From Clostridiales bacterium (GTDB lineage Bacteria > Bacillota > Clostridia > Christensenellales > Aristaeellaceae), in the NCBI GenBank assembly GCA_029012285.1, contig JAQXLU010000154.1, positions 1 to 64,000 of the forward strand: 64,000 bases of DNA, written 5' to 3'. The first letter of the stretch is position 1; each line of letters begins with the position of its first letter. A program made the position numbers and the translations under genes. The notes under the pieces were generated by a model that worked only from the letters and a program-made list of their open reading frames with translations, searched no databases and was not told the DNA's origin. Below, piece by piece: positions 1 to 64,000 of the stretch.

Positions 1-788
1 ACCTCTTCCTCCGGGATGGGCATGGCGGGCAGCACGTCCTCCGCCACATTGTCGAAGGAAAGCTGGCGCGCCCTGCCGCCCCGGGCCGAGGCGGCCTTGG
101 CGGGCGTTGCCTGGCGGCATTCCTCCGGCAACAGCACGGCCTTCTTCTTGCCGATCTTTTCCCGGATGAAGTCCAGCGCGTCCTGCCACACGAAGGGCGA
201 GCAGGGCAGTGCCAGTCGCATCCACCAGCGGGGCGCGTAGAAGAGGATCATCGTCTTTTCCGGCCAAAGCTGCACCCGCTGGACGTCCTTCCACGCGATC
301 TCCCGGGAGGACAACAGCAGCAGGGAATCATCCCCCATCTGCGAGAGTAACCGGGGCGATTTTCCCCGCAGCAGCAGCCGCAGGGCTGTCGGGTGGGGGA
401 GGTACTCCTGCACATGGATGCCCCGCGCGTCGATCACGCAGTCCAGCAGATCCTCGCCCTGAAGGATGAACACCCCCAGCATCACTGCCAGCAGCAGGCA
501 GGCGATGTAGAGCAGGGTGACGACCAGCCCGCCGCTCAGGAGGGATGCGACGCCGTCCAGGCCACCCATCAGGCCCTCCAGCAGGAGCACCAATAGCATG
601 GTCGCGCCCAGCACCGGCAAAAGCAGGCGCATGACGCTGTTCCAGCACATCCAGTCCCGCACGGGATGATGCTCCACGCAAAAGGCCAGGCGGACGGTGT
701 TGGCCGCGAGCTTGCTGTGGCAGTTCGGGCAGAAGGACGACACCGGCACGTCCTGTCCGCACTTTTTGCAATAGGATGTCAGGGGCAT
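1..788 (-). CDS. Zinc-ribbon membrane protein, 3' end cut off by window
   Basis: The reading frame starts with ATG at 788 behind a GAGGTGA ribosome binding site and stays open to the window edge, so the C-terminus is missing. The ORF track omits it because no stop is present. The first 25 residues carry a CxxC...CxxC zinc ribbon (YCKKCGQ and FCPNCH). Two hydrophobic stretches follow at about residues 50-95, then a soluble part with basic residues and aromatic clusters (FYAPRWWMRL) that resembles a membrane-proximal PH-like domain. The gene lies 30 bp downstream of the DUF362 gene on the same strand and is probably cotranscribed. I do not recognise a specific function. The listed 147-aa ORF at 328-771 is a shadow of this frame. 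Confidence 0.75.
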   Translation of the reverse strand, partial: MPLTSYCKKCGQDVPVSSFCPNCHSKLAANTVRLAFCVEHHPVRDWMCWNSVMRLLLPVLGATMLLVLLLEGLMGGLDGVASLLSGGLVVTLLYIACLLLAVMLGVFILQGEDLLDCVIDARGIHVQEYLPHPTALRLLLRGKSPRLLSQMGDDSLLLLSSREIAWKDVQRVQLWPEKTMILFYAPRWWMRLALPCSPFVWQDALDFIREKIGKKKAVLLPEECRQATPAKAASARGGRARQLSFDNVAEDVLPAMPIPEEE

Positions 789-818
789 GGAATCACCTCA
801 TCTTGGACGCAGCCCCGC

Positions 819-1985
819 TCATTTGCCGGACAGGAGCTTCGTCAGCGGGTGACGGTATACCTCGATGGCCTTCACCGGGCACATCTCCTGGCAGCAGTAG
901 CAGCGGATGCACTTCTTGTAGTCATACCTGGCCTTGTGCCCGTGGCCGGAGTGCACGGCCTTTTCCGGCACAGGGCAGGCTTCCTCGCATACGCCGCAGG
1001 CGACGCACTTTTGATGATCCACCCGGGGACGGTGCTGTAAAAAGGGTAGCAGGGGCATGAAGTTGAACAGAAAGCCCTTCTTGATAACCCCGCGGAACAC
1101 ATCGAAGTCCGCCTTGCCATATCGAGCCTGGGCCTCCTGGAGGGTCAGGGAGCCCTCGGGGGTGACGACCTCAATGGAGGATGCGTCCATCACACCCAGG
1201 GCGGCCTTCGCACCGCTGACGCAGGTGGGCACAGCGGCGGGATCCAGGTGAATCAGCGTGGCAAAGACCGCATCCAGCGCCACCGGGTCGGCGGAAAGGA
1301 GCAGCACATTCATGTTCACCGGCGTGCCGGAGGTCGGGCCGTTGCCTTCCATGGCGACCACGCCGTCCATGATGTGTAACCGTGGGCGGATGCACAGGGA
1401 CAGATCAGCAAGCATGTCCGCAAACACGTCGCTGTTGGGGTAGGCTGCGTGCCCGGTGGCCTTGTTCACGCCGGTGACGCAGCCGTAAAGGTTCTTCACC
1501 GCGCCGGTGATGCGCTCCAGAGCGTGGGTTTTCATCTTGCAGACATTGATGAGCGCGTCCGCGTCCTGCACGCCCTTGCACAGGTAGAAGGACTTCGCCG
1601 TCCGTCCCTGGGGGAAGGGGACGACGCTGCCGGAGGTAAAATCAGCCTTTTCCACGCCGTACCTGGCCGCAGCCTCGGCAATGCCCGCACCCTCGGCGGC
1701 TCTGTCGGGGGTGGTGGTGGGGTTACCGGGGCTGTCGCCGTAGGACAGGTGCTGGAAGCCCTCCTCCCGCAACAGCCTGCACACCGCCTGGAATACCGCC
1801 GGATGGGTGGTGATGGCCTTCTGGGGGAGGGCACGGGCCAGCAAGTTCGGCTTGAGGACGATTTTCTCCTCCGGGTTGACGAACTGGCGCAGACCGCCCA
1901 GTAGCTCCACGCCCTGCCGGACGGCGGCGTCCACCAGCGGCTGCTCGTAGGTATTCAGGGGAATCAGGGCGACGATGTGCTTCAT
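819..1985 (-). CDS. DUF362 domain protein with two 4Fe-4S clusters
   Basis: The protein is 388 residues from the ATG at 1985, which has AAGGAGG 8 bp upstream. The longer ORF in the track reads through the promoter and is wrong at its N-terminus. The first 300 residues match the DUF362 family (KMKTHALERITGAVKNLYG, MDGVVAMEGNGPTSG). The C-terminus has two ferredoxin motifs, CVACGVCEEACP and CIRCYCCQEMCP, each able to bind a 4Fe-4S cluster. No signal peptide is visible, so it should be cytosolic. DUF362-ferredoxin proteins are widespread in anaerobes and presumably take part in electron transfer, but no substrate is established. It has its own promoter and probably heads a two-gene unit with the zinc-ribbon gene. 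Confidence 0.88.
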   Translation of the reverse strand: MKHIVALIPLNTYEQPLVDAAVRQGVELLGGLRQFVNPEEKIVLKPNLLARALPQKAITTHPAVFQAVCRLLREEGFQHLSYGDSPGNPTTTPDRAAEGAGIAEAAARYGVEKADFTSGSVVPFPQGRTAKSFYLCKGVQDADALINVCKMKTHALERITGAVKNLYGCVTGVNKATGHAAYPNSDVFADMLADLSLCIRPRLHIMDGVVAMEGNGPTSGTPVNMNVLLLSADPVALDAVFATLIHLDPAAVPTCVSGAKAALGVMDASSIEVVTPEGSLTLQEAQARYGKADFDVFRGVIKKGFLFNFMPLLPFLQHRPRVDHQKCVACGVCEEACPVPEKAVHSGHGHKARYDYKKCIRCYCCQEMCPVKAIEVYRHPLTKLLSGK

Positions 1986-2015
1986 GGAGGCCTCCTTGGG
2001 AATGTGGTGGGTGTT

Positions 2016-2044
2016 ATTATAGCACAGATCGCCCCAGAATGCAA
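2016..2044 (-). promoter_or_regulatory. Sigma-A-type promoter for the DUF362 gene
   Basis: On the minus strand TTGCAT and TATAAT are separated by exactly 17 bp, about 30 bp upstream of the DUF362 start codon. Confidence 0.75.
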
Positions 2045-2074
2045 AGCCGGGCGGAGACGATGGCGTAAGCCTCC

Positions 2075-2692
2075 TCAGCCCGAAAACGGGTAGAAGCTGC
2101 TGCGGATGAAATACCCCTGGTTGCGGCCGCAGACGGGGCAGCGCGAGGGCGCTTCCAGCCCGGCGTGGAATTGTCCGCAGCCCAGACACACCCAAGATAC
2201 CGGCAGGGCGTCGCGGAACAGGTGTCCATCCGCCAGGGCCTGCGCGTACCGGCGGAAGCGCTGCGCGTGGTTTCGTTCCATCTCCCCGATGCGATGGCAG
2301 GCCTCAGCGACCCGGGGATAGCCTTCCGCTAAGGCTGCTTGGGCGATGCGGGGGTAGCGCTGATTCCCTTCGTGCATTTCGGCCTGAATGACGGCGTGAA
2401 GGAGCTCCAACGTGTCCTGGGGGAAAAGCAACGGTGCGTCCTGTGCTGCCGGGACGGCGGATTCGCCACAGGCGACGAGCAAGCCGCGCAGGATGTCCGC
2501 GTGCTCCTTCTCCTGGGCCGCTGTGTAGCGGAACGCATGGGCAATGACATACAGGGCAGCGTCCTCCATCTGCTGGGCGAACGCCGTATACAGGCGATGC
2601 GCGTGCATCTCGGCCAGGCAGGCCTCCTGAAGGCAGGGTAGGGCCCTGGCAGGCAGTTCTTTCACATCTGCGGCGGTTTGCAAGGTTGACAT
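2075..2692 (-). CDS. Rubrerythrin-like ferritin with C-terminal rubredoxin-type zinc/iron site
   Basis: The start is ATG at 2692 with AAAGGAG 10 bp upstream, giving 205 residues. The longer track ORF translates this ribosome binding site as KGE. Residues 15-150 form a ferritin-like four-helix bundle with di-iron ligand patterns EACLAEMHAH, EKEHAD, EMHEGN and EMERNH. The C-terminal 35 residues hold CLGCG...CPVCG, a rubredoxin-like mononuclear metal site. Rubrerythrins reduce hydrogen peroxide and protect strict anaerobes from oxygen, with electrons passed from rubredoxin or NADH. A TTGACG sequence lies upstream on the minus strand, but I could not place a convincing -10 box at the right distance. 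Confidence 0.92.
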   Translation of the reverse strand: MSTLQTAADVKELPARALPCLQEACLAEMHAHRLYTAFAQQMEDAALYVIAHAFRYTAAQEKEHADILRGLLVACGESAVPAAQDAPLLFPQDTLELLHAVIQAEMHEGNQRYPRIAQAALAEGYPRVAEACHRIGEMERNHAQRFRRYAQALADGHLFRDALPVSWVCLGCGQFHAGLEAPSRCPVCGRNQGYFIRSSFYPFSG

Positions 2693-2774
2693 GGGGGCCT
2701 CTTCTCCTTTATAATGGAATCGTGTGATGGCGTGCTTCGTCAACATTTTACAACTTTCCACAGGCGCTGCGGGG

Positions 2775-2803
2775 TTGAGATTGATCCGAAAGTACGCTAT
2801 AAT
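2775..2803 (+). promoter_or_regulatory. Promoter for the PQQ-like propeller gene
   Basis: TTGAGA, 17 bp, TATAAT on the plus strand, 84 bp before the start codon. Confidence 0.8.
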
Positions 2804-2886
2804 AAGGTATGCCCTGACGACCAAAAATATGGGTCTTGCCGTGTATTTTTCCGGTACGACTTTTCAGCAAAGGAGCATGAGCCTGT

Positions 2887-5800
2887 ATGGACCTGCACAA
2901 TGAGAACCAGCAGGAGCAGAAGGTGGAGGAAGTCACCCGGGTGATTCCGCCTGTCGAGCCCCCGCAGCATGAAGGGACAACGACTCGCCGCCGCCGCACA
3001 GAGCGGTTCGCAGGCCTGACCACCGAGGAGGACGCGCATCCTCCCTATGACATTGGCGGGGGAAAACCCGCTCCGGCACAGATTGCGCCCGTAGCCCATA
3101 AGGCCTACGACCTGGGCGAGCCCGTGGCGCAGGATACCCGCATGAGCGCTGCGGTCAAGGAGGCCTGGGAGGCACCCAGCCACCATGAGAGCAGCCGCGC
3201 CGTGCCCTCCCAGGGCGTGCCGCGCCCGAGCGTGCTGGACGGGCAGCGCCCGTACCGGGAGCGCCGCGAAAAGCCCGCGCAGGAGTCTCCCACCGTCCGC
3301 CGCCCCGTGCAGGCGGAGGGCTATGAGCCGCTGCAGCAGCTGGGCTCACCCCAGCCCCGGGCCCGCCGTCCCGAGGCGGACAACACCGTCCGCAACGAGC
3401 CGCCCCGCCGTGTCCGCACGCCGGAAACCGAACGCGTCGGCTATGACAATCCCTCGGCGGAGGAGAAAGAGAAAACCGGTAACCGTGGCTTGATTGCGGT
3501 GATCATCGCGTTGCTGCTGCTTGCGGCCATCATCCTGGGATTGCTGATGATCCCCGACGAGGATACCGGCGTGCTGGGTAGCATCAAGCGAGCGGTGACG
3601 GAGCCCGTCAAGGGGCTCTTTGGCGGCGATACGGAGGAACAGGCTTCCGCCCCCACCGCCAGCGGCTTCACCGCGACGATTTCTCAGTCCACAATGCCCT
3701 ACAAGGTCGTGTTCCACATGGTGACCTCCGCCAATGTGACGGCCATCCGCGTGGTGGATGCAAGCGGCGAGGTGCTCCCCACCAAAATCACCCTGTCCAC
3801 TCCCAGCAGCGAGAAGGACATCGTGTGGATGTTCGAGATGCAGCTGGAGGACGGCTTCACCGGGGACGTGCAGGCGCAGATGCAGCACGGCGAGAAGTGG
3901 ATTGATACTGGGCTGTGGCAGACCATCTCCCTGGGCGGCGTAACGCCCCCCAGCGTGACCGAGGGCACGAACGCGAATGGCACGCCAGCCATCGTCGAAG
4001 CAACGCCCACGGCCACCCCGACGCAGACCCCCACCGTGCAGCCCACGGCGACCGCCACCCCGACGGAAGCGCCTGCCGTGACTGCGGATGTGATTGTGCT
4101 CTTCACCCCGGCGGCGACCACGGAAGCCACTGTGGAGCCCACCCCCTCCGTGACCGCCACGCCCACCATGTCCGTGACGGCCACCCCCACCATGATCCCT
4201 ACCGCCACCCCCGTGGCGGAGGCGACGGAGACTCCCACCGAGGAGCCCGCGCCACAGGTAACCGAAGCGCCCTCCGCGCAGCCCGAGGTCACCCCGAAGC
4301 TGGAGGCGGTGGCCGACCCAAGCGCTGATCCGGCCCTGATTGCCGAAACGGTCATCTACCAGGATGGCAAGAAGGTCAGCAGCTATGAGCGCGAAAAGCC
4401 CATGAATATGCCCGCTGCGAATGATTACCCCCTGCGCCCCTTTGGCGTGACGACCTTCCGTGGCAACGCTTTCCGTCAAAACGCGGCGGAGGATACCGTC
4501 AAGAACCCCACCAGCCTCTCCCTGGCCTGGACGGTGGAGGCAGGCAGCGCCGCAGGCAGCAGCCGCAACTACTACGGCATCGGCTGGACGGGTCAGCCTG
4601 TGATCGTCAAGTGGGCGACGGACATCCGCAAGAGCATGGCGCTGGAGGATGAGCGCAAGGAGCAGAAGAACCTCAAGGAGGTTATCGTTGCCGGCATGGA
4701 CGGCAAGATCTACTTCTTGGACCTCCTGGACGGCACCGCGACCCGCGAGGCCATCAACTTCGGCTACCCCATGCGCGCCACGCCCAGCATGCATCCGCTG
4801 TTCTACCCGATGATGACCGTGGGCCAGTACGCCCGCAAGATGAAGAGCGGCACCAGCAGCAACATCGGCCTGTACTACTACAACCTGGTGGACGGCAAGC
4901 AGCTGCGGATGATCGACGGCATCGACCGCAAGCTCAAGCGCACCTACAGCGAGGACGCTTCCGGCGCGTTTGACACCTCCGCGTTGATCGACCGCACCAC
5001 CAACACCTTGATTGCCATTGGCACCAACGGTCTGCTCTATACCGAAAAGCTGAGCATGAACACCCGGATGGATCAGGAAACGGGCCAGATGGTCTTTGCC
5101 TTTGACGACCCCACCGAGATCGTCACCATGATGAGCCACACCAAGAATCAGAAGGCGGCCAATGTGGCGGTGGAATCCTCCCTGGCGATGTATGGCAGCT
5201 ATGCCTACTACGCCGACATGGGCGGCATATTGCGCTGCGTGGACACCACCACCATGACCACCGCCTGGGCTGTGGACACCGGGGATGCGGTGCGTGCTGC
5301 CATCGCCCTGGATCTGGATGCAGACACGCAGACCCTGTGGCTCTACACCGCCAATCTCATCAACAACAGCAGAACCCGCGGTGATGTCACCATCCGCCGC
5401 TATAACGCCATGACCGGCGCGGAGGACTGGGCCTTTGCCATTGCCTGCGCGGACGGCAAGAAGAAGGACGTGACCTTCAATGCCATTGTGACCCCCGGCG
5501 CGATGGCTTCCCCCGTGATCGGGCAGAACAGCCTTGGCGACCTGGTGTATTTCACCCTGTCCAGCGTGAGCGCCACCGGCGCAAAGACCCTGGGCGAGGC
5601 CGCCGCGATGGAGGGCGTGATCATCGCGCTTGACAAGACGAATGGCGAGGTTCTCTGGCACAAGGCGATGCCTGCCTACTGTTATTCCTCCCCCGTGGCC
5701 GTGTATAGCGACACGGGCGAGGGTTGGATCATCCAGGCCTGCTCCGACGGCACGATCTACCTGCTGGATGGCTTGACCGGCGCGGATATCAGCACCCTCC

Positions 5801-5907
5801 AGGTGGACGGCGTGATTGAAGGCTCTCCCGCTGTGTATGGCAACATGATGGTCATTGGCACCACCGGCAAGGACAGTAGCTACATCTACGGCATTATGCT
5901 TGATTGA
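2887..5907 (+). CDS. Membrane-anchored PQQ-like beta-propeller protein with long cytoplasmic tail
   Basis: The protein has 1006 residues. Residues 1-198 are polar and rich in Pro, Arg and Glu, with no predicted fold. One transmembrane helix follows at about 199-221 (LIAVIIALLLLAAIILGLLM). After a short beta-rich segment comes a Thr/Pro-rich stalk at about 370-460 with repeated ATPT units. From about 515 to the end, PQQ-type propeller blades recur (GKIYFLDLLDGT, GILRCVDTTT, GTIYLLDGLTG). The order implies an inside-out single-pass protein with the propeller outside the cell. No quinone enzyme partner is nearby, so a binding or scaffolding role is more likely than dehydrogenase activity. The start uses AAAGGAG 11 bp upstream. 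Repeat-rich composition could make the assembly of the stalk unreliable. Confidence 0.85.
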   Translation: MDLHNENQQEQKVEEVTRVIPPVEPPQHEGTTTRRRRTERFAGLTTEEDAHPPYDIGGGKPAPAQIAPVAHKAYDLGEPVAQDTRMSAAVKEAWEAPSHHESSRAVPSQGVPRPSVLDGQRPYRERREKPAQESPTVRRPVQAEGYEPLQQLGSPQPRARRPEADNTVRNEPPRRVRTPETERVGYDNPSAEEKEKTGNRGLIAVIIALLLLAAIILGLLMIPDEDTGVLGSIKRAVTEPVKGLFGGDTEEQASAPTASGFTATISQSTMPYKVVFHMVTSANVTAIRVVDASGEVLPTKITLSTPSSEKDIVWMFEMQLEDGFTGDVQAQMQHGEKWIDTGLWQTISLGGVTPPSVTEGTNANGTPAIVEATPTATPTQTPTVQPTATATPTEAPAVTADVIVLFTPAATTEATVEPTPSVTATPTMSVTATPTMIPTATPVAEATETPTEEPAPQVTEAPSAQPEVTPKLEAVADPSADPALIAETVIYQDGKKVSSYEREKPMNMPAANDYPLRPFGVTTFRGNAFRQNAAEDTVKNPTSLSLAWTVEAGSAAGSSRNYYGIGWTGQPVIVKWATDIRKSMALEDERKEQKNLKEVIVAGMDGKIYFLDLLDGTATREAINFGYPMRATPSMHPLFYPMMTVGQYARKMKSGTSSNIGLYYYNLVDGKQLRMIDGIDRKLKRTYSEDASGAFDTSALIDRTTNTLIAIGTNGLLYTEKLSMNTRMDQETGQMVFAFDDPTEIVTMMSHTKNQKAANVAVESSLAMYGSYAYYADMGGILRCVDTTTMTTAWAVDTGDAVRAAIALDLDADTQTLWLYTANLINNSRTRGDVTIRRYNAMTGAEDWAFAIACADGKKKDVTFNAIVTPGAMASPVIGQNSLGDLVYFTLSSVSATGAKTLGEAAAMEGVIIALDKTNGEVLWHKAMPAYCYSSPVAVYSDTGEGWIIQACSDGTIYLLDGLTGADISTLQVDGVIEGSPAVYGNMMVIGTTGKDSSYIYGIMLD

Positions 5908-5921
5908 CTTGATTGATACAT

Positions 5922-5951
5922 TTCGCCCGTCGGAGCAATCCGGCGGGCGAA
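5922..5951 (+). other. Stem-loop without U-tract between propeller and cupin genes
   Basis: TTCGCCCGTCGG pairs with CCGGCGGGCGAA over 12 bp (one G-U) around a 6-nt loop. No T-run follows, so an mRNA-stabilising or processing element fits better than a terminator. Confidence 0.6.
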
Positions 5952-5973
5952 CCTACCGGAAAGGAGGATCGCG

Positions 5974-6303
5974 ATGATCCTGGATTTGATGAACACCCCC
6001 GAGCAGGCCATGCCCAACTTCAAGGGTGGCGAGGGGATCACCTATGCCCGCATGTTCTTTGACGGGCAGAACCGCATCATGCTGGGGCGGCTGCCGGTGG
6101 GCTCCACCATCGGCATGCACACCCACGAGGACAGCAGCGAAATCATGCATGTGCTCAGCGGCACGGCGCGGGTCATTATGGACGGCGAGGTGGAAATCAT
6201 CCCTGCCGGACAAACCCACTACTGCCCCAAGGGGCACACCCACATGACCCTCTGCGAGGGAGATGAGGAGCTGCGCATCTTCGCCGTTGTGCCGCAACAG
6301 TAA
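5974..6303 (+). CDS. Small cupin-domain protein
   Basis: This is a 109-residue single-domain cupin. The first cupin motif is GMHTHEDSSEIMHVLSG, with two His and one Glu as metal ligands, and the second is PAGQTHYCPKGHTH. Such stand-alone cupins act as sugar isomerase-like or regulatory ligand-binding proteins, and the fold alone does not reveal the substrate. The start has AAAGGAGG 7 bp upstream. It lies 66 bp after the propeller gene and is followed by a strong terminator, so the two genes probably form one transcript. Confidence 0.88.
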   Translation: MILDLMNTPEQAMPNFKGGEGITYARMFFDGQNRIMLGRLPVGSTIGMHTHEDSSEIMHVLSGTARVIMDGEVEIIPAGQTHYCPKGHTHMTLCEGDEELRIFAVVPQQ

Positions 6304-6315
6304 CATATCAAACCT

Positions 6316-6366
6316 ACAGGGGCTGCCCCGATAGCCAATCAGCTACGCGGGCAGCCCCTGTTTTTG
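6316..6366 (+). terminator. Rho-independent terminator after the cupin gene
   Basis: ACAGGGGCTGCCC pairs with GGGCAGCCCCTGT (13 bp) and is followed by TTTTT. Confidence 0.9.
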
Positions 6367-6436
6367 TATCCATCCATTCCGTACAGGTAGGAACCCGTCG
6401 CCACCCTGTACTCCCATCGCGCCCCCCGATTTCATA

Positions 6437-6466
6437 CAAAAAGCCTCCTCCGAAGCCGGAGGAGGC
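6437..6466 (-). terminator. Rho-independent terminator after fucO
   Basis: On the minus strand GCCTCCTCCGG and its complement form a tight hairpin with a TTCG-type loop, followed by TTTTTGT. Confidence 0.9.
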
Positions 6467-6482
6467 AGGGGTCACCATGCAA

Positions 6483-7631
6483 TTACAGCAGCTTCTTGTA
6501 AAGCTCCTTGATTTCTTCCACGGAGGTATCGCGGGGATTGCCCGGACGGCAGGCGTCCGCGTAGGCGGATTCGGCCAGGAAATCCAGGTCAGCGGGGTTG
6601 ACGATGGCCTTCAGGTCAGCGGGGATGCCCACATCCATGGAGAGCTGCTTCACCGCGTCGCAGGCGGCCTTGCGGTACTCGTCCACGGTCATGGCTTCCA
6701 CGCCTTCCACACCCATCGCGGCGGCGATGTACTTGTACTTGTCGCCGGTCACGGGCGCATTGTATTCCATGATGGTGGGCAGCAGAATGGCGTTGGCCAC
6801 GCCGTGGGGGGTGTCATACACCGCGCCCAGGCAGTGCGCCATGGAGTGCACGATGCCCAGACCCACGTTGGAGAAGCCCATGCCAGCCACATACTGGCCC
6901 AGGGCCATGCCGTCGAAGCCCTCGGCCTCGCCCTTCACGGCGGAGCGCAGGGACTTGGCGATGATCTCGATCGCCTTGAGGTGGAACATATCGGTCATGT
7001 CCCATGCGGCCTTGGTGATGAAGCCCTCGATGGCATGGGTCAGCGCGTCCATGCCGGTAGCGGCGGTCAGGCCCTTGGGCATGGTGGACATCATGTCGGG
7101 ATCGACCACGGCCACCTCGGGGATGTCATGCACGTCCACGCAGACGAACTTGCGCTTCTTCTCCACGTCGGTGATGACGTAATTGATGGTGACCTCCGCC
7201 GCAGTACCGGCGGTGGTGGGCACGGCGATGGTGAACACGGTCTTGTTCTTGGTGGGAGCCACGCCCTCCAGGGAGCGCACGTCGGCAAATTCGGGGTTGT
7301 TGATGATGATGCCGATGGCCTTGGCGGTGTCCATGGAGGAGCCGCCGCCGATGGCGATGATGTAGTCCGCGCCGGAGGCCTGGTAAGCGGCCACGCCGGT
7401 CTGCACGTTTTCAATGGTGGGGTTGGGCTTGATGTTGGAGTAGATTTCATACGCGCAGTTCGCCGCGTCCAGGAGATTGGTGACCTTCTGGGTCACGCCG
7501 AACTTGAGCAGGTCGGGGTCGGAGCAGACGAAGGCCTTCTTCAGGCCACGGGACTGCACCTCGGTCACGATGGCTTCAATGGCGCCCTTGCCGTGGTAGG
7601 AGATGGGATTGAGAACGATACGATTCGCCAT
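6483..7631 (-). CDS. fucO: Lactaldehyde reductase / 1,2-propanediol oxidoreductase (iron-dependent alcohol dehydrogenase)
   Basis: The 382-residue length and the sequence resemble E. coli FucO throughout, including ADYIIAIGGGS, NNPEFADVRSLEG, TTAGTAAEVTINYVITD and GQYVAGMGFSNVGLG. The NAD-binding GGGS loop is present. The iron ligands of group III alcohol dehydrogenases are present as the Asp and His of GMDALTHAIEG and the two His of HSMAHCLG...DTPHG. FucO reduces L-lactaldehyde from fucose or rhamnose breakdown to 1,2-propanediol in the cytosol. Start: ATG at 7631 with AGGAGGT 10 bp upstream. It is downstream of the GH2 gene by 108 bp, a spacer that holds two palindromes which may give it separate control. 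No fucose isomerase, kinase or aldolase is in the window. Confidence 0.92.
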   Translation of the reverse strand: MANRIVLNPISYHGKGAIEAIVTEVQSRGLKKAFVCSDPDLLKFGVTQKVTNLLDAANCAYEIYSNIKPNPTIENVQTGVAAYQASGADYIIAIGGGSSMDTAKAIGIIINNPEFADVRSLEGVAPTKNKTVFTIAVPTTAGTAAEVTINYVITDVEKKRKFVCVDVHDIPEVAVVDPDMMSTMPKGLTAATGMDALTHAIEGFITKAAWDMTDMFHLKAIEIIAKSLRSAVKGEAEGFDGMALGQYVAGMGFSNVGLGIVHSMAHCLGAVYDTPHGVANAILLPTIMEYNAPVTGDKYKYIAAAMGVEGVEAMTVDEYRKAACDAVKQLSMDVGIPADLKAIVNPADLDFLAESAYADACRPGNPRDTSVEEIKELYKKLL

Positions 7632-7665
7632 GGGGATCTACCTCCTATGATATGTTTCACAACGG

Positions 7666-7680
7666 GGAGCATAATGCTCC
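7666..7680. promoter_or_regulatory. Palindrome upstream of fucO, possible operator
   Basis: GGAGCAT-A-ATGCTCC is a perfect 7-bp inverted repeat 35 bp before the fucO start codon. It could be an operator or a 5' UTR hairpin. Confidence 0.4.
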
Positions 7681-7723
7681 ATATTCCTTCATTCGACGCA
7701 AATGGTCTAATTCCTGCACATAT

Positions 7724-7739
7724 TGTGAATTCCTTCACA
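7724..7739. promoter_or_regulatory. CRP/FNR-like palindrome TGTGA-N6-TCACA
   Basis: TGTGAATTCCTTCACA lies directly after the GH2 stop codon and 93 bp upstream of fucO. The arms match the consensus half-sites of CRP/FNR-family regulators. No such regulator is encoded in the window, so the assignment is inference. Confidence 0.4.
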
Positions 7740-10064
7740 TCAATCCAGCTGTGACAGCGCGAATTGCTGAACGCTGATCTGCGCCTTCAGGCCGGAACGG
7801 GTATACGCGTGCAGCGTGACCTCGCCCGGCAGCACGCCCGCGCGTAGGTACACGATGGCGCGGCCTTGGCGGGTGGCGCGGTGCTTCTCCGCGTAGGGAG
7901 TGAGGTCGTCAGGGGCGCCGTTTTCGATGCCGAGGATCTCCGCGTCGCCCACGATCTGGTAGCGGATGTCCTCATCCTTGGTGGTCAGGCGGCCGGTTTC
8001 GTCCCGGAGGGCTACCTCCACCTGGAGAATGTCCAGGCCGTCGGCAGACAGTGCGGGCTTGTCCGGGGTCAGGACGATCTCTGCCGCCGGGCCGGTGGTG
8101 CACAGGGTATCCACGGCAGGGCCGGCGATGGCCTTCAATTCACCCGGCGCGTAGGGCACCTCCCAGGTGGCGCGGCAGTCGGTTTCCAGGCTGACGGCCT
8201 TTTTGCCCAGGGACGCGCCATTCAGGAACAGCTCTGCCTCGGGCTGGTTGGTCGCCACGGACACGTACATCATGTCGCCCGGGGCGCCTTCCCACAGGAA
8301 GCGCTCGTTCCATACCCCGTGCCACTGCTGGCCCTTGCTGGGCTCGGTGCTGATTTTGACAAAGGGCGCATCCGTCCAGAAGGCGAGGCGCTGGTAGTAC
8401 AGGGGCTTCTCATGGCCTGCCAGGTCAAGCAGACCCGCCTGGCTGATGCGGACCGGCCAGCCGTGGCATTCACCCAGGAAGTCGATGCCCGTCCACAGGA
8501 ACTGCCCGCAGATGTAGTCGTTGTCCTTCACCGCCCGCCAGGCCTTGCCGCCGTGCCCGTTTTCGCTGCCGAAGATCACCCGGCCCGGGAAGCGGACATG
8601 ATCCTCCGCATAGAACTGCTCCTTGTAGTTGTAGCCGGAAATGTCCAGCGCGTCCGCGTAGCCGGTGCGGGTGGACAGCTCCGGGAAGGACAGGGCGCTG
8701 GTGACTGGGCGGCTTGTGTCCAGGGCGTGGACGATCTCTACCAGGTGCTTGGCTACCACCGCCAGGCGGCCCGCGTCCGGCTTGCGGTCGTCATACATGC
8801 GCTCAGCCTTGGGCTTGTTGGCGTCGTTGTTGCCCAGCACCTCGGTGAACAGCGGAGTCACGTAGGGGTCGTTGGGGTAGTCGATTTCATTGCCGATGGA
8901 CCACATCACGACGCAGGGGTGATTCCGGTCTCGCTTGACCATGCTCTCCAGGTCAAACTGATGCCACTGGGGGAAGTCCTCCGCGTAGCCGAAGCGCTTG
9001 GGCGGATAGACATTGTGCCCCTGCCACCACTTGTTCTTCGTGCCCTCCCACTCGTCGAAGGCCTCGTCCTGCACCAGCAGACCCAATTCGTCGCACAGGT
9101 CGAGCAAATGGCTGTCCGGGGGATTGTGGGAGGTGCGCAGAGCGTTGGCGCCCAGGGCCTTCAATTTGCGCAAGCGGCGCTCCCACACGGCCTTGGGCAC
9201 TGCGGCGCCCAGGCAGCCCGCGTCATGGTGGACGCAGAAGCCCTTGAGCTTTATGCTCACGCCGTTGAGATAGAAGCCGGTATCCGCGTCAAAGCGGATG
9301 GTGCGGATGCCGAAGCGCACCTCGGTTTCGTCGGTAGTCTCGCCACCGGAGATCACCCTCGCTCGCAGGGCGTAGAGGTAGGGTGTATCCACCGACCACA
9401 GGGACGGCTGCGCCACCTCAATGTCGCAGCAGCCGCAAGCGCCGTCTGCCTGCGCGGAGGCGACCACAGTCCCGGCAGCATCCACTACATCGAACGCTGC
9501 GCCGTCGCCGCCCAGGGTTTCATAGGCCACATGAACGACGGCCTTTTCCGCCGAGGCTTCCCTGGTGGTGACAAAGATCCCGTTTTGCTGGAAGCAGCGC
9601 ATGTCGCTGATTTCGCACACCACGTCGCGGTAGATGCCGCTGCCGGTGAACCAGCGGGAATCCGCCACTTCCTCATGCTCCACGCGGACGCTGAGCACGT
9701 TTTCGCCTGGGCGGACGAACTCGCTCACGTCAAAGGTGAAGGTGGTGTAGCCATAGGCGTTGCTGCCCAGGTGGTTGGAGTTGATGTACACCCGCGCATG
9801 CTTGTACACGCCGCCAAAGGTGATGCGCACCCGCTTGCCGCGCACGTCCTCCGGAAGTTGGAAGTGCTTGCGGTACCAGGCTGTTCCGCCGGGGAGATAG
9901 CCGGTGCCGGAGGCATTGCGGCGGTCGAAGGGATGCTCCACCGACCAGTCGTGGGGCAATGTGACCACGCGCCAGGCGCTGTCGTCATAGCCCATGAAAT
10001 CCGCGGCGGGTTCATCGCCCAGATGAAAGCGCCATTCCCTGTTGAGATTGATCCGATTGCCCAT
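7740..10064 (-). CDS. Glycoside hydrolase family 2 beta-galactosidase-type enzyme
   Basis: The protein has 774 residues. An N-terminal sugar-binding jelly roll (LNREWRFHLGD, LPHDWSVEHPF) is followed by an immunoglobulin-like domain, a TIM barrel (GANALRTSHNPPDSHLLDLCD), and C-terminal Ig-like domains including a DUF4982-type segment (NQPEAELFLNGASLGKK). The acid/base Glu is in WSIGNEIDYPND (about 392) and the nucleophile Glu in FGSENGHG (about 498). No signal peptide is visible, so it acts on imported oligosaccharides in the cytosol. GH2 enzymes remove terminal beta-linked galactose, glucuronate or mannose, and the fold looks most like the beta-galactosidases. It is 21 bp after the CapA-like gene and probably in one operon with it. 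Confidence 0.9.
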   Translation of the reverse strand: MGNRINLNREWRFHLGDEPAADFMGYDDSAWRVVTLPHDWSVEHPFDRRNASGTGYLPGGTAWYRKHFQLPEDVRGKRVRITFGGVYKHARVYINSNHLGSNAYGYTTFTFDVSEFVRPGENVLSVRVEHEEVADSRWFTGSGIYRDVVCEISDMRCFQQNGIFVTTREASAEKAVVHVAYETLGGDGAAFDVVDAAGTVVASAQADGACGCCDIEVAQPSLWSVDTPYLYALRARVISGGETTDETEVRFGIRTIRFDADTGFYLNGVSIKLKGFCVHHDAGCLGAAVPKAVWERRLRKLKALGANALRTSHNPPDSHLLDLCDELGLLVQDEAFDEWEGTKNKWWQGHNVYPPKRFGYAEDFPQWHQFDLESMVKRDRNHPCVVMWSIGNEIDYPNDPYVTPLFTEVLGNNDANKPKAERMYDDRKPDAGRLAVVAKHLVEIVHALDTSRPVTSALSFPELSTRTGYADALDISGYNYKEQFYAEDHVRFPGRVIFGSENGHGGKAWRAVKDNDYICGQFLWTGIDFLGECHGWPVRISQAGLLDLAGHEKPLYYQRLAFWTDAPFVKISTEPSKGQQWHGVWNERFLWEGAPGDMMYVSVATNQPEAELFLNGASLGKKAVSLETDCRATWEVPYAPGELKAIAGPAVDTLCTTGPAAEIVLTPDKPALSADGLDILQVEVALRDETGRLTTKDEDIRYQIVGDAEILGIENGAPDDLTPYAEKHRATRQGRAIVYLRAGVLPGEVTLHAYTRSGLKAQISVQQFALSQLD

Positions 10065-10085
10065 GCTCCACCTCGTATGATTGCA

Positions 10086-11159
10086 TTATTTGCCAGACCA
10101 GGGGACAAAGTCCTGCACCGCGCCCTGACCGTCCACATAGGGGTTCAGGCGGAATTCGGTGTCCTTCTGCACCCGCTTCATGACCGCCTGGGCTTCCTCG
10201 CCGGATAGCAGCACGGGCTGGTAGTTGTTCACGCGGCCCTTGTTCATGCCCGTACCGGCTTCCGCGCCGGTGATGCGGATGGGATAGAGCGTCACCTGAT
10301 GTCCGATGTACACGCCGTCCTCAAAATGCAGCTGAATCTGTGCCACCAGGGACACGTCGCAGTAGAGGTATTCATCCACGCCGGTGTTGCCGCCGAAGGA
10401 GAAATTGCCCAGGGAGTGCAGTGTCGTCACGCCCTTTTCCACCCACAAGCCCTGGGGCACATGGGGATGGTTGCCCACGACGATATGCGCGCCATTGGCC
10501 ATGCAGATTTTGCGGTAGCGCGTCGTCATGTCGGAGTGGGTGGGGTTGTCCTCCTTGCCGGCGTGCATGGAGGCGATGATGACGTCGCAGCCAGCGTCCC
10601 GCAGCTTCTGGAAGTCCTTTTGCACCTTTTCCTGATTCTTGGAGTAGTAGCTGGGAACGACGCCGATGAAGCCGATGCGCACGTCGTTGTCAAAGTCGAA
10701 CCAGCAAAGATCCCGGCCGAATTCCGTTTCGCCGCAGTACTTAACGCCCGCCGCGTCCAGCGCGGCCACCGTGGCCTGGTAGCCCGCCTGCTGATAATCC
10801 AGCGTGTGATTGTTGGCCAGATTGACGACCTCCACGCTGCCCGCGGTAAGGATGTTCACATAATCCTCCGGCGCGCAGAAGGCGTAGCGGCTCGGGCTCA
10901 TCTCCTTGGGGGTGTAAAGCACACCCTCCAGGTTGACCAGGGTGATGTCGTCGTTCTCCGTCAGGGAGCGAATGCCCGCGAAGGGGTAATCGTACCCGTA
11001 CTGTTCGATGTAGCGCTGGTATGCGTAGGGCTTATCGCTGACCCGCTTGTTGCTGCCCAGGGTCGTATCGCCGGTGCAGGTGATGGTGATGATCTGCGTT
11101 TCCGCCAGGGCGGCAACGGGCAGCAACAGGGCCAGGAGGAGGGCAAGCATACGTTTCAT
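10086..11159 (-). CDS. Secreted CapA-family metallophosphatase-like protein
   Basis: The start is ATG at 11159, whose ATGA overlaps the GH43 stop codon. The protein has 357 residues and a signal peptide, MKRMLALLLALLLPVAALAE. The PGA_cap fold is shown by GDTTLGSN, VNLEGVLY, VVNLANNHTLDY, IASMHAGKE and IVVGNHPHVPQG. The Asp, Asn and His residues of these motifs are the metal ligands in calcineurin-like relatives. Family members take part in poly-gamma-glutamate capsule export, but the reaction is often unknown and no other capsule gene is here. Its translational coupling to a GH43 and its place before a GH2 suggest a role in surface glycan handling. The longer track ORF starts inside the GH43 gene. 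Confidence 0.87.
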   Translation of the reverse strand: MKRMLALLLALLLPVAALAETQIITITCTGDTTLGSNKRVSDKPYAYQRYIEQYGYDYPFAGIRSLTENDDITLVNLEGVLYTPKEMSPSRYAFCAPEDYVNILTAGSVEVVNLANNHTLDYQQAGYQATVAALDAAGVKYCGETEFGRDLCWFDFDNDVRIGFIGVVPSYYSKNQEKVQKDFQKLRDAGCDVIIASMHAGKEDNPTHSDMTTRYRKICMANGAHIVVGNHPHVPQGLWVEKGVTTLHSLGNFSFGGNTGVDEYLYCDVSLVAQIQLHFEDGVYIGHQVTLYPIRITGAEAGTGMNKGRVNNYQPVLLSGEEAQAVMKRVQKDTEFRLNPYVDGQGAVQDFVPWSGK

Positions 11160-12205
11160 GGGATCATTCCTTTCGGGTGTGTTGATGGGGTGAGGGCAGA
11201 GAACACCGGCTCCTCCCGGAGTGTTTCGCGAAAGCCGCGGAAGTTGGCCTTTCCGCCCACGCCGGTGAACCAGTTGCCCGTGCATTCGTTGATGATGCGC
11301 AGTTCGCCGCCTCGTTCGTCCATCTCGAAGAGCAGCATGCGCTTCTTGGGGTGATCGTTGGGGCAGTGGAGGGCCATCATCAGCTGTCCGCCCGTGCTAT
11401 TGTGGCCGGGCAGGGTGTAAAAGAGCATGGAATGTCCGCCGTCCAGGCCGTAGAGGGGATCCTCCCGCTGTACCCAGGGGCCGAAGATCTCCCCGGAGCG
11501 GCTGACGGCATAGCCGGTGGCGTAGCCTTCCCGGCTGAAATTCGTCCAAAGCATGATGAGTTTCCCGTCGGGCAGGCGGTGAAGGAAGGGCCCGTCGGTG
11601 ACAAAGCCGTTGAAACGGTCCTGCCCGGCCAATCGAGCGCCCCAGGGGGCGTCCGACCCCCGGAAGAGCACGATGGGGTCACCGATGGCATGACCCAGGT
11701 CGTCGCTCAGGGGGATGGCGCAGACCTGCCCGTCGTAGACCTGCAGCCACTCGTGGCAATATACCATCCAGGGCTTGCCCTTCCTGTCCACATAGAGCGT
11801 GCCGTCCAGGCATTGCCAGCCCGGGGGCGTGACGGGCTCTGCCTCGATGGGCCGAAAGGGTCCCAGGGGATTGTCCGCCACCAGGAACTGGCAGCGGCGG
11901 TACATGCCTTCTGCCCGGAAGGTGGAGGCGATGTAGTATTTGCCCTGCCAAATATGGCATTCGGGCGCCCAGTAATCCAAATCGGCCCAGAAGCCGGTGG
12001 ACTGCGCGTCAAACACGCGGATGGGCGCGGACCAGTGCACCAGATCCTCGCTGACCAGCGCGTGAAAAGCGCCCCGGCGCTGCTGCTCCGGGAAGCGATC
12101 CAGGTTGAAGAACGCCGCGTAGAGATAATACTTGCCGCTGACCGGATCGGCCAGGATGAAGGGGTCGGAGATGTGCACATCGCGTACATGCAATGGGTAG
12201 TCCAT
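11156..12205 (-). CDS. Glycoside hydrolase family 43-like enzyme (five-bladed propeller)
   Basis: The start is ATG at 12205 with AGGAGGT 6 bp upstream, giving 349 residues. GH43 features are an early catalytic Asp (HISDPFILADP), the blade motif DYWAPECHIWQGKYYI, the transition-state Asp region ECLDGTLYVD-like (CLDGTLYVDRKGKPW), and a downstream acidic residue in CHEWLQ. It has no signal peptide and should be cytosolic. GH43 enzymes remove arabinofuranose, xylose or galactose from side chains. The sequence is close in layout to the second GH43 at 31106-31969 (both have WAPE-HIWHG/QG and YCHEW/FCHEW), which suggests paralogues. It has its own promoter and is the first gene of a GH43-CapA-GH2 unit. 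Confidence 0.87.
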   Translation of the reverse strand: MDYPLHVRDVHISDPFILADPVSGKYYLYAAFFNLDRFPEQQRRGAFHALVSEDLVHWSAPIRVFDAQSTGFWADLDYWAPECHIWQGKYYIASTFRAEGMYRRCQFLVADNPLGPFRPIEAEPVTPPGWQCLDGTLYVDRKGKPWMVYCHEWLQVYDGQVCAIPLSDDLGHAIGDPIVLFRGSDAPWGARLAGQDRFNGFVTDGPFLHRLPDGKLIMLWTNFSREGYATGYAVSRSGEIFGPWVQREDPLYGLDGGHSMLFYTLPGHNSTGGQLMMALHCPNDHPKKRMLLFEMDERGGELRIINECTGNWFTGVGGKANFRGFRETLREEPVFSALTPSTHPKGMIP

Positions 12206-12236
12206 GCCAGAACCTCCTGACATTGTTGCTACTCTC

Positions 12237-12265
12237 ATGATACACGACTTTTCGGGGATAGTCAA
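12237..12265 (-). promoter_or_regulatory. Promoter for the GH43-CapA-GH2 unit
   Basis: TTGACT, 17 bp, TATCAT on the minus strand, 32 bp before the GH43 start codon. Confidence 0.8.
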
Positions 12266-12284
12266 TCGAAATCGGCAAGGAGCA

Positions 12285-12313
12285 GAAAAAGACCCTCCCG
12301 CGCAGGGAGAGCC
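12285..12313 (-). terminator. Terminator after the secreted propeller-like gene
   Basis: On the minus strand CTCTCCC pairs with GGGAGGG around a short GC loop and is followed by TCTTTTT. Confidence 0.75.
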
Positions 12314-12319
12314 TTCCAA

Positions 12320-13468
12320 TTATTCCGCATTCCAGGCATAGGTCTTGAGGCAGTAGCCGCTTTCTGCGCCCTCGTCCCGGTGGAGGAATACAGCGCTGTG
12401 CCCGTCCGCGCCGGGGACAAGGAAGCATTCGTCCAGCGTGGCGAACTGGTAGGGCCTGCCGGTAATGTCCGCCAGGATGGTGATGGCGCCGTCCTTTGCA
12501 ACATGGCGCAGCTGGGTGCAAAAAGGCTCGCCCCATACGGGCTGGTGCCCGAAGAGCTCCAGCATGCCGTCCTCACAGGCGATCTGGCTGCCAGCGGTAT
12601 CATCCACCCCGGGCAGGGTGTGGATGCCCACCGGGTCGCCGGGCAGCGCGGTTGCCTTGTCCACCGGGACAATGGCGTAGCGCCAGGGCTTGCCGCCATT
12701 GGCGGTGTTGATGAGCAGGTACAGCGTGTCCGTCGTTTCGATGGCGGTATAGGGGGTTACGACCTCGCCCTCGACCGATAGGGTGTACTGGTGGAACAGC
12801 TGGCACTGCGCGTCAAACACGTAGACGGTCAGCGCGGGGGACTGGGAGGTCATGTCGATAAGGAGCAGCTTGTCCCCCAGGGCGAAGCAGGAATACCGCG
12901 CGGCGGGCAGCATATCCTCCCACACCGCGCCGGTTTCCCGATGGGTGATGCGGGTGAAGAAGGCGTCGGCCTCATCGTCGACATAGGCCTGCTCCATGCA
13001 GAAAGCGCCCCGGTTGTAGCGGTGGCACACCCTGTCCATAGGAACAAGGGACGCTTCGGCATCCGTCAGCAGTGTGCCATCGTAGCCGATGCGCCAGGTC
13101 AGGCGTGTGTTGTCGGGCGTGTAGTAATCCACCTGCGTGCCCTCAATCACGATGCCCTCTGGCAGCAGCGCTACCTCCAGCGCATAGGGGGAGCTGGCCT
13201 TGCCGTCCGTGCACAGCGCATAGTGCCACAGGAGCGTGCCATCCGGGGCGGCACAGAGCACGTAACGGGTCGTGCCGCCATCGGTGGTGGCTTCGCCGGA
13301 GGCGATCAGCAGCAAGCTGCCATCCGGCAGGGCGTGCACCTGATTGATCAGCGACAGCGGTACGGGGGATTGCAGCGCGTTTTCCCCAGACAGATGCACC
13401 TGCGCCGACGCGGGGAGGATCATGAGGAGCAGGCAGAGCAGCAGCAGGCAGGACACGAGCTTTTTCAT
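12320..13468 (-). CDS. Secreted protein of unknown function, probable beta-propeller
   Basis: The protein has 382 residues with a clear signal peptide (MKKLVSCLLLLCLLLMILPASA) and no further membrane helix. Strand-turn-strand repeats such as ALPDGSLLLIASGE, AAPDGTLLWHYAL, GYDGTLLTD and CEDGMLELFG suggest propeller blades of about 45 residues. No catalytic motif is recognisable. It could bind a glycan or a cell-wall component. The ATG at 13468 has AAAGGAG 8 bp upstream. It is bounded by terminators on both sides, so it is probably monocistronic, although I found no convincing promoter in the 117-bp gap before it. Confidence 0.7.
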   Translation of the reverse strand: MKKLVSCLLLLCLLLMILPASAQVHLSGENALQSPVPLSLINQVHALPDGSLLLIASGEATTDGGTTRYVLCAAPDGTLLWHYALCTDGKASSPYALEVALLPEGIVIEGTQVDYYTPDNTRLTWRIGYDGTLLTDAEASLVPMDRVCHRYNRGAFCMEQAYVDDEADAFFTRITHRETGAVWEDMLPAARYSCFALGDKLLLIDMTSQSPALTVYVFDAQCQLFHQYTLSVEGEVVTPYTAIETTDTLYLLINTANGGKPWRYAIVPVDKATALPGDPVGIHTLPGVDDTAGSQIACEDGMLELFGHQPVWGEPFCTQLRHVAKDGAITILADITGRPYQFATLDECFLVPGADGHSAVFLHRDEGAESGYCLKTYAWNAE

Positions 13469-13548
13469 GGGGATAACTCCTTTGATGGTTTACCAATAAG
13501 ACGCAACAGGACGGAAAAATCTTCCGTAACAAGTGTAACAATCCCCAT

Positions 13549-13579
13549 GAAAAAGCCCCCTCCCATGCGGGAAGAGGCT
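13549..13579 (-). terminator. Terminator after the GH30 gene
   Basis: On the minus strand AGCCTCTTCCC pairs with GGGAGGGGGCT (two G-U pairs) and is followed by TTTTT. Confidence 0.85.
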
Positions 13580-13585
13580 GCTGGG

Positions 13586-15025
13586 TCATTCGCTCATGAC
13601 GATGGTGACGACGCTCTGCATCGGCAGCGTGATGTCGGTCTTGACCGCCCCGGCGTAGGTCTTGGCCAGGTCGCGGGCGGTGGAGGTTTCGTGAATCTGC
13701 ATGGTGGTGTAGGCGGAGAAATCACCGTTAAGCTCGATGTGCTGGGAGGCGAATTGCTCGTTGATGAGCACGATCACCAGCTGCTGCTTGCCGTCGCGCT
13801 CACCCTTGAAGACTACGGGCTGGGCGTCCTTTGCGCCGCTGGCTTCCACGCGGACAAAGCCCGGGCGGATGTAGCGGGTGTAGTTGCCGTAGGCCCACAG
13901 GCGCTTGAGGGGCACGATGGAAATCTCCCCCGCGCCGTTCTCGGTGGCGTGGATCAATCCGTCCCGGTAGCCGCCGGGGGACACGCCTACCCAGGTGCAC
14001 CAGGACACCGCGTCCAGCACGGTCAGGTCCTCCTGGACGCACTGGGCCAGGTGGATGGCGCTGTCCATGGTCAAGTCGGTGCCGTTGACCATCTCGCACC
14101 ACTCGCTCATGCGCAGCTTCACGTCAGGGTAGTGCACCGTCATCCAGTTTTTGAAGCTGACCTTGGCTTGCGTGTTCGACCAGTAGGAGTGGCAATCCAC
14201 CGCGGTGAAGTGATCGCTCAGCACCTTGTTGCCCAGCAGCGCACTGACGTACCTGGTGGTCTGGCCGCCCCATTCGCCGCTCTCCGGGCCGGAGAGCTCC
14301 ACGCCGCTCAGTGCCGGACGCTTCTGCATCTCCTCCAGGAAGGAGATGTAAACCCCAGCAATCTCCTCCGGTTCGTAGTGGCAGCCCTCCTGGCCACCCG
14401 TCCAGTCCCACTGGGGCTCATTGATGGGGGAGAGGAACTTGACCGGAATGCCCAGCTCCAGGAAGTGCTCGGTCACGTCGCAGGCGTATTTGGCCCATTC
14501 GGCGTAGTTCTCGGGGTCGATGTTGGTTTTGTCCCCGCCGGGGGTCAGGTGGGCCCAGCCGTTTTTGGTCAACCTCTCGATGGGACTGTTGAAGAACAGG
14601 ACGACCTCCTCGCAGCCCAGGCGGGTGACCTCCTGCACGAACCACATTGCGCCCTCGTCCTTGGCCCAGTCATACACGCCGGGGGCGGTCTCGAAGGACT
14701 GGGCGCGGCGGTTCACATCCGAATAGTTGCCGTTGCCGCTGTCCGCCGAGCCTGCGCCCAGGTTGTAGCGGTAGTTGGTCAGCCCGATGCCGTAGGTGGG
14801 GTCATAGAGGAGCGTGGCAATACGCTGGCGGTTGGTGCGCATCGTGCCCTGGTACTTGCTGTCCCACAGGCCCGCGTACTGGCTCCACCAGGCGCCGCTG
14901 GTGCCGAAGGATTCGATGGTTTGATGGGTGACGGTTTCGTCGATGGTGAGCGTATCCGCCGCGCTGGCCAGGACTGGGAAGAGCAGCAGGCTCGCCATCG
15001 CCAGGGAAATCAGATGCTTCAGCAT
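13586..15025 (-). CDS. Secreted glycoside hydrolase family 30
   Basis: The start is ATG at 15025 with AAGGAGG 8 bp upstream. The 479-residue protein begins with a signal peptide (LISLAMASLLLFPVLASA). Its TIM barrel has IDETVTHQTIESFGTSGAW at the first strand. The acid/base Glu is in SPINEPQWDW (about 202) and the nucleophile Glu in LRMSEWCEM (about 307). A small C-terminal beta domain completes the GH30 architecture. GH30 includes endo-beta-1,6-galactanases, xylanases and beta-glucosidases. The NEPQWDW...QEG pattern recalls beta-1,6-galactanase-type members, but I am not sure of the subfamily. It is the only clearly exported hydrolase in the window and is placed after the long ABC operon, behind a terminator. 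Confidence 0.87.
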   Translation of the reverse strand: MLKHLISLAMASLLLFPVLASAADTLTIDETVTHQTIESFGTSGAWWSQYAGLWDSKYQGTMRTNRQRIATLLYDPTYGIGLTNYRYNLGAGSADSGNGNYSDVNRRAQSFETAPGVYDWAKDEGAMWFVQEVTRLGCEEVVLFFNSPIERLTKNGWAHLTPGGDKTNIDPENYAEWAKYACDVTEHFLELGIPVKFLSPINEPQWDWTGGQEGCHYEPEEIAGVYISFLEEMQKRPALSGVELSGPESGEWGGQTTRYVSALLGNKVLSDHFTAVDCHSYWSNTQAKVSFKNWMTVHYPDVKLRMSEWCEMVNGTDLTMDSAIHLAQCVQEDLTVLDAVSWCTWVGVSPGGYRDGLIHATENGAGEISIVPLKRLWAYGNYTRYIRPGFVRVEASGAKDAQPVVFKGERDGKQQLVIVLINEQFASQHIELNGDFSAYTTMQIHETSTARDLAKTYAGAVKTDITLPMQSVVTIVMSE

Positions 15026-15042
15026 GAGGGAACCTCCTTGAA

Positions 15043-15084
15043 GAAAACCGCCGGACACCGGCGAGGAGGCCATGTGTCCGGCGG
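15043..15084 (-). terminator. Terminator between the ABC operon and GH30
   Basis: CCGCCGGACAC pairs with GTGTCCGGCGG (11 bp) on the minus strand, followed by TTTTCTT. It ends only about 18 bp before the GH30 start codon. Confidence 0.8.
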
Positions 15085-15223
15085 CGGTTGGTCTGGGGAT
15101 GGGTAACAGCTTGGCCGCAGAGGAGGGGGGCTCCCTTGCGGCTGCCCAGTGGGTAGTTGCCGAAGGCAAAGCAACAAGTGATGTTGAATTGCCCCTTGAC
15201 CCATTGCTTTTGCGCCTTGGGGG
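15085..15223 (-). other. Spacer between the last permease gene and the GH30 terminator
   Basis: This stretch contains no gene that I can support. It holds a small TTGCC-TTC-GGCAA hairpin and an open frame on the minus strand without a good ribosome binding site. A promoter for GH30 is not obvious. Confidence 0.4.
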
Positions 15224-16303
15224 TTAGCCGACCAGGCCGGAGTTCTCCAGGTTTTCTACCAGCCAGCGCTGCGCGAAAAGGTACAGCACCAGCAGGGGCG
15301 CCAGGAAGATCAGCACGCCCGCCTGCTTGAGGGAGTCGAAGGTCATGTCCGTGGTGACAGGCACCCCGTACCACACGCGCACGCGCTCCAGCAGGGTGAA
15401 CTTATTGGCGTCGATGAAGGTCGTCGCCAGTTCGGAGGCCATGTGAGCACCCTCGGGGTCGAAGTAGCGGGTGTAGTAGGTGTCGCCGTAGTTCCACACG
15501 AAGGATAGAATCGCCACGATAACGATGGCCGGGATGGCGTTGGGCACCATGATCCTGAAATAGGTGCGGTAGTAGCCGCAGCCGTCGATCAGCGCCGCCT
15601 CCTCCAGCTCCTTGGGGATGTTCTTGAAGAACTGGGAGAAGATGAGGATCATCAGGCTCTGGTTCACGCCGTTGCCCAGGGCTGCCATCAGGTACAGGGT
15701 CGCCGGATTGCCGATGAGGTTGGTTTCCGCCTTAATCCCGGGAATGATGGCGTGCAGCAGCCGCATCAAACCGGCAGCGTCAAAGTGGTTGAAGTAGATG
15801 TACTGTGCCAGCAGCAGGGACTGACGGGGGGTCAGGAACACCAGCACCACCAGCACGAACATCACCGGGCTCAGATAGCGGTATTTGACGCGGGCCATGG
15901 TGTAGCCGGTCATGGCGGACACGAACACCTGGATGGCCATCAGCGCCAGGGCGAAGCCGATGGACTTCACCATCGTCATGATGCCCTCGGGCATGGTCAT
16001 GCGGGCGGCAGCCGTGAAGGCCAGGGTGGACCACTCCTCGGGAATCCAGATCACGTTGGGGTTGCCCAGGTCCTCCAGCGCGCTGAGCACCGTGGGCACC
16101 AGCTTGATGAAGGGGTAGAGAATCACGAAGCACAAGCCCAGGATCAGCACCAGCGTCACCAGCTGGAAGCAGAAGCTGCCCACCTGCTTTTTTGCCAGGT
16201 AGATGTTCTGATCGGCGGTGAGCTTGGGTTTTTGCTTCTTGTGGGGCGGCGGAGGCGTCGCAACGGTGGTACGGGTCGGGATGAACAATTCCTTATCAGC
16301 CAT
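15224..16303 (-). CDS. Carbohydrate ABC transporter permease, MalG type (second pair)
   Basis: The protein has 359 residues. A 45-residue cytoplasmic N-terminus rich in Lys and Pro precedes six membrane helices. The EAA loop that docks the ATPase is ELEEAALIDGCGYYRTYFRIMVP, typical of MalG/LplC proteins. The gene overlaps the upstream MalF-type gene by 8 bp, so translation is coupled. It is the last gene of the long operon. It forms a heteromeric channel with the product of 16296-17183 and has no ATPase nearby. An MsmX-type ATPase from 57-61 kb may serve it. Confidence 0.9.
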   Translation of the reverse strand: MADKELFIPTRTTVATPPPPHKKQKPKLTADQNIYLAKKQVGSFCFQLVTLVLILGLCFVILYPFIKLVPTVLSALEDLGNPNVIWIPEEWSTLAFTAAARMTMPEGIMTMVKSIGFALALMAIQVFVSAMTGYTMARVKYRYLSPVMFVLVVLVFLTPRQSLLLAQYIYFNHFDAAGLMRLLHAIIPGIKAETNLIGNPATLYLMAALGNGVNQSLMILIFSQFFKNIPKELEEAALIDGCGYYRTYFRIMVPNAIPAIVIVAILSFVWNYGDTYYTRYFDPEGAHMASELATTFIDANKFTLLERVRVWYGVPVTTDMTFDSLKQAGVLIFLAPLLVLYLFAQRWLVENLENSGLVG

Positions 16304-17183
16304 TGTTGGACACCACCTTTCTTGTCAGCAGCAGCACGATGCCCAGCACCAGCAGCACGTTGATGATGTACACCACCGATAGAGCGGAGCCCACGCCGAT
16401 CTTGTTCTGCTCAAAGGCGAAGGAGTAGGCCTCCTGGGCGATCTGACTGGTCAGGAACACGTCGACGATGGTGTAGATGAGCACAAAGACAACGATGTGC
16501 ATGATGGAGGGAATGGTGACCTTCCAGAAGGTTTCATAGCCGGTTGCGCCCTCGATCTTCGCCACCTCGTACATGCTCGGGCTGATGGACTGGAGCGCCG
16601 CCAGGAACACCAGCGTCTGCACGCCGGAGCGGGAGATGATGTTGAAAATGTTCTCCACAAACTGGATGATGGGGCTGAGGTACATCATGGGGATGGAGGT
16701 GTAGCGCACCAGCATCCGGGCTACGAAGCTTTGGGCGAACAATCCGCCGGTTTGCAAGGTGTCGGTGCCGGTGGTGATCGTCAGCATGTCGGTGACGACC
16801 TCCAGGCCCAGGATGATGGGCAGGAAGAAAATCATACGCACGATGGCGCGGCCCTTGAACTGCCGGTTGGCCAAAAGTGCCAGGAACAGCGACAGCAGCG
16901 TGATGAGCGGCACGTCGATGAGCATGTTGGTGTTCTCCGTCGCAAAGACGCGCAGAATCTGCGTCTTGTCGGTGGAAACCTCGGTGGTGAAGAGGTTGAT
17001 GTAGTTCTGCACACCGATGAAGTCAAACTTCATGTTGCCCACATCGTCAATGGTGATCTTCTGGAAGGAGTAGAAGATCGTTTCCGCCAGGGGTTTTAAG
17101 AAGAACATCACAAAGCCCAGCAGGAAAGGCAGCAGGAACGTGAAGCCCAGCAGCTTCCGTTTGGTGTTATAGGACAGTTTCAC
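16296..17183 (-). CDS. Carbohydrate ABC transporter permease, MalF type (second pair)
   Basis: The protein has 295 residues, six membrane helices, and an EAA loop SPSMYEVAKIEGATGYETFWKV. The start codon is GTG at 17183, with GGAGG 6 bp upstream, and it overlaps the DUF5696 stop as GTGA, so expression is coupled. The LPFLLGFVMFFLKPLAE segment is the usual first helix of LplB/MalF permeases. It pairs with the downstream MalG-type protein. A second, independent permease pair is encoded 5 kb upstream in the same operon. Confidence 0.9.
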   Translation of the reverse strand: MKLSYNTKRKLLGFTFLLPFLLGFVMFFLKPLAETIFYSFQKITIDDVGNMKFDFIGVQNYINLFTTEVSTDKTQILRVFATENTNMLIDVPLITLLSLFLALLANRQFKGRAIVRMIFFLPIILGLEVVTDMLTITTGTDTLQTGGLFAQSFVARMLVRYTSIPMMYLSPIIQFVENIFNIISRSGVQTLVFLAALQSISPSMYEVAKIEGATGYETFWKVTIPSIMHIVVFVLIYTIVDVFLTSQIAQEAYSFAFEQNKIGVGSALSVVYIINVLLVLGIVLLLTRKVVSNNG

Positions 17184-19840
17184 TCTTTGCCTCCTTCCTG
17201 GACGAGCAGGTAGGTACCTGCCTCGACCACGCCGTGGGCAGATTCAAAGGGCAGCGAGGTGTAGTTGGTCACCACATGCACGCCGTTTTCGTAGGTGGTT
17301 TCAAACACGTCCTTGGCAAGGATCACATGGTTCGTGATCTGCTTTCCGCCGATGGCAGCGCGCAGCTGGGCACAGGTATCCGCGGCCTTCAGGATCTCGT
17401 CCTTCCACTCGCTCCAATCCACCGCGTAAAGGGACTCGAAGTGGCTGGTCTTGAGGATGTCGGGGTTCTTGTAGGTTACGGTGTACTTCACGCCCATGCC
17501 CAATTCAGCCGCCTGCATCAGGTAGTAATCCAGGCTGCGGGAATTGAGGTTCACATCCTGGCCGATGACACCGGTCAAGCCGCGAAGCGACAGCTGACGG
17601 AAGGGCACGGTGCAGTAGAAGGATGCGTACTGGCTGGAGGTGCGGGACACGTTCACCGCGTAGTCCGCCATGGGGGCTAATTCGGAGGAGGGATCGTTCA
17701 GCGTCAGGGGCGCAGCGGCCTTCAATTCCGCCAGGGAGGCTTCCACCAGCTTGTTTGCCTGCACCTGGTTGATGGTGCTGTTGTAGCGCAGGTCCGCGAA
17801 CACGTCATGCCCCAGGTCGCCGATGGAGAGCTTCAGGTTCAACCCCTGATCGTTTAGCCCTGTCAGGAATTTTTCCGTCACATAGGGCAGGTATTTGGGG
17901 GACAGGCGGGTGTAGGAGCGGATGGGATCCCAGCGGCCGTTAAAGATCGCGCTATCCGGGGTGTAGAGGTAGATTTCCGCCGCCTTGTTGCTGTAATCGC
18001 GCAGGGCGTGCTGATAGGGGATGTAGTCCCGCCCGTTTACGTACACGCGGGAGAGGTTCACCTGCCAGTAGAGGTCGGTGCCCCTCTTTTCCGCGGCGGA
18101 CAGCAGCGCCTGCATCTCCTCCACCGAGCCATTTTCCTTCACCAGGCGCGCGCCGTCGTTCAGGCGGGAGATCACGCCGCCGTTGAAGGCGCCGTCATAC
18201 TGCACCACGCTGCCCTCGGGGAGCGCCTCGACGATCTCCTGGGCCTCCTTGTAGGTGGTCATGGAGGTGATGTTGTCGTAGGGAATGCCGATGAAGCGGT
18301 CGATCAGCGTGACCGCACCCACGACCTCCACAAAGGCCTTGGGGCCCTCGGGGGCGGTGATGCCCACGCCGGACTGGGCGGAAAGGTAAGAACGGTAGTC
18401 CATCGCCATGTCGAAGTAGGTGACCTCGCTGGCGTAGGGCTTGTAGCGCACGGTGAAGTCCATCACGATGTGGCCGGAATCCGCCACGAAGGTGGGGCTG
18501 GAGTCAGCGTACGCGCCGTTGATCTTCACGCTGGCGTGTTCCAGCGTATCGACGGACACATAGGCCTTATTGGTGCCGGTGTACGACTTTTTCTTGCCTG
18601 TGCCACTGGTGGTGCCCAGGGTGATGTGGAGGTTAGCAGTGTCCATGCCCTCCTCAATGATGGCGAGCAGACCATGGGTGGAGGGCTCCACACCATTGAT
18701 GACGCCAAACAGGGGCATGCGCAGCTCCTCGGCATACTCGGACTGGTAGTAGTAGTCGGCGTAGTAGTTGTTGTCCATGTAGGGACGGTCGTACTTGGTC
18801 ATGCTGCCCACGAAGGTGTTGAAGCGCATCAGCGCGCCGGAGCCGTCGGGGGTGAGGAAGTAGCCATCGTTCTCCTCGGCGGCGGGCAGGGCTGCCAGGT
18901 TGGGCAGCACGGCGATGCGCTGCATCTTGTAGAAGTCGTTGCCCACCGTGATGTCGCCGGTGGGAATGTGGGCCAGCAACTCGCCGCCGTCCAGGGTGAA
19001 CTCAATGGCCACGTTGAACTGGGCCGGCTCATGGAAGGTGGGGGTCACGCCGAAGGCCGCGCAGTCCTCAATGAGCATCTCGCGGGTGTAACCGATCAGG
19101 GAGGTCAGCTTGATCAGCGCGTCGCGCAGGGAGGGCGCGGGGCTGATGCCGGAGAAGAACTGGTCGTAGCTCAGGTCCTCGGGCTGGGGATCAGGCTGAT
19201 TGGCCTTGGGGTTGATGCGGTAGCACTGATGCAGCATGTCCAGGTAGCGCTGGTGCTGCTTTTCGTCAATGATACCGTCGGCAAGCAACTGATCCACCGC
19301 GGGGAGGATGAAGCCCTCGTAGCGCTCCTTGGGGAAGCGGGCGGGCAGGTACTCCAGGTACACCTTGGAGTCGCCCTCGTTGATGTCCATCTCCACCCGC
19401 ACGCCGCCTACAATGCGGTAGAGCTTGTAGGTCTGGAAGGCGACGCAGTTCTTGTAGGAATTCCAGACGGTTTCGGTGTTGTCCTCGCCGCGGAAGGTGA
19501 GCTCCAGCAGGGCCAGGGCGGCTGTGTCATCCGGGGAAGCGCCCTCCATCGCGGAGGACCAGGTGCGGCCGGTGGCGTCGTCCGTCAGGGTCAGCACGAG
19601 GGTTTCGGTGTCCAGGGCCAGGGTGCGTCCGCCGTTTTGCGCCACGGTGACCACGCCGCCCAGGGGGATTTCCTCCCCCTTGGCCACAGACGCGCTCGTC
19701 GTTGCGGGGATGTCCGCCGCCTGCAGGGAAAAGGCCGGGTAGTAGAAGATCAGCGCGCCGGCGACGATGACGAGGGCCAGGATGCCCAGCGTCCAGGCAA
19801 TGGGGTGCGCGCCGTAGATATTCTTGATTTTATCCATCAT
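17180..19840 (-). CDS. DUF5696 family membrane-anchored extracellular protein
   Basis: The protein has 886 residues with one N-terminal transmembrane helix (about 14-34) and a large extracellular part. The sequence has the character of DUF5696 proteins that occur in sugar ABC operons of Paenibacillus and Clostridia. The central part looks like a glycoside-hydrolase-type barrel (PEGSVVQYDGAFNGGVISRL, LYWQVNLSRVYVNGRDYIPY), and an N-terminal beta-rich region precedes it. I see no proven catalytic pair. A role in binding or trimming the imported glycan at the membrane is inferred from its position between the YIP1-like and MalF-type genes. Start ATG at 19840 has AAGGAGG 10 bp upstream. Confidence 0.8.
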   Translation of the reverse strand: MMDKIKNIYGAHPIAWTLGILALVIVAGALIFYYPAFSLQAADIPATTSASVAKGEEIPLGGVVTVAQNGGRTLALDTETLVLTLTDDATGRTWSSAMEGASPDDTAALALLELTFRGEDNTETVWNSYKNCVAFQTYKLYRIVGGVRVEMDINEGDSKVYLEYLPARFPKERYEGFILPAVDQLLADGIIDEKQHQRYLDMLHQCYRINPKANQPDPQPEDLSYDQFFSGISPAPSLRDALIKLTSLIGYTREMLIEDCAAFGVTPTFHEPAQFNVAIEFTLDGGELLAHIPTGDITVGNDFYKMQRIAVLPNLAALPAAEENDGYFLTPDGSGALMRFNTFVGSMTKYDRPYMDNNYYADYYYQSEYAEELRMPLFGVINGVEPSTHGLLAIIEEGMDTANLHITLGTTSGTGKKKSYTGTNKAYVSVDTLEHASVKINGAYADSSPTFVADSGHIVMDFTVRYKPYASEVTYFDMAMDYRSYLSAQSGVGITAPEGPKAFVEVVGAVTLIDRFIGIPYDNITSMTTYKEAQEIVEALPEGSVVQYDGAFNGGVISRLNDGARLVKENGSVEEMQALLSAAEKRGTDLYWQVNLSRVYVNGRDYIPYQHALRDYSNKAAEIYLYTPDSAIFNGRWDPIRSYTRLSPKYLPYVTEKFLTGLNDQGLNLKLSIGDLGHDVFADLRYNSTINQVQANKLVEASLAELKAAAPLTLNDPSSELAPMADYAVNVSRTSSQYASFYCTVPFRQLSLRGLTGVIGQDVNLNSRSLDYYLMQAAELGMGVKYTVTYKNPDILKTSHFESLYAVDWSEWKDEILKAADTCAQLRAAIGGKQITNHVILAKDVFETTYENGVHVVTNYTSLPFESAHGVVEAGTYLLVQEGGKE

Positions 19841-19855
19841 CTTGCGTGCACCTCC

Positions 19856-20485
19856 TTACAGCCTGCGCATCAATTCCTCAAACACGCTGGAGAAGAAGGA
19901 AACCATGCGCTCCAGCATTGTGAAGAGGAGGATGCCGATGAAGAGAATGATCGCCGCTGCCACGACGGACATGATGATGGACATGACGCTGCCGCCAAAG
20001 CCATATTCATGGATGGTCGTCAATCCCGCCAGCACCAGGAAGGCGAAGTACACATAGCACAGCAACTGGATGGAGGTGAGGATCATGACCTCCTCCGTGG
20101 CCACGAAATTGCTGGCGAAGGTGACGATCACATCGCCGATGATGAGCACCGTCAGGCTGTAGCACAGGACGATATAGATGTCCTTCATCTTGCCCTTGCC
20201 GTTGAAGAGCGTCGTGATGGTCCAGTTGGACACGGTGAAGAGCGCCACCACGGAGATCGAGGACACGAACAGGGACAGTGCATCCATCTCCGCGATGTTG
20301 TTGGTGTTCATCACAAAGCCCGTGTACTGGAACTTCAGGCAGTTGAGCACCGCGTAGGCAATCAGCAGCAGCGTTGCGATGAGGAGGCTGCCGTGGTTGC
20401 GGAAGCGGATCTCGAAGAATGCGTCGAAGGGGTGAATCAGCGACTGACCCCAGTAATGGAGTTTATCCTTGGTCACAAGCTTCAT
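19856..20485 (-). CDS. YIP1-like integral membrane protein
   Basis: The protein has 209 residues with five hydrophobic segments (SLLIATLLLIAYAVLNCL; LFVSSISVVALFTVSNW; VLCYSLTVLIIGDVIV; LLCYVYFAFLVLAGL; SIIMSVVAAAIILFIGILLF). The N-terminal HPFDAFFEIR motif and the layout fit the YIP1 family. Its function in bacteria is unknown. The ATGA overlap with the NHL gene couples their translation. A fixed position between NHL and DUF5696 genes suggests that it is a subunit or assembly factor of the transport system. Confidence 0.72.
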   Translation of the reverse strand: MKLVTKDKLHYWGQSLIHPFDAFFEIRFRNHGSLLIATLLLIAYAVLNCLKFQYTGFVMNTNNIAEMDALSLFVSSISVVALFTVSNWTITTLFNGKGKMKDIYIVLCYSLTVLIIGDVIVTFASNFVATEEVMILTSIQLLCYVYFAFLVLAGLTTIHEYGFGGSVMSIIMSVVAAAIILFIGILLFTMLERMVSFFSSVFEELMRRL

Positions 20486-21954
20486 TTTCTCGCCCCCTTC
20501 TTCTGCTTGCGGTGATAGTTGACCTCGCTGCCCAGCACCGCGCCGATGAGCACCACCGCCACGATGGCGATGATCCAGAAGTTGTCCTTCATCACGTTGG
20601 TGCGGTGGCCCTTGTAGGCCTTGGAGTAGAACTCCCGGTTGTTGCCCAGCTTAAAGTTGTACATGGCCTCCTCGTATTCTTCCTTCATCAGCAAATTTTT
20701 GCCGATGCCGACGTAGGCGGTCTCGAGGTTGGCGCACAACCGGAGCACCTCTTCAAAATGGGCGGTGGCGACGTCCCATTCGCCGTTGTAGTACGCCTCG
20801 CCCGCCTTGAGCAGGGCGGTGCCGAAATCGGTGGGCTCGTAGATGTAGGCGCACTTGAGGTCGCTGTCGCCGATGATGAGCTTGTCGCCCAGCCAGGCGA
20901 TGGTGCTGGGGGTCTTGAACTGCCCCGTTGCCGCGCCCTTGGAGCCGAACACGCAGAGCAATTCGCCGTCAAAGTTGTACAGGAACACATGGCCGTAGGT
21001 CTTGTCCAGCACGGCGTAGGTGCCGTAGGGCTTGACCGCGATGTCCACAAAGGCGGAGAGCTTGTCGGTCTTCAGGTCGCCGATGACAGCGATGTTGCCC
21101 ATCTCGCGCAGCACGTTTTTGCCCTGGAAGTTCAGCCGGAACACGCACTTGGCGGAGGAGTAGTCACTGGTCACGGCCATCACGAAGCCTTCGCCGTCCA
21201 GGGCGACGTTGTTGAAGGCGGGCGCGTAGGTCTTGCCCATCTTTTCCTTCTGCTTGTCCGAGGCGATGGATTTCCACAGGAAGTCCACCATGTTGATCTG
21301 GGGCTCGTTCACGCCGAAGTAGCGGGAGAAGGTGCCGTCCTCGTTCAACTCAATGATGCCCTCGTAGGAGGACTGCACGACCACATAAATGCGGTCGGCG
21401 TTGTCCACGGTGATCTTGGAGGGCTTGAACTCGGTTTCGCCACTCATGTTCTCCGGGCGGAGGATGGCGCGCTTGAAGGCGTAGTTGTTCGCGCCGTCCA
21501 GCACCAGGATGCGCTGGTTGCCGGTGTCGCAAACGTAAAGCTCATCCGCCTTCTCGTGGTAGAACACGCCCTCGGGGTTGGTGAGGGTGACGTTCTGGCC
21601 GTCAATCTGCGCGTTCTTCTTGTTCTCGTCCTTCACGTTCTTGATGAAGGCGGTGAACTGGCCGTTTTCATCCAGGATATAGATGATGGAGGCGGTGCGG
21701 TCCACCACGAAGATGCGGCCATCTTCGCTGGTGCACACGTCGGTGACGGTTTCCAGCGCGCGGCCAGCCTTGGCCACGGTGGTGGAGTCGATCACCTGGG
21801 CGAGCACGAAGGGCGCGGGGGTTGACTTAATGTTGCGGAAGAAATCATAGGTGTACCCCTGGTACACATTGCTGGAGCCGTCCGCCGCAAGCGCGGTGCA
21901 GCTGGTGAAGAGCATCAAGGCGGATAGCAGAAGCAGAACGATTCGTTTCATCAT
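20482..21954 (-). CDS. Membrane-anchored NHL-propeller protein with TPR-like region
   Basis: The protein has 490 residues. A signal sequence ending LMLFTSCTALAADG could be cleaved by signal peptidase I, or its Cys could be a weak lipobox. NHL-type blades follow (VTDVCTSEDGRIFVVDR, LTNPEGVFYHEKADELYVCD, NRIYVVVQS-like, FVDIAVKPYGTYAVLDK). Residues about 380-440 are helical TPR-like repeats (ALLKAGEAYYNGEWDVATAHFEEVL). A C-terminal transmembrane helix (WIIAIVAVVLIGAVLGSEV) and a Lys/Arg tail anchor it. It would present an extracellular propeller next to the permeases, perhaps to bind glycan or organise the complex. The start has GGAGGC 6-8 bp upstream. Confidence 0.82.
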   Translation of the reverse strand: MMKRIVLLLLSALMLFTSCTALAADGSSNVYQGYTYDFFRNIKSTPAPFVLAQVIDSTTVAKAGRALETVTDVCTSEDGRIFVVDRTASIIYILDENGQFTAFIKNVKDENKKNAQIDGQNVTLTNPEGVFYHEKADELYVCDTGNQRILVLDGANNYAFKRAILRPENMSGETEFKPSKITVDNADRIYVVVQSSYEGIIELNEDGTFSRYFGVNEPQINMVDFLWKSIASDKQKEKMGKTYAPAFNNVALDGEGFVMAVTSDYSSAKCVFRLNFQGKNVLREMGNIAVIGDLKTDKLSAFVDIAVKPYGTYAVLDKTYGHVFLYNFDGELLCVFGSKGAATGQFKTPSTIAWLGDKLIIGDSDLKCAYIYEPTDFGTALLKAGEAYYNGEWDVATAHFEEVLRLCANLETAYVGIGKNLLMKEEYEEAMYNFKLGNNREFYSKAYKGHRTNVMKDNFWIIAIVAVVLIGAVLGSEVNYHRKQKKGARK

Positions 21955-21966
21955 CTGTACGCCTCC

Positions 21967-22884
21967 TTAATCCTTCATGCCCGAGGTGGACATGGTCTCG
22001 ATGACGTTGGACTGGGAGATGACGAACACCGCCACAGGGACCAGCATCATGATGAGGGAAACCGCGGAGGAGACGCCGGTGCGTGCGATACCGCCGGACA
22101 CCAGCTGGCTGAGCACGTAGGACACGGGCTTGAGCTCCTCGGAGTAGATGAACACGCCGCCGGTGGTGCCCCACATCTGCTGGAAGGACAGGATGATCAG
22201 CGTGATCCAGGCGGGCTTGCACAGGGGCATGATGATCTTCCAGTAGATGGTGAACTCGTTGGCGCCGTCGATGGTGGCGGCCTCCAGCAGGGAGTCGGGG
22301 ATCTGGCCGATGAAGTTCTTCATCAGGTACAATCCCAGGGTGCCGCCGATGGCCGTGAGGATGACCGCCCAGTAGGTGTCCACCAGACCCAGGTAGGTCA
22401 TGATGAGGTAGTTGGGGATGGCGGTCACGGAGGAGGAGAACATCAGCGCGTACACGATCATCTCGCTCATCACCTTGGAGCCGGGGAAGGTGTACTTCGC
22501 CAGTGCGAAGGCTGCCAGCGACCCCAGCATCACCGTGCCCAGGGTGCCCAGACCCGTGATGACCGCGGTGTTGTAGATGTAGCGGGAAAGCGGCACGTCG
22601 AAGGACTCCAGGATGAAGCTCAGGTCGAAGAAGTTATCCAGCGTGGGGTTATCCACCGTCAGCCGGGGCGGGAAAATGAAGATCTCGCTCATGGGCTTGA
22701 AGGCGGACACCACGGTGTAAATCAGCGGGAACAGGGAAAACAGACCAAACAGACCCAGGAACACCATCAGCGAGATATCCACCGCCAGCGAGCGGCGGGT
22801 GCGCAGCTTTCTGCGGCGTAGCCATGCCCTCAGACCGGTCTTCTTGGGAGGCTTGGGGTAAAGACTCTTCTTTTTCTTTGCCAT
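21967..22884 (-). CDS. Carbohydrate ABC transporter permease, MalG type (first pair)
   Basis: The protein has 305 residues with six membrane helices. The EAA loop is IPDSLLEAATIDGANEFTIYWKIIMP. A basic N-terminal tail (KKKKSLYPKPPKKTGLRAW) precedes the first helix. It lies 14 bp after the MalF-type gene and 12 bp before the NHL gene. It should form a channel with the product of 22899-23804 and receive substrate from the adjacent binding protein. Confidence 0.92.
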   Translation of the reverse strand: MAKKKKSLYPKPPKKTGLRAWLRRRKLRTRRSLAVDISLMVFLGLFGLFSLFPLIYTVVSAFKPMSEIFIFPPRLTVDNPTLDNFFDLSFILESFDVPLSRYIYNTAVITGLGTLGTVMLGSLAAFALAKYTFPGSKVMSEMIVYALMFSSSVTAIPNYLIMTYLGLVDTYWAVILTAIGGTLGLYLMKNFIGQIPDSLLEAATIDGANEFTIYWKIIMPLCKPAWITLIILSFQQMWGTTGGVFIYSEELKPVSYVLSQLVSGGIARTGVSSAVSLIMMLVPVAVFVISQSNVIETMSTSGMKD

Positions 22885-22898
22885 TTTCTATCCCCTCC

Positions 22899-23804
22899 TT
22901 AACCGATCTTGCGCAGGACCTTCTGCACCAGGATGTTGCAGAACAGCATGAGCAGGAACAGGAACACAGCGATCGTACAGGCATAGCCCATCTCGTAGCG
23001 CAGATTGCCGTAGTCATGCAGGTGCGTCATGATGGTGTGGCCCGCATAGTTGACGGACGGGAAGCCAACCAGGTCCAGGGAGATCTGGCTGACGGAGAAC
23101 GAGTTGGTGATCTGCATCACCGCGCCGAACATCAGCTGGGGCTTCATTGCCGGGAGGGTGATGTACCACAGCTCCTGCCAGCGGTTCTTGATGCCCTCCA
23201 CCGCGCCAGCCTCGTACATCGCGCGATCCACGGTCTGCAGGCCTGCGATGAAGGATAGGAAGGACACGCCCAGGCTCATCCAGATCTGCACGATGATCAG
23301 GATGGGCATGATGTAGGCCTCTGTGGTCAGCCAGTAGATGGGCTCCTGCAGGATGCCCAGCTTCATCAGCCAGGCGTTGGCGTAGCCGTAGGTGTCGGAG
23401 GAGAAGATCAGCTTCCACACCAGGTACACATTGCCGGAGATGGAGGGCGCGTAGAACACCAGCGTCATGATGGCGCGGGGGATGCGCGGCAGCTCGTTGA
23501 TCAGCCAGGCAAAGAGGAAGCACATCAGGTAGGACAGCGGGCCCGTCAGGATGGCGAACACCATGGTGTTCTTGATGGCGGTGAGGAACACATCGTCCTC
23601 CACGATGAGGGTGATGTAGTTCGTAAGGCCAATCCAGTCAGGCATGGAGGTCATGTTAAAGGACGTGAAGCTCAGGAAAATGGCGGCGGCAACCGGCAGC
23701 ACCGTGAACAGGATGAACACGAGGGCGAAGGGAGCCACCATGAGATACTGATTGCGGTATTTCTTCATGGATGCGCCAAGCGGCAGCTTTTTTGCAGACG
23801 TCAT
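22899..23804 (-). CDS. Carbohydrate ABC transporter permease, MalF type (first pair)
   Basis: The protein has 301 residues and six membrane helices, starting with YLMVAPFALVFILFTVLPV. The EAA-type loop is VDRAMYEAGAVEGIKNRWQELWY. The ATG at 23804 has GGAGGGAG about 9 bp upstream. It is 15 bp after the second binding-protein gene. The pair 22899/21967 is complete and differs clearly from the pair 16296/15224, so it is not a recent duplication. Confidence 0.92.
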   Translation of the reverse strand: MTSAKKLPLGASMKKYRNQYLMVAPFALVFILFTVLPVAAAIFLSFTSFNMTSMPDWIGLTNYITLIVEDDVFLTAIKNTMVFAILTGPLSYLMCFLFAWLINELPRIPRAIMTLVFYAPSISGNVYLVWKLIFSSDTYGYANAWLMKLGILQEPIYWLTTEAYIMPILIIVQIWMSLGVSFLSFIAGLQTVDRAMYEAGAVEGIKNRWQELWYITLPAMKPQLMFGAVMQITNSFSVSQISLDLVGFPSVNYAGHTIMTHLHDYGNLRYEMGYACTIAVFLFLLMLFCNILVQKVLRKIG

Positions 23805-23819
23805 CGTTGTCTCCCTCCT

Positions 23820-26747
23820 TTACTTGGCGGTATTGAGGCCGAATTCCTCACGCTTCTTGGTCAGCTCCTTGTCGATCTCGCGGATGTTGAGGTAGAGCGT
23901 CTCGCGGGGATTCGCCAGGTCAGCCACAACGTCCTCAAAGGCGTAGGAGATCATGCGGGTGTTCATGTAGTAGCCGGGCACGGCGGGCATGCTGATGAGC
24001 TTGTCATACTGGGACAGCAGCTGCGCGCTTTCGGCATTGGACCAGGGCAGGTTGCGGATCACATTGGGGTCAGCGGCGGGGTAACGGGCCGCAGCGCCCA
24101 TGATGGCCTCCAAGGTGGTGGCGTAGGAGGTCTGCTGGGGGGTGTCGTTCCACCACTTGACGAATTCCCAGGCGGCGTCCTTGTTGTCCGCACCCTTCAT
24201 GATCACGGTCTGCACGGTGTCGCAGACGTAGGTGTTGTCAATCGTGCCGTCCTCCTTCACAGAGCCGGGGAAGGCGGAGAAGCTCCACAGACCCTTGATT
24301 TCCGGCGCGAAGATTTCCAGCGTGCAGTAGGTGGTGTAGTCGGTCACGCCCACGGGCATTTCGCCGGTGCGGAAGCGGTTGGAGAAGTCCGCCTGCACCT
24401 CCAGGCCGTGCACGGTGAACAGATCGGTGTACCACTTGAAGGCCTCCATGGCGGGGTCCTCGTGGAGGGCGGAGGCAATGCCGTAAGTTGCACCCTCGCC
24501 CTCGTAGATTTCGCCCTCGTTCTGGTAGACCATGGCGGAGAACACGTTCAGGCCGGTCGCCACACGGGTGGAGGGCATGTAGAAGTCGTAGTTCTCGCGG
24601 TTGAGGACGGGGATCATCTCCATAATTTCCGTCCAGGTGGTGGGTACGTTCAGGCCCAGCTCATCCAGCACGTCCTTGCGGTAGAACAGCATCTGGAAGC
24701 TGACCTGCTCGGGGATGCCATACGCGCCATCGCAGTATTTGGTGGCGCGCAGCACACCCTGGGAGTAGCGCTGAACGTAGTCCGCATAGTCGGGGTACTG
24801 GGACAGATCGACCGTTGCGCCGCGCATGGCGAAGTCCTGGGCGGTGGCTTGGTTCAAGCCGATCACCACGTCAGGGCCGTTGCCAGCCAGGGCGGCGCGC
24901 AGCACCACATCCATGGGGATGAGCTGCAAGGTGACGGCAATGTCCGTGTTGGGGGAGAAGGTTTCGTCGATCAGGTTCTGAATGATCTGCGCCTGCTCGC
25001 GGCCGGCGGAGGCCATCCACACCTTGATGGAAGCGGCCTTCTTGCCGCCGTCATCGCTGGCGACCACGCTGCTGCTGGAGTGGAAGAACGTGGCCCAGAA
25101 GCGCTGGACGTCCGCGATGGCGCCCTGCAGCCAACCCTCGGTGGGGGCGGGGAGGGAGGCGGTGTCGCGGGAGAGCATCAGGCTATCCAATTCCAGGGGC
25201 ATGGTGGAGATGTTGACGATCCAGGTGCCCAGGGCGGAAATGTTGTTTTTCAGCTGGCTGAGCTCCTTGACGATGTTCTCCGGGTCCTTGGCAAGGCCCA
25301 ATGCCTGGATAGCCATCTTTTCGAGCATCGCGGTGTTCTCGCCCTTTTCGCCGGTGATGGCGACCATCTGATCCACCAGGGCGAAGAGGCGGTCGCTCTC
25401 CTGCTGCATGGTGCTGACGAAGCCAGGCACCTTCTTGGCGATCTCGTAGTCGATAAACTGGCTGGGCACATTGCCTGTGATCTGAATGGTGGACAGATAC
25501 AGGGCGTTGAGGTTGCGCAAGGCTTCCTCCACCTCGCTGAGCACGCCGCCGATGCCGCCCAGCACGCACTCCAGCTTGATGTCGTTCACGCCCTTGTGCA
25601 GGTAGACGTAGTAGGGCTCGCCCTTTTCGTTGGCGAGGGTGTAGTTCTGCATCTTGCCGGAGTAGTCAAAGCCAATGACCTCCGCCTCCGCGAAGGGCAC
25701 TGCGCCGTTGACGGACAAGCGGCGGTAGCTGGTCACGCCGCGGGAGGTCTGGCGGCCCTTGAAGGTCAGGACGTACAGACCGTCCTCCGGCGCTTCCACC
25801 TGCCAGGTGATGGCGTCGCCCGGCTGGGCCCAGTTGCTCGCGCCAATGGTCGGGTACAGGATGTGCCAGGCGTGGTAGGGCACCAGCGCCGCGTCAGAGT
25901 AGTTCTTCTGCACGGTGATGGCGGGGGAGGTTTTCAGAATGTCATAGGTGGCGTTGGGGACGGACAGCCGGGTACCCTCGCCCTCCTTGACGGCGCGGCG
26001 CTCGGCCTGGCACACGATGGCTTCGCCGCCATACTTTGTCCCTTCGGCTTCCCACTTCGCCAGCATGGCCTGGTAGCTGCTCTTTTCCGGCGCAGCCTTG
26101 AAGGTAAGCGTGATGACCTCCAGGGGCTCCTTGACCGCCTCGAAGGTCAGGGTGTGCTCGCCCGCGGTCAGGTAGAAGATCAGCGGCGCGCCGGAGCGGC
26201 GGTCGTAATCCTCCAGGTAGATGGTCTGGGTGGAGAACAACTCATCGGCGTTGGGACGAATCTCGTTGTCGTTCTTGAGATGGATGTCCTCGTCGCGCCA
26301 GATGCGCTTGAACACGATCTGCGTCAGCGCCTCATAGGGGGCTTCACCGTCGATGAGCACGCGGCGCTGAATGTCGCTGGTGGTGCCAGCCAGGGCGCGG
26401 TAGCACACCTCCAGGTTGAAAAAGCCGGTCTCCGGCACGGTGAACTTCCAGGTGATGGCGCCCATATCGCCGGTATCGACCCCCTCGGTCAGCGCCTGGG
26501 CGTTGGAGTCCGCACTCTTTTCAAAGGCGAACACATCCACCTCGGCCACGGCATCGGACAGCGCATCCGCATAGCTGTGGGCATCCAGGTACGCCTGGTA
26601 GGTCTTTTCACGGGCGATCACGGTTTCGGTGGCAGGCATGGCGTAATGTCCCTTGTCCTTGCCGCGCAGCGCGCTGACAAGAAGCACGGCGACCACGAGC
26701 ACGACGATCACACACAGCGCGATCAACAGTTTCTTTTTCTTGGTCAC
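23820..26747 (-). CDS. Membrane-anchored binding protein: CBM-like domains fused to a family 1 solute-binding domain
   Basis: I place the start at GTG 26747, which has AGAGGTGAG 7 bp upstream. The track start 90 bp earlier lies inside a structured leader. The 975-residue product begins MTKKKKLLIALCVIVV, a transmembrane anchor rather than a lipobox signal. Residues about 60-450 contain two beta-sandwich segments with carbohydrate-binding-module character (ETGFFNLEVCYRALAG; APEDGLYVLTFKGRQTSRG). A helical linker follows, and from about 570 to the end there is a periplasmic-binding-protein type 1 domain (IKVWMASAGREQAQIIQNLI, GNGPDVVIGLNQ, TWTEIMEMIPVLN). It probably captures oligosaccharides and hands them to the adjacent permeases. 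Confidence 0.85.
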   Translation of the reverse strand: MTKKKKLLIALCVIVVLVVAVLLVSALRGKDKGHYAMPATETVIAREKTYQAYLDAHSYADALSDAVAEVDVFAFEKSADSNAQALTEGVDTGDMGAITWKFTVPETGFFNLEVCYRALAGTTSDIQRRVLIDGEAPYEALTQIVFKRIWRDEDIHLKNDNEIRPNADELFSTQTIYLEDYDRRSGAPLIFYLTAGEHTLTFEAVKEPLEVITLTFKAAPEKSSYQAMLAKWEAEGTKYGGEAIVCQAERRAVKEGEGTRLSVPNATYDILKTSPAITVQKNYSDAALVPYHAWHILYPTIGASNWAQPGDAITWQVEAPEDGLYVLTFKGRQTSRGVTSYRRLSVNGAVPFAEAEVIGFDYSGKMQNYTLANEKGEPYYVYLHKGVNDIKLECVLGGIGGVLSEVEEALRNLNALYLSTIQITGNVPSQFIDYEIAKKVPGFVSTMQQESDRLFALVDQMVAITGEKGENTAMLEKMAIQALGLAKDPENIVKELSQLKNNISALGTWIVNISTMPLELDSLMLSRDTASLPAPTEGWLQGAIADVQRFWATFFHSSSSVVASDDGGKKAASIKVWMASAGREQAQIIQNLIDETFSPNTDIAVTLQLIPMDVVLRAALAGNGPDVVIGLNQATAQDFAMRGATVDLSQYPDYADYVQRYSQGVLRATKYCDGAYGIPEQVSFQMLFYRKDVLDELGLNVPTTWTEIMEMIPVLNRENYDFYMPSTRVATGLNVFSAMVYQNEGEIYEGEGATYGIASALHEDPAMEAFKWYTDLFTVHGLEVQADFSNRFRTGEMPVGVTDYTTYCTLEIFAPEIKGLWSFSAFPGSVKEDGTIDNTYVCDTVQTVIMKGADNKDAAWEFVKWWNDTPQQTSYATTLEAIMGAAARYPAADPNVIRNLPWSNAESAQLLSQYDKLISMPAVPGYYMNTRMISYAFEDVVADLANPRETLYLNIREIDKELTKKREEFGLNTAK

Positions 26748-26780
26748 GGGCCTTCTCACCTCTTTGGCGTAGTATGTGTC

Positions 26781-26866
26781 ATCGCTGCATAACGCGGGCT
26801 CCCAGGGGAAGCCCATGCAGCGTCCGACCAACTCCACTGCTTGTGGAGCCTGCGTTATGCAACGGT
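26781..26866 (-). ncRNA. Candidate structured leader RNA (three-way junction) before the CBM-SBP gene
   Basis: On the minus strand CGTTGCATAACGC (26864-26852) can pair with GCGTTATGCAGCG (26795-26783) over 13 bp with one G-U. The enclosed sequence holds two hairpins, CTCCA...TGGAG and GGGCT...AGCCC. A linker segment CGCTGCAT between them is complementary to the closing 3' arm (ATGCAGCG), which allows a competing fold. The element ends about 35 nt before the GTG start. No known riboswitch class is recognised. Confidence 0.5.
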
Positions 26867-26942
26867 GATGACCCCGCCCGCGGCGGAGCCCATGGGAGAT
26901 TTGCTCCCTTCATATCCGAGCTTTCCGGTTGGCTATGAACAA

Positions 26943-26983
26943 GGGCGGGCGCTATCAGGCCCCAGCCTTCTAACGCCCGCCCG
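26943..26983 (-). terminator. Hairpin, possible partial terminator after the first binding-protein gene
   Basis: GGGCGGGCG pairs with CGCCCGCCC, with further AGGC/GCCT pairing inside. The tail on the minus strand is only TTGTT, so termination may be incomplete and lower expression of downstream genes. Confidence 0.6.
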
Positions 26984-27015
26984 ATTTGGTTCGGTGTGAT
27001 CTTTTGTAAAGCGCC

Positions 27016-29016
27016 TTACTCGACGACGACCTCGACCTCGATGGCCACCTCAGCGGTGTTGCCAGCGTAGTCGGTCACGCTCAGGGTGACGGCGTAGGTC
27101 TCGGGCATAGAGGTGTCCAGCTCGGACATGTCAGCCACCACGTTCGCCTTCAGATCCAGACCGGAAGCGTCCTTCGCCTCAGCGATGAAGGCGGTCCAGT
27201 CAATGGTGGAGGCGTCGGTATCCATGGCGATGGTGGGCAGCTCTTCCACCACGGTCAGGGTGGGAGCGGTGGTGTTGGCGGGATCGTACACGATCACGTC
27301 CACCTTCGCGGAGCCCTCGTTGCCGGCCTTGTCGGTGAAGATGGCCTTGGCCTGGTAAGCGCCTGCGGCGGTCACGTCAACGCGGCCTTCCACCTCGTAC
27401 TTGGCCAGGGCGGGATCCAGCACGCCGTCGAAGCCGTCCTCGGCGGAGAAGTACTGGGTCCAGTCAATCGCGGACAGGTCGGAATTCATGGCCACGACCA
27501 CCTTGCCGCTCGCCTTGACGGCGGGGCCCTGGTTGTCGTTGAGCTCGCTGGAGCCCAGGATGGCTTCCATCTCGGTCACCACGTCGGTGAACTTGTTCAT
27601 GTTCGCCTTGATGGCCACTTCGTAGGAGGGGGTGCCTTCCACGCCGTACAGGCCCTTGCCCAGGATGCGATCCCAGGGATCACGCATGCCCAGGTTGCCG
27701 GACACGTCGTTGGGCACGCACTTTTCAGAGTTGAAGATGAAGGCGTTCAGCACACCCTCGCCGTAGGTATCGTTGAAGATGTCCAGGCCGTACTTGGTCG
27801 CCTCGTCCTTGGCGACGGCAGCCTTGTACTGGTCCATGGAGTCAACGCCGGCCTTGAGGGAGTAGTAGGTCTCCCAGTAGGTGCGGTAGGATTCCAGGGC
27901 CAGCTTGGTCATTTCGGGGGAGATGCCCTTCAGCACGCCGTCGACGTCGCCCACAGAGATGACCTGGCGGTACTCGGGGGAGTAGGTGACGGAGCCGTCG
28001 GCGTTCTTGGTGACCAGGCGGTCAGCAGCGGGCCAGGGCATGATGGCGATGGACTCGCCGCGCTTGGCGCACTCGTCAGCCTGACCCTTGATGACCCAGA
28101 TGGGGCACTCGGCAAAGACGGAGTTGCCACGGCCGAAGTCGTAGCCGCACTCGCACCACTGGGGGGTGTAGCCGTCATCGTACACGCCGCAGTCCACCAT
28201 CACGCCAGCCTCGCGCAGCTCAACGATGAACTTGATGGCGTCGATGGATTCCTGGGAATCAGCGATGATGCCCTTGTCGCCGTAGATGCCGCCGCCGTTG
28301 GAGTACATGGCGGACATGGAGGCGAAGCGGTGATCGGTTTCATAAGCCATCTTAGTGGAGACCTTCGCGCCTTCCACAGCGGGCTCATTGCCGTAGTGGG
28401 CCTGAATCTTCTGCAGGTAGGCCTTGAAGTTGGACCAGGTCCACTCGCCGCGCTCGAGCATCTCCATGGGGTAGAGGGTGGTGCCATCGGCTTCCTTGAG
28501 CGCGTCCACCTGCTCCAGCATGGTCAGGTTGACCAGCAGGGTGAAGTACTGGTTGAAGGAGATGTTGGCGTTGACGAAGTAGTTGTGGCCGAACACGGCA
28601 GTGGGCCACATCCAGTCAGCACCCTCAAAGATGGACGCATAATCGTCCAGGGGCTGCAGGATGTTCTGCGCCAGCACGGTGTTCTCGGAGCCGGACCACA
28701 TACGGGCGACTTCGCACACGGGGTTGCCGGCCAGCACGGACAGCACCAGCTCGGAGCGGGTGTCCTGCGCGTACTGCACATGCACGATCTTCACGTTGTG
28801 CTTGTCCAGCACAGCCTTTTCAGCAGCCAGACGTAGCTGACGATCAGCCTCGTCGGTGATGGTGTACTTGCCGGTGGTCTCGTCGATCTGGTTGGGATCC
28901 TGACCCGCGGCCCAGTGAGTGCCCCAGCGGACAATGATGGGCTCTTCGGCGGATGCCATGGGCACCAGCGTGAGAACCATTGCCAGCGCCAGCAGCAGGG
29001 CGGCAAACTTCTTCAT
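27016..29016 (-). CDS. Secreted sugar-binding protein with two C-terminal Ig-like domains
   Basis: The protein has 666 residues and a signal peptide ending LVPMASAEE, without a lipobox Cys. Residues 25-500 form a family 1 extracellular solute-binding protein (VLDKHNVKIVHVQY, NPVCEVARMWSGSENTVLAQ, LERGEWTWSNFKAYLQKI). Two tandem Ig-like, DUF5011-type domains follow at about 505-585 and 590-666, each ending in a pattern like DKAGNEGSAKVDV or DYAGNTAEVAIEV. It is the first gene of the long operon, with AAAGGAGG 7 bp before the ATG. The Ig-like domains may hold it at the cell wall in place of a lipid anchor. It may serve the second permease pair. Confidence 0.88.
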   Translation of the reverse strand: MKKFAALLLALAMVLTLVPMASAEEPIIVRWGTHWAAGQDPNQIDETTGKYTITDEADRQLRLAAEKAVLDKHNVKIVHVQYAQDTRSELVLSVLAGNPVCEVARMWSGSENTVLAQNILQPLDDYASIFEGADWMWPTAVFGHNYFVNANISFNQYFTLLVNLTMLEQVDALKEADGTTLYPMEMLERGEWTWSNFKAYLQKIQAHYGNEPAVEGAKVSTKMAYETDHRFASMSAMYSNGGGIYGDKGIIADSQESIDAIKFIVELREAGVMVDCGVYDDGYTPQWCECGYDFGRGNSVFAECPIWVIKGQADECAKRGESIAIMPWPAADRLVTKNADGSVTYSPEYRQVISVGDVDGVLKGISPEMTKLALESYRTYWETYYSLKAGVDSMDQYKAAVAKDEATKYGLDIFNDTYGEGVLNAFIFNSEKCVPNDVSGNLGMRDPWDRILGKGLYGVEGTPSYEVAIKANMNKFTDVVTEMEAILGSSELNDNQGPAVKASGKVVVAMNSDLSAIDWTQYFSAEDGFDGVLDPALAKYEVEGRVDVTAAGAYQAKAIFTDKAGNEGSAKVDVIVYDPANTTAPTLTVVEELPTIAMDTDASTIDWTAFIAEAKDASGLDLKANVVADMSELDTSMPETYAVTLSVTDYAGNTAEVAIEVEVVVE

Positions 29017-29120
29017 AGGGGTTCCTCCTTTTTATCTGAGGCGATGGACAAAACAAAAACACCGGGAAACCAAGGCTTTTCCAGTGCAGTGTCGTGCGGC
29101 AGTCGCCTCTAATTGCCCCT

Positions 29121-29149
29121 ATTTTAGCAAGTTTTGTGAGAATTGTCAA
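29121..29149 (-). promoter_or_regulatory. Strong promoter of the long sugar-transport operon
   Basis: TTGACA, 17 bp, TAAAAT on the minus strand. The inferred 5' UTR is about 95 nt. Confidence 0.88.
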
Positions 29150-29187
29150 GAGAATGTGGCGGAACATGGATAGTGTTCACAAAAGCA

Positions 29188-29197
29188 AAAACGTTTT
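29188..29197. promoter_or_regulatory. LacI-family-like operator palindrome
   Basis: AAAACGTTTT is a perfect palindrome that fits the WWRRCGYYWW core seen in LacI/CcpA operators. It lies about 40 bp upstream of the -35 box. The rest of the 298-bp gap (29017-29314) holds only the promoter and a terminator. Confidence 0.35.
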
Positions 29198-29234
29198 CGG
29201 GAGTGCTTCCACAGAAATTTATGTGAAATGCATG

Positions 29235-29276
29235 AAAAATACGGGACGCCCTTGTGCAATCGTCAAGGGCATCCCG
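29235..29276 (-). terminator. Terminator after the GH35 gene
   Basis: On the minus strand GGGATGCCCTTG pairs with CAAGGGCGTCCC (12 bp) and is followed by GTATTTTT. Confidence 0.88.
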
Positions 29277-29314
29277 GCAATGAAATTCGGCTTGTCGTGC
29301 GACGAATGGGTAAC

Positions 29315-31057
29315 TTACCCAAGATCGGGGGCATCCACCAGCAAAACCTTGCCATGCTTGCCCTCGGTTTCCACGATGATGAGGGTGTTCTCGCCCTCAC
29401 GCAGCAATGGCGCGGGGATGTACAGCCGCTTTTGCGGGCCGATCTCCCAGAAGCGCCCCAGGCAGAAGCCGTTGAGCGTGACAACGCCCTTGCCCCAGCC
29501 GGGCAGCTCCAGCCAGGTATCGGCGGGTTCATCCACGTTGAAGGTGAACTGATGCACGCCGGGCACGACCGCGGGCGTCCTGCCTTCGGGCCGGAAGGCG
29601 GCCATGACCTGCTCGTCGCACACGAACATGTCCCAGCCAAACTTCTGATGATCGTTGATCACCACGCCGGAGTCGATGCCCTTGCGCTGGTGTTCCAGCT
29701 TGAAGGAGTAGTTCACGCGGCCCATGTTCTCCATCAGGATCTCCAGGCGCGCGCCCTTGCGCACCGGGATGGCGGGTTTGAATTCGTGGGCCTTCTCCAG
29801 GTCGTGGTCGTAGAGGGTGGCGATGATCTCGCCGTCCAGCAGGATCACCGCGCGGTCGTTGGCGGAAACCAGCTGGAGCTTGCGCAGCTCGTCCTCATTG
29901 GTCAGCACGGTGCTGTACAGGGTGTAGCCGTAGTTCTGGCCCAGGCGCTCCATGGACATGGGGCAGACGCTGTGGACGCGCTTGCCCTTTGTCAGCAGCT
30001 GGCACAGGGGAGCGGAGGCAACCTCTGCAGCCTCGCCGTAGGCGCGGCGCGGAATCTCCGGGATGTCGATGATGGGCGCGGGGCCCTTGCGTGCTTCAAT
30101 CGCGGCCTTGAACAGGCGGTACTTTTCGGTGATGCGACCATCCTCGGTCAAAAGCGCGTCGTAGTCGTAGCTGGTTACGTCGGGGGTGAGGCGGTCGTAA
30201 TAGTTCGCGCCGTTCATCAGCCCGAAGGACGTGCCGCCGTGGAACATGTAGATGTTGATGTGCCCCATGTCCAGGATATCTGCAAAGTCCTTGGCGGAGG
30301 CGGCTGCGTCGGTATGGGCGTGCTTGCCGCAGCCCCAGTGGTCGAACCAACCGCACCAGAATTCCATGCACATCAGCGGGGTGATGCCCATTTCCTTCAT
30401 GTAGCCGAAGCGCTCATGGGCGTGCGAGCCGAAGTTGCCGGTCTGGAACACGCCCTCGCATTTGCCGCAGGCGAGCATGTCGTGCTCCGGGCCGTCGGAG
30501 GTGACCAGGGGCACGTCGATGCCGCGCTGGATCATCCCGTCCCGCAGGATGGCGAGGTACTCCTTGTCGTCGCCATAGGAGCCGTACTCGTTTTCCACCT
30601 GCATCATGATGATGGGGCCGCCGTGGGTGATCTGCAGCGGCGCAAGGCGGGGCAGCAGCTCGTCAAAGTAGGCGAGGAACTCCTTCAAATAGGGTTCGTA
30701 GCAGCAGCGGAAGCGCATGCCGTCCTGGGCCAGCAGCCAGGCGGGGAAGCCGCCGAACTCCCATTCGGCACAAATGTAGGGCGAGGGGCGGATGATGACC
30801 CACAGCCCCAGCTCCTGGGCGATGCGGATGAAACGGCACACATCGTGATCGCCCTCAAAGTTGAATTCTCCCCGGTTGGGCTCATGGAAATTCCAGGGGA
30901 TGTAGGTTTCCACCGTGTTGCAGCCCATGGCCTTGAGCTTGAGCAGCCGGTCACGCCAGTATTCGGGCACGACGCGGAAATAATGGATGGAGCCGGAAAT
31001 GACCTGGAATCTTTCGCCGTTCAGATAGAAATCGTCCTTGATCTCAAAATTGCCCAT
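29315..31057 (-). CDS. Glycoside hydrolase family 35 beta-galactosidase
   Basis: The protein has 580 residues with no signal peptide. The GH35 barrel is recognisable from SGSIHYFRVVPEYWRDRL, NTVETYIPWNFHEP and GLWVIIRPSPYICAEWEFGG. The acid/base Glu is in MMQVENEYGSYG (about 156) and the nucleophile Glu in MCMEFWCGWFDHWG (about 232). C-terminal jelly-roll domains follow (GWGKGVVTLNGFCLGRFWEIGP). It releases beta-linked galactose from imported oligosaccharides in the cytosol. Start ATG at 31057 has CGGAGGAT 7 bp upstream. It follows the GH43 gene by 48 bp and may have an extra promoter of its own. Confidence 0.94.
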   Translation of the reverse strand: MGNFEIKDDFYLNGERFQVISGSIHYFRVVPEYWRDRLLKLKAMGCNTVETYIPWNFHEPNRGEFNFEGDHDVCRFIRIAQELGLWVIIRPSPYICAEWEFGGFPAWLLAQDGMRFRCCYEPYLKEFLAYFDELLPRLAPLQITHGGPIIMMQVENEYGSYGDDKEYLAILRDGMIQRGIDVPLVTSDGPEHDMLACGKCEGVFQTGNFGSHAHERFGYMKEMGITPLMCMEFWCGWFDHWGCGKHAHTDAAASAKDFADILDMGHINIYMFHGGTSFGLMNGANYYDRLTPDVTSYDYDALLTEDGRITEKYRLFKAAIEARKGPAPIIDIPEIPRRAYGEAAEVASAPLCQLLTKGKRVHSVCPMSMERLGQNYGYTLYSTVLTNEDELRKLQLVSANDRAVILLDGEIIATLYDHDLEKAHEFKPAIPVRKGARLEILMENMGRVNYSFKLEHQRKGIDSGVVINDHQKFGWDMFVCDEQVMAAFRPEGRTPAVVPGVHQFTFNVDEPADTWLELPGWGKGVVTLNGFCLGRFWEIGPQKRLYIPAPLLREGENTLIIVETEGKHGKVLLVDAPDLG

Positions 31058-31081
31058 GCGCGTATCCTCCGTATATGCAAT

Positions 31082-31087
31082 ATTATA
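31082..31087 (-). promoter_or_regulatory. Possible -10 box before GH35
   Basis: A perfect TATAAT occurs on the minus strand in the 48-bp gap, but no good -35 box stands at the right distance. Confidence 0.3.
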
Positions 31088-31105
31088 ATGTAGAAATCCG
31101 TTCGC

Positions 31106-31969
31106 TCACCTGCGGTGGAGCAAGCCGTCCTCCTCGACCACCTCGAAGAAATAGGGGCGCTCCTGCAAATGGGTGTTGGGGCTGTGCAGCGCCATCAGCA
31201 GCTTGCCCTCCTTGGTGCGGAAGATCATGCCGTGTCCGCCGTCCTTCATGAACAGGGGCTTGACCTGGCGGAACTCGCCGGTGATTTCCCCGTTGGAGCT
31301 GCGGGCCAGGCCTTGGGTGTAGCCGTCCTTGGAGAAGGCGGCCCAGAGCATCAGCAGCGCGCCGTCCTCATTGCGCCACAGGAACGGGCCGTCGGTCACG
31401 AAGGAGGGCTTGCCCATCACGGACCGACCGGGGACGATCCATTCCGCCTCGGAGGCGGTGAAGAGCAGCCGGGGCGGGCCTGCTGGGGCCCTCAGGTCGT
31501 CGTCAAGCGCCATGGCCCAGATTTCGCCGTCGATGGCCTGTACCCACTCGTGGCAGAACACCATGTAGGGCTTGCCCTCCCTGTCCACATAGAAGGTGCC
31601 GTCCAGGCACTCCCAGTTGCGGGGGGTGACAGGGCCGTCGCTGTGGGGGACGAAGGGCCCCATGGGGCTGTCTGCCCGGAGGATGCAGCTGCCGCGGCAA
31701 GCGTCCTCCGATTTGAAGGAGGCGAACATGTAGAACGCCCCGTGCCAGATGTGCACCTCGGGAGCCCAGTAGTTCATGGTGGCCCAGAAGGAGCCGTCGT
31801 TGTGGAACACCTCATGCGGGCCGGACCAGTTTTCCAGGTCGTCGGAAACATACACGTCAAAGCCGTCGTCCTCGCCCCAGCAGGTGGCCCCCCGGGTGCC
31901 GTAGAGGTAGTACTTCCCCTCATGCAGCAGCACAAAGGGATCCCGGATGTTGATGTCAGAGAGCTTCAT
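31106..31969 (-). CDS. Glycoside hydrolase family 43-like enzyme
   Basis: The protein has 287 residues, compact for GH43. The catalytic Asp is near the start (NIRDPFVLLHEGKYYLYG). Other propeller motifs are MNYWAPEVHIWHGAFYMFAS, ECLDGTFYVDREGKPYMV, FCHEWVQA and VTDGPFLWRNEDG. It has no signal peptide. It resembles the GH43 at 11156-12205 in blade order and motifs and is probably a paralogue with different side-chain specificity, for example for arabinose or galactose. Its promoter lies in the gap shared with the divergent heparinase gene. The AAGGAGG ribosome binding site is 13 bp from the ATG, rather far. Cotranscription with GH35 is likely. Confidence 0.87.
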   Translation of the reverse strand: MKLSDINIRDPFVLLHEGKYYLYGTRGATCWGEDDGFDVYVSDDLENWSGPHEVFHNDGSFWATMNYWAPEVHIWHGAFYMFASFKSEDACRGSCILRADSPMGPFVPHSDGPVTPRNWECLDGTFYVDREGKPYMVFCHEWVQAIDGEIWAMALDDDLRAPAGPPRLLFTASEAEWIVPGRSVMGKPSFVTDGPFLWRNEDGALLMLWAAFSKDGYTQGLARSSNGEITGEFRQVKPLFMKDGGHGMIFRTKEGKLLMALHSPNTHLQERPYFFEVVEEDGLLHRR

Positions 31970-32005
31970 ATCGGTTGTGAACCTCCTTGCGGATCATCTA
32001 CTGAC

Positions 32006-32034
32006 AGTATACCAGAATCGCGCGGCAAATGCAA
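32006..32034 (-). promoter_or_regulatory. Promoter for the GH43-GH35 unit
   Basis: TTGCAT, 17 bp, TATACT on the minus strand, 37 bp before the GH43 start. The same two hexamers occur in the nagB promoter. Confidence 0.72.
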
Positions 32035-32098
32035 TCCGCCGAGGAAGCAGGATTTGGGAAAGCATTGTCGAATCGCATACCCCACTGGAGGGAGAATC

Positions 32099-33859
32099 AT
32101 GTTTGATACCTACTTTGCCGCGCATCCCCTGGGAGAGGTGCGCTATGCGCCGCAGTTCCCGCCGATGGCCGACCGTGCCGCCTGGGAGGGCGTGTCCCCC
32201 GAGGATCGGGCTGATTTGCTGTCCCTGGCAGAGACCTGGCGCGCGCGGCCCTATCCGCTGCTGACGGCGGGGATGTACGCGGCCTTTGTGCGCACCGGCA
32301 GCAGGCGGGATTGCGAAACGCCCTATTTCGACCGCCGGAGGAAGCTCTGCGCCGCCGCGCTCCATATGTGCCTGACGGGCACGGAGGACAGCCTCCCCGC
32401 GGTGGAGGATGGCCTCATGCTCATCTGCGAGGAAAGCGCCTGGGGCATCAGCGCCCACCTGGGCCTGAGCGCCGCCCATCCCTTCCCGGATGAGCGCCAC
32501 ACCGTGCTGGACCTGTTCGCGGCCCAGACGGGGATGGTGCTGTCCTTCGTGTGCCAGCTGCTGGAGGGTGTGCTGCATCCCGACCTGGTGGAGCGCGTCC
32601 GCCGGGAGGTAGAGCGGCGGGTGCTGCGCCACTTCATGGAGAACGACGGCGAATGGTGGATGGGCTATGTCCGCAAGGATCTGAACAACTGGACGCCCTG
32701 GATTATCTCCAACGTGCTGATGGCGGCCAATGTCTGGCACTACGGCGGCGCGGCGCTGATTGAACGTGCCTGCATGATGCTGGATCGCTATCTGGCCGTT
32801 GTTCCGGCGGACGGCGGGTGCGACGAGGGCGCGGGCTACTGGAACATGGCCGGCGGCGCGTTCCTGGACTGTCTGATGGTGCTGGAGGCCATGGCGGGCA
32901 TAGCCCTCTTTCAGGAGGAGAAGGTGCGCCGGATGATGGCCTATCCCGAAAAGGTTCACCTGGGCGGCGGATGGTTTGCCAATTTCGCGGACTGTGACGC
33001 GCGCCCCTGGCTGAGCGGCGAAAGGCTGCAATACGCGGGCGAAAGGACGGGCAACGCGGCGCTCATCCGCATGGGAGAGGAGATGCGCACCCCGCCCTCC
33101 CTGGAGCTGAGCGACACGGTGCATCTTTCCCGTCTGTTGATGCGGCTCTTTGGCAGGCATCCGCAAGCAACCCTGGCGGAGCTTCCGCCAAAGGACGTGT
33201 GGCTGCCCGATTTGCAGCTGCGCATCCTCCGCCGGGGGGAGATGACCGTCGCCATCAAGGGCGGGCACAACGCCGAAAACCACAATCACAACGATGTGGG
33301 CAGCTTCCTGCTCATGGCCCGGGGCGATATGCGGCTGGTGGACGCGGGCAACATGGTCTACACCGCCAAGACCTTCTCCGACCGCCGGTATGAGCTGTGG
33401 AACTGCCGCAGCGTGTATCACAACGTGCCCATCATCGGCGGTGCGGAGCAGCAACCGGGCCGGGACTTTGCCGCGCGGGATGTCAAATGCCTGCCCGACG
33501 GCTTGCGCCTGGACATGGGCGGGGCATACCCGGCGGAGGCGGGCGTGACGCGCTGCGTGCGTGAACTGCGCCTGACGCTGGGCCGCATGACCCTGACCGA
33601 GGAGGTTGCCCTCCTGGAGGACAAGCCCGTCACCTGGGTGTTCATGCTAAGGCATGCGCCGGTCATCGGGGAGCGCACCGTAACCCTGGGCGTGGATGGC
33701 CCGCGCTTAACGTGGGACGCGCCCCTGACCCCCCAGGTCGAGCAGCTTGACATCACCGACGACCGTATGCGCCGCAGCTATCCCGGTGTGCTGTGGCGGC
33801 TGATGCTGACCGCGCCTTGCAGCAAGGAGCACCGGGTCAAATTCACCATCGAAGCATAA
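32099..33859 (+). CDS. Heparinase II/III-family polysaccharide lyase-like protein
   Basis: I take the ATG at 32099, which has GGAGG 9 bp upstream, giving 586 residues. The listed 914-residue ORF continues upstream through the antisense strand of the GH43 gene and is not real there. The N-terminal 360 residues form an alpha-helical toroid (NWTPWIISNVLMAANVW, GCDEGAGYWNMAGG). The C-terminal part is the heparinase II/III beta-sheet domain with GGHNAENHNHNDVGSF, which carries the conserved metal and substrate-binding His. No signal peptide is visible. The family cleaves uronic-acid polysaccharides by beta-elimination. The next gene encodes the enzyme that would remove the resulting unsaturated uronate. 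A weak promoter-like TTGGGA...CATACC precedes it. Confidence 0.88.
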   Translation: MFDTYFAAHPLGEVRYAPQFPPMADRAAWEGVSPEDRADLLSLAETWRARPYPLLTAGMYAAFVRTGSRRDCETPYFDRRRKLCAAALHMCLTGTEDSLPAVEDGLMLICEESAWGISAHLGLSAAHPFPDERHTVLDLFAAQTGMVLSFVCQLLEGVLHPDLVERVRREVERRVLRHFMENDGEWWMGYVRKDLNNWTPWIISNVLMAANVWHYGGAALIERACMMLDRYLAVVPADGGCDEGAGYWNMAGGAFLDCLMVLEAMAGIALFQEEKVRRMMAYPEKVHLGGGWFANFADCDARPWLSGERLQYAGERTGNAALIRMGEEMRTPPSLELSDTVHLSRLLMRLFGRHPQATLAELPPKDVWLPDLQLRILRRGEMTVAIKGGHNAENHNHNDVGSFLLMARGDMRLVDAGNMVYTAKTFSDRRYELWNCRSVYHNVPIIGGAEQQPGRDFAARDVKCLPDGLRLDMGGAYPAEAGVTRCVRELRLTLGRMTLTEEVALLEDKPVTWVFMLRHAPVIGERTVTLGVDGPRLTWDAPLTPQVEQLDITDDRMRRSYPGVLWRLMLTAPCSKEHRVKFTIEA

Positions 33860-33868
33860 GGAGGCACC

Positions 33869-34996
33869 ATGCATAACAACCTTGATGAAGTGATTGAAAA
33901 GGTGGTCGCCAAGCTCCGCCGGACGATGCCGGAGGCCGCCAAATCCAACCGCGTCCCCTACGCCAGCCGCGATGGCAAATGGGTGGAATCCCCCTGGAAT
34001 TTGGGCAATTCCTGGTGGACGGCGGGCTTCTGGCCGGGGCTGATGTGGCTGCTGAATGCCCTGTCCCCCGACGAGGCCTTCCACCAGGAGGCGCTGCGCA
34101 CGACGGAGCTGATGACGGACGAATTCCGCGTCTACCGCCATTTGAACCACGACGTGGGCTTCATGTACCTGCTCTCCTGCGGCGCGAAGCACAAGCTTGA
34201 CGGCGACGAGCAGGCCAAGTGGGACACCCTCCACGCCGCGTCGCTGCTGATGGGCCGCTTCAACCCCACATCGACGCCCCGCGCGGGCTTCATCCGCGCC
34301 TGGGACGGCAGGGAGCAGCTGGGCTACGCCATCATCGACTGCATGATGAACCTGCCCCTGCTCTATCGCGCCACCCGGGAGACGGGCGATCCCCGCTTTG
34401 CGGCGGTGGCCCGTATCCACGCGGATACGGCGGCGAAGCATTTCGTCCGGGAGGATGGCTCCTGCCGCCACATCGTCGAGCTTGACCCGGTGACGGGGGC
34501 GTTCGTCCGGGAGCACGGCGGGCAGGGCTGTGGCGTGGGCAGCAGCTGGAGCCGCGGCCAGGCCTGGGCGCTGTACGGCTTCACGCTCCTGTACATGAAC
34601 ACAGGCGAAGCCCGCGACCTGGCTACGGCGGAGAAGATCGCCCGCTACTTTGCCGCCAACATCCGCAAGGACGGCCTGACCGACTGCGACTTCCGCCAGG
34701 ACGCGCAGGTGTACCGGCTGGACAACATCGCCGGGGCGGTTGCAGCCTGCGGCTTCCTCGAATTGGCGAGGATCACCGGCAAGGAAGCCTACCGCGCCGA
34801 CGCTGAAAAGCTGCTGGACGGCCTGATTGACCACTGCTGCGACTTTGGCGACGCCTATTGCGGGCTGCTCACCCACTGCACCGCCGCCTACCACGACGAC
34901 AACGCGGGCACGCACACCAACATCACCTATGGCGACTATTTCTTTGTGGAAGCGCTGTGCAAAATGAAGGGCGTTGACCCCATGCTCTGGATTTGA
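33869..34996 (+). CDS. Glycoside hydrolase family 88 unsaturated glucuronyl hydrolase
   Basis: The protein has 375 residues and an alpha6/alpha6 barrel. Characteristic motifs are NSWWTAGFWPGLMWLL, HDVGFMYLLSCG with the catalytic Asp, YAIIDCMMNLPLLY with the second Asp, and SSWSRGQAWALYGF. GH88 enzymes hydrate the double bond of unsaturated uronic acids left by lyases and so release them from oligosaccharides in the cytosol. It starts 9 bp after the lyase gene with AAGGAGG 5 bp upstream, so the two form a lyase-hydrolase operon. No downstream uronate catabolism genes are in the window. Confidence 0.92.
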   Translation: MHNNLDEVIEKVVAKLRRTMPEAAKSNRVPYASRDGKWVESPWNLGNSWWTAGFWPGLMWLLNALSPDEAFHQEALRTTELMTDEFRVYRHLNHDVGFMYLLSCGAKHKLDGDEQAKWDTLHAASLLMGRFNPTSTPRAGFIRAWDGREQLGYAIIDCMMNLPLLYRATRETGDPRFAAVARIHADTAAKHFVREDGSCRHIVELDPVTGAFVREHGGQGCGVGSSWSRGQAWALYGFTLLYMNTGEARDLATAEKIARYFAANIRKDGLTDCDFRQDAQVYRLDNIAGAVAACGFLELARITGKEAYRADAEKLLDGLIDHCCDFGDAYCGLLTHCTAAYHDDNAGTHTNITYGDYFFVEALCKMKGVDPMLWI

Positions 34997-35011
34997 ACAC
35001 CAACAAAATGT

Positions 35012-35036
35012 CCTCCCTCGGCCATGCCGGGGGAGG
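35012..35036. terminator. Bidirectional hairpin between GH88 and the P-loop gene
   Basis: CCTCCC...GGGAGG encloses a GC-rich stem. T-runs are weak on both sides, but the convergent position supports a shared terminator. Confidence 0.5.
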
Positions 35037-35043
35037 CTTGCGT

Positions 35044-35712
35044 TCAGAGCTTGAAGTGGCGCGATAACGCGGAAAGCGTTTCCTCGCGGGTGTCATGCTC
35101 GAAGTCGGAGCGCGTCAGGGTGAAGAAGCCCGTGTGCTGCCAGTCGATTTCCAGCGGCGGATGATACAGCGCCCAGCTGTTGAAATTCCGGAGCGTGGCC
35201 TCCGGGTCGGGGCACTTGTTGATTTCGGCGCGCATGAACTGCTTGTCCGGATCGTCCCGGTCGAAGAACCTCTGCGCGGTGATGTCCGGCGGGTCGCAGA
35301 GCATGATGGCCACATGGTCGTAATCGGAAATTTCCCGCAGCACATCCGGGGGAATGTTGGTGTCCACGATAACCTTCTGTCCGCCCGCGGCCAGGCGGAG
35401 CAGCGCCAGGATCTCGATTTCGATACATTCCTGGGTCGTCTGGCTCATCCAGCGGAAGTGCTCCTCGGGGGTCTGGTTGAGCCATTCGGGCCAGCCGGTC
35501 ATGGTGTCGAAGTAGCACAAGCCGGGCTGCTTCCAGCGGTCGAGCTTCTCCCGGGGAAAGGCGTCGTGGTAGTTTTCTCCGCAGTGAATCATCCCGTAGC
35601 GCTCCGAGAGCATGCGCACCATGGTGGATTTGCCCGCGTAGCTGTGTCCGTTGATGAAATACACGTTGCGCAGATAATGGCGGATGAGGTTGTCACTGAT
35701 CTGGATTTTCAT
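35044..35712 (-). CDS. P-loop kinase-like protein
   Basis: The protein has 222 residues. A Walker A motif is GHSYAGKST at about residue 21, and a Walker B-like strand is KVIVDTNIP. The layout, with a lid-like Arg/Asp region (QRFFDRDDPDKQFMR), resembles small-molecule or nucleoside kinases of the AAA_33/shikimate-kinase type. The substrate is unknown. It starts with ATG at 35712 after CAGGAGGG. It lies 15 bp after the Nudix-GNAT gene and belongs to an mscS-Nudix-kinase series on the minus strand. Confidence 0.75.
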   Translation of the reverse strand: MKIQISDNLIRHYLRNVYFINGHSYAGKSTMVRMLSERYGMIHCGENYHDAFPREKLDRWKQPGLCYFDTMTGWPEWLNQTPEEHFRWMSQTTQECIEIEILALLRLAAGGQKVIVDTNIPPDVLREISDYDHVAIMLCDPPDITAQRFFDRDDPDKQFMRAEINKCPDPEATLRNFNSWALYHPPLEIDWQHTGFFTLTRSDFEHDTREETLSALSRHFKL

Positions 35713-35727
35713 GATTCCCTCCTGGCG

Positions 35728-36672
35728 TCAGATGTGTCTGGCAAAGATGCTGTCCGCGTCGCCGCCGTAGTTGGTCAGCTCGTCGATCTTGTCAAAGCCG
35801 TAGCGCTCATAGAAGCCGGTCATGTCCGATGGGACATAGACCGTGCCAAAGCCCTGGGCCTTCGCGTAGGCGATGGCCGCGTCCAGTAGCAGACCGCACA
35901 CGCCCTGTCCGCGAGCGGCTTCCCCCACGAAGATGCTGCTGATCCACGGCCAGTAGCGGTTTTCCGGGTAGTAGTCCGTCCGGAGGAAGGTGCAGTAGCC
36001 GATGATCTCCTCGCCCTGCATGGCGGCGAAGGCGGTTTCCCAGCCGGTGAAGCGGTTCTCCCGGAGCATTTCCGCCACATGAGGCCCCGCTGCCCAGGAG
36101 CAGCGCTGGGCATAGTCGGCCAGGCGCGGACGCAGCGGAGAATCGGCGGTGACGCGCAATACCCGGATGGCTTGCCAAGCCCGGTAGGCGTTTAGCGCCG
36201 CCATATCCCGCGCCTGCAGGAATCTGCCCTGGGGACGCTTGGTGACCGGCGTGGCGATGCGCTCATAGGCTTCCTCCGGTGTGCACCAAAGCACGCGGGT
36301 ACGGTTGGCAAGCTCCGCCTGGGTCAGATGCGGGGTGAGCGTGTCGTCCGCCGTGCGAACAATATAGTAGTAGGAAAGCTGCGTGAAATCCGCATGGGCG
36401 CGGTTTTCCTCCACATAGCCCAGGGGCGTGACGGATGTGATGGTGCAGCCCGTTTCCTCGTTGAGCTCCCGGCGCAGGGCTGCCTCGATGGATTCCCCTG
36501 CATCCACCCCGCCGCCGGGCAGGGTATGGATGTCGTACTTTTCCGCGTACATCACGGCCAGCATGTCGCCGGGGTTGACGACGATGGCCCGGGCGGTCAC
36601 GCGGGGCGCGGCGCTGGACAGTCCCGGTAGGCCGAGTATGTCCATGTCGGTCAGGGAAGCGATACGGCGCAT
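35728..36672 (-). CDS. Nudix hydrolase-GNAT acetyltransferase fusion
   Basis: The protein has 314 residues. Residues about 20-150 contain a complete Nudix box, GGGVDAGESIEAALRRELNE plus ETGC, for hydrolysis of a nucleoside-diphosphate-linked compound. Residues about 165-314 are a GNAT N-acetyltransferase fold with the acetyl-CoA loop VGEAARGQGVCGLLL and the C-terminal GFYERYGF strand. Both halves keep their key motifs. A single ORF with AAGGAGG before the ATG argues against a sequencing fusion. The substrates are unknown. A two-domain enzyme that processes and acetylates related metabolites is possible. Confidence 0.88.
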   Translation of the reverse strand: MRRIASLTDMDILGLPGLSSAAPRVTARAIVVNPGDMLAVMYAEKYDIHTLPGGGVDAGESIEAALRRELNEETGCTITSVTPLGYVEENRAHADFTQLSYYYIVRTADDTLTPHLTQAELANRTRVLWCTPEEAYERIATPVTKRPQGRFLQARDMAALNAYRAWQAIRVLRVTADSPLRPRLADYAQRCSWAAGPHVAEMLRENRFTGWETAFAAMQGEEIIGYCTFLRTDYYPENRYWPWISSIFVGEAARGQGVCGLLLDAAIAYAKAQGFGTVYVPSDMTGFYERYGFDKIDELTNYGGDADSIFARHI

Positions 36673-36694
36673 GGGTGTTCCTCCTTGGCGCGGC

Positions 36695-37519
36695 TCAGCG
36701 GTCTTGCGGATTTACATGCACATCCAGTTGCTGATGGGGCATGACGATGCCGTTTTCGTCAAAGGCCAGCTTGATGGCGCGGAGCAGCGCAAACCGGGTG
36801 TCCCAGTACTTGTCACCGGGGCACCAGATGCGCACGCCGTAGAGCAGCGCGCTGTCGGTGATGTCGGTCAGCACCACGGAGGGCGCGGGGTCGGTCAGGA
36901 CGTTGGGGTTTGCCGATAGCACGCTGGCGATCACGCGCTCCACCTGCTCCAGCGGCGCGGCGGGGTCAACGCGGAAGGTCAGATCCACGCGGCGGGTTTC
37001 GGCCACGGTCATGTCCTTGACCACGGCGTTGGCCAGGGAGCCGTTGGGCACGGTGACCTCGATGTTGTCAAAGGTGCGCAGCACGGTATACACCACGGTG
37101 ATGGCCTTGACCGTGCCCTCCACGCTGATGTCGGGGGCGGAAATGTAATCCCCGGCGCGGAAGGGCTTGAACATGAGGATCATCAGCCCGCCGATCAGGT
37201 TGCTCAGCGAGCCCTGGATGGCCAGGCCGATGGCCGCCATGAAGGAGGCCAGCACCGCGATGAAGGATGTGGTCGGGATGCCCATGATCATCGCCACGCT
37301 GATGAACAGCAGCGCGTAGAGCAGGATGGACAGGGCGCTGGAGAGGAAGGAACGGATGCCCGCATCCAGCTGCTGCATGAAGGACAGCTGGGGGATCTTG
37401 CGCTTGAGCCACTTGATGAGCTTCCAGCCCACCAGCAGCACGGCGGCGGCGTAGAGGATTTTCAGGCCGACCGTGCAGGCCAGCTCTATCAGGGTATCCA
37501 GCAGTGTTTCAAAATTCAT
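36695..37519 (-). CDS. mscS: Small-conductance mechanosensitive channel, MscS family
   Basis: The protein has 274 residues. Three transmembrane helices precede a Gly/Ala-rich pore helix (FMAAIGLAIQGSLSNLIGG), and the beta domain begins at PFRAGDYISAPDISVEGTV. C-terminal segments PNGSLANAVVKDMT and the alpha/beta domain match MscS. It opens under membrane tension and releases osmolytes during hypo-osmotic shock. It has its own promoter and a GAGGT ribosome binding site. Confidence 0.93.
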   Translation of the reverse strand: MNFETLLDTLIELACTVGLKILYAAAVLLVGWKLIKWLKRKIPQLSFMQQLDAGIRSFLSSALSILLYALLFISVAMIMGIPTTSFIAVLASFMAAIGLAIQGSLSNLIGGLMILMFKPFRAGDYISAPDISVEGTVKAITVVYTVLRTFDNIEVTVPNGSLANAVVKDMTVAETRRVDLTFRVDPAAPLEQVERVIASVLSANPNVLTDPAPSVVLTDITDSALLYGVRIWCPGDKYWDTRFALLRAIKLAFDENGIVMPHQQLDVHVNPQDR

Positions 37520-37558
37520 CGTTTGTACCTCGCAATGATGGGGTGGGGTGTTGCTTCT

Positions 37559-37587
37559 ATTTTATAGCACGCGGCGGAGGATGTCAA
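37559..37587 (-). promoter_or_regulatory. Promoter for mscS
   Basis: TTGACA, 17 bp, TAAAAT on the minus strand, 40 bp before the start codon. Confidence 0.85.
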
Positions 37588-37681
37588 CGGGAGGAAGCGG
37601 GCGGTTGATGCAGGAAACAGAGGAACGGCGGCGCTGAAGATGACCTGCAGACGCCGGAACGACGGATGTGCCGAAAGACAC

Positions 37682-37716
37682 AAAAAAACGCCTCGAAGCG
37701 AATCGAAGCGTTTTGA
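37682..37716 (-). terminator. Terminator of the tRNA operon
   Basis: On the minus strand AAAACGC pairs with GCGTTTT, with inner pairing of the TTCGA repeats, followed by a run of seven T. Confidence 0.8.
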
Positions 37717-37717
37717 G

Positions 37718-37789
37718 AGGTGCCACCCAGATTTGAACTGGGGAGTGAAGGTTTTGCAGACCTTTGCCTTACCACTTGGCCATGGCACC
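37718..37789 (-). tRNA. tRNA-Cys (GCA)
   Basis: Acceptor GGTGCCA/TGGCACC with U73, anticodon loop CTGCAAA, and T-loop TTCAAAT are all present. CCA is not encoded. It is the last tRNA of the operon. Confidence 0.95.
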
Positions 37790-37831
37790 AAAGCGTTCTC
37801 CTGCGGGGCAGGGGAGGCTGCCTATGAAAAG

Positions 37832-37904
37832 AGCGGTAGACGAGGCTCGGACTCGCGACCTCCACCTTGGCAAGGTGGCGCTCTACCAACTGAGCTACTA
37901 CCGC
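37832..37904 (-). tRNA. tRNA-Gly (GCC)
   Basis: Acceptor GCGGTAG/CTACCGC is perfect, and the anticodon loop is TTGCCAA. The T-loop reads TCCGAGC instead of the usual TTCGAGC, so position 55 is C. CCA is not encoded. Confidence 0.93.
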
Positions 37905-37910
37905 ATAAAG

Positions 37911-37983
37911 TGCCGCGGGGCGGAATCGAACCACCGACACGTAGATTTTCAGTCTACTGCTCTACCGACTGAGCTACCGAGGC
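37911..37983 (-). tRNA. tRNA-Phe (GAA)
   Basis: Anticodon loop CTGAAAA, D-arm GCTC/GAGC and T-arm GGTGG/CCGCC are intact. Acceptor GCCTCGG/CCGCGGC has one U4-C69 mismatch. A73 is as expected, and CCA is not encoded. Confidence 0.92.
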
Positions 37984-37993
37984 ATATGTATGG

Positions 37994-38067
37994 CGACCCG
38001 GAAGGGGCTCGAACCCTCGACCTCCAACGTGACAGGCTGGCGCTCTAACCAACTGAGCTACCGGGCC
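37994..38067 (-). tRNA. tRNA-Asp (GTC)
   Basis: Acceptor GGCCCGG/CCGGGTC has one G-U pair, the anticodon loop is CTGTCAC, and the discriminator is G73, typical for Asp. Confidence 0.95.
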
Positions 38068-38079
38068 ACAGTGCTTGTG

Positions 38080-38152
38080 TGGGAACAACAGGGCTCGAAC
38101 CTGTGACCCTCTGCTTGTAAGGCAGATGCTCTCCCAGCTGAGCTATGCTCCC
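38080..38152 (-). tRNA. tRNA-Val (TAC)
   Basis: Acceptor GGGAGCA/TGTTCCC with A73 and anticodon loop CTTACAA are present. It is the first tRNA after the promoter. Confidence 0.95.
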
Positions 38153-38183
38153 ATTCGTCGCTTCTGTCGTGGCGACGTGTTAC

Positions 38184-38212
38184 ATGATACCATGGTTTGG
38201 ACACCTTGTCAA
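38184..38212 (-). promoter_or_regulatory. Promoter of the tRNA operon
   Basis: TTGACA, 17 bp, TATCAT on the minus strand, about 30 bp before tRNA-Val. It expresses Val-Asp-Phe-Gly-Cys as one precursor. Confidence 0.88.
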
Positions 38213-38302
38213 GGGGGATTTGCAAGTTTTTTTGAAAATTCCCGCCCCTGCCCTGCAGCGCAAAAAAGCCGACAGAAAAGGCGAAAATTTTGCAAAAAGT
38301 GC

Positions 38303-38331
38303 TTGATTTTACTGGGCAAGTTGTGTACAAT
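38303..38331 (+). promoter_or_regulatory. Promoter of the nucleoside importer operon
   Basis: TTGATT, 17 bp, TACAAT on the plus strand. Confidence 0.8.
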
Positions 38332-38339
38332 AAGGGCGT

Positions 38340-38374
38340 GTTTCCTGAAGAATGTTCGCTTTTTTTGAGGAAAC
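38340..38374 (+). other. 5'-end stem-loop of the nup mRNA
   Basis: GTTTCCT pairs with AGGAAAC at the predicted 5' end of the transcript. It probably protects the mRNA. I see no purine-riboswitch core here. Confidence 0.45.
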
Positions 38375-38419
38375 AGAACGATACTCTCTCACCCATCGAA
38401 ACAGAGGAGGACAATCACC

Positions 38420-39610
38420 ATGAAAAAGTTCGCATCTCTGATTCTGGCGCTGGTGCTGTGCCTGTGCAGCGTGTCTGCCCTGGCTGACCGCGCCCCCGTC
38501 GCCAAGGAAGACCTCAAGGTTGGCTTCATCTTCCTGCACGACGAGAATTCCACCTACGACCTGAACTTCATCACCGCCGCCAAGGAAATCTGCGACAAGC
38601 TGGGCATCGCCTATGTGATGAAGACCAACATCCCCGAGGGCCAGGAGTGCTACGACGCCGCTGCCGAGCTGGCGGACGACGGCTGCAACATCATCTTCGC
38701 TGACTCCTTCGGCCATGAGTCCTACATGATCCAGGCTGCCATGGAGTTCCCGGAGGTGGAGTTCTGCCACGCCACCGGCACCAAGGCGCACACCGAGGGT
38801 CTGTCCAACTACCACAACGCCTTTGCGACCATCTATGAGGGCCGCTACCTGGCGGGCGTTGCCGCTGGTTTGAAGCTCAACGAGATGATCGAGGCTGGCA
38901 AGATCACCGCCGACCAGGCCAAGATCGGCTACGTCGGCGCCTTCCCCTACGCGGAAGTGAAGTCCGGCTACACCTCCTTCTTCCTGGGCGCCCGCTCCGT
39001 GTGCCCCACCGCCACCATGGAAGTTACCTTCACCTACTCCTGGTACGATGAGGCCATGGAGAAGGAAGGCGCTCAGATGCTGATCCAGAAGGGCTGCGCG
39101 CTCATCTCCCAGCATGCTGACTCCATGGGTGCTCCCACCGCCTGTGAGGTGGCTGGCGTGCCCAACGTCTCCTACAATGGCTCCACCGTGTCTGCCTGCC
39201 CCAACACCTTCATCGTGTCCTCCCGCATCAACTGGGCGCCCTACTTCGAGTACATCATGACCTGCGTGATGAACGGCGAAGCCATCGACACTGACTGGAC
39301 CGGCACCGTGGCTACCGGCTCTGTGGAGCTGTCCGCCGTGAACGAGCAGGCTGCTGCCAAGGGCACCATCGAGAAGCTGGAGGCGGTCAAGGCTGGCCTG
39401 GCTGACGGCTCCATCAAGGTGTTCGACACCGCGACCTTCACCGTTGGCGGCCAGCCCCTGACCACCTACCTGGCCGACGTGGATGATATGGGCGACTTCC
39501 AGGGCGAGACCGAGGTCATCATCGGCGGCGAGTTCGCTGAGTCCAAGTTCCGTTCCGCGCCCTACTTCGATATCAACATCGACGGCATCACCCTGCCCGA
39601 GGGCATGTAA
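38420..39610 (+). CDS. BMP-family nucleoside-binding protein
   Basis: The protein has 396 residues with a signal peptide (FASLILALVLCLCSVSALA). The Cys residues do not fit a lipobox, unlike most Gram-positive BMP proteins. Basic-membrane-protein family motifs are LKVGFIFLHDENSTYD, CNIIFADSFGHE, NYHNAFATIYEGRYLAGVAAG, KIGYVGAFPYAEVKSG and ALISQHADSMG. Members such as PnrA and the NupN protein bind purine nucleosides. The genes that follow encode the matching ATPase and two permeases, which supports nucleoside import. AGAGGAGG lies before the ATG. A strong terminator after the gene should make it the most abundant product of the operon. Confidence 0.92.
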   Translation: MKKFASLILALVLCLCSVSALADRAPVAKEDLKVGFIFLHDENSTYDLNFITAAKEICDKLGIAYVMKTNIPEGQECYDAAAELADDGCNIIFADSFGHESYMIQAAMEFPEVEFCHATGTKAHTEGLSNYHNAFATIYEGRYLAGVAAGLKLNEMIEAGKITADQAKIGYVGAFPYAEVKSGYTSFFLGARSVCPTATMEVTFTYSWYDEAMEKEGAQMLIQKGCALISQHADSMGAPTACEVAGVPNVSYNGSTVSACPNTFIVSSRINWAPYFEYIMTCVMNGEAIDTDWTGTVATGSVELSAVNEQAAAKGTIEKLEAVKAGLADGSIKVFDTATFTVGGQPLTTYLADVDDMGDFQGETEVIIGGEFAESKFRSAPYFDINIDGITLPEGM

Positions 39611-39637
39611 TCACACCCGGTCAACCATGTTTTCCTC

Positions 39638-39678
39638 GGCAGTCCCGGCCTTTCGGGGCCGGGACTGCCTTCCTTTCT
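39638..39678 (+). terminator. Terminator/attenuator between the binding protein and ATPase genes
   Basis: GGCAGTCCCGGCC pairs perfectly with GGCCGGGACTGCC (13 bp), followed by TTCCTTTCT. Read-through would supply the rest of the importer. Confidence 0.85.
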
Positions 39679-39680
39679 GA

Positions 39681-39730
39681 CACTGCAAATGAAAGTGCAG
39701 GCGAATGCGGCTGCATTCCCATTTGCAGTG
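39681..39730 (+). other. Long stem-loop upstream of the nucleoside ATPase gene
   Basis: CACTGCAAATG pairs with CATTTGCAGTG over 11 bp, with an inner TGCAG/CTGCA stem, and TTTCTCCATTTTT follows. It directly follows the terminator and could be a second attenuator or a 5' stabiliser of a processed mRNA. Confidence 0.6.
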
Positions 39731-39771
39731 TTTCTCCATTTTTCTCTGCAACAGACAAAGGAGTGAGTCGG

Positions 39772-41301
39772 TTGGAACAGCGGACTGCGGCAGTCAGCGT
39801 GCGCAATGTGACCAAGCGCTTTGGCCCCGTGCTGGCAAACGACAAGGTTTGCCTGGACATCTACCGCGGCGAGATCCTGGCCCTGCTGGGCGAAAACGGC
39901 AGCGGCAAAACCACGCTGATGAACATGCTCTCGGGCATCTACTATCCCGACGAGGGCGAAATCTACATCAACGGCAAACCCGTGTCCATTTCCTCCCCCA
40001 AGGAGTCCTTCCGCCTGGGCATCGGCATGATTCACCAGCACTTCAAGCTGGTGGATGTGTTCACCGCGGCGGAAAACATCATCCTCGGCCTGGACGAAAA
40101 GCTGGATATGAAGTCCGCCGTCAAGAAGATACAGAAAATCTGCGACAAGTACGGCTTCGACATCGACCCCAAGCAGAAGATTTACAACATGTCCGTGTCC
40201 CAGAAGCAGACGATTGAGATCATCAAGGTGCTCTATCGCGGCGCGGACATCCTCATCCTGGATGAGCCCACCGCCGTGCTCACCCCCCAGGAGACCGACA
40301 AGCTCTTTGCCATTTTGCGTAACATGCGCGATGCGGGCAAGGCCATCGTGATCATCACCCACAAGATGCACGAGGTGGAATCCCTGTCCGACCGGGTGGC
40401 GGTGCTGCGCAAGGGCCAGTATGTGGGCGATGTGAAAACCAGTGAAACCAACGCAGAGGAGCTGACCAACATGATGGTCGGCCATGCGGTGAAGCTCAAC
40501 ATCGAGCGCACGCTGCCCGTCAATCCCCGCCCGCGCATTGAGGTCAAGGACCTGACCGTGCGCAACGAGGAGGGCACGACCAAGCTGGATCATGTGTCCT
40601 TCACCGCCAACACGGGCGAGATCCTGGGGGTGGCAGGCATCGCAGGCTCCGGTCAGAAGGAGCTGCTGGAGGCCATCGCTGGCTTGCAGCCCGTGGATGA
40701 GGGCAGCATCAGCTACATCGAGGATGACGGCACGCCGGTGCAGCTGATCGGCAAGGACCCGCTGACCATCCAGGACATGGGCGTGTCGCTGTCCTTTGTG
40801 CCGGAGGATCGCTTGGGCATGGGCTTGGTGGGCAATATGGATCTGTCCGACAACATGATGCTGCGCACCTTCCGCAAGGGCCGCTCCTTCTTTACCGACC
40901 GCAAGAGCCCCCGCAGGATTGCGGAAAACGTGGTCAAGGAGCTGGAGGTTTCCACCCCCAGCCTGAGCACCCCCATCCGCCGTTTGTCCGGCGGCAATGT
41001 GCAAAAGGTGCTGGTGGGCCGCGAGATCACCTCTGCCCCCAAGGTGCTTTTGACCGCATATGCCGTGCGTGGCTTGGACATCCATTCCTCCTACACCATC
41101 TACAACCTCATCAACGAGCAGAAGCGCCGCGACGTGGCGGTGATCTATGTGGGTGAGGATCTGGATGTGCTACTGGAACTGTGCGACCGCATCCTGGTTC
41201 TCTGCGGCGGCAGGGTGAGCGGAATCGTGCCCGGCCGTGGCGCGGACAAGCGGGAAATCGGCATGATGATGACCCGCGTGGGAGGTGCTGACAATGAGTG
41301 A
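39772..41301 (+). CDS. nupO: Nucleoside ABC importer ATPase with two nucleotide-binding domains
   Basis: I choose the TTG at 39772, which has AAAGGAG 8 bp upstream. The GTG used in the track falls inside that ribosome binding site. The 509-residue protein contains two ABC domains, as in RbsA/NupO. The first has Walker A LLGENGSGKTT and Walker B ILILDEPTAVLTP. Its signature is altered (MSVSQKQ). The second has a degenerate Walker A (GIAGSGQKE), the signature LSGGNVQK, and a Walker B-like LLTAYAVRGLD that lacks the usual Pro-Thr and catalytic Glu. Only one site is likely to hydrolyse ATP. The next gene overlaps its end by 8 bp. Confidence 0.93.
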   Translation: MEQRTAAVSVRNVTKRFGPVLANDKVCLDIYRGEILALLGENGSGKTTLMNMLSGIYYPDEGEIYINGKPVSISSPKESFRLGIGMIHQHFKLVDVFTAAENIILGLDEKLDMKSAVKKIQKICDKYGFDIDPKQKIYNMSVSQKQTIEIIKVLYRGADILILDEPTAVLTPQETDKLFAILRNMRDAGKAIVIITHKMHEVESLSDRVAVLRKGQYVGDVKTSETNAEELTNMMVGHAVKLNIERTLPVNPRPRIEVKDLTVRNEEGTTKLDHVSFTANTGEILGVAGIAGSGQKELLEAIAGLQPVDEGSISYIEDDGTPVQLIGKDPLTIQDMGVSLSFVPEDRLGMGLVGNMDLSDNMMLRTFRKGRSFFTDRKSPRRIAENVVKELEVSTPSLSTPIRRLSGGNVQKVLVGREITSAPKVLLTAYAVRGLDIHSSYTIYNLINEQKRRDVAVIYVGEDLDVLLELCDRILVLCGGRVSGIVPGRGADKREIGMMMTRVGGADNE

Positions 41302-42406
41302 CAAGAAGCGGGAACCCCTCTTCCACATTTCCAAGCGGACGGAGATTGCCTGGCACAAGGCGCTGCTCATCCGCGTGGCGGCCATTGCGCTGGCGCTTTT
41401 GGTGAGCGCGATCATCTGCCTGGTGCTCACCAACACGAACCCCGTTTCCATCTACACGACGATCATCAAGGGCACCTTCGGCACCATGCGCAAAACCTGG
41501 GTGACCTTCCGCGATGTGGCGATGCTTCTGTGCATTTCCCTGGCGGTGACGCCCGCCTTCAAGATGCGCTTCTGGAACGTGGGCGGCGAGGGTCAGACCT
41601 TGATGGGCTGCCTGGCAGCGGCCAGCTGCATGATCCTGCTGCGCGATGTGGTGCCCGCGTGGGCCATCATCCCCATCATGGTGCTGTCCAGCGTGGCGGC
41701 GGGCGCCATTTGGGGCGGCATCCCCGCGATCTTCAAGGCCAAGTGGAACACCAACGAAACCCTTTTCACCCTGATGATGAACTATGTGGCAACCCAGCTG
41801 GTGGCGTACTTCTGCATCTTCTGGGAGTCCCCCAAGGGCTCGGGCAAGATCGGCATCATCAATCAGAAAACCCAGTTCGGCTGGCTGCCGAAGATCGCCA
41901 ACCAGCAGTACCTGCTCAATATCCTCATCGTGGCGGGGCTGGTGCTGCTCATGTTCCTCTACCTGTACTACACCAAGCACGGCTATGAGATTTCCGTGGT
42001 GGGCGAGAGCCAGCGCACAGCCCGGTATGTGGGCATCAAGGTGGAATGGGTCATCGTCCGCACGATGCTGATTTCCGGCGGCTTGTGCGGCCTGGCGGGC
42101 TTTCTGCTGACGGCCGGCAGCGACCATACCCTGACCACCACGCTGGTGGACGGGCGAGGCTTCACCGCTGTCATGGTGTCCTGGCTGGCAAAATTCAACC
42201 CCTTCACGATGATCCTCACCAGCTTCCTGCTGGTTTTCCTGGATCGCGGTGCTGGCGAGGTGTCCTCCAAGTTCGGCCTGAACCATTCCTTCTCGGACAT
42301 CATCACCGGTGTGATCCTGTTCTTCATCATTGGCTGCGAGTTTTTCATCAACTACAAGATCAACTTCCGCAAGCACACTGTGAAGGAGGAGAAGCTGCGT
42401 GTTTGA
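41294..42406 (+). CDS. nupP: Nucleoside ABC importer permease
   Basis: The start is ATG at 41294, 8 bp inside the ATPase gene, with GGGAGGTG 6 bp upstream. The 370-residue protein has eight to ten membrane helices. It carries the BPD_transp_2 family pattern (FWNVGGEGQTLMGCLAAAS, GGIPAIFKAKWNTNETLFTLMMNY, GGLCGLAGFLLTAGSDHTL). It forms the heterodimeric channel with the next gene product. Confidence 0.93.
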   Translation: MSDKKREPLFHISKRTEIAWHKALLIRVAAIALALLVSAIICLVLTNTNPVSIYTTIIKGTFGTMRKTWVTFRDVAMLLCISLAVTPAFKMRFWNVGGEGQTLMGCLAAASCMILLRDVVPAWAIIPIMVLSSVAAGAIWGGIPAIFKAKWNTNETLFTLMMNYVATQLVAYFCIFWESPKGSGKIGIINQKTQFGWLPKIANQQYLLNILIVAGLVLLMFLYLYYTKHGYEISVVGESQRTARYVGIKVEWVIVRTMLISGGLCGLAGFLLTAGSDHTLTTTLVDGRGFTAVMVSWLAKFNPFTMILTSFLLVFLDRGAGEVSSKFGLNHSFSDIITGVILFFIIGCEFFINYKINFRKHTVKEEKLRV

Positions 42407-43391
42407 CATCATTTCGTTCATTCCCCGTGCGGTGGTGCAGGGCGTGCCGCTGCTCTTTGGCAGCACGGGTGAGATCCTGACGGAAAAGTCCGGCAACCTG
42501 AACCTGGGCATCCCCGGTATTATGTATGTTGGCGGCATCTGCGGCGTGATCGGCTCCTTCTTCTATGAGAACTCCCTGGCCGACAAGGCGGACATCAACG
42601 CGGTGCTGGCCATTGGCATCCCCCTGCTGTGCTGCCTGCTGGGGTCGCTGCTCATGGGCCTTTTGTACTGCCTGCTGACCGTGACATTGCGCGCCAATCA
42701 GAACGTGACCGGCCTGGCCATGACCACCTTCGGCGTGGGCGTGGGCAACTTCTTCGGCGGTTCCCTCATCAAGCTCTCCGGCAGCGAGGTGCCCTCCATT
42801 GCCCTGTCCGGCACCAGCTTCTACTTCCACCGCCCCCTCTTTGCCGAGAGCCAGGGCTGGTTCTATCAGGACTTCCTGTCCTACGGCTTCATGGTGTACC
42901 TGGCGGTGGGCATCGCGCTCTTCATGGCCTGGTTCATGAGGCACACCCGCACTGGCCTTCACCTGCGCGCGGTGGGTGAGAACCCCAACACCGCCGACGC
43001 AGCTAGCATCAACGTGACGAAATACAAGTACCTGGCGACCTGTATTGGCAGCATGATTGCCGGCCTGGGCGGCTTGTACTACGTGATGGACTATGCCAGC
43101 GGTGTGTGGAGCAACAACGCCTTTGGCGACCGCGGCTGGCTCGCCATCGCCCTGGTGATCTTCACCATCTGGCGCTCCAATGTGGGCGTGTTCTCCTCCA
43201 TCCTCTTTGGCGGACTGTACATCCTGCACATGTACATCCCCACCGGCGCGAACCCTGCGGTGAAGGAGCTGTACAAGATGCTGCCCTACATCGTGACCAT
43301 CGTGGTGCTGTGCATCGCCAGTCTGCGCAAGAAGCGCGAGGATCAGCCGCCGCAGCACCTGGGCCTGCCGTACTTCCGGGAAGAACGGTGA
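42399..43391 (+). CDS. nupQ: Nucleoside ABC importer permease
   Basis: The protein has 330 residues. The start codon is GTG at 42399, which overlaps nupP by 8 bp and has AAGGAGG 9 bp upstream. Family 2 permease motifs are STGEILTEKSGNLNLGIPG, GLAMTTFGVGVGNFFGG, HLRAVGENPNTADAASINV and GDRGWLAIALVIFTIW. It completes a full four-gene importer of the NupNOPQ type and is followed by a strong terminator. Confidence 0.93.
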   Translation: MFDIISFIPRAVVQGVPLLFGSTGEILTEKSGNLNLGIPGIMYVGGICGVIGSFFYENSLADKADINAVLAIGIPLLCCLLGSLLMGLLYCLLTVTLRANQNVTGLAMTTFGVGVGNFFGGSLIKLSGSEVPSIALSGTSFYFHRPLFAESQGWFYQDFLSYGFMVYLAVGIALFMAWFMRHTRTGLHLRAVGENPNTADAASINVTKYKYLATCIGSMIAGLGGLYYVMDYASGVWSNNAFGDRGWLAIALVIFTIWRSNVGVFSSILFGGLYILHMYIPTGANPAVKELYKMLPYIVTIVVLCIASLRKKREDQPPQHLGLPYFREER

Positions 43392-43408
43392 TGCTGCCTA
43401 AATTGAAC

Positions 43409-43447
43409 GCTCCCGCAGACGCACATGCGCTGCGGGAGCGATTTTGT
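43409..43447 (+). terminator. Terminator after nupQ, shared with srtB
   Basis: CGCTCCCGCA pairs with TGCGGGAGCG, followed by ATTTTG. It is palindromic and probably also ends the convergent sortase transcript. Confidence 0.85.
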
Positions 43448-43456
43448 ATGGGGGGA

Positions 43457-44515
43457 CTACCTGGCGGTGCTTGTCCGCACCAGCCTTTTCAGCGCTTCCT
43501 CATCCTCCCTTTCGCGTATCCGCCTGGCCGCGACGACCCGGCGCTCCTCGTCATCGCCGGTGCAGGTGACCAGCAGCAGCAGCTGATCGTCCGCCGCCAC
43601 ATCAATCCGGCAGTCGTACATGGAGCGGGCGAGCAGCGTTTTGATGCAAGCCTCCCGCTTGGGGATGGATAAGGAGTAAAGGCCGGGGAAGTCCAGATAC
43701 CTCCAGCTGGAGGCCTTGATGCTGACCGTGGCGACGGAGAACACCACATATCGCCCGTCCTCATACGCGGTATCGAAGGTGATGAAGGGGTGTTCGCGGT
43801 AGAAGCTCGTCTTTTCGTAGGACCGCAGGCAGCCGAACATGGCGCCTGTTTTCATGTTGTGCCCATAGAGCATCAGCGTGTAGGGCCTGGTGGAGAGATC
43901 ACAGAACTCGTCCAGAAAGATGGCGCCGTTGACGTTGTGATAGCCCCGGTAATCCCGTTTCAGGTAGTAGCTGTTGTCCCGCTGCACCACGGCCTCGTCC
44001 AGCAGATCATCAATCGTCAGCCAGCCGATGATGTCCTGGTTCTGCTGGCGGAGCTTGGCAAACCGGCTGCTGATGATGCCATAGGGGTTTTGGGGGTAGC
44101 GCATCGTCGATAGCGTGGTCGGGGGCGCGGCGGTGGCTGATGGAACAGCGGTTGCCTCCGGCGGCGTTGGCGCTTCAGAGGGTGACGGCGCGGGCGTAGC
44201 GCTCGGGGGATCGGCTGGGGGAGCGGATGGTTGCTCCTGGGCGTGGTAGATTTCCCGAAGGGCGGCGGAGGCCTGACGGGCAGCAGCGTAATCCGCTGCG
44301 TAGCTGATCAGCTTGACGGCGCAGAAGAGAAAGACAACCACGCACAAAAGCCACAATACGCCCCGCACAGGCGACGTGCGCGGCGCATAGTAGTTGCGCG
44401 TTCTGGAGCCCCGGTACGGCCGGATGTTCAGCGCTGTGAAAACCGAGATGAAGCGTCCGCCCCAGGTGGCAATGCGATCTGACAGGCGCGATAAGAACTG
44501 CCTGATGTCCCTCAT
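43457..44515 (-). CDS. srtB: Class B sortase
   Basis: The protein has 352 residues. A cytoplasmic N-terminus of about 50 residues precedes one transmembrane helix (VLWLLCVVVFLFCAVKLI), a Pro/Ser/Ala/Thr-rich linker at about 95-135, and the sortase domain. The catalytic triad is visible as His in LYGHNM (about 218), Cys in LLVTCTG (about 317) and Arg in EERRVVAAR (about 326). Class B sortases attach surface proteins or pilins to peptidoglycan after cleavage of an NPxTx-type signal. No protein in the window ends with such a signal, so its substrate is elsewhere. The long linker is unusual for class B enzymes. The ribosome binding site (GGGGTGA) is moderate. Confidence 0.9.
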   Translation of the reverse strand: MRDIRQFLSRLSDRIATWGGRFISVFTALNIRPYRGSRTRNYYAPRTSPVRGVLWLLCVVVFLFCAVKLISYAADYAAARQASAALREIYHAQEQPSAPPADPPSATPAPSPSEAPTPPEATAVPSATAAPPTTLSTMRYPQNPYGIISSRFAKLRQQNQDIIGWLTIDDLLDEAVVQRDNSYYLKRDYRGYHNVNGAIFLDEFCDLSTRPYTLMLYGHNMKTGAMFGCLRSYEKTSFYREHPFITFDTAYEDGRYVVFSVATVSIKASSWRYLDFPGLYSLSIPKREACIKTLLARSMYDCRIDVAADDQLLLLVTCTGDDEERRVVAARRIREREDEEALKRLVRTSTAR

Positions 44516-44530
44516 CCCGATTCACCCCGC

Positions 44531-44632
44531 CTACAGCAGTATTGATTGACGCCCATGGCCTGTCCGGAAGCATCCGCGCATTACGCTCGTGTAGCAGCCT
44601 GTGCACTTCGCGTCGAGGTTGATGAAGGACAT
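44531..44632 (-). CDS. Possible 33-aa Cys-containing peptide
   Basis: An ATG overlapping the stop codon of the RCC1 gene (TGATG) opens a frame of 33 codons with three Cys (KCTGCYTSVMRGCF). Translational coupling is possible, but the ribosome binding site is weak and the protein has no homologue I recognise. It fills most of the 116-bp gap before srtB. It may be chance. Confidence 0.25.
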   Translation of the reverse strand: MSFINLDAKCTGCYTSVMRGCFRTGHGRQSILL

Positions 44633-45804
44633 CAGTCCACGATCAGATCCATCCCGTTGGGGAGCAGTGTGTATTTGCTCGTGGAGCCGCCCTCACCAAG
44701 CTGACCGAACTTGCTGATTCCCGCAGAGAGCAGCGTGCCATCCTCCAGCATTGCGATGCAGAACAGGCTGCCGCCCTGTACCAATACCACGTTGGAGTCC
44801 CAGGCTTTGCCTGGTAGAACCCCCTCGGTGGAGGAGGATCGGAAGCCCTGGCCCAGCTGACCATAGCTGTTGTTTCCCCAGGACCACAGCGAGCCGTCCG
44901 ACAAAATGGCGTAGGTCTGGGAGGAATAGGCTGCCACATAGGTGACCGGTAGAGGAAGTGGGACAGCCTGGGGTGTTTTGACATCCTTGCCCTGGCTGTT
45001 ATAGCCGCATTGATGAAAATCGTTGCGCCCCCAGGTCCACAGGGTTCCGGCGGTATCCAGCAGTACGATGCTACCTCCGCAGGCATCGATGTAGGCGATG
45101 TCGATGTCGCCGGTGTTGACCTTCACCGGGGTCTTCTGATAGGCTGTGGTATCGGGCAGCAGGTTGTGATGCTCGTTGTCGCCCCAGCCCCACAGCTGAC
45201 CATCCTTGTCAAGCGCCAGGGAGAATTTGCCGCCGCAGGCGATCTGGACGATGTTCTCCAGCGGCAGCAGATAGGGATCCTGTACATGCCCACGTTTACC
45301 GTTGCCAACCTGATACTCGGTGTTGCGGCCCCAGGCGTACACGTGGCTGTCGTCGGTGAGGATCATCGCATGCCCAAAGCCCGTGGCCATGGCGATCGGT
45401 GTACAGTCGGGCAGCTTGATTTTCACATGGGTCGAATAGCTGCCGGAGGGAGCCGTCAGGGAGAGGTAGGAATTGTTCCCTGCACCCCACAGGGTATTGT
45501 CATCCATCCACATGTAGGAATAGTCCGAGGCGGTCACGATGTCCCGCAGACCGGTAAGATTCAGGTCGGGGTTCTTGGTCTTGAATTCCTTGACATCGAA
45601 GCTCTGGGTGAGATGCCCCTTACCCAGTTGGCCAAACTGGTTATCACCCCACACCCGGAGCACCCCTTCAGTGTCCCTGGCGTAGACAAAACTGCCCCCC
45701 ACGCCAAGGATGACATTGCGCCCGTCAGGGGTCTGGTAGGTTACGGCGGAGGCAGAGGAGGCCATCAGGCAGAGCAGGAGCAGGCTTGCCAACAGCTTTT
45801 TCAT
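44632..45804 (-). CDS. Secreted RCC1-repeat beta-propeller protein
   Basis: The start is ATG at 45804 with AAGGAGG 7 bp upstream, giving 390 residues. A signal peptide ends LMASSASA. Seven RCC1-type repeats follow, such as VWGDNQFGQLGKG, VYAWGRNTEYQVGNG, LWGWGDNEHH, LWTWGRNDFHQCGY and LWSWGNNSYGQLGQG, enough for one seven-bladed propeller. Bacterial RCC1 proteins are surface or secreted binding proteins with no general function. Its ATG overlaps the stop of the Lgt-like gene, so the two are coupled. No sorting signal is present at its C-terminus. Confidence 0.9.
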   Translation of the reverse strand: MKKLLASLLLLCLMASSASAVTYQTPDGRNVILGVGGSFVYARDTEGVLRVWGDNQFGQLGKGHLTQSFDVKEFKTKNPDLNLTGLRDIVTASDYSYMWMDDNTLWGAGNNSYLSLTAPSGSYSTHVKIKLPDCTPIAMATGFGHAMILTDDSHVYAWGRNTEYQVGNGKRGHVQDPYLLPLENIVQIACGGKFSLALDKDGQLWGWGDNEHHNLLPDTTAYQKTPVKVNTGDIDIAYIDACGGSIVLLDTAGTLWTWGRNDFHQCGYNSQGKDVKTPQAVPLPLPVTYVAAYSSQTYAILSDGSLWSWGNNSYGQLGQGFRSSSTEGVLPGKAWDSNVVLVQGGSLFCIAMLEDGTLLSAGISKFGQLGEGGSTSKYTLLPNGMDLIVD

Positions 45805-46712
45805 CGGATATCCTCCTTGTGGATGCGCCGGCAGAGGATAAAGCCCAGCTCCGCGATGGAGAGCAGCATCCCGGCATACACCAGGAGCTTGGGCAGATTG
45901 GTCTTGTCCAGCGCGAAGATGGTGGCAATGCACAGCCCGATCCCGGCGGCCAGGGCGAGGGCATCCACCGTGATGTCCCTGGCGGTCAGACCCTGGCGAG
46001 CCCCCTGCACCAGCAGGCGGATGAGCATAATGCCGATGGTGAAGGCCAGCCCGAGGTGGGTCACCCGGGCGAACACCAGGACAAAGAGCGCTTCATCGCA
46101 GCGCAGGGATTCGGGCAGAATCTGCACCAGGCACCACAGCGTCAGCACATACTGGGCGAGGGTGCCGGCGCGGCGGGAGCGGCGGCGCAGGAAGGGAACG
46201 CACCCCAGCAGCACCGCTGTGAGGACGGCTTCCACCCAGCACACGCAGACGTCATGGCCCATGAAGTCCCCATACCCCTGCCCGGAGAGCGGCTCGATGG
46301 CCCGGGCCAGGATGAACAGCGCCAGGGCGGGCACGACCGCTGCATCCAGGATGGATGCGGCGCGCTGCTTCGTCAGTGCGGCGGTGATGGGCGCGGCGAG
46401 CAGCATCCCCGCGACCACGCCCATGATGTTCACGCTGCCCAGGGCCGGGTCGAAGAAGGGCGCGATGCCGCGGAGCTGCCCCAATTCATCCAGGAAGATG
46501 TCATACCAGCACACGGCGCAGTGGATGCCCCGGCCGAGAAGGAGGCCAAGGCAGGCGGCCAGCACGCCGTACAGGCCCATGTGCAGGGGCTGCATCCCCC
46601 TGCGCGGGGCGAAGAGCATCCCGGCGGCGATTGTGCAGAGCGCCAACGCCGCCATCAGCAGGGGGTACAGCGGAATGTCGGTATCGCTCACATACAGAAT
46701 CTCATACATCAT
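45801..46712 (-). CDS. Lgt-like polytopic membrane protein (diverged prolipoprotein diacylglyceryl transferase)
   Basis: The protein has 303 residues and seven to eight hydrophobic segments. The order of motifs follows Lgt: a GRGIHCAVCW segment, GSVNIMGVVAGMLLAAP where Lgt has a GG..HGG motif, and LARAIEPLSGQGYGDFMG where Lgt has the GR.GNF.NGE signature. The catalytic His of Lgt is missing (NIMG), while the signature Arg remains. It is therefore probably a paralogue without the standard lipidation activity, or one with a changed donor. The gene is coupled by ATGA overlap to the secreted RCC1 gene and lies 3 bp after the phosphodiester glycosidase. Confidence 0.75.
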   Translation of the reverse strand: MMYEILYVSDTDIPLYPLLMAALALCTIAAGMLFAPRRGMQPLHMGLYGVLAACLGLLLGRGIHCAVCWYDIFLDELGQLRGIAPFFDPALGSVNIMGVVAGMLLAAPITAALTKQRAASILDAAVVPALALFILARAIEPLSGQGYGDFMGHDVCVCWVEAVLTAVLLGCVPFLRRRSRRAGTLAQYVLTLWCLVQILPESLRCDEALFVLVFARVTHLGLAFTIGIMLIRLLVQGARQGLTARDITVDALALAAGIGLCIATIFALDKTNLPKLLVYAGMLLSIAELGFILCRRIHKEDIR

Positions 46713-46715
46713 GGC

Positions 46716-47675
46716 TTATTTCACCAGCGTTGCAAAGTAGATGATGTCGCTCAGGAAACGCTCGATGTCGGGGCAGTTGACCTTGACGTACCGCATTTTG
46801 CCGGCCTTCTGATCCAGGCGCTTGAACACCATGGTTGTGCTGTTGCCGCCGTCCAGGTTAAAGGCGATGCGGCAGCCGCCTTCAGGCTTGAGCGCCTTGC
46901 CTGCGATCTCGCACACCTGCGCGAACTCGGGGATGGTCAGGCCCTTGTTGCCCTTGGTCTGGTTGCCATAGGAGGTAACCAGCATGTATTCCAGCGGGCC
47001 AAGCTGGCAAAGCGCGGTGCGCTGGGCCAGGTTCTGCGCGCCGATGTAGCGGTTCTGGTAGTCCTCGGGAATGATGCTGACCCCGTTTTCCACCAGCAGC
47101 GGGCCGAAGCAGAACACCTGGTACATATTGTCCTTGTTGGCCTCGTAATAGGCGGCGTAATCCGCCTTCTTGGGGGCAGCCAGGGTGGAGAAATCGCCGT
47201 TCTTGTCGATGATGAGCAAATCGCGCAGCCCATCTGCCTGATTGCGGTACTGGGTGCTCATGCGAAACACCACCGTACATTCCGGCTTGGTGTAATAGTC
47301 GCCGTTGATGGCGATCACGGCATTGGACAAACTGGCGACAAAGCGCCCGCGCGTGGTGCTGGTGTTCTTGAAGCTGTAGTTCTTGCTCCGCTGGTTGGTG
47401 CCGGCATAGATGGAGCTGGGTATCGTGCGCAGCTGGGAGGGGTGGACGATCTTGACGTGGGCATACACATAGTCGGTGTCGGCGTAGCGGCCCTCGTAGA
47501 TCTTCACGGAGATGGATTCGTCCTGGTACTCGTTGTCGGACAGATAGTTCTCATCCTTGGGCGCTGGGCCATAGGAGAGGTTGTCCATGGGCAGGGGATC
47601 AAGGCCCTCCGCCAGGATGGCGGCAGGCAGCATCAGCAGGCAGAGCAGCAGGGAAAGCAGGCTTTTGATACGCAT
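46716..47675 (-). CDS. Secreted phosphodiester glycosidase (NAGPA domain)
   Basis: The protein has 319 residues with a signal peptide (LLSLLLCLLMLPAAILA). The NAGPA domain is shown by NAVIAINGDYYTKPE, FCFGPLLVENG, AQRTALCQLG and IAFNLDGGNSTTMVF. Relatives remove GlcNAc from GlcNAc-1-phosphodiesters, as in the human uncovering enzyme. In bacteria they are likely to act on wall teichoic acid or other phosphodiester-linked surface sugars. It is the first gene of a three-gene operon with the Lgt-like and RCC1 genes and has its own promoter. Confidence 0.9.
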   Translation of the reverse strand: MRIKSLLSLLLCLLMLPAAILAEGLDPLPMDNLSYGPAPKDENYLSDNEYQDESISVKIYEGRYADTDYVYAHVKIVHPSQLRTIPSSIYAGTNQRSKNYSFKNTSTTRGRFVASLSNAVIAINGDYYTKPECTVVFRMSTQYRNQADGLRDLLIIDKNGDFSTLAAPKKADYAAYYEANKDNMYQVFCFGPLLVENGVSIIPEDYQNRYIGAQNLAQRTALCQLGPLEYMLVTSYGNQTKGNKGLTIPEFAQVCEIAGKALKPEGGCRIAFNLDGGNSTTMVFKRLDQKAGKMRYVKVNCPDIERFLSDIIYFATLVK

Positions 47676-47735
47676 GGGAGGGGGTCACTCCTTCAATCAT
47701 GATGAGGATCGCGGGGAAGCCTCGATGATATGATT

Positions 47736-47764
47736 AGGATAGCATATCCGGTGCGAAAAAGCAA
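47736..47764 (-). promoter_or_regulatory. Promoter of the NAGPA-Lgt-RCC1 operon
   Basis: TTGCTT, 17 bp, TATCCT on the minus strand. Confidence 0.6.
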
Positions 47765-47801
47765 GGAGAAGGGGCCTGCGCGCACTTTTTTGCAAAGTCC
47801 C

Positions 47802-47830
47802 TTTTCACTGCCGCCCAAATGGTGTACAAT
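47802..47830 (+). promoter_or_regulatory. Possible promoter of recQ
   Basis: A good -10 (TACAAT) stands 17 bp after a weak -35 (TTTTCA), 34 bp before the recQ start. Confidence 0.45.
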
Positions 47831-47863
47831 GGGACGGAATATATAAGGAAAGGAGGGGCTCTG

Positions 47864-49711
47864 ATGGACGCACCGCAGATGGCACACGCCCTGGAGACCC
47901 TCCGCCGCTATTTTGGCCATGACAGCTTCCGCCGGGGGCAGGAGGCGATGGTGGGCGCGCTCCTTTCGGGGCGGGATGCGCTGGGCGTGATGCCCACCGG
48001 CGCGGGCAAGTCCATCTGCTACCAGGTGCCCGCGCTGCTGCTGGAGGGCGTCACGCTGGTGATTTCTCCGCTGATTTCGCTCATGGCGGATCAGGTGGCG
48101 GCGCTCAAGGCGGCGGGCGTCCCGGCGGCCTATCTGAACTCAACCCTCACGCCCCGGCAGATGGAGCTCGCGCTGGAGCGGGCGCGCCAGGGGGCGTACA
48201 GGATCATTTACGTCGCGCCGGAACGGCTGGAAACCGCGGCCTTCCTGCGCTTTGCCACCCGGGCGAGGATTGCGCTCATTGCCGTGGACGAGGCGCACTG
48301 CGTCAGCCAGTGGGGGCAGGATTTCCGCCCGGTGTACCTGCGCATCGCGGATTTTGTGGCCCAGCTGCCATCGCGCCCGGTGATGGGCGCGTTCACCGCC
48401 ACGGCCACCGAGCGGGTGAAGGCGGACATCGTCCGCCACTTGATGCTGGCCAACCCTGTGACGGTCACCACCGGCTTTGACCGCCCGAATCTGTATTTCG
48501 AGGTGGTGCGCTGCCAATCGGTCAAGCGCCGCGACCAGGCGCTGCTTGAGGTGCTGCGGGGCAGGGAAGGGCAGAGCGGCATCGTCTACTGCGCCACCCG
48601 CAAGGCCGTGGAGGACATCTGCGACCAGCTCAATCGCGCGGGGATCGCCGCATCCCGCTACCACGCGGGGCTTTCCGACGAGGAAAGGCGGCAGAACCAG
48701 GAGGACTTCCAGTATGACCGGGTGCAGGTGATGGTGGCGACCAACGCCTTTGGCATGGGCATTGACAAATCCAACGTGCGCTTTGTCATTCATTACCAAA
48801 TGCCCCGTTCGATGGAGGCCTACTACCAGGAGGCGGGCCGCGCGGGACGCGATGGCGAACGCGCCGAGTGCATCCTGCTCTACAACGGGCAGGACATCAT
48901 CACCGCCAAATGGCTGATCGAGCACAATCCGCCCAACGAGGCGCTGTCTGCCGCCGAGCAGGCCAATGTCCGCCGCCTGGACATGAACCGGCTGCAAAGC
49001 ATGATCGACTACTGCACCAAGGACAGCTGCCTCAGGGCTGGCATTCTGCGCTACTTTGGAGAAAGGGTGACGGCGCCTTGTGGGGACTGCGGCCATTGTA
49101 CCGGCGGGCGCTATGCCCGGGCCGGGGAGGGGGCTGCGCCGAAGGCGCGTCGCATCCCTGCAGAGCGTCAGGCAAGGCCTGTCGAGCCTGCACCCAAGAA
49201 AATTGATGCGCCCCAGAACGACCTGATGGGGCAGCTCAAGGCAACCCGCACGGCGCTGGCAAAGGCGCAGGGGGTGCCGCCCTATATCGTTTGCAGCGAT
49301 GCAACCCTCGCCAGCATGTGCCGCATCCGGCCCCAGACCAGGCAGGGGATGCTCTCCGTCAGCGGCATGGGCGAGATCAAGACGGCCCGGTACGGCGATG
49401 CGTTTTTGCGGGTCATCAAGGCGTACACGATGCAGGAGAAGAAAATGCGCAGCCAGGTGGCGGCCATTGCGCGGGAAGCCCAATCGGCGGCGCTTCGCAA
49501 GAAAGGCGCGCCCGCGACGGCCAGTCCGATTCCGCGCCCAGCGCCCCTGCCGGCGCCCGAGCTGCCCTCGCGTCCCCCGCTGGAAAACACCGACGAGGAT
49601 CTGGCCGACGCCTACCTGTCCGGCATGACCGTACAGCAAATGGCGGACGAGCTGGGCCTGTCCGCCGGGGAGGTGCGCCAAAGGCTCATCGACCTGGATC
49701 TGATTTTCTGA
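47864..49711 (+). CDS. recQ: ATP-dependent DNA helicase RecQ
   Basis: The start is ATG at 47864 with AAAGGAGG 8 bp upstream, giving 615 residues. Helicase motifs are present in order: RRGQEAMV (motif 0), MPTGAGKSICYQ (Walker A), VDEAHCVSQWGQDFRP (DEAH), FTATAT (III), NAFGMGIDKSNVR (V) and QEAGRAGRDG (VI). The zinc-binding domain is shown by the Cys cluster C-x-n-PCGDCGHC near residue 405. An HRDC domain follows at about 450-540, and a C-terminal helix-turn-helix (SGMTVQQMADELGLSAGEV) ends the protein. It unwinds DNA 3' to 5' in recombinational repair. Confidence 0.96.
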   Translation: MDAPQMAHALETLRRYFGHDSFRRGQEAMVGALLSGRDALGVMPTGAGKSICYQVPALLLEGVTLVISPLISLMADQVAALKAAGVPAAYLNSTLTPRQMELALERARQGAYRIIYVAPERLETAAFLRFATRARIALIAVDEAHCVSQWGQDFRPVYLRIADFVAQLPSRPVMGAFTATATERVKADIVRHLMLANPVTVTTGFDRPNLYFEVVRCQSVKRRDQALLEVLRGREGQSGIVYCATRKAVEDICDQLNRAGIAASRYHAGLSDEERRQNQEDFQYDRVQVMVATNAFGMGIDKSNVRFVIHYQMPRSMEAYYQEAGRAGRDGERAECILLYNGQDIITAKWLIEHNPPNEALSAAEQANVRRLDMNRLQSMIDYCTKDSCLRAGILRYFGERVTAPCGDCGHCTGGRYARAGEGAAPKARRIPAERQARPVEPAPKKIDAPQNDLMGQLKATRTALAKAQGVPPYIVCSDATLASMCRIRPQTRQGMLSVSGMGEIKTARYGDAFLRVIKAYTMQEKKMRSQVAAIAREAQSAALRKKGAPATASPIPRPAPLPAPELPSRPPLENTDEDLADAYLSGMTVQQMADELGLSAGEVRQRLIDLDLIF

Positions 49712-49718
49712 TCCCCCG

Positions 49719-49747
49719 TTGAAATGCGCCCCTGTTTATGCTATCAT
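49719..49747 (+). promoter_or_regulatory. Promoter of the GH43 gene
   Basis: TTGAAA, 17 bp, TATCAT on the plus strand, 42 bp before the start codon. Confidence 0.82.
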
Positions 49748-49788
49748 ACCAGGGAAGATGAATCTGCGCCTGCGAAAGGAGCGTATCT

Positions 49789-50718
49789 ATGATTGAAAAG
49801 TATTCCGGCGTGCTGATCCCCCAGCGGGCCGACCCCTGCATCCTGCTTGCCCCGGACAGCTGGTATTACTTCACTGCTTCCGTTCCGGCATTCGACTGCG
49901 TTGAGCTGCGCCGTGCCAAGTCCATTGAGGAGCTGCCCAGCGCGCCCACCCGGATCGTCTGGCGCAAGCACATTGACGGCATCATGTCCCAGAATATCTG
50001 GGCGCCGGAAATCCATTTGGTGGACGGCGTGTGGTGCATCTACTTTGCCGCCGCGGGTCAGAAGCCGGACGACAACGGCGTGTTCAGCCACCGGATCTAC
50101 TGCCTCCAGTGCGACGGCGATCCCATGCTGGACGACTGGGTGGAGGCTGGCCAGGTCAACACCGGCTGGGAGTCCTTCGCCCTGGACGCGACCACCTTCA
50201 CCGCGGCGGGCAAGCGCTACTTCGTCTGGGCCCAGCGCAATGAGGGCATCCGCGGCAATTCCAACCTGTACATCGCTGAGATGCTGTCCGCGACGGAGCT
50301 GAAGCTCCCGGGGATTCTGCTGTCCGTGCCCGAGTACGACTGGGAATGCATCGGCTACCGGGTCAACGAGGGCCCCTCGGTGCTCAAACACAACGGCAAA
50401 TTGTTCCTGACCTATTCCGCCTCCGCGACGGATGAGCACTATGCCATGGGCATGCTCACCGCCGATGAGGGCTCGGATTTGCTGAACCGGGCCTCCTGGC
50501 ACAAGAGCCCCGTCCCGGTGATGGTGACCGACCCGGCTCACGGCATTTATGGCCCGGGGCACAACTCCTTCACCAAGGCGCAGGATGGCCGCGATCTGCT
50601 GGTGTTCCACGCCCGGCCCTACCCGGGCTTTGAGGGGACGCCCCTGTCCGACCCCAACCGGCACTGCCACGTCTGGCCCGTCGTGTATGATGAGCAAGAC
50701 CGGCCCGTCTTCAACTGA
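49789..50718 (+). CDS. Glycoside hydrolase family 43, probable alpha-L-arabinofuranosidase
   Basis: The protein has 309 residues with no signal peptide. The catalytic base Asp is in PQRADPCILL, the pKa-modulating Asp in SFALDATTF, and the acid Glu in RVNEGPSVLKHNGK. The blade motif NIWAPEIHLVDGVWCIYF and the GPGHNSFTKA segment are like GH43 exo-alpha-1,5-arabinofuranosidases (subfamily 26 type). It would remove arabinose from arabino-oligosaccharides in the cytosol. It has its own promoter and terminator and is monocistronic. Confidence 0.88.
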   Translation: MIEKYSGVLIPQRADPCILLAPDSWYYFTASVPAFDCVELRRAKSIEELPSAPTRIVWRKHIDGIMSQNIWAPEIHLVDGVWCIYFAAAGQKPDDNGVFSHRIYCLQCDGDPMLDDWVEAGQVNTGWESFALDATTFTAAGKRYFVWAQRNEGIRGNSNLYIAEMLSATELKLPGILLSVPEYDWECIGYRVNEGPSVLKHNGKLFLTYSASATDEHYAMGMLTADEGSDLLNRASWHKSPVPVMVTDPAHGIYGPGHNSFTKAQDGRDLLVFHARPYPGFEGTPLSDPNRHCHVWPVVYDEQDRPVFN

Positions 50719-50730
50719 AATGGCATGATC

Positions 50731-50767
50731 GGGCGACCATCGCGGCCCTGCGGGATGGTCGCCCTTT
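50731..50767 (+). terminator. Terminator after the GH43 gene
   Basis: GGGCGACCATC pairs perfectly with GATGGTCGCCC (11 bp), followed by TTTGTG. Confidence 0.75.
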
Positions 50768-50813
50768 GTGATGGAATTAGCATTTTCCGCAAAATGAAGG
50801 AAAAATGTCGGAA

Positions 50814-50867
50814 ATGTACATAAAGAAACTTGAATTAAGTATGTACGAAAACGTTGGAAGCATGTAC
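50814..50867 (+). repeat. Three ATGTAC repeats before the second sugar ABC operon
   Basis: ATGTAC occurs at 50814, 50841 and 50862, and a related TTGTAC follows near 50891. The first copy is the palindrome ATGTACAT. The third overlaps a TACAAT that could be the operon's -10 box. The spacing of 27 and 21 bp is consistent with operator sites for one regulator. The 256-bp gap (50719-50974) holds no gene. Confidence 0.4.
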
Positions 50868-50974
50868 AATGAGGTAGAATATCGCTCGGATTGTACCCTT
50901 CGGGGGCATGGAGCGTAAACGGCAAAGCAACTGTCAGAACGGTGGATTTCGATGTTTCTCCGGGAGGAGTTCGC

Positions 50975-51580
50975 ATGAAGCGTCAGATCACATTCCGGCA
51001 GTACCGTGCGATGGATCTTTTCCTTTTTACTGCGCTATTGTGTGTGTGCGAGACGCTCATCACCCTGGGCGCGAACCGCTGGTTCCCCGCAGAGCCTTGG
51101 ACGCTCTCGCTCACGCCGGCGGTTACAGCCATCGTCATGGTCCGCTGGGGCGGCTTTGCTGCGATTCCTGCCCTGTTGGGGGCATTGGTGTTCTGCCTGG
51201 CGTCTGGCGCCACCCTTCCTCAATACTTCATCTACTGTGTTGGCAACCTCGCCGCGCTTGTGCTGACACAGTTTCTTTATCGGGAAGGTTGGAAGCGTTT
51301 ACATGCACAGGTGCTCCTGGCGCTGCTCTATGGCCTGATGGCGGCGCTGCTGATGCAGCTGGGCCGCGCGCTCCTGTCCCTGGCGATGGGAACGGGCTGG
51401 CGCACCTGCCTGGGCTTTGTCACCACGGACAGCCTGTCCACGCTCTTTGCGGCGCTACTTGTGTGGATCACCCGCAACCTGGACGGCATGCTGGAGGAGC
51501 AAAGGCACTACCTGCGGCGAATCGCAGCGGAAGAAGAAAACGAAAAGGCCCGGGCCAATGACCCGTGGCAAAGCGAATGA
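50975..51580 (+). CDS. Small polytopic membrane protein, ECF S-component-like
   Basis: The start is ATG at 50975 with GGGAGGAG 7 bp upstream, giving 201 residues. Five to six hydrophobic helices are visible (FLFTALLCVCETLITLGA; TPAVTAIVMVRWGGFAAIPALLGALVF; YFIYCVGNLAALVL; LLALLYGLMAALLMQLG; LSTLFAALLVWIT). The helix pattern and the small size resemble S-components of ECF transporters, but no ECF ATPase or T-subunit is near. A charged tail follows. It is the first gene of the second sugar ABC operon, and its stop overlaps an in-frame ATG of the next gene. Confidence 0.65.
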   Translation: MKRQITFRQYRAMDLFLFTALLCVCETLITLGANRWFPAEPWTLSLTPAVTAIVMVRWGGFAAIPALLGALVFCLASGATLPQYFIYCVGNLAALVLTQFLYREGWKRLHAQVLLALLYGLMAALLMQLGRALLSLAMGTGWRTCLGFVTTDSLSTLFAALLVWITRNLDGMLEEQRHYLRRIAAEEENEKARANDPWQSE

Positions 51581-51603
51581 AGGAATCAAGGGGGTTGGCT
51601 TTC

Positions 51604-52656
51604 ATGGCAGCAAAAGCGGCGGATTTCCTCATCTTTGATGAGGCGGCCGGTGTATACCGCGAAAACCCGGAGCAGCTGGTCCGCGATGACGTGGAGAAGC
51701 ATGCCTGGCGTCATGTGGGCATGACGATCATCAAGGACTGGCGATTGTACCTGATGCTGGTGCCCATGTTGCTGGTGTTCCTGTTCTGGCGCTACCTGCC
51801 CATGTACGAGCTGCTGGGCTGCTTCAAGGTGCCGGACGAGGTGCTGCCCGTGGCGCAGCAGAATTTCTCAGGCTTTTCCTACTTCAAGCGGCTGCTGGTG
51901 GGTGGGGACAGCTTGTCCATGGAATTCTGGCGCGCGCTGCGCAACACCTTCCTGCTCAGCTTCTATGGCTTGTGCTTCGGCTTCCCGATGCCCGTCATTC
52001 TGGCGCTGTTCTTCAACGAGATCCGCTCCAACATCGTGCGCTCCACCTGCCAGGTGCTCACGTATCTGCCCAAGTTCATGTCTACCGTCGTCATGACCTC
52101 GCTGGTGACCATGCTGGTCAAGCAAGGGTCGTTGACCACGGGCATGGGCATCATCAGCCAGGCGCTGGAGGGGCTGGGGCTCATCTCCCACGACGTCGCC
52201 AACGCCGGTCTGCTCAACAACCCGGACTTCTTCCGGGCCATCTATCAGATCTCCGGTATCTGGGAGGGCGCGGGCTACGACAGCATCGTGTACTTCGCGG
52301 CGATCATCGCCATTTCGCCTACCAGCTATGAGGCCGCGCAGATCGACGGCGCGGGCAAGATGTCTCAGATGCGCTATGTGGTGCTGCCGGGCATTTTGTC
52401 CACCATCGTGATCATGCTGATTACCCGCATCGGCTCGCTGCTGAACATCGGCTACGAGAAGGTGCTGCTGCTCTACAACACCAACACCTACGTCACGGCG
52501 GATGTGGTGTCCACCTTCGCCCAGCGTTACGGCCTGGAGGGCGCGCAGAAGGGCCTGGCCTCCGCGGCGGAAATGATGAACAATGTCGTCAGCATGCTGC
52601 TGGTGATCAGCGCGAACACCATCGCCCGCAAGGCCAGCGACACGTCGCTGTACTAA
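51604..52656 (+). CDS. Sugar ABC transporter permease, LplB type
   Basis: Three in-frame starts exist (GTG 51565, ATG 51577, ATG 51604). I choose 51604 because AAGGGGG lies 9 bp upstream. The 350-residue protein has six membrane helices and a long cytoplasmic N-terminus. LplB features are DWRLYLMLVPMLLVFLFW, NTFLLSFYGLCFGFPMPVILALF, and the EAA loop SPTSYEAAQIDGAGKMSQMR. The family imports complex sugars and oligosaccharides. It pairs with the next gene product. Confidence 0.9.
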   Translation: MAAKAADFLIFDEAAGVYRENPEQLVRDDVEKHAWRHVGMTIIKDWRLYLMLVPMLLVFLFWRYLPMYELLGCFKVPDEVLPVAQQNFSGFSYFKRLLVGGDSLSMEFWRALRNTFLLSFYGLCFGFPMPVILALFFNEIRSNIVRSTCQVLTYLPKFMSTVVMTSLVTMLVKQGSLTTGMGIISQALEGLGLISHDVANAGLLNNPDFFRAIYQISGIWEGAGYDSIVYFAAIIAISPTSYEAAQIDGAGKMSQMRYVVLPGILSTIVIMLITRIGSLLNIGYEKVLLLYNTNTYVTADVVSTFAQRYGLEGAQKGLASAAEMMNNVVSMLLVISANTIARKASDTSLY

Positions 52657-52668
52657 GGAGGTTACAAT

Positions 52669-53559
52669 ATGAAAAGAAAGCTTGAAACCTCCGAGATGAT
52701 CTTCAAGGTCATCAGCTATACGCTCCTGTGCGTGTTCTCCCTGGCCTGCCTGTATCCCTTTGTGTACGCGATTTCCGCCTCCATCAGCGGCGGACACGCG
52801 GTGGACTACGGCGAGGTGGTGCTCTTCCCCAAGGAGATCCAGTTTGAGGCCTTCGCCCGCATGTTCAATGACAACATGTTCTGGAATTCCTACTCCAACA
52901 CCCTGTTCCTGACCTTCTACGGCACCATCTGGTCGCTGGTGGTGGCCATCCTGGGTGCGTATGCCCTGTCCAAGAAGCGGCTGCTGTTCCGGCGCGTCTT
53001 TAACTTCTTCCTGGTCTTTACCATGCTGTTCTCCGCCGGTTTGGTGCCCCAGTACCTCAATTACTTGCAGACCAAGGCGGTTTTCAACGCCGTGGGCATC
53101 ATGGACGACAAGTGGTTGGTGGTTATCGCCATGGGCATGGCGGCGATGAACATCATCCTGCTGCGCAACGCCTTCGAGGGCGTGCCGAGCGAAATTGAGG
53201 AGGCAGCCGTGGTGGACGGCGCGACCGAGTTCCAGGTGCTCAGCAAGGTCTACATCCCCATGAGCAAGTCCACCATCGCCACCGTGGCGCTGTTCTTCGC
53301 CATTTCCCGCTGGAATGGCTACTTCTGGGCCCGCCAGATGATCTCCAACTCCAACGAGCATCCCCTGCAGGTGTTCATCCGCCTGCGCCTGGAGGAGTTC
53401 ACCGATCCCGATTACATGACCGGTTGGAACGAGGCCTACTCCTCCGACTCGGTGATCTACGCGCTGATCGTCTGCTCCATCGTGCCGATCCTGATCATCT
53501 ACCCCTTCATTCAGAAGTACTTCGCCAAGGGCGTGAACATGGGCGGCGTGAAGGAGTAA
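52669..53559 (+). CDS. Sugar ABC transporter permease, LplC type
   Basis: The protein has 296 residues with six helices. The EAA loop is VPSEIEEAAVVDGATEFQVL, and the C-terminal YPFIQKYFAKGVNMGGVKE is typical of LplC-type permeases. It lies 12 bp after the LplB gene with AAGGAGGT 8 bp before the ATG. Together they form the channel for the substrate delivered by the following binding protein. Confidence 0.93.
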   Translation: MKRKLETSEMIFKVISYTLLCVFSLACLYPFVYAISASISGGHAVDYGEVVLFPKEIQFEAFARMFNDNMFWNSYSNTLFLTFYGTIWSLVVAILGAYALSKKRLLFRRVFNFFLVFTMLFSAGLVPQYLNYLQTKAVFNAVGIMDDKWLVVIAMGMAAMNIILLRNAFEGVPSEIEEAAVVDGATEFQVLSKVYIPMSKSTIATVALFFAISRWNGYFWARQMISNSNEHPLQVFIRLRLEEFTDPDYMTGWNEAYSSDSVIYALIVCSIVPILIIYPFIQKYFAKGVNMGGVKE

Positions 53560-53747
53560 GCAGCGCGCCGCTGCACCCAGCCCGCGATGGAGGCTCAGGT
53601 CTCCTTTGCGTGTTGCCGCGTGTTGCTTGCAGCGCTTGCCCGGCTTGGGCGCCGCGCACACATTGCGCGGACTGCATGCAGCATGCCCCCTGATCCTGTG
53701 CTTTCCCGGAGCGATCCGGTGAAAAATAATTCATGGAGGAAAAAACT
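53560..53747 (+). other. Intergenic region before the binding-protein gene
   Basis: The 188-bp gap contains small hairpins (GCAGCG-CGC-CGCTGC right after the permease stop, and CCGGA-GCGA-TCCGG before the start) and no ORF. A convincing promoter is not visible, so the binding-protein mRNA may arise by read-through and processing. Confidence 0.4.
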
Positions 53748-55826
53748 ATGAAGCGTATCGTTTCCCTGCTGATGGCGCTGGCCATGGCGGCCACGCTGCT
53801 CGTTAGCACCGCTGTGGCGGACGATGGCCTGACCTATGCCGACGGCACCGTGCTGCGCATGGCCACCGGCTACAACAACGCCAAGACCGGCCTGTTCTTC
53901 GACGCGTCCGTCGCGGGCGAGGGCGTGACCCTGGCCGACGGTGTGACCTACCACACCGGCGACCTCAAGCCCACCTGGGTGGCTGTGCAGAACAAGCTGA
54001 ACGTTGTCTTTGAGAACCAGTATCAGGGCAACAGTGCCAGCAACGAGTTCGACTTCTGGAAGGAGCGCCTGAACGAGGTTGACATGCTGTCCGGTACCGC
54101 TGCCAAGCTGACCGAGTACGGCGAGGCCGGTTCCATCGTGAACATCGGCGCTTACCTGGATCAGATGCCCAACTTCAAGGCCTACCTGGAGGCGAACCCC
54201 ATCGTCCGCCTGTCCATCACTGGCAACACCTCGACCGGCGCCATCTACTTCTCCCCTTACTTTGATGGCGTGAACGACATCGAGCGTATGCCCCTGATGC
54301 GCGTTGACTGGGTGCAGAAGCTGCTGGATGGCGAGGGCGCCTTCGCGGCTGAAAAGTCCAACACCCTGGCTGCTGCGGTTTACGAGCCCTACATGCCCAC
54401 CGCCGGCAAGGTGGAAATCGACGTGGTGAACCTGGAAGGCACCGCCGTTGAGACCATCGCCAAGGACTACGACGCCGCTGGCAACATCGTGGCCAAGATG
54501 AACGCCGCTGGCACCATCGACGGTGTGGCTGCGGTCAACATGCTGCGTGAGTACATCGACGTGGCCTACAATGGCTACTACGGCACCCAGCGCTCCAACC
54601 TGTTCGTGGGTCAGAACGCTGCGTGGGACGCGGACGAGCTGGTTGCCCTGCTGCGCTGCGTCGTCGCCAACCCCCAGACCCTCAATGGCACCGACTCCGT
54701 GCAGGGCCTGTTCTCCCGTGAGGACGACAACAACCAGCGCCGTGTGGATATGTTCCGGTTCGCGGGCGTGCTCTTCGGCGTGCGCGGCCTGGAATCCCGT
54801 CAGGATTACCTCTACATCGACGTGGACGGCAAGCTCCACGACGCCCGTCAGGAGGCTGCCTCCTACGAGGCAATGGAGCGTATGAACGCCATGGCGCAGG
54901 AGGGCCTGATCTCCAAGGCCTTCATGGAGACCGCCAAGGAATCCACCAAGACCTACCTGGAGAACGACCTGGGCTTCATGCACTATGACTACAACCAGAC
55001 CCAGACCGTGTACAACGAGACTGCCCTGCAGGAGGGCGAGAAGTACATGGCCGTGATGGTGCCCGTTGCCTGCTGGATGGACGGCACCGAGGGCGGCAAG
55101 TACATGCGCTTCACCGAGTCCTGGCGTTCCGTCAAGACCGACGGCTGGGGCATCTCCGTGGCTGGCGTGGCTGACAATGCCGACAAGCTCAACGCTGCCC
55201 TGGCGCTGATCGACTTCGCTTACAGCGAGGAAGGCCAGATCCTCATGTCCTACGGCCCCGATGCGTTCATCAAGCAGAATGCGGACGGCTCCTACGTCAC
55301 CTTCAACTTCAACGGCAAGGAAATGCCCGTGATTGCGGACGCGACCTTCGCTGAGCTGTGGGAGAAGGCCTCCGGCAACTACACCAACTACGCCCGTCAG
55401 TTCCTGGGCTCCACCCTGTCCTTCGCCAAGAGCCAGGCGTTTGAGTACCAGTGCACCCACGAGGTTGGCAAGGAAGGCGCCGGCAAGCTGTCCGTGGCCA
55501 TCGCCCTGGGCACCATCAAGCACCCCGAGCTGGCTGTGACCGAGAATCCCTGGTACACCTCCGTGCCCACCGTGCTGCCCAACACCAAGGTTGAGAACGA
55601 CATGATCAACGGCTACTCTGAGCTGAGCACCAAGTACAACTCCGCCAAGGGCAAGCAGAATCTGTTCGTGGATCAGATCGTGGCTGGCTATGCCGTGGAA
55701 GGCATGTCCGATGCGTCTGAATCCGTCGCCTACGTCAGCGGCACCATGGGTGGCAAGCAGTACCTGGCCCTCAAGCAGCGCGCTTGGGATCGCCTGGTGG
55801 CTTACTACGCCGAGCTGTCCAAGTAA
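53748..55826 (+). CDS. Secreted sugar-binding protein of the second ABC operon
   Basis: I choose the ATG at 53748, behind GGAGG, rather than the one 15 bp earlier that lies in this site. The 692-residue protein has a signal peptide (LLMALAMAATLLVSTAVA) without a lipobox Cys. Family features of large extracellular solute-binding proteins include WVAVQNKLNVVFENQ, NEFDFWKERLNEVDML, GVLFGVRGLESRQDYL and IDFAYSEEGQILMSYGPD. It is larger than the usual 400-550 residues of the LplA group. It should deliver oligosaccharides to the LplB/LplC pair. Confidence 0.9.
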   Translation: MKRIVSLLMALAMAATLLVSTAVADDGLTYADGTVLRMATGYNNAKTGLFFDASVAGEGVTLADGVTYHTGDLKPTWVAVQNKLNVVFENQYQGNSASNEFDFWKERLNEVDMLSGTAAKLTEYGEAGSIVNIGAYLDQMPNFKAYLEANPIVRLSITGNTSTGAIYFSPYFDGVNDIERMPLMRVDWVQKLLDGEGAFAAEKSNTLAAAVYEPYMPTAGKVEIDVVNLEGTAVETIAKDYDAAGNIVAKMNAAGTIDGVAAVNMLREYIDVAYNGYYGTQRSNLFVGQNAAWDADELVALLRCVVANPQTLNGTDSVQGLFSREDDNNQRRVDMFRFAGVLFGVRGLESRQDYLYIDVDGKLHDARQEAASYEAMERMNAMAQEGLISKAFMETAKESTKTYLENDLGFMHYDYNQTQTVYNETALQEGEKYMAVMVPVACWMDGTEGGKYMRFTESWRSVKTDGWGISVAGVADNADKLNAALALIDFAYSEEGQILMSYGPDAFIKQNADGSYVTFNFNGKEMPVIADATFAELWEKASGNYTNYARQFLGSTLSFAKSQAFEYQCTHEVGKEGAGKLSVAIALGTIKHPELAVTENPWYTSVPTVLPNTKVENDMINGYSELSTKYNSAKGKQNLFVDQIVAGYAVEGMSDASESVAYVSGTMGGKQYLALKQRAWDRLVAYYAELSK

Positions 55827-55835
55827 TCCATTTCC

Positions 55836-55928
55836 GTGGCGGGGGCTTCGGCTCCCGTCACGGGTTCCCGTCAGCCTCCCTTGCGCGGGAGGTTGACGGG
55901 AACCTGATTCCGCATCCCAAGGGGATGC
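55836..55928 (+). other. Array of three stem-loops after the binding-protein gene
   Basis: Hairpin 1 (55836-55861) is an 11-bp stem with a TTCG loop. Hairpin 2 (55863-55904) pairs GGTTCCCGTCA...CCTCCC with its complement over 17 bp with one mismatch. Hairpin 3 (55912-55928) is GCATCCC/GGGATGC. None has a T-run. Such arrays commonly protect the upstream mRNA from 3' exonucleases. Confidence 0.65.
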
Positions 55929-55951
55929 AGTGCGATTTGTGGGAGGTTCTT

Positions 55952-56542
55952 ATGTACAAGAAGCAGCTCATCGTGCAGAAGCTCATCTGCTTTGCGGCGC
56001 TGGCCGTCAGCGCCCTGGTGTTTCTGTATTCCCTGGGCCTGATGACGGATCTGTATGACAGCCTGTACTTCACCATGATGGACCCGACGAACCCGGATGA
56101 CACCTGGGTGCCCGGCTCGCAGGTCTACTACCACATGCAGCCCTTCAATAAGCAGCTGCTGGGCTACGCCATCGGCATGGTGCTTTTGTCCTGCCTGCTG
56201 TTCATCACCAGCACCCATGCCCGCCGCCGGTATTATGTGGGCAATGCGGTGGCGGTGGGGGCGTTCACGGTGGCGGGCGCAGCGCTGAGCGTGTGGGCGC
56301 ACCTCCAGCTGCAAGCCTTCCGGGCGGAATTCCTCCAGGTGGATTTCGACGCGCTCCAGTTCTTCTCCGAAATGATGAGCACGCCCTACACCAAGTCCAC
56401 TTTCTGGTTTGACGCGCATTATGCGGTGTTCGGCCTGGTGATGCTCATGTGCCTCCTGCAAGTGGTGAACTACGTTTGGAAGCTCTCCCTGATGCACGCC
56501 GAAAAGCGGCTGATTGAGGAAGGAAAGAAGGTGTCCGCATGA
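55952..56542 (+). CDS. Membrane protein of unknown function, four helices
   Basis: The start is ATG at 55952 with GGGAGGT 5-6 bp upstream, giving 196 residues. The longer track ORF begins in the binding-protein gene. Four hydrophobic segments are seen (ICFAALAVSALVFLYSLGL; LLGYAIGMVLLSCLLFI; AVAVGAFTVAGAALSVWA; YAVFGLVMLMCLLQVVNYV). A loop of about 40 residues rich in Asp, Tyr and Trp between helices 1 and 2 should face outward. No family is recognised. The stop codon overlaps the next start as ATGA. Confidence 0.75.
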   Translation: MYKKQLIVQKLICFAALAVSALVFLYSLGLMTDLYDSLYFTMMDPTNPDDTWVPGSQVYYHMQPFNKQLLGYAIGMVLLSCLLFITSTHARRRYYVGNAVAVGAFTVAGAALSVWAHLQLQAFRAEFLQVDFDALQFFSEMMSTPYTKSTFWFDAHYAVFGLVMLMCLLQVVNYVWKLSLMHAEKRLIEEGKKVSA

Positions 56543-57039
56543 CGAACCGGCTCGATGACCCCAAGACCATCCGCCTTGACCGGATGCGGTACGCCAAGAA
56601 TACCTTCTCCTCCCGCATGACCTATCTGGCCATCCTCTTCAATGTGCTGTACTTCGTCAGCATCTATGAGTCCGACGTGGGCTCGTGGTACTATCAGATT
56701 CTCATCGGCGCCTCCATCGTGTACAACCTGGTGTTCATGCTGGTGTCCTTCCTGGCCTCCGAGGGCGTGAAGAACTACAAGGCCAGCTACGCCTGGCTGC
56801 TGCTGGCGGCGGGCGTGGGGCAGATTGTGCGCATTTTCATCCTGCCCATGCAGGCCTACCGGGCAAGCGTGACCATCAGCAAGGTGACCTATCCGGTGAT
56901 GAAGATGCCCCAGCTGACCTTCGTCATCATCTGCCTGGCGGCGTCGGCGCTGTGCTGCTTTGCCGCCGGCATCGTCGGCGTGTACCGCAGCCGGGCACTG
57001 CGTGCCTACAACGCTTCTCTTGATGAGAAGGTCGCGTAA
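56539..57039 (+). CDS. Membrane protein of unknown function, four helices
   Basis: The protein has 166 residues. Four helices lie at about 27-46, 52-72, 82-104 and 124-148 (MTYLAILFNVLYFVSIY; IYNLVFMLVSFLA-like; WLLLAAGVGQIVRIFIL; FVIICLAASALCCFAAGIVG). The first 25 residues are basic and cytoplasmic. It is translationally coupled to the previous gene and 15 bp before the ATPase gene. No known domain is seen. It may form a complex with its neighbour. Confidence 0.75.
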   Translation: MTNRLDDPKTIRLDRMRYAKNTFSSRMTYLAILFNVLYFVSIYESDVGSWYYQILIGASIVYNLVFMLVSFLASEGVKNYKASYAWLLLAAGVGQIVRIFILPMQAYRASVTISKVTYPVMKMPQLTFVIICLAASALCCFAAGIVGVYRSRALRAYNASLDEKVA

Positions 57040-57054
57040 AGGAGACGATACCTG

Positions 57055-58128
57055 ATGGCAAATATCAGCTTACAGCATCTGGATAAGATCTATGACAACA
57101 AGGTGCAGGCCGTGTTTGACTTCAACCTGGAGGTGAAGGACGGCGAGTTCATTGTGCTGGTCGGGCCCTCCGGCTGCGGCAAGTCCACGACGCTGCGCAT
57201 GATCGCGGGCCTGGAGGACATCACCTCCGGCAAGCTGCTGCTGGACGGCAAGGACATCACCGCCGCCCCCGCCAAGGACCGCGACATGGCCATGGTGTTC
57301 CAGAACTACGCGCTCTACGGCCACATGACCGTGTATGAGAACATGGCCTTCTCCCTGACGCTGCGCAAGGAGGACCCCAACGTCATCCACCGCAAGGTGC
57401 TGGCGGCGGCGGAGATCCTGGGGCTGACTGATCAGCTGAACAAGAAGCCCAAGCAGCTCTCCGGCGGTCAGCGCCAGCGCGTGGCGATGGGCCGTTCCAT
57501 CGTGCGCAACCCCAAGGTGTTCCTGTTTGACGAGCCGCTGTCCAACCTGGACGCGAAGCTACGCGGCGCGACCCGCCGGGAGATTTTGCTGCTCCACAAG
57601 CGCATGAACGCCACCATGCTCTACGTCACCCATGACCAGACCGAGGCGCTGACCCTGGCCGACCGCATCGTGTGCATGTCCATGGGCCATGTGCAGCAGG
57701 TCGGCACGCCCCTGGAGCTCTACGATACCCCCGCGAACCTCTTCGTGGCCAGCTTCATCGGGTTGCCGCCCATGAACTTCTTCGACGTGACCATCAACGG
57801 TAAGGCGGCGCAGAACCAGTACTTCACCATGCCCCTGACCGTAAGCGAGCAGGAGCTGCTCTCCGACTACCAGGGCAAGACCGTGGTACTGGGTGTGCGA
57901 CCGGAGAACATCAACACCGGCGGCGATGTGGATGTAGAGGTGTTCTCCAATGAAAACCTGGGCATGAACACCCTGGTGCATGGCCGGCTGAACGGCGCCA
58001 CCGCGGCGGATGCCGCCATTACCTGCAAGCTGCGCGGCTGGTGCGACTACAAGGCCGGCGACCGTGTGCAGGTGCGCTTTGAAAAGCGCCACTTCTTCGA
58101 TAAGGAAACGACCAACGCGATTCGCTGA
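57055..58128 (+). CDS. msmX: Sugar ABC transporter ATPase, MsmX/UgpC type
   Basis: The protein has 357 residues. All ABC motifs are intact: Walker A GPSGCGKSTT, Q-loop VFQNYALYGH, signature LSGGQRQR, Walker B VFLFDEPLSNLD and the switch His in YVTHDQTEA. The C-terminal MalK-type TOBE domain runs from about 235. Aromatic KLRGATRREI follows the D-loop. MsmX-type ATPases energise several sugar permeases in one cell. It is embedded among membrane proteins of the second sugar operon. AAAGGAG lies 10-11 bp before the ATG. Confidence 0.93.
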   Translation: MANISLQHLDKIYDNKVQAVFDFNLEVKDGEFIVLVGPSGCGKSTTLRMIAGLEDITSGKLLLDGKDITAAPAKDRDMAMVFQNYALYGHMTVYENMAFSLTLRKEDPNVIHRKVLAAAEILGLTDQLNKKPKQLSGGQRQRVAMGRSIVRNPKVFLFDEPLSNLDAKLRGATRREILLLHKRMNATMLYVTHDQTEALTLADRIVCMSMGHVQQVGTPLELYDTPANLFVASFIGLPPMNFFDVTINGKAAQNQYFTMPLTVSEQELLSDYQGKTVVLGVRPENINTGGDVDVEVFSNENLGMNTLVHGRLNGATAADAAITCKLRGWCDYKAGDRVQVRFEKRHFFDKETTNAIR

Positions 58129-58142
58129 AAGGAGGAACCCTC

Positions 58143-58715
58143 GTGACGACCCTTGGCAAGAAAAAGAACAGCGGCGTGAAGGAGTTCTTCCGCAAGAAGA
58201 TCGTCTCCCTCAAGCGCAAGCCCCAGACGATCCCCCTGCTGGTGCTGGCCCTCGCCTTCCTTGTGTATTCGCTGAACCTGACCCATGTGTCCAACACCAC
58301 GGCCAAGATTCAGCTCTCCGGCATGGGGCTGTGCGGCTTTTGCACGATGCTGTTCTCCATGCTGTCCTTCGTGTGCTTCCTCAACGCCTTCCCCCACCGC
58401 AAAAAGACCAACGTGCCCATGCTGGTGCTGATGTTCCTGATGCTGGCGCTGCTCATCGTGTGCGACACGTTCTACATGGGACAGATCACCAAGGCGATCA
58501 CCCGTGCGGATCACCCCATCGTGGTGGATGCCAACACCATCTACATCAGCAAGGCGGCCGCCATGCTGGGGGTGCACCGCATCATCGTGGTCATCGGCGC
58601 GGTGATGACGCTGCTGGTGCCCGTGCTGCGCAAGCTCCTGCGGAAAATCGACACCTCGCTGCCGGTGGAGGAAAACGCGCAGATGGGCGAAATCATGCTC
58701 TCCGGAGATAACTGA
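58143..58715 (+). CDS. Membrane protein of unknown function, four helices
   Basis: The protein has 190 residues and starts with GTG at 58143 after AAAGGAGG. The N-terminal 28 residues are very basic (KKKNSGVKEFFRKKIVSLKRK), a positive-inside cytoplasmic tail. Four helices follow (IPLLVLALAFLVYSLNL; GFCTMLFSMLSFVCFLNAF; MLVLMFLMLALLIVCDTFY; IIVVIGAVMTLLVPVL). No domain is recognised. Its position right after the ATPase gene suggests a part of the same transport machinery. Confidence 0.75.
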   Translation: MTTLGKKKNSGVKEFFRKKIVSLKRKPQTIPLLVLALAFLVYSLNLTHVSNTTAKIQLSGMGLCGFCTMLFSMLSFVCFLNAFPHRKKTNVPMLVLMFLMLALLIVCDTFYMGQITKAITRADHPIVVDANTIYISKAAAMLGVHRIIVVIGAVMTLLVPVLRKLLRKIDTSLPVEENAQMGEIMLSGDN

Positions 58716-58720
58716 CGTCC

Positions 58721-59344
58721 ATGAGCAAAAAAACGCCGAAGCAAGCTGAAAGCACCGAGGCTGCCGTTTACGACCTCCACACGGAGGCGGTGGACGCCCT
58801 CGTGACCGCCACAAAGGAAAACACGCCCCGGTATTCCGAGGCGGAGCTGAACAAGTACCGCTCCGGCAAGGTGAAGCGGCGCTTCCCCCAGGGGCTGAAG
58901 GTGCTCCTGATCAAGTTCTGGTTCTACGGGGCGGTGTGCTTCTTCGTGTTCTGGGGCTTGGGGCTGTATCTGCAGGGCCTGGACATGTACTTCGTCGCCG
59001 CGCTGATCCTGGGCATGGTGACGGATCTGCTCATCAACCATTTCCTGCGCTTCACCGAGAAGCTGCCCGGCGGCAGCAAAAAGTGGATGATGGTCACGCG
59101 CCGGGGCACGGGCGGGTTCTTCCTGAACATCGCCTACGGCTTCCTGCTGATGTTCCTGGTGATCACCGTGTACCAAATGATCAACACCGCCATCTTCACC
59201 CTCTATGGGGGAAGCGCGGAGGCGCCGCTGCTGCATGTGGAGCCCTTCGCCTTCGGCTTGATCACGACGGGTGCAGATATGCTGTGCGTGGGCATCCGCA
59301 ACACGATGCGGAGAATTCTTGCCGACGCCCGCGGGAAGGCATGA
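58721..59344 (+). CDS. Membrane protein of unknown function, four helices
   Basis: The protein has 207 residues. A 60-residue charged N-terminus precedes helices at about 62-85, 88-106, 132-157 and 168-186 (FWFYGAVCFFVFWGLGLYL; MYFVAALILGMVTDLLI; NIAYGFLLMFLVITVYQM). It starts 5 bp after the previous gene, with GGAGAT 13 bp upstream, so translational coupling is likely. It is the last gene of the operon. I do not recognise a family. Confidence 0.75.
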   Translation: MSKKTPKQAESTEAAVYDLHTEAVDALVTATKENTPRYSEAELNKYRSGKVKRRFPQGLKVLLIKFWFYGAVCFFVFWGLGLYLQGLDMYFVAALILGMVTDLLINHFLRFTEKLPGGSKKWMMVTRRGTGGFFLNIAYGFLLMFLVITVYQMINTAIFTLYGGSAEAPLLHVEPFAFGLITTGADMLCVGIRNTMRRILADARGKA

Positions 59345-59370
59345 AAAAATCGCCAGCGGCTGCTGACGAT
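59343..59370 (-). terminator. Terminator of the AraC gene
   Basis: On the minus strand ATCGTCAGC pairs with GCTGGCGAT around AGCC, followed by TTTTTT. It also lies where the convergent operon ends. Confidence 0.85.
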
Positions 59371-60119
59371 TATGGGCAGGGCGCATCAGCCTCTGCCTGC
59401 CGGGCGTATTCCCGGGGGGATAGGCCGAATTTCTGCTTGAACATGCGGGAAAAGTACAGCGGGTCGTGATAGCCGCACATGCGGGCGGTTTCGCTAATAC
59501 TGCTGTTGCCAGCGCGCAGGGCGGTTGCAGCGGCTTGTAATCGCAGGTCGGTCAGGTACTTGTGCGGCGTGGTGTGCAGCTCCTGCCGGAACAGGCGGCA
59601 GAGGTAGTCGTAGCAGTACGGCGCGGATTTGAGCAGCTCGTCCAGCTCGAAATTCGGGTTGGTGTAATTCTGCATGATGGTGTGCGAGAGCTCCGCAACC
59701 AGCTGGCTGCGGGGCGAGGACGCGCACCGGCTGATGATGTGCTGCGAAAGCAGCTGCCCATAGGCACGCAGCAGGGACTCCCGATAGTCCGATTCGCTGC
59801 CAAAATGATAGGCCGCATCCTGAAATAGGTGCAGCAGGGACTGGTTCTCATCGTCCCGGAAGCGCATCGGGGTGTGCAGCGCCAGGGCGGTTGAGTCCAT
59901 GTGAAGCATGAAAAAGCCGGCTTCCTCCGACAGAGGACGGCTGTGGCGCGTATCCGGCGGAATCACCACCACGTCCCCCGCCTGACAGGTGAATTCCAGC
60001 GCGTCAAAGACGAACGTCGCCGTGCCGCTTGTGCAGTAGAGGAACACCCAGCAGTCATGCTGATGCCGGGGCAGGATGGGCGCGGTGGGAAAGCTGCTGA
60101 CCTGGATGATGTCGTTCAT
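59370..60119 (-). CDS. AraC-family transcriptional regulator (cupin sensor)
   Basis: The protein has 249 residues. The N-terminal cupin (HQHDCWVFLYCTSGTATFVF, CQAGDVVVIPPDTRH) binds an effector sugar. The C-terminal two helix-turn-helix motifs are typical AraC (FELDELLKSAPYCYDYLCRL; SISETARMCGYHDPLYFSRMFK). Start ATG at 60119 has GAGGTGAT 5 bp upstream. It is divergent from the MsmX-type gene at 60226 and convergent with the second sugar operon, so it probably regulates one or both. Confidence 0.92.
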   Translation of the reverse strand: MNDIIQVSSFPTAPILPRHQHDCWVFLYCTSGTATFVFDALEFTCQAGDVVVIPPDTRHSRPLSEEAGFFMLHMDSTALALHTPMRFRDDENQSLLHLFQDAAYHFGSESDYRESLLRAYGQLLSQHIISRCASSPRSQLVAELSHTIMQNYTNPNFELDELLKSAPYCYDYLCRLFRQELHTTPHKYLTDLRLQAAATALRAGNSSISETARMCGYHDPLYFSRMFKQKFGLSPREYARQAEADAPCP

Positions 60120-60147
60120 GGGATCACCTCATGGAGAATTCAGCCCT

Positions 60148-60176
60148 ATTGTACCAAACAATATCGGTTTTGTCTA
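60148..60176 (-). promoter_or_regulatory. Promoter of the AraC gene
   Basis: TAGACA, 17 bp, TACAAT on the minus strand. It overlaps a plus-strand TATATT (60175-60180) that may be the -10 box of the divergent ATPase gene. Confidence 0.65.
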
Positions 60177-60180
60177 TATT

Positions 60181-60199
60181 GCAGGGAGGGAATCCCTGC
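60181..60199 (+). promoter_or_regulatory. Inverted repeat at the 5' end of the ATPase transcript
   Basis: GCAGGGA-GGGAA-TCCCTGC lies directly after the presumed -10 box. It may be an operator for the divergent AraC protein or a 5' stem-loop. Confidence 0.45.
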
Positions 60200-60225
60200 C
60201 ACACCAAGAAAAGGAGCGAAGCTGT

Positions 60226-61305
60226 ATGGCATACCTCACGCTCAGAAACATCAACAAGATCTACCCGAACGGCTTCCACGCGGTGCACGACTTCAACCTG
60301 GAAGCCGAGCGGGGGGAGTTTATTGTGTTCGTGGGCCCCTCCGGCTGCGGCAAGTCCACCACGCTGCGCATGATCGCGGGCCTGGAGGACATCAGCAAGG
60401 GTGAATTCCTGATCGATGGTCAGCTGGCCAACAACCTGGGCCCCCGGGAGCGCGAGGTAGCGATGGTGTTCCAGAGCTACGCGCTCTACCCCAACATGAC
60501 CGTGTATGACAATCTGGCCTTTGGCCTCAATCTGCAGGGCGTGGATGAGGACATCATCGAGGCGCGCGTGCAGAAAACCGCCAAGATCCTTGGCCTGACG
60601 GAGTATTTGGACCGCATGCCCCGCGCCCTTTCCGGCGGCCAGCGCCAGCGCGTGGCCGTGGGCCGTTCCATCATCCGCAAGGTGGGCGTGTTCCTGATGG
60701 ACGAGCCGTTGTCCAACCTGGACGCGAAGCAGCGCGTCACCATGCGCTCCGAGATCACGCAGATACACCGGGAAACTGGCGCAACCACCATCTACGTCAC
60801 CCACGACCAGACCGAGGCCATGACCATGGCGGATCGCATCGTGGTGATGAAGAACGGCTATGTGCAGCAGATCGGAACCCCCAAGGAGGTCTACTTCCAT
60901 CCGGTGAACATGTTCGTGGCGGGCTTCATTGGCGAACCGCCGATGAACTTCATCCGCCGCGTGGTGAAGCAGGGCTGCATCGAGGTCGGCGGCGCGTCCT
61001 TCGACCTGACGAAGCGCCTGGGTGAGAAGGCTGCGGCCTATGAGGGCAAGGAGATCGTCTTTGGCTTCCGCCCCGAGGCGGTGGTGCTGGGCACGCAGGA
61101 GAACGCCTACGTCACCCATGGCATGGTGGAGCTGACCGAAATGCTGGGCGACAACGCCAATGTCTACCTGGACATCGACCAGGATAAGGCCATTTTGAAG
61201 GTCACCCCCCATGAAATTCCCGACATGGATACCCAGCTCACCTTCTCTATCCCCCATGAGAGCGTCTATCTCTTTGACGCGCAGACCGAGATGGTGATCA
61301 AGTAA
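60226..61305 (+). CDS. msmX: Sugar ABC transporter ATPase, MsmX/UgpC type (second copy)
   Basis: The start is ATG at 60226 with AAAAGGAG 9 bp upstream, giving 359 residues. The track ORF extends 150 bp too far. Motifs: Walker A GPSGCGKSTT, Q-loop VFQSYALYPN, signature LSGGQRQR, Walker B VFLMDEPLSNLD, switch YVTHDQTEAMT, then a TOBE domain. The sequence is closer to classical MsmX (GGEPPMNFIRR-like C-terminal start, VHF-PVNMFVAGF) than the first copy. It stands alone with its own control, as shared ATPases often do, and is the best candidate to drive the ATPase-free operon at 15-29 kb. Confidence 0.93.
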   Translation: MAYLTLRNINKIYPNGFHAVHDFNLEAERGEFIVFVGPSGCGKSTTLRMIAGLEDISKGEFLIDGQLANNLGPREREVAMVFQSYALYPNMTVYDNLAFGLNLQGVDEDIIEARVQKTAKILGLTEYLDRMPRALSGGQRQRVAVGRSIIRKVGVFLMDEPLSNLDAKQRVTMRSEITQIHRETGATTIYVTHDQTEAMTMADRIVVMKNGYVQQIGTPKEVYFHPVNMFVAGFIGEPPMNFIRRVVKQGCIEVGGASFDLTKRLGEKAAAYEGKEIVFGFRPEAVVLGTQENAYVTHGMVELTEMLGDNANVYLDIDQDKAILKVTPHEIPDMDTQLTFSIPHESVYLFDAQTEMVIK

Positions 61306-61313
61306 ACAAAAAC

Positions 61314-61345
61314 GCGCATGCCCCATTGCTTGTCAGGGCATGCGC
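61314..61345. terminator. Bidirectional terminator between the ATPase and AraC-GyrI genes
   Basis: GCGCATGCCC pairs with GGGCATGCGC. T-rich sequence follows on both strands (TTGCTTT and GTTTTTGTTT). Confidence 0.85.
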
Positions 61346-61350
61346 TTGCT

Positions 61351-62172
61351 TTATGCCTTCTCGATGGGCAGCCATAGCTCCACATACATATCGTTCTGGC
61401 CCTCCTTGCAGGGGGCATAGTATTCGATATTGTAGTTGCCGGATAGCTTGTAGTCGGTTGAGTGGGGCAGCCAGTCGCGCCACATTTTGGTGTTGGTGTC
61501 CTGAAGTGTGCTCAGTGTGCAGGGAAAGACCGCCCAGGTGCCGCCGGGGATCAGCCGGGTGGTGCATGCGGCGGGTACGCGCTGCCAGGGCTGGTAGAGA
61601 TCAGCGATCATGTAGTCGAAATCCTTGCCGTCGGTGTCGATGCACACGCCAAAGGTGCCGCAGATGTCGTGCTGCGCGGGCAGCAGCTCCTCCCAGTACC
61701 TTGGGATCTCCTGATAGCTGGTGTCATTGTTGAAGCGGCGGGTGAAACCGACCACGGTGAACGGGGCTTTGTCGACGATTTTGTACTCCATCATGATTCC
61801 TCCTTCTGGTTGCAGATGAATGGTCAGCGGCGAGAAGGATTGCAGCAGCGTCCCTGGCTGATGCACCTGGGAGGGCGATACGCCGTGGAAGCGCCGGAAC
61901 GCCCGAGCGAAGCTGTCCGGCGAGTCATAGCCGTACTTGAGGGCAGCGTCGATGACCTTCATGCCTTGGGTCAGCTCCTGCGCGGCGAGGGTCAGCCGTC
62001 TGCGGCGGATGTACTCGCCCAGGGGCAGACCGCACAGGCAGGAGAAGAGCCGCTGGAAGTGGAACGCGCTGACATACGCGCGCGCTGCGATGTCGTGCAC
62101 GTCCAGCTCCTGGGTGAGCCGCGCCTCGATATAGTCGATGGCGGCCTGGATTCCCTCCGGTATGGTATGCAT
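61351..62172 (-). CDS. AraC-family regulator with GyrI-like effector-binding domain
   Basis: The start is ATG at 62172 with AAGGAGG 7 bp upstream, giving 273 residues. The N-terminal 110 residues are a two-HTH AraC domain (DIAARAYVSAFHFQRLFSCL, VIDAALKYGYDSPDSFARAFRR). Residues about 127-273 are a GyrI/BmrR-type small-molecule domain (MEYKIVDKAPFTVVGFTRRF, WRDWLPHSTDYKL, DMYVELWLPIEKA). This order, as in Rob and SoxS-like multidrug regulators, implies response to a hydrophobic compound. No target gene is adjacent apart from nagB upstream. Confidence 0.92.
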   Translation of the reverse strand: MHTIPEGIQAAIDYIEARLTQELDVHDIAARAYVSAFHFQRLFSCLCGLPLGEYIRRRRLTLAAQELTQGMKVIDAALKYGYDSPDSFARAFRRFHGVSPSQVHQPGTLLQSFSPLTIHLQPEGGIMMEYKIVDKAPFTVVGFTRRFNNDTSYQEIPRYWEELLPAQHDICGTFGVCIDTDGKDFDYMIADLYQPWQRVPAACTTRLIPGGTWAVFPCTLSTLQDTNTKMWRDWLPHSTDYKLSGNYNIEYYAPCKEGQNDMYVELWLPIEKA

Positions 62173-62202
62173 GGCCTTGCCTCCTTCATCGCTGATAAGA
62201 AG

Positions 62203-62211
62203 AGTATAGCA
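62203..62211 (-). promoter_or_regulatory. Extended -10 promoter of the AraC-GyrI gene
   Basis: TGC-TATACT on the minus strand gives an extended -10 element 31 bp before the start, without a good -35 box. Confidence 0.45.
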
Positions 62212-62244
62212 TGTCAGCTGCTTTTCTGCCCGACTTTTTCTGCG

Positions 62245-62279
62245 CAATAGAAACGCAGGATTCGATCAACATCCTGCGT
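62245..62279 (-). terminator. Terminator after nagB
   Basis: On the minus strand ACGCAGGAT pairs with ATCCTGCGT and is followed by TTCTATT. Confidence 0.75.
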
Positions 62280-62284
62280 GCACA

Positions 62285-63019
62285 TTACCAGTGCGTCAGA
62301 CGGGAAGCCGCGCCCTTATCCAGCAGGAAGATCACGTCCGGATGGGTGCGCAGGATGGAGGCCTGCCACTGGGGGGATACATCGCCCTCCAGGGCCATGC
62401 GGACGGCCTCAGCCTTGTCCTCGCCCGTGGCCAGGAGCAGCACCTGGCGGGATTGCATGATGGAGCCGATGCCCAGGCTGACGGCAAAGCGCGGCACATC
62501 CTGCGCGGAATCGAAGAAGCGCTGATTGGCTTTGATGGTGGTTTCGCTCAGCTGCACCTGGTGGCAGCCGTAGACGAATTCGTGCCCGGGCTCGTTGAAG
62601 CCGATGTGCCCGTTGTGGCCGATGCCCAGCAGCTGCAGGTCGATGCCGCCGGCTGATAGGATGGCTGCGTCATAGGCCTTGGCGGAGGCGGCAACATCCG
62701 CCGCGTTGCCGTCGGGAATGTGGATGCGATCGGGACTCATGTTGATGTGGCTGAACAGGTTGTCCTGCATGTAGCGGTGGTAGGAGCACACATGGTCGGG
62801 GGAGATGCCCACGTATTCATCCAGGTTGAAGCTGGTGGCCCGGGAGAAATCCAGCATGCCCGATTGGTGCATGGCGATCAGCGCCTGATAGGTGGGAATG
62901 GGGGTGGAGCCGGTGGCCAGGCCGAGGACGCTGTCCGGTTTGCGCAGGAGCTGCGCGGCAATCAGGGTCGCGGCGGCCTTGGCGATCTGCTGGGCTGTCT
63001 GAAAAACATGCGTTTGCAT
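62285..63019 (-). CDS. nagB: Glucosamine-6-phosphate deaminase
   Basis: The start is ATG at 63019 with GGAGGAGG upstream, giving 244 residues. Typical NagB motifs are LATGSTPIPTYQAL (phosphate loop), SFNLDEYVGISPDH with the proton-transfer Asp, LLGIGHNGHIGFNEPG with catalytic His and Glu, and a short lid. It converts glucosamine-6-phosphate into fructose-6-phosphate and ammonia in the cytosol. The length fits the monomeric short form of Firmicutes. The promoter region carries repeated TTGTATTATT boxes. No nagA or GlcNAc transporter lies in the window. Confidence 0.95.
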   Translation of the reverse strand: MQTHVFQTAQQIAKAAATLIAAQLLRKPDSVLGLATGSTPIPTYQALIAMHQSGMLDFSRATSFNLDEYVGISPDHVCSYHRYMQDNLFSHINMSPDRIHIPDGNAADVAASAKAYDAAILSAGGIDLQLLGIGHNGHIGFNEPGHEFVYGCHQVQLSETTIKANQRFFDSAQDVPRFAVSLGIGSIMQSRQVLLLATGEDKAEAVRMALEGDVSPQWQASILRTHPDVIFLLDKGAASRLTHW

Positions 63020-63040
63020 ACCAATGCCTCCTCCGACATG

Positions 63041-63129
63041 TTGTATTATTGATAGGATGAATACAGTATAGCCTAAAAACAAGATAAATGCAACGGTACG
63101 ATACAATACAACAGAAAATTTGTATTATT
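63041..63129. repeat. TTGTATTATT repeats flanking the nagB promoter
   Basis: TTGTATTATT occurs at 63041-63050 and 63120-63129, and the minus strand reads TTGTATTGTAT at 63111-63101. The sites surround the promoter on both sides, which suggests repressor operators. Confidence 0.45.
63065..63093 (-). promoter_or_regulatory. Promoter of nagB
   Basis: TTGCAT, 17 bp, TATACT on the minus strand. Confidence 0.78.
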
Positions 63130-63193
63130 ATCTTTGCGCGCTGGACGGGTGGTGGCTGGCCATGGCGTCGAGCCTGTTTTTTTCTTCTTCCTA

Positions 63194-63222
63194 TTGGCAG
63201 AAGCCCGGCTTTGCGGTATAAT
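63194..63222 (+). promoter_or_regulatory. Promoter of the last GH43 gene
   Basis: TTGGCA, 17 bp, TATAAT on the plus strand, 36 bp before the start codon. Confidence 0.88.
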
Positions 63223-63257
63223 GGTCGCAAGTTGAAACAAATGAAGGAGGTGCCTGT

Positions 63258-64000
63258 ATGCCCAATCCCATTCTGCCGCTGTGGGAGCATATCCCCGACG
63301 GCGAGCCCCGTGTTTTTGGTGACCGGGTGTATCTCTACGGCTCTCATGACCGGCCCATGTCCGGCGACTTCTGCGACATCCGCCTGAAGGTCTGGTCAGC
63401 CCCGCTCAATGACCTGGATCACTGGGTCTGTCACGGCGATGTGTTCCATGTGTTGCCGGACGAGGATCATCCTGCCGATGTGACCTGGTACAACGGTGCG
63501 GGCAACAAGGCCGATTTGCGCATGTACGCCCCCGACGTGGTGGAAAAGGACGGCAAGTATTATCTGTACGCGTACGTCTTTTATCAGAAGGGCTGCGTGG
63601 CGGTGGCGGACAAGCCGGAGGGGCCGTTCAAGGTGATTAGCACCTATCGCTACGACCTGCCCGAGGGCTGGGCGGAGCACGGCACCTTTGTGGATCCCGG
63701 CACGCTGGTGGACGACGATGGCCGGGTGTATGTCTACTGCGGCTTTGAGCGCAGCTACATGTGCGAGCTTGACCCCACGGATATGGTGACCGTCCTGCCC
63801 GACACCTACCAATGGGATATCCTGCCCACCGGGCAGCCCTTCGATTATTTCGAGGCCTGCTCCCCCCGGAAGATCGGCAACACCTACTACCTGATCTATT
63901 CCCCCCGCAAGGGCAGCCGCCTGGCTTACGCCACCTCCGACAAGCCCACCGGCCCCTTCACCTACCAGGGCTACATCGTGGACAATGGCGATGATTACCC
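63258..64000 (+). CDS. Glycoside hydrolase family 43, partial (3' end outside window)
   Basis: The start is ATG at 63258 with AAGGAGG 7 bp upstream. The 247 residues present show a GH43 propeller: PRVFGDRVYLYGSHDR, LRMYAPDVVEKDGKYYLYA, GTFVDPGTLVDDDGRVYVY with a catalytic Asp, and YFEACSPRKIGNTYYLIY with the likely acid Glu. No signal peptide is present. The GEPRVFGDRVYLYGSHD opening is typical of a clostridial GH43 group with xylosidase, arabinosidase or galactosidase members. The C-terminal part, probably with an extra beta-sandwich domain, is missing. The track does not list this frame because it has no stop. Confidence 0.9.
   Translation, partial: MPNPILPLWEHIPDGEPRVFGDRVYLYGSHDRPMSGDFCDIRLKVWSAPLNDLDHWVCHGDVFHVLPDEDHPADVTWYNGAGNKADLRMYAPDVVEKDGKYYLYAYVFYQKGCVAVADKPEGPFKVISTYRYDLPEGWAEHGTFVDPGTLVDDDGRVYVYCGFERSYMCELDPTDMVTVLPDTYQWDILPTGQPFDYFEACSPRKIGNTYYLIYSPRKGSRLAYATSDKPTGPFTYQGYIVDNGDDY

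What the first reader, a model, noticed from the sequence alone, without database searches (positions are those of the whole stretch)
26781..26866. Switch-like leader RNA upstream of the CBM-SBP gene
A 13-bp closing helix, two inner hairpins and a linker that can pair with the closing 3' arm give two mutually exclusive folds. This is the layout of a riboswitch or a regulated leader, and I cannot match it to a known class.
Basis: partly seen in the sequence, partly recalled or inferred. Interest (0 to 1): 0.6.

Follow-up and report, generated by a model that had tools for sequence, protein, structure and literature searches.

The report
Conserved stem-loop inside a sugar-transport operon
Between two genes of a sugar-uptake operon in a gut Clostridia bacterium sits a strong RNA stem-loop kept in its three closest relatives, most likely a part that helps set how much of each transporter protein is made rather than a metabolite-sensing switch.

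Summary
On the minus strand (the sense of the CBM-SBP gene), window 26778-26869 holds a 24-nt inverted repeat with a 13-bp uninterrupted core, ending 30 nt before the GTG start. It is single-copy in its genome and matches no Rfam family. It occurs at the same place in three congeners: two with arms 48/49 identical, one with 41/49 identical, two double changes that keep pairing, and a larger loop. Fourfold-degenerate codon sites there are only 63-72% identical and flanks 38-46%, so the arms are under selection. Orthologous operons at about 71% protein identity lack it.

It is not the 5' leader of a gene with its own visible promoter. It lies between an SBP-like gene and the CBM-SBP/permease genes, in an operon order kept into Lachnospiraceae, downstream of a conserved terminator-like stem-loop (26943-26982). 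That matches the published intercistronic stem-loops that set ABC-importer and cellulosome stoichiometry in Clostridia.

The alternative pairing (linker CGCUGCAU with the 3' arm) exists in all four sequences but is 6-12 kcal/mol weaker. The inner hairpins are barely above chance, and the conserved part is the helix, not a junction. A riboswitch is therefore not supported, though not excluded. Most likely: a clade-specific intercistronic stability/processing hairpin.

The parts
26778..26869 (-). SL2: the conserved intercistronic stem-loop (the finding), 92 nt
   Evidence: CM hit 92.7 bits, only copy in the genome; MFE -49.0 kcal/mol
26852..26869 (-). 5' arm of the closing helix P1 (ATCACCGTTGCATAACGC)
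   Evidence: the repeat finder I2; positions 2-25 of the element identical in G016 and G017
26778..26795 (-). 3' arm of the closing helix P1 (GCGTTATGCAGCGATGAC)
   Evidence: the repeat finder I2; last 25 nt of the element 24/25 identical in G016 and G017
26830..26850 (-). inner hairpin P2 (GGCTCCAC aagca GTGGAGTT); its first six bases can instead extend P1
   Evidence: the inner region is only marginally above shuffles
26815..26822 (-). linker CGCTGCAT, perfectly complementary to ATGCAGCG of the 3' arm (26783-26790); alternative helix P4
   Evidence: GCTGCATGGRCT shared by G000, G016 and G017
26796..26814 (-). inner hairpin P3 (GGGCTTCC cct GGGAGCCC); its 3' side can instead extend P1
   Evidence: GGGCU/AGCCC here versus GGACU/AGUCC in G016 and G017 keeps pairing
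26756..26763 (-). Shine-Dalgarno-like AGAGGTGA, 8 nt before the GTG start
   Evidence: sequence..RGGTGA...CCCGTGACC kept in orthologues
23820..26747 (-). CBM-SBP gene; start GTG at 26747 (not the mechanical ORF start at 26837), about 975 aa, SBP_bac_1 at residues 588-873
   Evidence: Pfam; weak CBM35-type match to 5x7g; start position from orthologue alignment
26943..26982 (-). SL1: terminator-like stem-loop after the upstream gene, with a weak U tract (TTGTTC)
   Evidence: -32.9 kcal/mol; 11 orthologues, 93% of cells paired, one G-C/C-G exchange
27016..29016 (-). upstream gene: secreted solute-binding-like protein with C-terminal Ig-like domain
   Evidence: PF16403; low-confidence AF2 model (pLDDT 66) with many maltose-binding-protein-type PDB matches
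22899..23804 (-). ABC permease 1 (BPD_transp_1, below Pfam cut-off)
21967..22884 (-). ABC permease 2 (BPD_transp_1)

Best explanation
It is an intercistronic RNA stem-loop (SL2) in the polycistronic mRNA SBP1 - SL1 - SL2 - CBM-SBP - permease - permease - NHL - Yip1. SL1 acts as a leaky internal terminator and/or 3' cap of the abundant SBP1 mRNA. SL2, 24 bp long, without a U tract and ending 14 nt before the Shine-Dalgarno, lies at the 5' end of the downstream message made by read-through or cleavage between the two stem-loops. There it protects or defines that end and possibly serves as the endoribonuclease (RNase Y or III) signal, so the pair sets the ratio of SBP1 to the CBM-SBP/permease. 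The near-invariant arms suggest that something (nuclease or RNA-binding protein) reads the helix by sequence; the linker:3'-arm pairing is probably a folding intermediate. Shown: the structure, its conservation, position, operon context and clade restriction. Inferred: transcription as one unit, cleavage, stabilisation, dosage effect.
For: Operon order SBP1-SBP2-perm1-perm2-NHL-Yip1 is conserved from congeners to Lachnospiraceae where the contig extends far enough. SL1 is conserved in 11 orthologues. The intergenic region folds far better than shuffles in near orthologues (z -3.8 to -7.1 for most at 70% identity or more), although the second stem-loop differs in sequence between clades (SL2 here, another hairpin in G006/G010), as expected if structure and position matter. 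SL2 arms are much more conserved than fourfold sites (P = 2e-6, 1e-7, 1e-3 under a simple binomial). Two double changes keep pairing. No promoter-like site was found between SL1 and the gene. Published precedent: stem-loops downstream of SBP genes terminate or stabilise with 20.7-96.1% efficiency (PMC9045158), and paired stem-loops flanking cleavage sites protect both ends of processed mRNA in R. cellulolyticum (PMC10311766).
Against: No transcript data: cleavage, termination and dosage are not shown. Published intercistronic stem-loops do not conserve sequence, whereas these arms are almost invariant, so a generic stability role does not explain the sequence constraint. SL2 is missing from orthologous operons at about 71% identity, so it is dispensable for this operon type. 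Only 2 of 23 pairs show double changes and the shuffle control is weak (33/500).
Confidence: 0.5

Rival explanations
1. A switching leader (riboswitch-like or protein-responsive). P1 closed is one state. In the other, the linker pairs with the 3' arm and frees the 5' arm, whose GUCAC can pair with the GUGAC start region and shut translation.
For: The alternative linker:3'-arm helix exists in all four sequences and only for the 3' arm; with P1 forbidden, the predicted fold pairs (G)UCAC with the GUGA(C) start codon region in all four; the linker GCUGCAUGG is kept in three although the rest of the loop is not.
Against: P1 wins by 6-12 kcal/mol; predicted accessibility at the Shine-Dalgarno hardly changes between folds except in G011; no conserved junction; loop 36-79 nt and variable; only one genus; statistics weak in the relatives (41, 92 and 96 of 1000 shuffles).
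Confidence: 0.17
2. A DNA inverted repeat bound by a transcription factor or nucleoid protein, the two arms being two inverted sites.
For: The arms are conserved as sequence, including the invariant C.A and U.G positions, more than a structure alone requires.
Against: Arm spacing is not phased (element lengths 86, 88, 92, 129 nt); pairing between arms is kept by double changes; near-matches to the arm elsewhere in the four genomes are scattered and form no second inverted pair; no promoter nearby.
Confidence: 0.13
3. A palindromic mobile or repetitive element (REP/MITE or attC-like) that landed in the intergenic gap of one clade.
For: Restricted to one clade; long gapped inverted repeat; other repeats of this sort exist in the genome (L069).
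Against: Single copy in the genome; no RAYT transposase; no integron integrase over cut-off, the weak hits being as in all control genomes; arms under purifying selection; no unpaired central spacer of an attC site.
Confidence: 0.05

Closest known systems
Internal intrinsic terminators downstream of SBP genes in ABC-importer operons of cellulolytic Clostridia (PMC9045158)
   Same: Same operon position (after the first SBP-like gene, before the translocator genes), long GC-rich stem, poor U tract; fits SL1 well.
   Different: SL2 has no U tract at all, a 36-79 nt enclosed part, lies next to the downstream ribosome-binding site, and its arms are conserved in sequence.
Selective RNA processing and stabilisation stem-loops, cip-cel operon of R. 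cellulolyticum (PMC4423207, PMC10311766)
   Same: Two consecutive stem-loops in one intergenic region, positioned to protect the 3' end of the upstream and the 5' end of the downstream processed mRNA.
   Different: Cleavage untested here; published stem-loops are not conserved in primary sequence, these arms are; the linker:3'-arm alternative pairing is extra.
Riboswitches / regulated leaders
   Same: Structured RNA just before a ribosome-binding site with an alternative pairing.
   Different: No Rfam match, no conserved unpaired core, intercistronic rather than 5' leader, one genus only.

Membership tests
Riboswitch (known classes in Rfam 15) | match to a curated aptamer covariance model | tested here: not met
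   Nothing at gathering threshold in the window's leader region or in L039, L040, L049; permissive scan gives only chance-level hits
Riboswitch (any) | conserved aptamer core (unpaired/junction nucleotides) across lineages | tested here: not met
   Enclosed region varies 36-79 nt and 41-64% identity; helix arms are the conserved part; one genus only
Riboswitch (any) | expression platform: alternative fold that changes SD accessibility or a terminator | tested here: inconclusive
   Alternative fold exists but is 6-12 kcal/mol weaker; SD accessibility changes clearly only in G011; start codon pairing possible
Riboswitch (any) | ligand binding | not testable with these tools
   needs probing experiments
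Internal intrinsic terminator of ABC-importer operons | GC-rich stem followed by a U-rich tract | tested here: not met
   SL2 is followed by ACACATACTACG on the sense strand; SL1 has the stem and a weak U tract
Internal intrinsic terminator of ABC-importer operons | lies between an SBP gene and the translocator genes | tested here: met
   Order SBP1-SL1-SL2-SBP2-permeases, conserved; SBP nature of SBP1 rests on a low-confidence model with MBP-type matches
SRPS stem-loop | strong stem-loop in an intergenic region inside a polycistronic operon | tested here: met
   MFE -49.0 kcal/mol; intergenic z -5.7; conserved gene order
SRPS stem-loop | endoribonucleolytic cleavage at or near the stem-loop and differential mRNA stability | not testable with these tools
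   no RNA-seq available
REP/MITE repeat | multiple dispersed copies and/or RAYT transposase | tested here: not met
   single copy, no Y1_Tnp
Integron attC site | imperfect hairpin with unpaired central spacer, with an integron integrase in the genome | tested here: not met
   13-bp uninterrupted core; no integrase over the family cut-off

The most novel reading that the evidence does not exclude
A previously undescribed, genus-restricted regulatory RNA: a helix read by sequence by a dedicated RNA-binding protein or nuclease, with a co-transcriptional P1/P4 switch that masks or exposes the GUG start codon of a CBM-SBP gene, layered on the standing SL1 attenuator of ABC-importer operons.
Probability: 0.15. 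Interest if true: 0.55.

Novelty: new variant of a known kind. Interest (0 to 1): 0.3.

Why it matters
If the stability/processing reading is right, it shows that the stem-loop stoichiometry control described in cellulolytic clostridia extends to uncultured rumen and gut Clostridia, and that the second stem-loop of such a pair is replaced between clades while the first is kept. The unusual point is that both arms of the helix are constrained in sequence, which generic stem-loop protection does not require and which makes recognition by a specific protein testable.

Tried and rejected
Rfam at gathering and permissive thresholds: nothing. Repetitive-element reading: single copy, no RAYT, no integron integrase. 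Operator reading: arm near-matches scattered, no phasing. A covariance model from the four sequences found no further member in 300 genomes of the family (stricter filters, so weak relatives could be missed). Pattern scan of viral contigs: one chance match of a single arm in a phage contig. Terminator reading of SL2: no U tract on either strand. Shine-Dalgarno masking by the alternative fold: not seen except partly in G011; only a start-codon pairing appears. An attempt to constrain folds with hard base-pair bans gave unusable structures and was redone with soft penalties. Pfam scans of the CBM-SBP N-terminus failed on frame and were not pursued.

Full report
Observation. The CBM-SBP gene lies on the minus strand; its start is the GTG at 26747, preceded by AGAGGTGA, not the mechanical ORF start at 26837. 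On that strand 26778-26869 reads ATCACCGTTGCATAACGC-A-GGCTCC...GGAGCC-C-GCGTTATGCAGCGATGAC. The repeat finder gives it as arms 26779-26802 / 26845-26868, 24 nt, 88% complementary. The 13-bp helix, the inner hairpins and the linker of the finding are all there.

Relatives. The element occurs in three of the 17 other held genomes of the genus, always at the same place: G016, G017 (same arms) and G011 (diverged arms, enclosed part 79 nt). A covariance model finds no other copy in 300 family genomes and none elsewhere in its own genome. Orthologous operons at about 71% protein identity (G006, G010, L042, L044-L046, L048) lack it; G006 and G010 have a different long hairpin at the same place. The organisms are ruminant rumen and gut Clostridia MAGs.

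Selection. Arms of the element are 48/49, 48/49 and 41/49 identical to G016, G017 and G011, while fourfold-degenerate sites of the downstream gene are 72, 67 and 63% identical and the sequence between SL1 and SL2 38-46%. So the arms are constrained. Two of 23 pairs change on both sides and stay paired, both in G011; 97.8% of cells pair against 25-53% when the partner is slid. Constancy extends to an invariant C.A mismatch and a U.G pair, which structure alone would not demand. The fourfold comparison is a simple yardstick in GC-rich genes, not a neutral model.

Alternative fold. The linker CGCTGCAT can pair perfectly with ATGCAGCG of the 3' arm. The duplex energy beats shuffled loops in the window (2/1000), less so in the relatives (41, 92, 96 of 1000), and not for the 5' arm. 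Three of these four share the linker by descent. With P1 forbidden, the best fold is 6.3-12.4 kcal/mol worse in ensemble energy. The predicted Shine-Dalgarno state is similar in both folds except in G011; in the P1-free fold the 5' end (G)UCAC pairs with the GUGA(C) at the start codon in all four. This is a testable idea, not evidence of a switch.

Context. tblastn shows SBP1 - SBP2 - permease - permease - NHL - Yip1 in the same order in congeners and, at 46-81% identity, in Lachnospiraceae, wherever the contig extends far enough. So the element is intercistronic. SL1 (26943-26982) follows the SBP1 stop in 11 orthologues with 93% of cells paired and carries a weak U tract. SBP1 has an Ig-like C-terminus; its low-confidence model matches maltose-binding proteins among others, consistent with a solute-binding protein. 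No promoter-like site was found here, though that scan covers only sigma-70-type consensus.

Reading. Stem-loops downstream of SBP genes act as leaky internal terminators in cellulolytic Clostridia (PMC9045158), and double stem-loops flank cleavage sites and protect both mRNA ends in the cip-cel operon (PMC10311766; PMC4423207). SL1 fits the first. SL2, lacking a U tract and placed just before the ribosome-binding site, fits a 5'-protecting or processing-signal stem-loop. Its sequence constancy goes beyond that precedent and suggests recognition by a protein. A riboswitch is not supported: no Rfam match, no conserved core, dominant closing helix, one genus. It is not formally excluded.

Limits. 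Four sequences from incomplete MAGs; no transcript data; the family search used strict filters; no metagenome scan was available.

Noticed in passing
window 26943-26982 (-): Terminator-like stem-loop SL1 after the upstream SBP-like gene, conserved in 11 orthologues with a nested inner hairpin; probably an internal terminator of the ABC-importer operon.
   Followed up: yes
L044 and L046, the ~300 nt upstream of 5001: Orthologous intergenic regions carry other very long inverted repeats (L044: GTGAAGAGTTCAGAGTTCAG / CTGAACTCTGAACTCTTCAC), possibly inserted repeat elements.
   Followed up: no
L069:1779-2028 (G000 contig C1): Tandem inverted copies of AGGCTCCCTCC..GAGGGAGCTG, a REP-like palindromic repeat.
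   Followed up: no
G006:C47:19754-19816 and G010:C42:3537-3580: A different hairpin (CCCGGAGCC..GGGGCTCCGGG) occupies the SL2 position in the sister clade; it too contains an inner segment that can pair with its own 5' arm.
   Followed up: partly
window 29315-31969 (-): GH35 beta-galactosidase and GH43 genes next to the operon, hinting at a galactose/arabinose-containing oligosaccharide as substrate.
   Followed up: no
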